A stretch of DNA of 8,955 nucleotides from Chloroflexota bacterium (lineage in GTDB: Bacteria > Chloroflexota > Anaerolineae > Promineifilales > Promineifilaceae), in the NCBI GenBank assembly GCA_024223125.1, contig JAAEOP010000372.1:1-8955 (forward strand), read 5' to 3'. The position numbers and the translations under genes were made by a program. Below the pieces are notes generated by a model. That model had not been told where the DNA came from, did no database searches, and saw only the letters and a program-made list of their open reading frames with translations. Positions 1-8,955 of the stretch are shown piece by piece. Position 1 is the stretch's first letter, and every line of letters begins with the position of its first letter.

Positions 1-20
1 AATCCCATGAACTTTAATTT

Positions 21-86
21 GTCATTCCCGCGAAGGCGGGAATCCACTCGACTAAAAAGATGGATACCTGCCTTCGCAGGTATGAC
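21..86. repeat. REPIN-like pair of inverted hairpin repeats
   Basis: Two 26-bp arms (21-46 and 61-86) lie in inverted orientation around a 14-bp spacer. Each arm is itself a hairpin with an 8-bp stem and a GAAG or CTTC loop. Aligned in the same orientation, the arms differ at four positions, and these form two compensatory pairs: a T-A pair becomes A-T, and a C-G pair becomes T-A. Both stems therefore stay perfectly paired, which points to selection on folded DNA or RNA. The GTCATTCCCGCGAAGG-type arm resembles REP sequences widespread in bacteria. The element lies 35 bp beyond the last ORF of the cluster and could also act as a transcription barrier or mRNA stabiliser (inference). Confidence 0.8.
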
Positions 87-92
87 AAGTTC

Positions 93-111
93 GGGGTTTA
101 ATAAAATCCCC
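93..111 (-). terminator. weak terminator-like hairpin after the cluster
   Basis: On the minus strand GGGG-A-TTT pairs with AAA-CCCC across a TATT loop, with one bulged A. It begins 9 bases past the stop of the 49-codon ORF. No T-tract follows, so it is not a canonical intrinsic terminator. With the adjacent double hairpin it may still end or process the transcript. Confidence 0.2.
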
Positions 112-120
112 ATTCCTTCG

Positions 121-270
121 TCAAAATTCATCTTTACGGTAAATAATATGTGGATAGTATAGCGTGTGGGGAGTGTATTTAAAAATATCGCTACGCATTG
201 CAACTAAAAGAAACGGGGGTAGCAGCTTCCCTTCATCGTCCGCTAGTAAAATGTTACGGAAATTGCTCAT
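121..270 (-). CDS. small hypothetical protein, 49 aa (possible gene remnant)
   Basis: An ATG at 270 is preceded by GAGGGA four bases upstream (275-280), the clearest ribosome binding site in the glycan cluster. It lies 12 bp after the stop of the preceding gene, so it would be the last gene of the operon. The product begins MSNFRNILLADDEGKLLPPF. The first residues (NILLADDE) recall the beta1 strand and acidic pocket of response-regulator receiver domains, but the following residues do not continue that fold and I recognise no family. There is no signal peptide, and the C-terminal half is rich in Tyr, His and Pro. It could be a real small protein or the surviving 5' end of a gene broken by the REPIN-like element downstream. 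A receiver-domain origin is speculation. Confidence 0.45.
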   Translation of the reverse strand: MSNFRNILLADDEGKLLPPFLLVAMRSDIFKYTPHTLYYPHIIYRKDEF

Positions 271-282
271 TGTATCCCTCGT

Positions 283-2043
283 CTACTCTTTAATTGACAA
301 CAAGACACGGCCGTCCACATCCACCTCCCCATCAGCATTTTTCACCGGCCAGCGGGTAAAATCGTGGGGATTGTATAGTCCGACAGCCAGGGCAGCCGGC
401 GCTTTGGTCAGGGGCAGCATATGTTCATCGGCAATGATGATGTTTGTGGGCCAGACGGTTAAGGGGTAGCTGTTGGCAACTGGCTGGCTGTCATCTTGGG
501 CCAATAAGTTGCCATTCTCGTCCAGGAGGTGAACGAAGACAGTGGCGTTTTGGGTTAACGGCCGTGTCGTCTGCCAATATAAAGTTACCCTTACCATCTC
601 CCCATCAACTGGCTCTACAGCGTACCCTAGCAGCGAAATATCTTCCCCAATCTGGTGGCCGGCGGGCTGCGCCTGGGGCGGTAAATCTGTCAGCAGCCAA
701 TCAGCTTGGGCTAATAGTTGGGGTTGGAACCAATATCCTTCCGGCTCACCGCTGATGGGTTTGGTCAACAGTTGCAGCCGCCCACCCTGCCCGGCTAATG
801 CTGCCAGATCGACATCCAGTTTGATGGGTTGCTCTCCGGCAATAACAGTTTGGGAGGCCAGTTCCTGATCGTTGAATAAGATGGTAAAACGCATTTCGCC
901 TTGACCTTTGGCGGCAACGGCCGTATGAAAACGGCCGTTGTGCGGCACATCTAGCGCATAGGTCAAAACCGAATCAGCCGGCACAACAATAGCTGGCTGC
1001 CCGGCAATCGCCGTCTGCACAAATCGCTCATCCGGTTCACGGTTTGCTGTCCAAATAGCTAAAGTTATATCATTGACTACGCGCAAATTATGGGTGTCAG
1101 GAATGATAACGTGGGCGGCCGTTTCTTGCATCGTTAGCGTGGGATGAATGAGAGGTAAACGAACACGGCCGTCACCCACTTGCCAGATAAGAAAACCGGC
1201 CAACAACCCGGTCAATGTCCAACCAACTGCCTGACTTAAACTTTGGCCAGACGGCCGTGCCAGAACCAAATAAACCCCGCTCAATCCTGCCATGACTGCG
1301 AATAAAACCGCGAACCATTCCCCTTTAATAACTTTGTATTGCTGCAAACGAAGACGGAATAGATCAGGTAAGAGTTGTTCAGTCAGGGCGTCGAGAACGG
1401 CCGTACCCCGGACGTAACTGGTAAGCTGCAAATTCCCCGGACGGCCGTATTCATTCAGACGGATCGCCCCACCCAATTTATCGCCGCCGACGGCGTGGGT
1501 GATTGCGGGTTGTGCGGCCGTTGCTTCTGGGGCGCTCAATGTCAAAACAAAAGGGCGGTTTTCGGCCGTCGGAATCTGCGGAAACGCCAATCTATAAAAA
1601 CCACCCTTTGAACCATGTGCCAGGGGAATGTCTGTCGTGTAAGTTGTACTGTCATCGCCGGTGAGTGTGGCTGTTACGGCCGTGTCCCTCGATCCCGCCA
1701 ACCAAATTTCCACCATCGCCAAATCATTAGACCCACTGACAAAAGGTTGGGAAATATTGTTTGGTCCATAAATCGCTATGGGAAATGGAGTCGGGATGCC
1801 AGGCGCTTCTTGTGCTTGTGTCCACGGCCGCGGAAATAAATAGTGGGCGTCGTAGAACATGGGAACCTGTACTTGCGCCCCGGTACTCGTACTCCGCCAA
1901 CGGGCGAACAGGATTAGCAGCAATAGAATGAGGAGGAGAACGGCCGTTATTAGCCAGGGCGTGCCGTGATTCGTAATCCGTAATCGGTAATCCGTAATCC
2001 GTAATCGGTAATCCGTCGTCCGTCGTCCGTTGTCCGTCGTCAT
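283..2043 (-). CDS. membrane-anchored extracytoplasmic beta-sandwich protein of a glycosyltransferase cluster
   Basis: The 586-aa product has a repeat-encoded N-terminus (about residues 8-27, with RLRITDY units), one hydrophobic anchor (about 30-48), and a beta-rich domain (about 80-212). Two more membrane segments (about 242-262 and 272-289) and a second beta-rich region (about 300-455) follow. The C-terminal domain (about 464-585) has the pattern LLGY...VTLYWQTTRPLTQNATVFVHLLDENG...VGLYNP. From memory, this C-terminal type is often attached to GT39-like glycosyltransferases of Chloroflexota, so I infer an extracytoplasmic, carbohydrate-related role. No catalytic motif is visible. The start overlaps the preceding stop as ATGA, implying translational coupling. 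No other plausible start exists before the first membrane segment, so the repeat appears to be translated. The protein could be the detached outer half of a once-fused glycosyltransferase. Confidence 0.85.
   Translation of the reverse strand: MTTDNGRRTTDYRLRITDYRLRITNHGTPWLITAVLLLILLLLILFARWRSTSTGAQVQVPMFYDAHYLFPRPWTQAQEAPGIPTPFPIAIYGPNNISQPFVSGSNDLAMVEIWLAGSRDTAVTATLTGDDSTTYTTDIPLAHGSKGGFYRLAFPQIPTAENRPFVLTLSAPEATAAQPAITHAVGGDKLGGAIRLNEYGRPGNLQLTSYVRGTAVLDALTEQLLPDLFRLRLQQYKVIKGEWFAVLFAVMAGLSGVYLVLARPSGQSLSQAVGWTLTGLLAGFLIWQVGDGRVRLPLIHPTLTMQETAAHVIIPDTHNLRVVNDITLAIWTANREPDERFVQTAIAGQPAIVVPADSVLTYALDVPHNGRFHTAVAAKGQGEMRFTILFNDQELASQTVIAGEQPIKLDVDLAALAGQGGRLQLLTKPISGEPEGYWFQPQLLAQADWLLTDLPPQAQPAGHQIGEDISLLGYAVEPVDGEMVRVTLYWQTTRPLTQNATVFVHLLDENGNLLAQDDSQPVANSYPLTVWPTNIIIADEHMLPLTKAPAALAVGLYNPHDFTRWPVKNADGEVDVDGRVLLSIKE
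1972..2041. repeat. ten tandem 7-nt repeats at a gene start
   Basis: On the plus strand the units are cgtaatc, cgtaatc, ggtaatc (this triplet of units twice), then cgtcgtc, cgtcgtc, cgttgtc, cgtcgtc. The first six units form a 21-bp higher-order repeat, which encodes the 7-aa unit RLRITDY. The last unit overlaps the ATG at 2043-2041. A further degenerate unit may lie at 1965-1971. Gain or loss of one unit would shift the reading frame of the 586-aa protein. Confidence 0.95.
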
Positions 2044-3539
2044 AGATAATATCTCGGTAGAATGTAATTTAAGAGGGCGACAATATTGAAGAGTACCATG
2101 CTAATTCGCAGCCAGGTGTGAACGACGCTTTGCCACCGTTGGGGGGTTAAATACAGCAGTCCCATCGTAAAAAAGGTGAGCATGGGGATGATTGTGCCTA
2201 ACCAGTAACGGCCTTGTAAGCCTCGGCCGTTGCCATACTGCCACCAAAATGTTAAATCATACACTTGTATGAGAACGACCGGCAGCAACAGCGTCAGGGC
2301 CAGAAAAATCCACACGGGAAGCGGGGCAGTGGTTTGGCCAGATTGCCAGGTTTGAAAACGAGGACGGCCGTGCCAGCCGCGCCACAACTTCAATGCCAAC
2401 CCCGCCATCGCCAAAAAGGTGAGGAGCCGTAAAAAATGGTAAATCCAGGGAGCGACGGGCGTATCCAGCCAACCAAAATGCGCCCACCAGGTTGTAAACA
2501 AACCACCCCACACCGACTGATAGTAATCAAGCATATGTTGCAGTGGCGTATAATCGTAAAAAGGATTATTGATGATACGATGACCTTTCAACACCGGATT
2601 AAAATAAAATAAATCCTGGTTTAAGCGCAGACTGCGCTGCATCCACCAACCCACAGGAATAATGATGATGACATTCATCAACAGCGCCGCCCAAACCACG
2701 GACCAACGCCGTCCCTTGCCCCGCCACAAATCGTACAAAACGACCAGCGCCACCAACGGAGCAAAGCCGCTAATTGTCGGTTTGATGAGCATAGCGGCCG
2801 CAAACGTTAGACCCACAGCGGCCGCGTATTGATAGGAAAGGCGGTTGTGCAACACCAATAAACAAAGATAAATCAGCAGAGAATACAGCACAAAAAAGAG
2901 ACCGTCTACGGAGACAACGGCCGTCATCTGTGTCAACTGTGGCTGGAAAGCAACCAATGTGGGGATGGTCAGCCGCATGATGGCATCTGTGGGAAAAAGG
3001 AGGCGAGCAATTAGATAAGCGACAATAACAATGGGTGAACTGACCAGGACGGCAAACAAGCGCTGTACCTGAAACCGCAGCAGTAAATCGTCACTGTATC
3101 CAACAAGCCGGTAGGGTACGGCCGCAATCAAATAATACAGCGGCGTAGCGTGCATCAATTTAGCCACCGTTCCCAATTCTGTGCTGGTACGCGCAGAGTC
3201 TGGCAGTTGGGCAAATTCAGCCTCTCGCAAACCGACCGAGTTGTCGCTCCATCCCTGCCGTTGTTCAGGCTGATAATCCAACCGCCCCACATCGGCTAGT
3301 TCACGAGACAATGTAATTTCGTCGGGTAAGATTTCGTCGTTCGTGTCAGGTAGACGGCCATTTTCCCCAATAAACTGAATCACGGCATAATGGTCATCCT
3401 CATCTGGCCCTTGCCACAGCGGAAAGGCCAGACTCCATAGCGACCCCTTCACCATCATAATGGCAAACAAGAGCAAAATAAGTAGCCATTCTTTGCGCGA
3501 CTGGAGATTGGAGATTGGAGATTGGAGATTAGAGATCAC
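2040..3539 (-). CDS. GT-C family membrane glycosyltransferase (GT39 / DUF2142-like)
   Basis: This 499-aa polytopic protein has about ten hydrophobic segments. After the first (about residues 18-38) comes FPLWQGPDEDDHY (residues 39-51). An acidic motif in the first external loop is the hallmark of GT-C enzymes that use polyprenyl-phosphate sugars, and the P-x-GPDE-x2-H form is close to DUF2142 and ArnT/PMT-like families. Donor and acceptor cannot be read from sequence. The start is GTG at 3539, with no evident Shine-Dalgarno, and residues 2-14 (ISNLQSPISNLQS) are encoded by 7-nt repeats. No later start precedes the first membrane segment. The stop overlaps the next gene by 4 bp. The in-frame stop of the nuclease gene lies 21 nt upstream, so translation may depend on the preceding genes. 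Confidence 0.85.
   Translation of the reverse strand: MISNLQSPISNLQSRKEWLLILLLFAIMMVKGSLWSLAFPLWQGPDEDDHYAVIQFIGENGRLPDTNDEILPDEITLSRELADVGRLDYQPEQRQGWSDNSVGLREAEFAQLPDSARTSTELGTVAKLMHATPLYYLIAAVPYRLVGYSDDLLLRFQVQRLFAVLVSSPIVIVAYLIARLLFPTDAIMRLTIPTLVAFQPQLTQMTAVVSVDGLFFVLYSLLIYLCLLVLHNRLSYQYAAAVGLTFAAAMLIKPTISGFAPLVALVVLYDLWRGKGRRWSVVWAALLMNVIIIIPVGWWMQRSLRLNQDLFYFNPVLKGHRIINNPFYDYTPLQHMLDYYQSVWGGLFTTWWAHFGWLDTPVAPWIYHFLRLLTFLAMAGLALKLWRGWHGRPRFQTWQSGQTTAPLPVWIFLALTLLLPVVLIQVYDLTFWWQYGNGRGLQGRYWLGTIIPMLTFFTMGLLYLTPQRWQSVVHTWLRISMVLFNIVALLNYILPRYYL
3499..3536. repeat. five tandem 7-nt repeats at a gene start
   Basis: The plus-strand units are gactgga, gattgga (three times) and gattaga, plus a partial gat. 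The array ends directly at the GTG start of the GT-C gene and encodes NLQSPISNLQS near its N-terminus. The unit sequence differs from the array at 1972-2041, but the 7-nt period and the position at a gene start are the same. Confidence 0.95.
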
Positions 3540-3540
3540 G

Positions 3541-3558
3541 GGGCTGGCAAGGGCTGGC
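3541..3558. repeat. short direct repeat between nuclease and glycosyltransferase genes
   Basis: The octamer gggctggc occurs at 3541-3548 and 3551-3558, separated by two bases. It fills most of the 21-bp gap at the edge where the AT-rich restriction-modification cassette meets the GC-richer glycan genes. I saw no copy at the other edge (5740-5774), so it cannot be called a target duplication. Confidence 0.5.
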
Positions 3559-3560
3559 CG

Positions 3561-4385
3561 CTAATTATTTTCGTAAGTAGGCGGTGGTTCAAATAATGTC
3601 ACGGAATCAATAGTTAGGAAATATGATTCCAGGTTTTCTTGTTCGAGAAATTCAATAGCCTCAGCAACAGAATCAAATTCAAATATCTTAACTTCACCAA
3701 AATTAGAGATAATCTCTATAATTACTTTTTCCACTTCGCGCGGAACAGATTCATCTAGAATAGACTCTATTCGTTGAAGCAATTTATCTCCAACAACTTG
3801 AATCATGGCTCTTCCGATTTGATCCTGTTCTTCATTTGTCAACTGATTGTAATTTTCCCAGGCAACGAATGCTTTTTCTTTTTCCTTCTCACCCCATCGA
3901 AAATTCACTCCGACTTTCTCCAATTGGTCACAGATGAAATCAAATGGAATCAAAAAAATAGTTACGTCGTGGCTTTCCATCATAGCGATAAAAGACTTAC
4001 TCCAACTACCAGCTAAAATAGCAACGGAACTACGTATGCTATGGTAACGACGGCGAATAGCCGAATGAGCTGTACAAACCCAGCTTCCTTTATCTCTATT
4101 ATGTTTCTTGTATCGGATGTATTTGGACTCAAACAGAATCAAAGGACGCATTGATGCATCAGCAATAACACCGTCAATATCATACTCATTGCCAAAATTA
4201 TCAGCTAAGAGTAGCTTTTTGGCTCTATTACCTGCTTTTGTTTTACGAACGCCAGAAGTTAAATAGTGACATCCATATTCATCGGCTACATCAATTAAAA
4301 GGTTTTGCAAAGCCTTTTCCATTGAAGATCCAATTGCTTCCCCTAAAGCGCTTCCAGGATTAGCCACATTATAAAAGTTACTCAT
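3561..4385 (-). CDS. type II restriction endonuclease, PD-(D/E)XK fold (putative)
   Basis: The 274-aa product carries EYDIDGVIAD (67-76) followed by ILFESKYIRY (83-92), giving a D71...E86-S-K88 metal-binding core. An upstream GEAIGSSMEKAL helix (15-26) carries the Glu (E17 or E23) common in these folds. A basic stretch (SAIRRRYHSIRSS, 108-120) could contact DNA. Length fits a type II enzyme. It should cut unmodified DNA at the site protected by the methyltransferase encoded just upstream, which it overlaps by 8 bp. ATG at 4385 has AAGGGG four bases upstream (4390-4395). Composition is far more AT-rich than the glycan genes (16 of 60 G/C at 3661-3720 against 35 of 60 at 2341-2400). I do not recognise the specificity. 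A non-restriction DNA nuclease is the main alternative. Confidence 0.8.
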   Translation of the reverse strand: MSNFYNVANPGSALGEAIGSSMEKALQNLLIDVADEYGCHYLTSGVRKTKAGNRAKKLLLADNFGNEYDIDGVIADASMRPLILFESKYIRYKKHNRDKGSWVCTAHSAIRRRYHSIRSSVAILAGSWSKSFIAMMESHDVTIFLIPFDFICDQLEKVGVNFRWGEKEKEKAFVAWENYNQLTNEEQDQIGRAMIQVVGDKLLQRIESILDESVPREVEKVIIEIISNFGEVKIFEFDSVAEAIEFLEQENLESYFLTIDSVTLFEPPPTYENN

Positions 4386-5739
4386 GTTTCCCCTTACTTA
4401 AAATGACAATAGACTCTCTTAACGCCACTGAATGTCTTTGTGGATTCTTTTTCCATTTTCCCCCACGAGTTCTTAGAACTTCTATATCACAGCTATCGAA
4501 ACCAACACATAGCCCAATATCTCCAATCAGTTTATCTGTTGGTATGTGAACGCCATAAGGAGCAGAATCACCCAACACAAAAAGAGCTTTAGTTTCTGGC
4601 TTAAGCACACGGTATACATCTTTAACAATTTGGTGCATATCATTAAAGTAACCAGCTACCATCAAATCATAGCTCTTTCTACCCCCTTTAGTCAGGCGAC
4701 GTTCGGAGAGTTCGGTTACGGCCGTTGCCACAAATTCCGCCACACTGGGACATTCCTCTATCAATGCTTCCGAAATTTCATATTTCGGATTCCTACGAGC
4801 AATTTGGGTAGTAGCCGAGGTCATCAACTTTTCGCGTATATCCCGTGAAATATCTCCCCAAGTCTTCGCCTCACCCCAAAAGTAGAGTTCCAGACGAGTT
4901 CTATCAGCATAATCGAAGTTATTCAAATATGGTGGCGACGTAAAAACATGATCTATGCTTTGGTCAGGGATTTTCCTAATTGTACTTCTAGAATCACCAT
5001 TTATAAGGGTATGGTTTGTGTTTTTGTAACGGCCGTGAGACCAAATTTTTATTTCTTCAATATCATCTGCCATCTGCCGAGCCAGATTACTGAATTCTGT
5101 TAGCACATCTTTATCTAATGAACTAACTTTTTGTTTCTTAGGGGCAATATACGGCCAGCCAGTTGCCGCTGTAGAAACCTCTCGCAACAACGCTGTAACA
5201 ACAACAAAGAAAAATTCACGTACACTGTCTAACATTTCGCAATCACTTATCAGAGTACGCAACGCTAACAAATCTATCAATGACCTTTCCTGATAGCATT
5301 TCAAAATCAATTCAGGAAACTCCTCTTCAATGTCAGAAGATTTATATGTTTTTGCTAAACGGGGAAGTTCAGTTCGTACTTTTTTGATGAACTCAAGCAC
5401 ATTCCCTCGTTCAATTCGCCAGTTCATCTTAGCTTTTGTAATTCTATATACAAATGGGTGAGCTTCGACACCGTATGAGTGCATTCCTAAAGTTTTAGCC
5501 GTTAAATTGGTTGTGCCAGAACCCATAAAAGGGTCATAAATTGTTTGCCCTGGCAAAATATCAAATCGCTCAAGCGAATGTTCAACCGCTTTATATGAGA
5601 AACCCGCCGGATACGTAAACCAGCGGTGAATTGGCGCTCTCAAACTATCTTTGAAAGTACCCCATTCTGAATTTTTCTTGTTTGTTTTCGGTTTTTTTTC
5701 TTCTTCAAATAAAAAAGCTAATTGTGTAGATGAATGCAT
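4378..5739 (-). CDS. DNA methyltransferase of a type II restriction-modification system (putative N4-cytosine or N6-adenine)
   Basis: The 453-aa product contains the SAM-binding motif DPFMGSGTT (69-77), an acidic residue after the next strand (E92 in GVEAHPF), and the catalytic motif TSPPY (267-271). Near the N-terminus WFTYPAGFSYKAVEHSL (40-56) resembles the YPAKF segment of amino-methyltransferases. SPPY is commonest in N4-cytosine enzymes, but adenine cannot be excluded. Motif I precedes motif IV with about 190 residues between them. The 278-356 stretch, unlike core motifs, is a candidate specificity region. LKPETKALFVLGDS (379-392) is a late core strand. ATG at 5739 has AAGGGG four bases upstream (5744-5749), the same geometry as the nuclease start. 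Being first, it would be made before the nuclease. It contains two ACGGCCGT sites; the nuclease gene has none. Confidence 0.88.
   Translation of the reverse strand: MHSSTQLAFLFEEEKKPKTNKKNSEWGTFKDSLRAPIHRWFTYPAGFSYKAVEHSLERFDILPGQTIYDPFMGSGTTNLTAKTLGMHSYGVEAHPFVYRITKAKMNWRIERGNVLEFIKKVRTELPRLAKTYKSSDIEEEFPELILKCYQERSLIDLLALRTLISDCEMLDSVREFFFVVVTALLREVSTAATGWPYIAPKKQKVSSLDKDVLTEFSNLARQMADDIEEIKIWSHGRYKNTNHTLINGDSRSTIRKIPDQSIDHVFTSPPYLNNFDYADRTRLELYFWGEAKTWGDISRDIREKLMTSATTQIARRNPKYEISEALIEECPSVAEFVATAVTELSERRLTKGGRKSYDLMVAGYFNDMHQIVKDVYRVLKPETKALFVLGDSAPYGVHIPTDKLIGDIGLCVGFDSCDIEVLRTRGGKWKKNPQRHSVALRESIVILSKGKHE
4390..4395 (-). promoter_or_regulatory. ribosome binding site of the nuclease gene
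   Basis: AAGGGG lies four bases before ATG 4385, inside the 3' end of the methyltransferase gene. It supports independent initiation of the nuclease and fixes the 8-bp overlap. Confidence 0.7.
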
Positions 5740-5743
5740 AAGA

Positions 5744-5749
5744 CCCCTT
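5744..5749 (-). promoter_or_regulatory. ribosome binding site of the DNA methyltransferase gene
   Basis: AAGGGG lies four bases before ATG 5739, identical in sequence and spacing to the site before the nuclease. The glycan-cluster genes around it lack comparable sites at their starts, except the 49-codon ORF. Confidence 0.7.
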
Positions 5750-5774
5750 CAATTCAAAAACCTATTATTCATAT

Positions 5775-6461
5775 TTATATTTTCTTCGCAACATAATAAC
5801 AATGTGCCGACTGACGGCCGAACAACTTCACAAAAACACGCTCAATTTGTACAAAGAGGGGGGTCAACTTCTCCATGAAGGGGAATTGATCGGGTAGGAT
5901 TTCCCACAGCCAAAAGATGACGCTGTATTGTTCTGCTTTTTCTACGCGGAATCCCCCACCTGTTAACTGCTGCTTCAAGTCTGCAAAATAAAAGGGGGCG
6001 TTGATTTCGTCGCCGAGCCAGTTGGGGTACAAGCGTCGTCCCCAGCGAATAATGGGATTGTCTTCGGCCGTTTCAATAAGAAACAACACCCCGCTCGGTT
6101 TCAAACAACGGCGCACTTCTCCTAAAGCTTGCCGCACATCTCCAATATGGTGCAAGACGTGTTGGATGTAAATGAGATCAAAAATTTCGTCGGCGAAGGG
6201 CAGTTCCAGACCAGAGGCCACAGCCACCGGGCCATGATGCAGCGCCAACTGGACACGCTCTGGCACAACATCAATACCGAAAGAAGCACGGCCGTATTGC
6301 CCAAACCGACTCATATTCCATCCCGACGCACACCCCAAATCCAAAATCATTCGGGATGACGGCCGTTGGATAATTTCCTTCTCAACCGCAAAATAAGGCA
6401 ATACCTTGTACCGGCTGGGAGACCAATTTTCACCAAAAGTAACGGGTTTACGATAATCCAT
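5775..6461 (-). CDS. class I SAM-dependent methyltransferase (Methyltransf_11 type)
   Basis: Numbered from ATG 6461 (228 aa), the SAM-binding motif is ILDLGCASG (39-47), followed by the ribose-binding acidic residue D64 in FGIDVV. FDLIYIQHVLHHI (94-106) and LKPSGVLFL (120-128) complete the Rossmann core. The C-terminal third (about 150-215) is hydrophobic and aromatic and may cap the substrate site. Such enzymes in surface-glycan clusters often O-methylate sugars or lipid carriers, but the substrate cannot be read here. I chose ATG 6461, four bases after the upstream stop. The frame is open to a TTG at 6476, which would overlap the upstream gene by 11 bp. Neither start has a clear Shine-Dalgarno. 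The gene ends 35 bp before the restriction-modification cassette. Confidence 0.88.
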   Translation of the reverse strand: MDYRKPVTFGENWSPSRYKVLPYFAVEKEIIQRPSSRMILDLGCASGWNMSRFGQYGRASFGIDVVPERVQLALHHGPVAVASGLELPFADEIFDLIYIQHVLHHIGDVRQALGEVRRCLKPSGVLFLIETAEDNPIIRWGRRLYPNWLGDEINAPFYFADLKQQLTGGGFRVEKAEQYSVIFWLWEILPDQFPFMEKLTPLFVQIERVFVKLFGRQSAHCYYVAKKI

Positions 6462-6465
6462 TTTT

Positions 6466-8613
6466 TCAGTATTCAATGTTCAGCCGTCGGTCGTCAGTCA
6501 TCAGCCAGCGGTCGTTAAGAGGATGCTGATTACTGGAAACTGCTAACTGAACTGTGAATTGTAATGCCTGGACGATAATGGCAGACTCAGCCGCGCTCCA
6601 ATCCTTGTTTTGCCAATAACGCAAACGTTCATTTAACAAAGCATAAGGCGGAAAACCGTGGGCGGCCCGGGTTCGTGTCTGTACAAATTGGGTTGCTTCT
6701 GTCATCGAGAGCAACTTGGTTTGATCCTGACCAGCGTCTAACTGCAATACGGCCGTTAACCGGGCAGAATCGGCAATACGCACAGTCGGGAGCAAGGAAG
6801 TCAGGCGCCATTTTGGCGGGGTGATCAGACGTTGTAAATAGATATTGAACGTGGCAGTCGGCCAGCGGCGGTCGCTCATTTGCAATCCGGTCTTGCGCCC
6901 GGCCGATGAGTAAAACAAGGTTTGAATCCGCAAAGTCACACTTTGCCGCCATCCCAAACCATTCGCCATACGCATCACAGCCGGGGTAACGGTGAGTGGT
7001 TTGGGGAAACTATAAACACGGCCGTCGGCCGCCAAAACTGTAAAATCATCCGCCATAAATTCATAGTTGGCTTGGGTAACGGCCGTCAGCGTCGCTTCTG
7101 TTTTACCTTTGTCCTCATTAGGTACAATAAGTGTGGCCTGGCCATCTTGGGCTACGCAGCCGCCGTAAACCAGGGCACAACCTTTGCGGATAAACGCCCA
7201 ACGCAATACCGGTTCCAATACTGATTTATACAGCGCATACGGCGCTTTTTCCAGCGCTGGCGATACGACCACTTCTGTAAATTCACCGGGCATAATGGCT
7301 ACGCCAAACCCAAAACGGCTCAGACGTTCATCGTAGGTAATTGCTCCCGGCTGCGGGCTGGGTGTGCCGTGCCGGTCTACACGCACAGCAATATCTACAT
7401 GGGGCAGGGGCATGGCCGTCTCAAAATAAGTCAGTTCCGGCAAAGGCGCTTCCGACTCGATGCCTAGCAGTCCGTGAATGTTGTACCGATAAACGGCCGG
7501 CTGCCACATCGTCATGCCGCGCACAGAAAAAACCCATTGCTCCGAGGCCAAATAGCGTACCACCCCTTCAATCAAAATTGCACTAAAACCGGCCGAAAGC
7601 AGCGGCCATTGCCAACGACCCAAAAACAGAGCCAACAGCGGCAGTCGCGCAAATAGCAATGAAATTTGATTGCTGATAAAGAAACGGCGAAAGGAAGGCC
7701 AGCCCGCTACCGGATGCCCCCCGCCCAACACCCATTTTTCGGTAATGGTGAAACGGAGCAAAATGAAGAGTTCAGCCGACAACACGGCCGTGATCCAAAA
7801 CGGCCATTTCGTAAACTGTGTCAGGAAAGCGAACAGGGCTGTGTCCAACAACATACTCCCCAGGGCTACCGCAATCAGACGGGGGAAAGATTGGTTAGCC
7901 GTTGCCCGCAGCCGCAGCAAATGACGGAAGAAACGCATCCCCTCGCGAAAATCTGCTTTACTATCTCCGTCATGACGGGCGCCAAAATCAAAATGGAGTT
8001 CTGACACGCGCAAACCAGGGCAGCGAATGAGAATCTCTAGCAAAATTTTGAAACCATCGGGACGAAGCGCATCAATGTTTACGGCCGCGCGCCGCACTAA
8101 AAACAATCCTGTCAACGGATCGGATACATTTTTCAGCAAGCGAGGGAAAGAGGCGCGGGCTAGCAAGGTTAGAACCTGGGAAGTCATGGCCCGTTTACGG
8201 CTAAGGCCCAACGGCCCCGTCAGACTGGCTTTGCGGCTGCCCACTACCACATCCGCGTCTGCTTCTTCTGCTCGCGCCAACAGCGCCGGAATGACTTCTG
8301 GCGGATGTTGCAAATCGGCGTCCATCACACACAGCCAACGGCCGGATGCTGCCCGAAACCCTTCCACGACAGCGCCGCTTAACCCATTGCGTTGTTCTGG
8401 CGGCCGGGTAATCAATTGGATGGGGAAAAGGAAATCGGCGGCAGCTTCTTGAACAACCTGGGGCGTCCCGTCGCTGCTATCGTCTACAAAAAGAACTGTA
8501 AACGGCCGTTCCCCCATCACCTGCGCCAACCGCTGCAACAAAGGCCGAACATTCCCCGCCTCATTCCGAGTAGGCACAATAATCGTCAACCAGTCTCCTT
8601 CTTCCATTCGCAT
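6466..8613 (-). CDS. fusion protein: GT2 glycosyltransferase, GtrA-like membrane domain, HPr-kinase-like P-loop domain
   Basis: Numbered from ATG 8613 (715 aa), residues 8-235 are a GT2 domain like dolichyl/polyprenyl-phosphate sugar synthases: LTIIVPTRNEAGN (9-21), VDDSSDGT (43-50), DADLQHPPE (98-106) with the metal-binding DxD. Residues about 244-365 are GtrA-like, with four hydrophobic segments and RFTITEKWV and RYLASEQWVF at the ends of the paired helices. Residues about 377-715 resemble HprK-like kinases: IHGLLGIESEAPLPEL (379-394), then VYGGCVAQDGQATLIVPNED (482-501) running into GKT (503-505), a Walker A variant with Pro498 replacing the first Gly, then MADDFTVL (520-527). The frame is open to ATG 8661 and GTG 8679, but that extension is encoded by 7-nt-like repeats and GT2 domains normally begin near LTIIVPT. 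ATG 8607 is also possible. The C-terminus runs into another repeat tract. Confidence 0.88.
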   Translation of the reverse strand: MRMEEGDWLTIIVPTRNEAGNVRPLLQRLAQVMGERPFTVLFVDDSSDGTPQVVQEAAADFLFPIQLITRPPEQRNGLSGAVVEGFRAASGRWLCVMDADLQHPPEVIPALLARAEEADADVVVGSRKASLTGPLGLSRKRAMTSQVLTLLARASFPRLLKNVSDPLTGLFLVRRAAVNIDALRPDGFKILLEILIRCPGLRVSELHFDFGARHDGDSKADFREGMRFFRHLLRLRATANQSFPRLIAVALGSMLLDTALFAFLTQFTKWPFWITAVLSAELFILLRFTITEKWVLGGGHPVAGWPSFRRFFISNQISLLFARLPLLALFLGRWQWPLLSAGFSAILIEGVVRYLASEQWVFSVRGMTMWQPAVYRYNIHGLLGIESEAPLPELTYFETAMPLPHVDIAVRVDRHGTPSPQPGAITYDERLSRFGFGVAIMPGEFTEVVVSPALEKAPYALYKSVLEPVLRWAFIRKGCALVYGGCVAQDGQATLIVPNEDKGKTEATLTAVTQANYEFMADDFTVLAADGRVYSFPKPLTVTPAVMRMANGLGWRQSVTLRIQTLFYSSAGRKTGLQMSDRRWPTATFNIYLQRLITPPKWRLTSLLPTVRIADSARLTAVLQLDAGQDQTKLLSMTEATQFVQTRTRAAHGFPPYALLNERLRYWQNKDWSAAESAIIVQALQFTVQLAVSSNQHPLNDRWLMTDDRRLNIEY
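6469..6555. repeat. degenerate 7-nt repeats spanning the end of the GT2 fusion gene
   Basis: Read on the minus strand, one block has CAGT-type cores spaced exactly seven bases apart (CAGTTAG, CAGTTTC, CAGTAAT, CAGCATC). The next block runs ACGACCG, CTGGCTG, ATGACTG, ACGACCG, ACGGCTG, AACATTG, AATACTG. The tract encodes roughly the last 27 residues and reaches the TGA. The natural end of the protein may have been upstream and extended by repeat insertion (inference). Confidence 0.75.
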
Positions 8614-8656
8614 ACTTGCTACTTTCCACCTGCATACTTGCAACTTGCTACACCTG
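8610..8656. repeat. degenerate 7-nt-type repeats before the GT2 start
   Basis: The decamer gcatacttgc occurs at 8610-8619 and 8632-8641, each heading a 22- to 24-bp unit ending in cacct or cacct-like sequence. On the minus strand, seven- to eight-base units such as TAGCAAG, TTGCAAG, TATGCAG and GTGGAAAG follow one another. The tract lies just upstream of the preferred ATG 8613 and would encode CSKLQVCRWKVAS if an earlier start were used. Confidence 0.7.
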
Positions 8657-8686
8657 CACATCTTATCGTAATCATTCACTCCCCCA

Positions 8687-8752
8687 AGGTGCCCGGCACT
8701 TATAAACGAGTGTGCTACTCCGGTAGACTTGGTAATGAAGTGCCGGGCACCT
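8687..8752. repeat. 15-bp perfect inverted repeat with self-palindromic arms
   Basis: aggtgcccggcactt (8687-8701) and its exact reverse complement (8738-8752) flank 36 bp. Each arm contains an 11-base palindrome, GTGCC-C-GGCAC or GTGCC-G-GGCAC, so each can form its own short hairpin or the two can pair into one long stem. It lies between the presumed promoter and the GT2 start, so it would be in the 5' leader if transcription starts further upstream. REP/MITE-like element or leader structure; I cannot distinguish. Confidence 0.8.
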
Positions 8753-8863
8753 GAATGGTTACATCTTATCTTGCTTCATAAAGAGCGTCCAACCAACCTA
8801 AGCATGAATTAACCAATGGTTGCCCACTGAAAAAACGTCGTTATCATTACCCGTTCATGGGGA

Positions 8864-8921
8864 GACCCTAAGGGTTTGGTATCTCAACAGCTATCCTACT
8901 CAAGGGCAAACCCTTAGGGTC
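8864..8921. repeat. 14-bp perfect inverted repeat with self-palindromic arms
   Basis: gaccctaagggttt (8864-8877) and its exact reverse complement (8908-8921) flank 30 bp. Each arm is an ACCCT-A/T-AGGGT palindrome. The sequence is unrelated to the pair at 8687-8752, but the architecture is the same: 5+1+5 palindromic arms, inverted, about 30-36 bp apart. Confidence 0.8.
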
Positions 8922-8955
8922 TGTATAGTCATGAAAATGATTAACCGGAAAAATA

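Follow-up and report, generated by a model that had tools for sequence, protein, structure and literature searches.

A HIP1-like palindromic octamer, abundant and conserved in genomes of an Anaerolineae order and flanked by a mirror-symmetric GC skew

Introduction

HIP1 (GCGATCGC), the highly iterated palindrome of cyanobacteria, was first reported in 1995 and still has no settled function. Chi sites and DNA uptake sequences are also over-represented short words with lineage variants, and both are oriented and non-palindromic. According to passages of Elhai 2015 (PMC4390886), most cyanobacteria outside group C1 carry HIP1 at 300-2,700 copies per Mb, and a passage of PMC6604393 cites Xu 2018 for the maintenance of HIP1 by selection.

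We analyzed an 8,955-nt stretch of DNA (here, the window) that is rich in the octamer ACGGCCGT. This word resembles HIP1 in being a GC-rich palindromic octamer around a palindromic hexamer, and further in its DNA-level nature, its palindromic extensions and the related words that replace it in some relatives, as passages of PMC4390886 describe for HIP1. It differs in its core (CGGCCG here, CGATCG in HIP1) and in the phylum in which it occurs. HIP1 proper is ruled out, as GCGATCGC has 0 copies in the window and the relatives are Chloroflexota, not cyanobacteria. The likeness to Chi sites and DNA uptake sequences lies in over-representation and lineage variants, but ACGGCCGT is palindromic. In full-text literature searches, no report of a HIP in Chloroflexota was found among the papers listed, and the HIP papers that were found concern cyanobacteria. 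We propose that ACGGCCGT is probably a highly iterated palindrome of an Anaerolineae order, a counterpart of cyanobacterial HIP1 but distinct from it, and kept through a factor that reads CGGCCG plus one outer pair.

Results

Abundance of the octamer in the window

An earlier note on this DNA, made from the sequence, had claimed 21 exact copies of ACGGCCGT; our recount gave exactly 21 in the 8,955 nt, the first at 307 and the last starting at 8502, and the word is the commonest 8-mer of the window. The CGGCCG core occurs 38 times, with the outer bases A..T in 21 of the 38. The note's figure of about 150 times the chance level holds for Markov orders 0 and 1, in which 0.12 and 0.14 copies are expected, but not for higher orders (0.35 at order 2 and 1.5 at order 3). 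The expectations at orders 4-6 (6.5, 16, and 18) derive from the word's own pieces. The genes of the window are as follows.

283-2043: protein without a Pfam match
2040-3539: PMT_2 membrane protein
3561-5739: type II restriction-modification (R-M) pair, with type II MTase/REase matches only
5775-6476: small methyltransferase gene
6466-8679: glycosyltransferase with a GtrA domain

All 21 copies lie inside the six main ORFs, and they fall in all three codon phases (9, 8, and 4), in agreement with the several reading frames reported earlier. Synonymous-codon shuffling within these ORFs gave a mean of 1.9 and a maximum of 7 copies in 2000 trials, against 21 in the real sequence. Protein sequence and codon usage are therefore no explanation for the abundance of the word, and the shuffles, together with the genome-wide counts in relatives given below, uphold the view that a HIP1-like enrichment acts here on DNA and not on protein.

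The uneven spread described in the earlier note was confirmed: the three blocks of the window hold 12, 2 (R-M cassette), and 7 copies, and both cassette sites are in the methyltransferase gene. In the cassette (3561-5739), the deficit of ACGGCCGT (2 of 21) is weak and not significant alone (P = 0.084), and that of CGGCCG (2 of 38) is clear (P = 0.002). The GC content of the cassette is 37-40%, against 48-53% in the window's other four genes. This AT-rich cassette looks ordinary, and no link between it and ACGGCCGT was found.

The 21 sites are listed below, all exact matches and with no strand assigned. For 16 of them, one or more of the stretches from ten relatives could be aligned, and 14 of these 16 are present in at least one relative.

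307..314: site 1, not alignable to any stretch from the relatives
558..565: site 2, in G008, absent from G317
917..924: site 3, not alignable
931..938: site 4, not alignable
1165..1172: site 5, in G317, the sole aligned relative
1251..1258: site 6, in G317, absent from G008
1397..1404: site 7, in 3/3 aligned relatives
1441..1448: site 8, in 0/3 aligned relatives
1676..1683: site 9, in 2/2 aligned relatives
1940..1947: site 10, in 3/4 aligned relatives
2364..2371: site 11, in 4/5 aligned relatives
2917..2924: site 12, in 4/5 aligned relatives
4718..4725: site 13, R-M methyltransferase gene, not alignable
5029..5036: site 14, R-M methyltransferase gene, not alignable
6288..6295: site 15, in 10/10 aligned relatives
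6359..6366: site 16, in 1/10 aligned relatives
6749..6756: site 17, in G009, the sole aligned relative
7018..7025: site 18, in 8/8 aligned relatives
7079..7086: site 19, in 0/8 aligned relatives
7784..7791: site 20, in 2/10 aligned relatives (G008, G214), with gaps in two of the other eight
8502..8509: site 21, in 1/7 aligned relatives

Genome-wide abundance in relatives

The closest orthologs of the window's glycosyltransferase were found in G001, G254, G009, G011, G003, and G317 (67-70% identity) and, as a partial match at 72%, in G327; these seven genomes contain 9,134 to 15,176 copies of ACGGCCGT each. The best named homologs of this protein belong to Anaerolineae and Ardenticatenaceae. 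Based on the closest orthologs and on a scan of contigs for three clustered copies of ACGGCCGT, we assigned the window to the same order as G001; its class, Anaerolineae (Chloroflexota), follows the contig titles in that scan and the names of the homologs. The genome-wide counts given here are thus those of relatives, mostly metagenome bins by title, and not of the window's own genome.

Motif-rich genomes may exist beyond those listed by the cluster scan. Among the 80 matches listed, at least 25 rows were labeled Chloroflexi, Chloroflexota, or Anaerolinea(e), with several rows per genome. All 12 Chloroflexota genomes picked by the scan had 6,466-15,176 copies, i.e., one per ∼480 to 710 bases, and the reversed word, used as a control, had 40 to 237 copies in the same twelve; eight other genomes picked likewise (Bacteroidales, Streptomyces, and others) had 8-870 copies of ACGGCCGT. 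In a 298-genome sample of the class, more than 1,000 copies were present in 11 genomes, all in G001's order, and 6 genomes had zero. Within the order, 27 of 56 genomes had ≥ 900 copies per Mb; these 27 span about 991-2,101 per Mb, a density like that of HIP1, and contain 40-459 copies of the reversed word.

Five motif-rich genomes, sampled over 400 kb, had 716 copies against 10.5 expected from masked order-2 counts (O/E 68), and the next palindromic 8-mer had an O/E of 3.2. The one-base neighbors with the highest O/E were TCGGCCGT (3.4), ACGACCGT (2.0), and GCGGCCGT (1.7), and the rest ranged from 0.4 to 1.4. The density of ACGGCCGT was 1.86 per kb in coding and 1.49 in noncoding DNA, with crude ORFs. 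The spacings were distributed almost exponentially, those shorter than 20 nt being slightly too few, and the counts per 20 kb were over-dispersed (variance/mean 3.8). At L188, 68 sites are arranged in tandem units of 45/46/92 bp, which are the main source of an excess of 45/46-bp spacings. L188 was left out of the third-codon-position and per-genome skew analyses and included in the 400-kb counts and the covariation, identity-profile, and coding-density sets; the stretches of G055 and G244, which read as N, were dropped.

Could the abundance be a local accident, a codon bias, or a dispersed repeat family? The tandem units of L188 would fit a repeat family. However, the word is abundant throughout the relatives' genomes, far above expectation, as the earlier note had required of anything other than a local accident; the shuffles reached no more than 7 copies; no shared flanking sequence beyond a G/C skew was seen in the 400 kb of relatives; and the spacing is near-exponential, though over-dispersed at the 20-kb scale. 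This explanation is already contradicted, and we give it practically no weight.

Conservation of single sites

The earlier note had suggested a check of whether sites are kept while their flanks drift, and in aligned relatives the conservation of sites did exceed that of the flanks. In eight genome pairs (aligned stretches, one direction per pair, gapped columns dropped), ACGGCCGT was kept at 54/60, 42/44, 43/46, 41/46, 17/28, 30/37, 24/37, and 9/17 sites, against fractions of 0.62, 0.59, 0.29, 0.30, 0.12, 0.25, 0.17, and 0.09 for other 8-mers in the same pairs. In a pair at 82% identity, for example, 43 of 46 sites were kept, compared with 29% for other 8-mers. Control words with the same G+C and two CpG were similar to all other 8-mers. 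When the window was compared with relatives in pooled form, 84 of 157 sites were kept against 9% of other 8-mers; the pooled figures count pairs repeatedly and in both directions, and they agree with the per-pair figures. Words conserved as well as or better than ACGGCCGT numbered 127 of 7,241 in the close set (n ≥ 20) and 31 of 266 in the window set, and these presumably belong to conserved protein motifs.

The conservation had a sharp edge at 8 bases in three of four comparison sets. At 84% mean identity, positions within the octamer were 96-98% identical, and the 12 adjoining bases 76-92%; the corresponding values inside and beside the octamer were 85-95% and 56-81% for G317, and 89-93% and 66-84% in a second cluster. 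The edge was less plain in the window set (71-87% vs. 58-76%), where the two outer HIP positions (identity 0.71 and 0.76) were no higher than the bases farther out (0.756). When close genomes differed by a single change, these changes were spread evenly over the four half-site positions (11/9/10/11). Polarised substitutions by the sites were A>G in 30/920 and T>C in 21/1134, counts too small to tell selection from biased repair.

Dialects of the CGGCCG core

CGGCCG outnumbered its reversed control GCCGGC in 52 of the 56 genomes of the order, the exceptions being G323, G324, G325, and G326. The outer pair varied among genomes. In fetched DNA, TCGGCCGA made up 30 of 38 core sites in G318 and 25 of 34 in G114, and GCGGCCGC made up 67 of 78 in G201. 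CGGCCG without one fixed outer pair was found in G171, G224, G300, G339, G340, and G342. In G325, CGGCCG is scarce (447), and TGCCGGCA occurs 70 times in 58 kb and 3,665 times genome-wide; no alternative palindrome was seen in the 12 and 22 kb looked at in G324 and G326. The survey left out G330-G333, G134, G337, G341, and G291, and covered G309, G336, G338, and G343 by 3-7 kb only.

RpoC sequences from 40 of the 56 genomes were placed in a midpoint-rooted tree, some nodes of which are weakly supported. The ACGGCCGT genomes form a single deep group in this tree, and several genomes with low counts also fall within it. G318 has G114 as its sister, next to genomes without a fixed outer pair, and G201 is a deeper branch. 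Three positions in rpoC were compared: the first has ACGGCCGT in 22 genomes; the second has ACGGCCGT in 17 genomes and GCGGCCGC in G201; and the third has ACGGCCGT in 8 genomes and TCGGCCGA in G114. Two homologous positions thus carry differing dialects, indicating that dialects can differ in place. The enrichment of the window in ACGGCCGT is real; in relatives, the word occurs throughout the genome, is spread across a deep group, and is under strong constraint.

Mirror-symmetric skew of the flanks

A mirror-symmetric GC skew surrounds the sites (GGnnACGGCCGTnnCC) and becomes small by ∼60 nt. With L188 included, G occupies positions -3 and -4 of ACGGCCGT in 52 and 56% of cases and exceeds C to ∼20 bases, with the mirror image on the opposite side; without L188, the skew at -3/-4 is +0.49 (n = 1448). 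At third codon positions, the upstream value at 5-10 nt is +0.59 and the downstream value -0.49; the skew falls to ∼0.1 by 60 nt and has a weak tail to 300. Both strands are G-rich running 5' to 3' into the palindrome and C-rich leaving it, and this is seen at synonymous positions. The skew was present in the window. When 11 genomes were analyzed one at a time, 10 showed it, and in G004 it covers only the first 4 nt.

The skew is also found at TCGGCCGA and TGCCGGCA, is weak or absent at CGGCCG without a fixed outer pair, and reaches at most +0.16 at the CGGCCG core outside the octamer. GCCGGC and TGGCCA controls showed no mirrored pattern, with single-sided bins of -0.16 to -0.22 downstream within 15 nt for TGGCCA and one bin of -0.14 for GCCGGC. 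Sites shared and unshared with a diverged partner had a similar skew. At the partner's place without the octamer, the values were +0.18 to +0.32 at 2-4 nt and +0.04 to +0.12 at 4-10 nt, with mostly little skew beyond 4 nt apart from +0.12 at 20-40 nt in one set. The skew is mostly lost where the partner lacks the site, and it may be gained and lost together with the octamer.

Hairpins at ACGGCCGT were considered as a source of the flanking pattern and rejected. Among 16 mirrored flank positions, the first pairs matched above chance (z 3.6) and the sixth below (z -3.3); mirrored positions do not covary, bar the first, so the flanks are not hairpins.

The mirrored skew is the feature that we least expected, and we found no earlier description of it. 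The word "skew" is absent from the available part of Elhai 2015 (PMC4390886), and our literature searches were not aimed at skew by name. In two cyanobacterial plasmids (n = 89 and 65), the flank skew of HIP1 was clear only in the first 2-4 nt, compared with ∼60 nt here, and one of these plasmids had a weak bin at 20-40 nt (z 3.3). It is possible, albeit doubtful, that each HIP is the center of a strand-asymmetric DNA-processing tract, acting as the entry or stop point of a repair or resection system that reads the CGGCCG dialects. If this is true, the skew provides a sequence-level readout of HIP action.

Viral contigs rich in the octamer

Viral contigs were scanned for places where ACGGCCGT occurs three times in a cluster, which gave 14 stretches, five of them at ≥ 1.2 per kb. 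Four viral contigs, with lengths of 6.6 to 13.6 kb, hold 21, 49, 48, and 31 copies, and these alone are termed motif-rich. At least one of the four is clearly a tailed phage: L335 encodes portal, terminase, head morphogenesis, and major head proteins. L329 encodes an anti-repressor and a lytic transglycosylase-like protein, two of the four L340 proteins tried gave partition and terminase-like matches, and the one L328 protein tried had no match. Of two control words, AGCCGGCT gave 28 stretches (6 at ≥ 1.2 per kb, the densest with 16 copies in 5.1 kb) and TCGGCCGA gave 6 stretches with 3-7 copies each. The HIP-rich viral contigs had no skew beyond 4 bases (n = 148), and the long skew is thus not required for the abundance of the word. 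A pure by-product of mutation is disfavored by the conservation of single sites, by the 8-base edge of this conservation, and by the viral contigs rich in the motif.

The viral contigs bear on two further explanations. If ACGGCCGT were a Chi-like or self-marking signal, the word would exempt its own DNA from a resident nuclease or recruit recombination, and the host and its adapted phages would fill up with it. The copy numbers of the four contigs, including the one with phage structural genes, fit this idea, as does the scarcity of the motif in AT-rich, seemingly recently acquired DNA, such as the R-M cassette and L189 (6 copies in 20 kb, 42% GC). Against it, known Chi sites are oriented and not palindromic, and only 4 of the 14 viral matches were that rich in a search that selected clusters; we judge it quite unlikely. 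In the second explanation, biased transformation would have spread the word as a DNA uptake sequence that has dialects in different lineages. In density, dialects, and conservation, ACGGCCGT is like the uptake sequences of Neisseria and Haemophilus; however, it is palindromic, lies mainly within genes, and is abundant in the four viral contigs, and we consider a role in uptake highly improbable.

Candidate enzymes

In a methylation-driven explanation patterned on the HIP model of Elhai, an orphan CGGCCG or GGCC methyltransferase would mark the sites, and mark-directed mismatch repair would create and keep them with no further function. In agreement with such a model, the hexamer core is common to most dialects while the outer pair varies, as with CGATCG in HIP1, and the neighbor of highest O/E, TCGGCCGT, differs from ACGGCCGT at an outer position. 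The distribution of enzymes was less favorable. m5C methyltransferases (PF00145) were found in 11 of the 21 genomes with > 1,000 copies, whose completeness was not stated, and a universal m5C partner was rejected in its simple form. PF01555 was found in 20 of the 21, with 19 over the cut-off; the match was weak in G001 and not significant in G224.

A relaxed PF01555 search of G001 led to a 658-aa orphan permuted N6/N4-type methyltransferase with a TDPPY motif. Of 31 genomes with a CGGCCG-core octamer, 29 have an ortholog of it, compared with 14 of 24 others (Fisher P = 0.003 with kinship ignored; G325, which has TGCCGGCA and not the gene, was left out, and several of the 24 were not surveyed for other octamers). 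The gene is missing from the HIP-rich genomes G334 and G153, and no ortholog was found in G171, G224, G300, G339, G340, G342 (one weak local match), or G325. It also occurs in non-HIP genomes of the class, with hits in 46 of 298 at E ≤ 1e-40 when members of the order are included. The predicted structure is confident (pLDDT 85), Foldseek matches to the model are weak (best Trm11, E 2.9e-4; CcrM, 3.5e-3), and there was no PDB sequence match at E ≤ 0.001. The association is suggestive and no more, which makes this protein a weak candidate reader of CGGCCG.

Vsr (PF03852) was detected in 8 of 56 genomes, of which 6 are among the 27 motif-rich ones, and a word driven by Vsr (VSP repair) was rejected on this basis. 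Regarding published enzymes and methylomes, passages of Elhai 2015 (PMC4390886) assign the GGCC enzyme of Anabaena to the D12 class (PF02086), and a passage of PMC6329791 reports GANTC, TTAA, and GCWGC in Chloroflexi methylomes.

No universal enzyme was found among the families searched, and the outer pair is fixed; both count against a simple methylation story. Moreover, the single changes are spread evenly over the half-site, and the published model requires GmeC and leaves the outer A:T pair unexplained. On balance, we think it unlikely that methylation alone maintains the word.

Discussion

The top 8-mer here is a GC-rich palindrome that is found genome-wide in relatives, in coding and noncoding DNA and in several frames, and is replaced by alternative palindromes in some of them. 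These are features of the HIP class in the sense of Elhai 2015, to which a methyltransferase able to recognize the word would also belong. In our preferred reading, that of a separate Anaerolineae HIP, a putative chromosomal DNA-maintenance factor would read CGGCCG plus one outer pair. This factor might be an enzyme of DNA methylation, repair, or recombination, or an abundant protein that binds DNA as a dimer. The earlier note had listed a methylation target, a repair or recombination signal, and nucleoid-protein binding as possible roles, any of which may apply. Loss of a site would be costly, or would be repaired back, and about 1 to 2 sites per kb would persist. The dialects would follow changes in the factor's reading of the outer pair. 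As for the skew, it could mark an extended zone of weak recognition, or it could be left behind by strand-asymmetric processing with its start at the site.

The comparison with cyanobacteria reveals differences as well as likenesses. A matching methyltransferase is unconfirmed for ACGGCCGT, for which PF00145 is patchy and PF01555 is weak in key genomes. According to passages of Elhai 2015 (PMC4390886), the alternative cyanobacterial HIPs (GGCGCC, GCsGC, rCCGGy, GGGATCCC, and TCGATCGA) likewise replace the common palindrome where it is scarce. Most dialects described here, unlike those words, retain the core of the common palindrome, CGGCCG, with the exception of TGCCGGCA in G325. The same source describes the alternative HIPs as sporadic, whereas ACGGCCGT and TCGGCCGA mark groups in the RpoC tree.

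With its dialects, its extended signature in the flanks, its viral contigs rich in the motif, and its pairs of close genomes, a second HIP system would allow comparisons beyond those that cyanobacteria offer on their own. Such comparisons may show which gene changes with the dialect, and whether the sites are kept by selection or by repair.

Avoidance of the octamer, and an orphan methyltransferase

In six genomes from the 298-genome sample of the class Anaerolineae (G039, G071, G144, G175, G262 and G268; 3.3–5.5 Mb each), ACGGCCGT had zero copies. Because the reversed word, the control, occurred 15–247 times in the same genomes, the octamer is strongly avoided there, and it is perhaps a restriction target in them. 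The orphan methyltransferase, a weak candidate for the enzyme reading the motif, has conserved RPNxYLHKWWARRCG and TDPPY stretches in L167 and its orthologs; a PDB sequence search returned no relatives at E ≤ 0.001.

L167 1273–3249, minus strand: orphan methyltransferase, ∼660 aa (orthologs, L273–L302)

Motif-poor regions

Window 3561–5739: type II R-M pair (PADLOC: MTase_II, 1.8e-78; REase_II, 5.3e-13)

This pair is AT-rich (GC 37–40%) and sparse in the core motif, CGGCCG, and was probably acquired. L189, a 20-kb stretch of the HIP-rich relative G003, has a GC content of 42% and only six copies of ACGGCCGT, and is perhaps an acquired island.

Tandem repeats

In L188, also from G003, diverged tandem units of 45, 46 or 92 bp are organised around ACGGCCGT, and the left flank is G-rich in most of them.

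L188 7–546: tandem units
L188 2290–2487: tandem units
L188 4182–4355: tandem units
L188 4684–4842: tandem units

Heptamer repeats (units among CCGTAAT, TCCGTCG and TGGAGAT) were found at gene starts in the window.

Window 1964–2041: heptamer tandem repeats
Window 3502–3536: heptamer tandem repeats

When runs of at least three exact copies were counted for periods 4 to 11 in 796 kb from HIP-rich relatives, period 7 was the most frequent (33 runs), followed by period 4 (22 runs). Cyanobacteria have heptamer repeats known as STRRs, of which these period-7 runs and the window heptamers are reminiscent.
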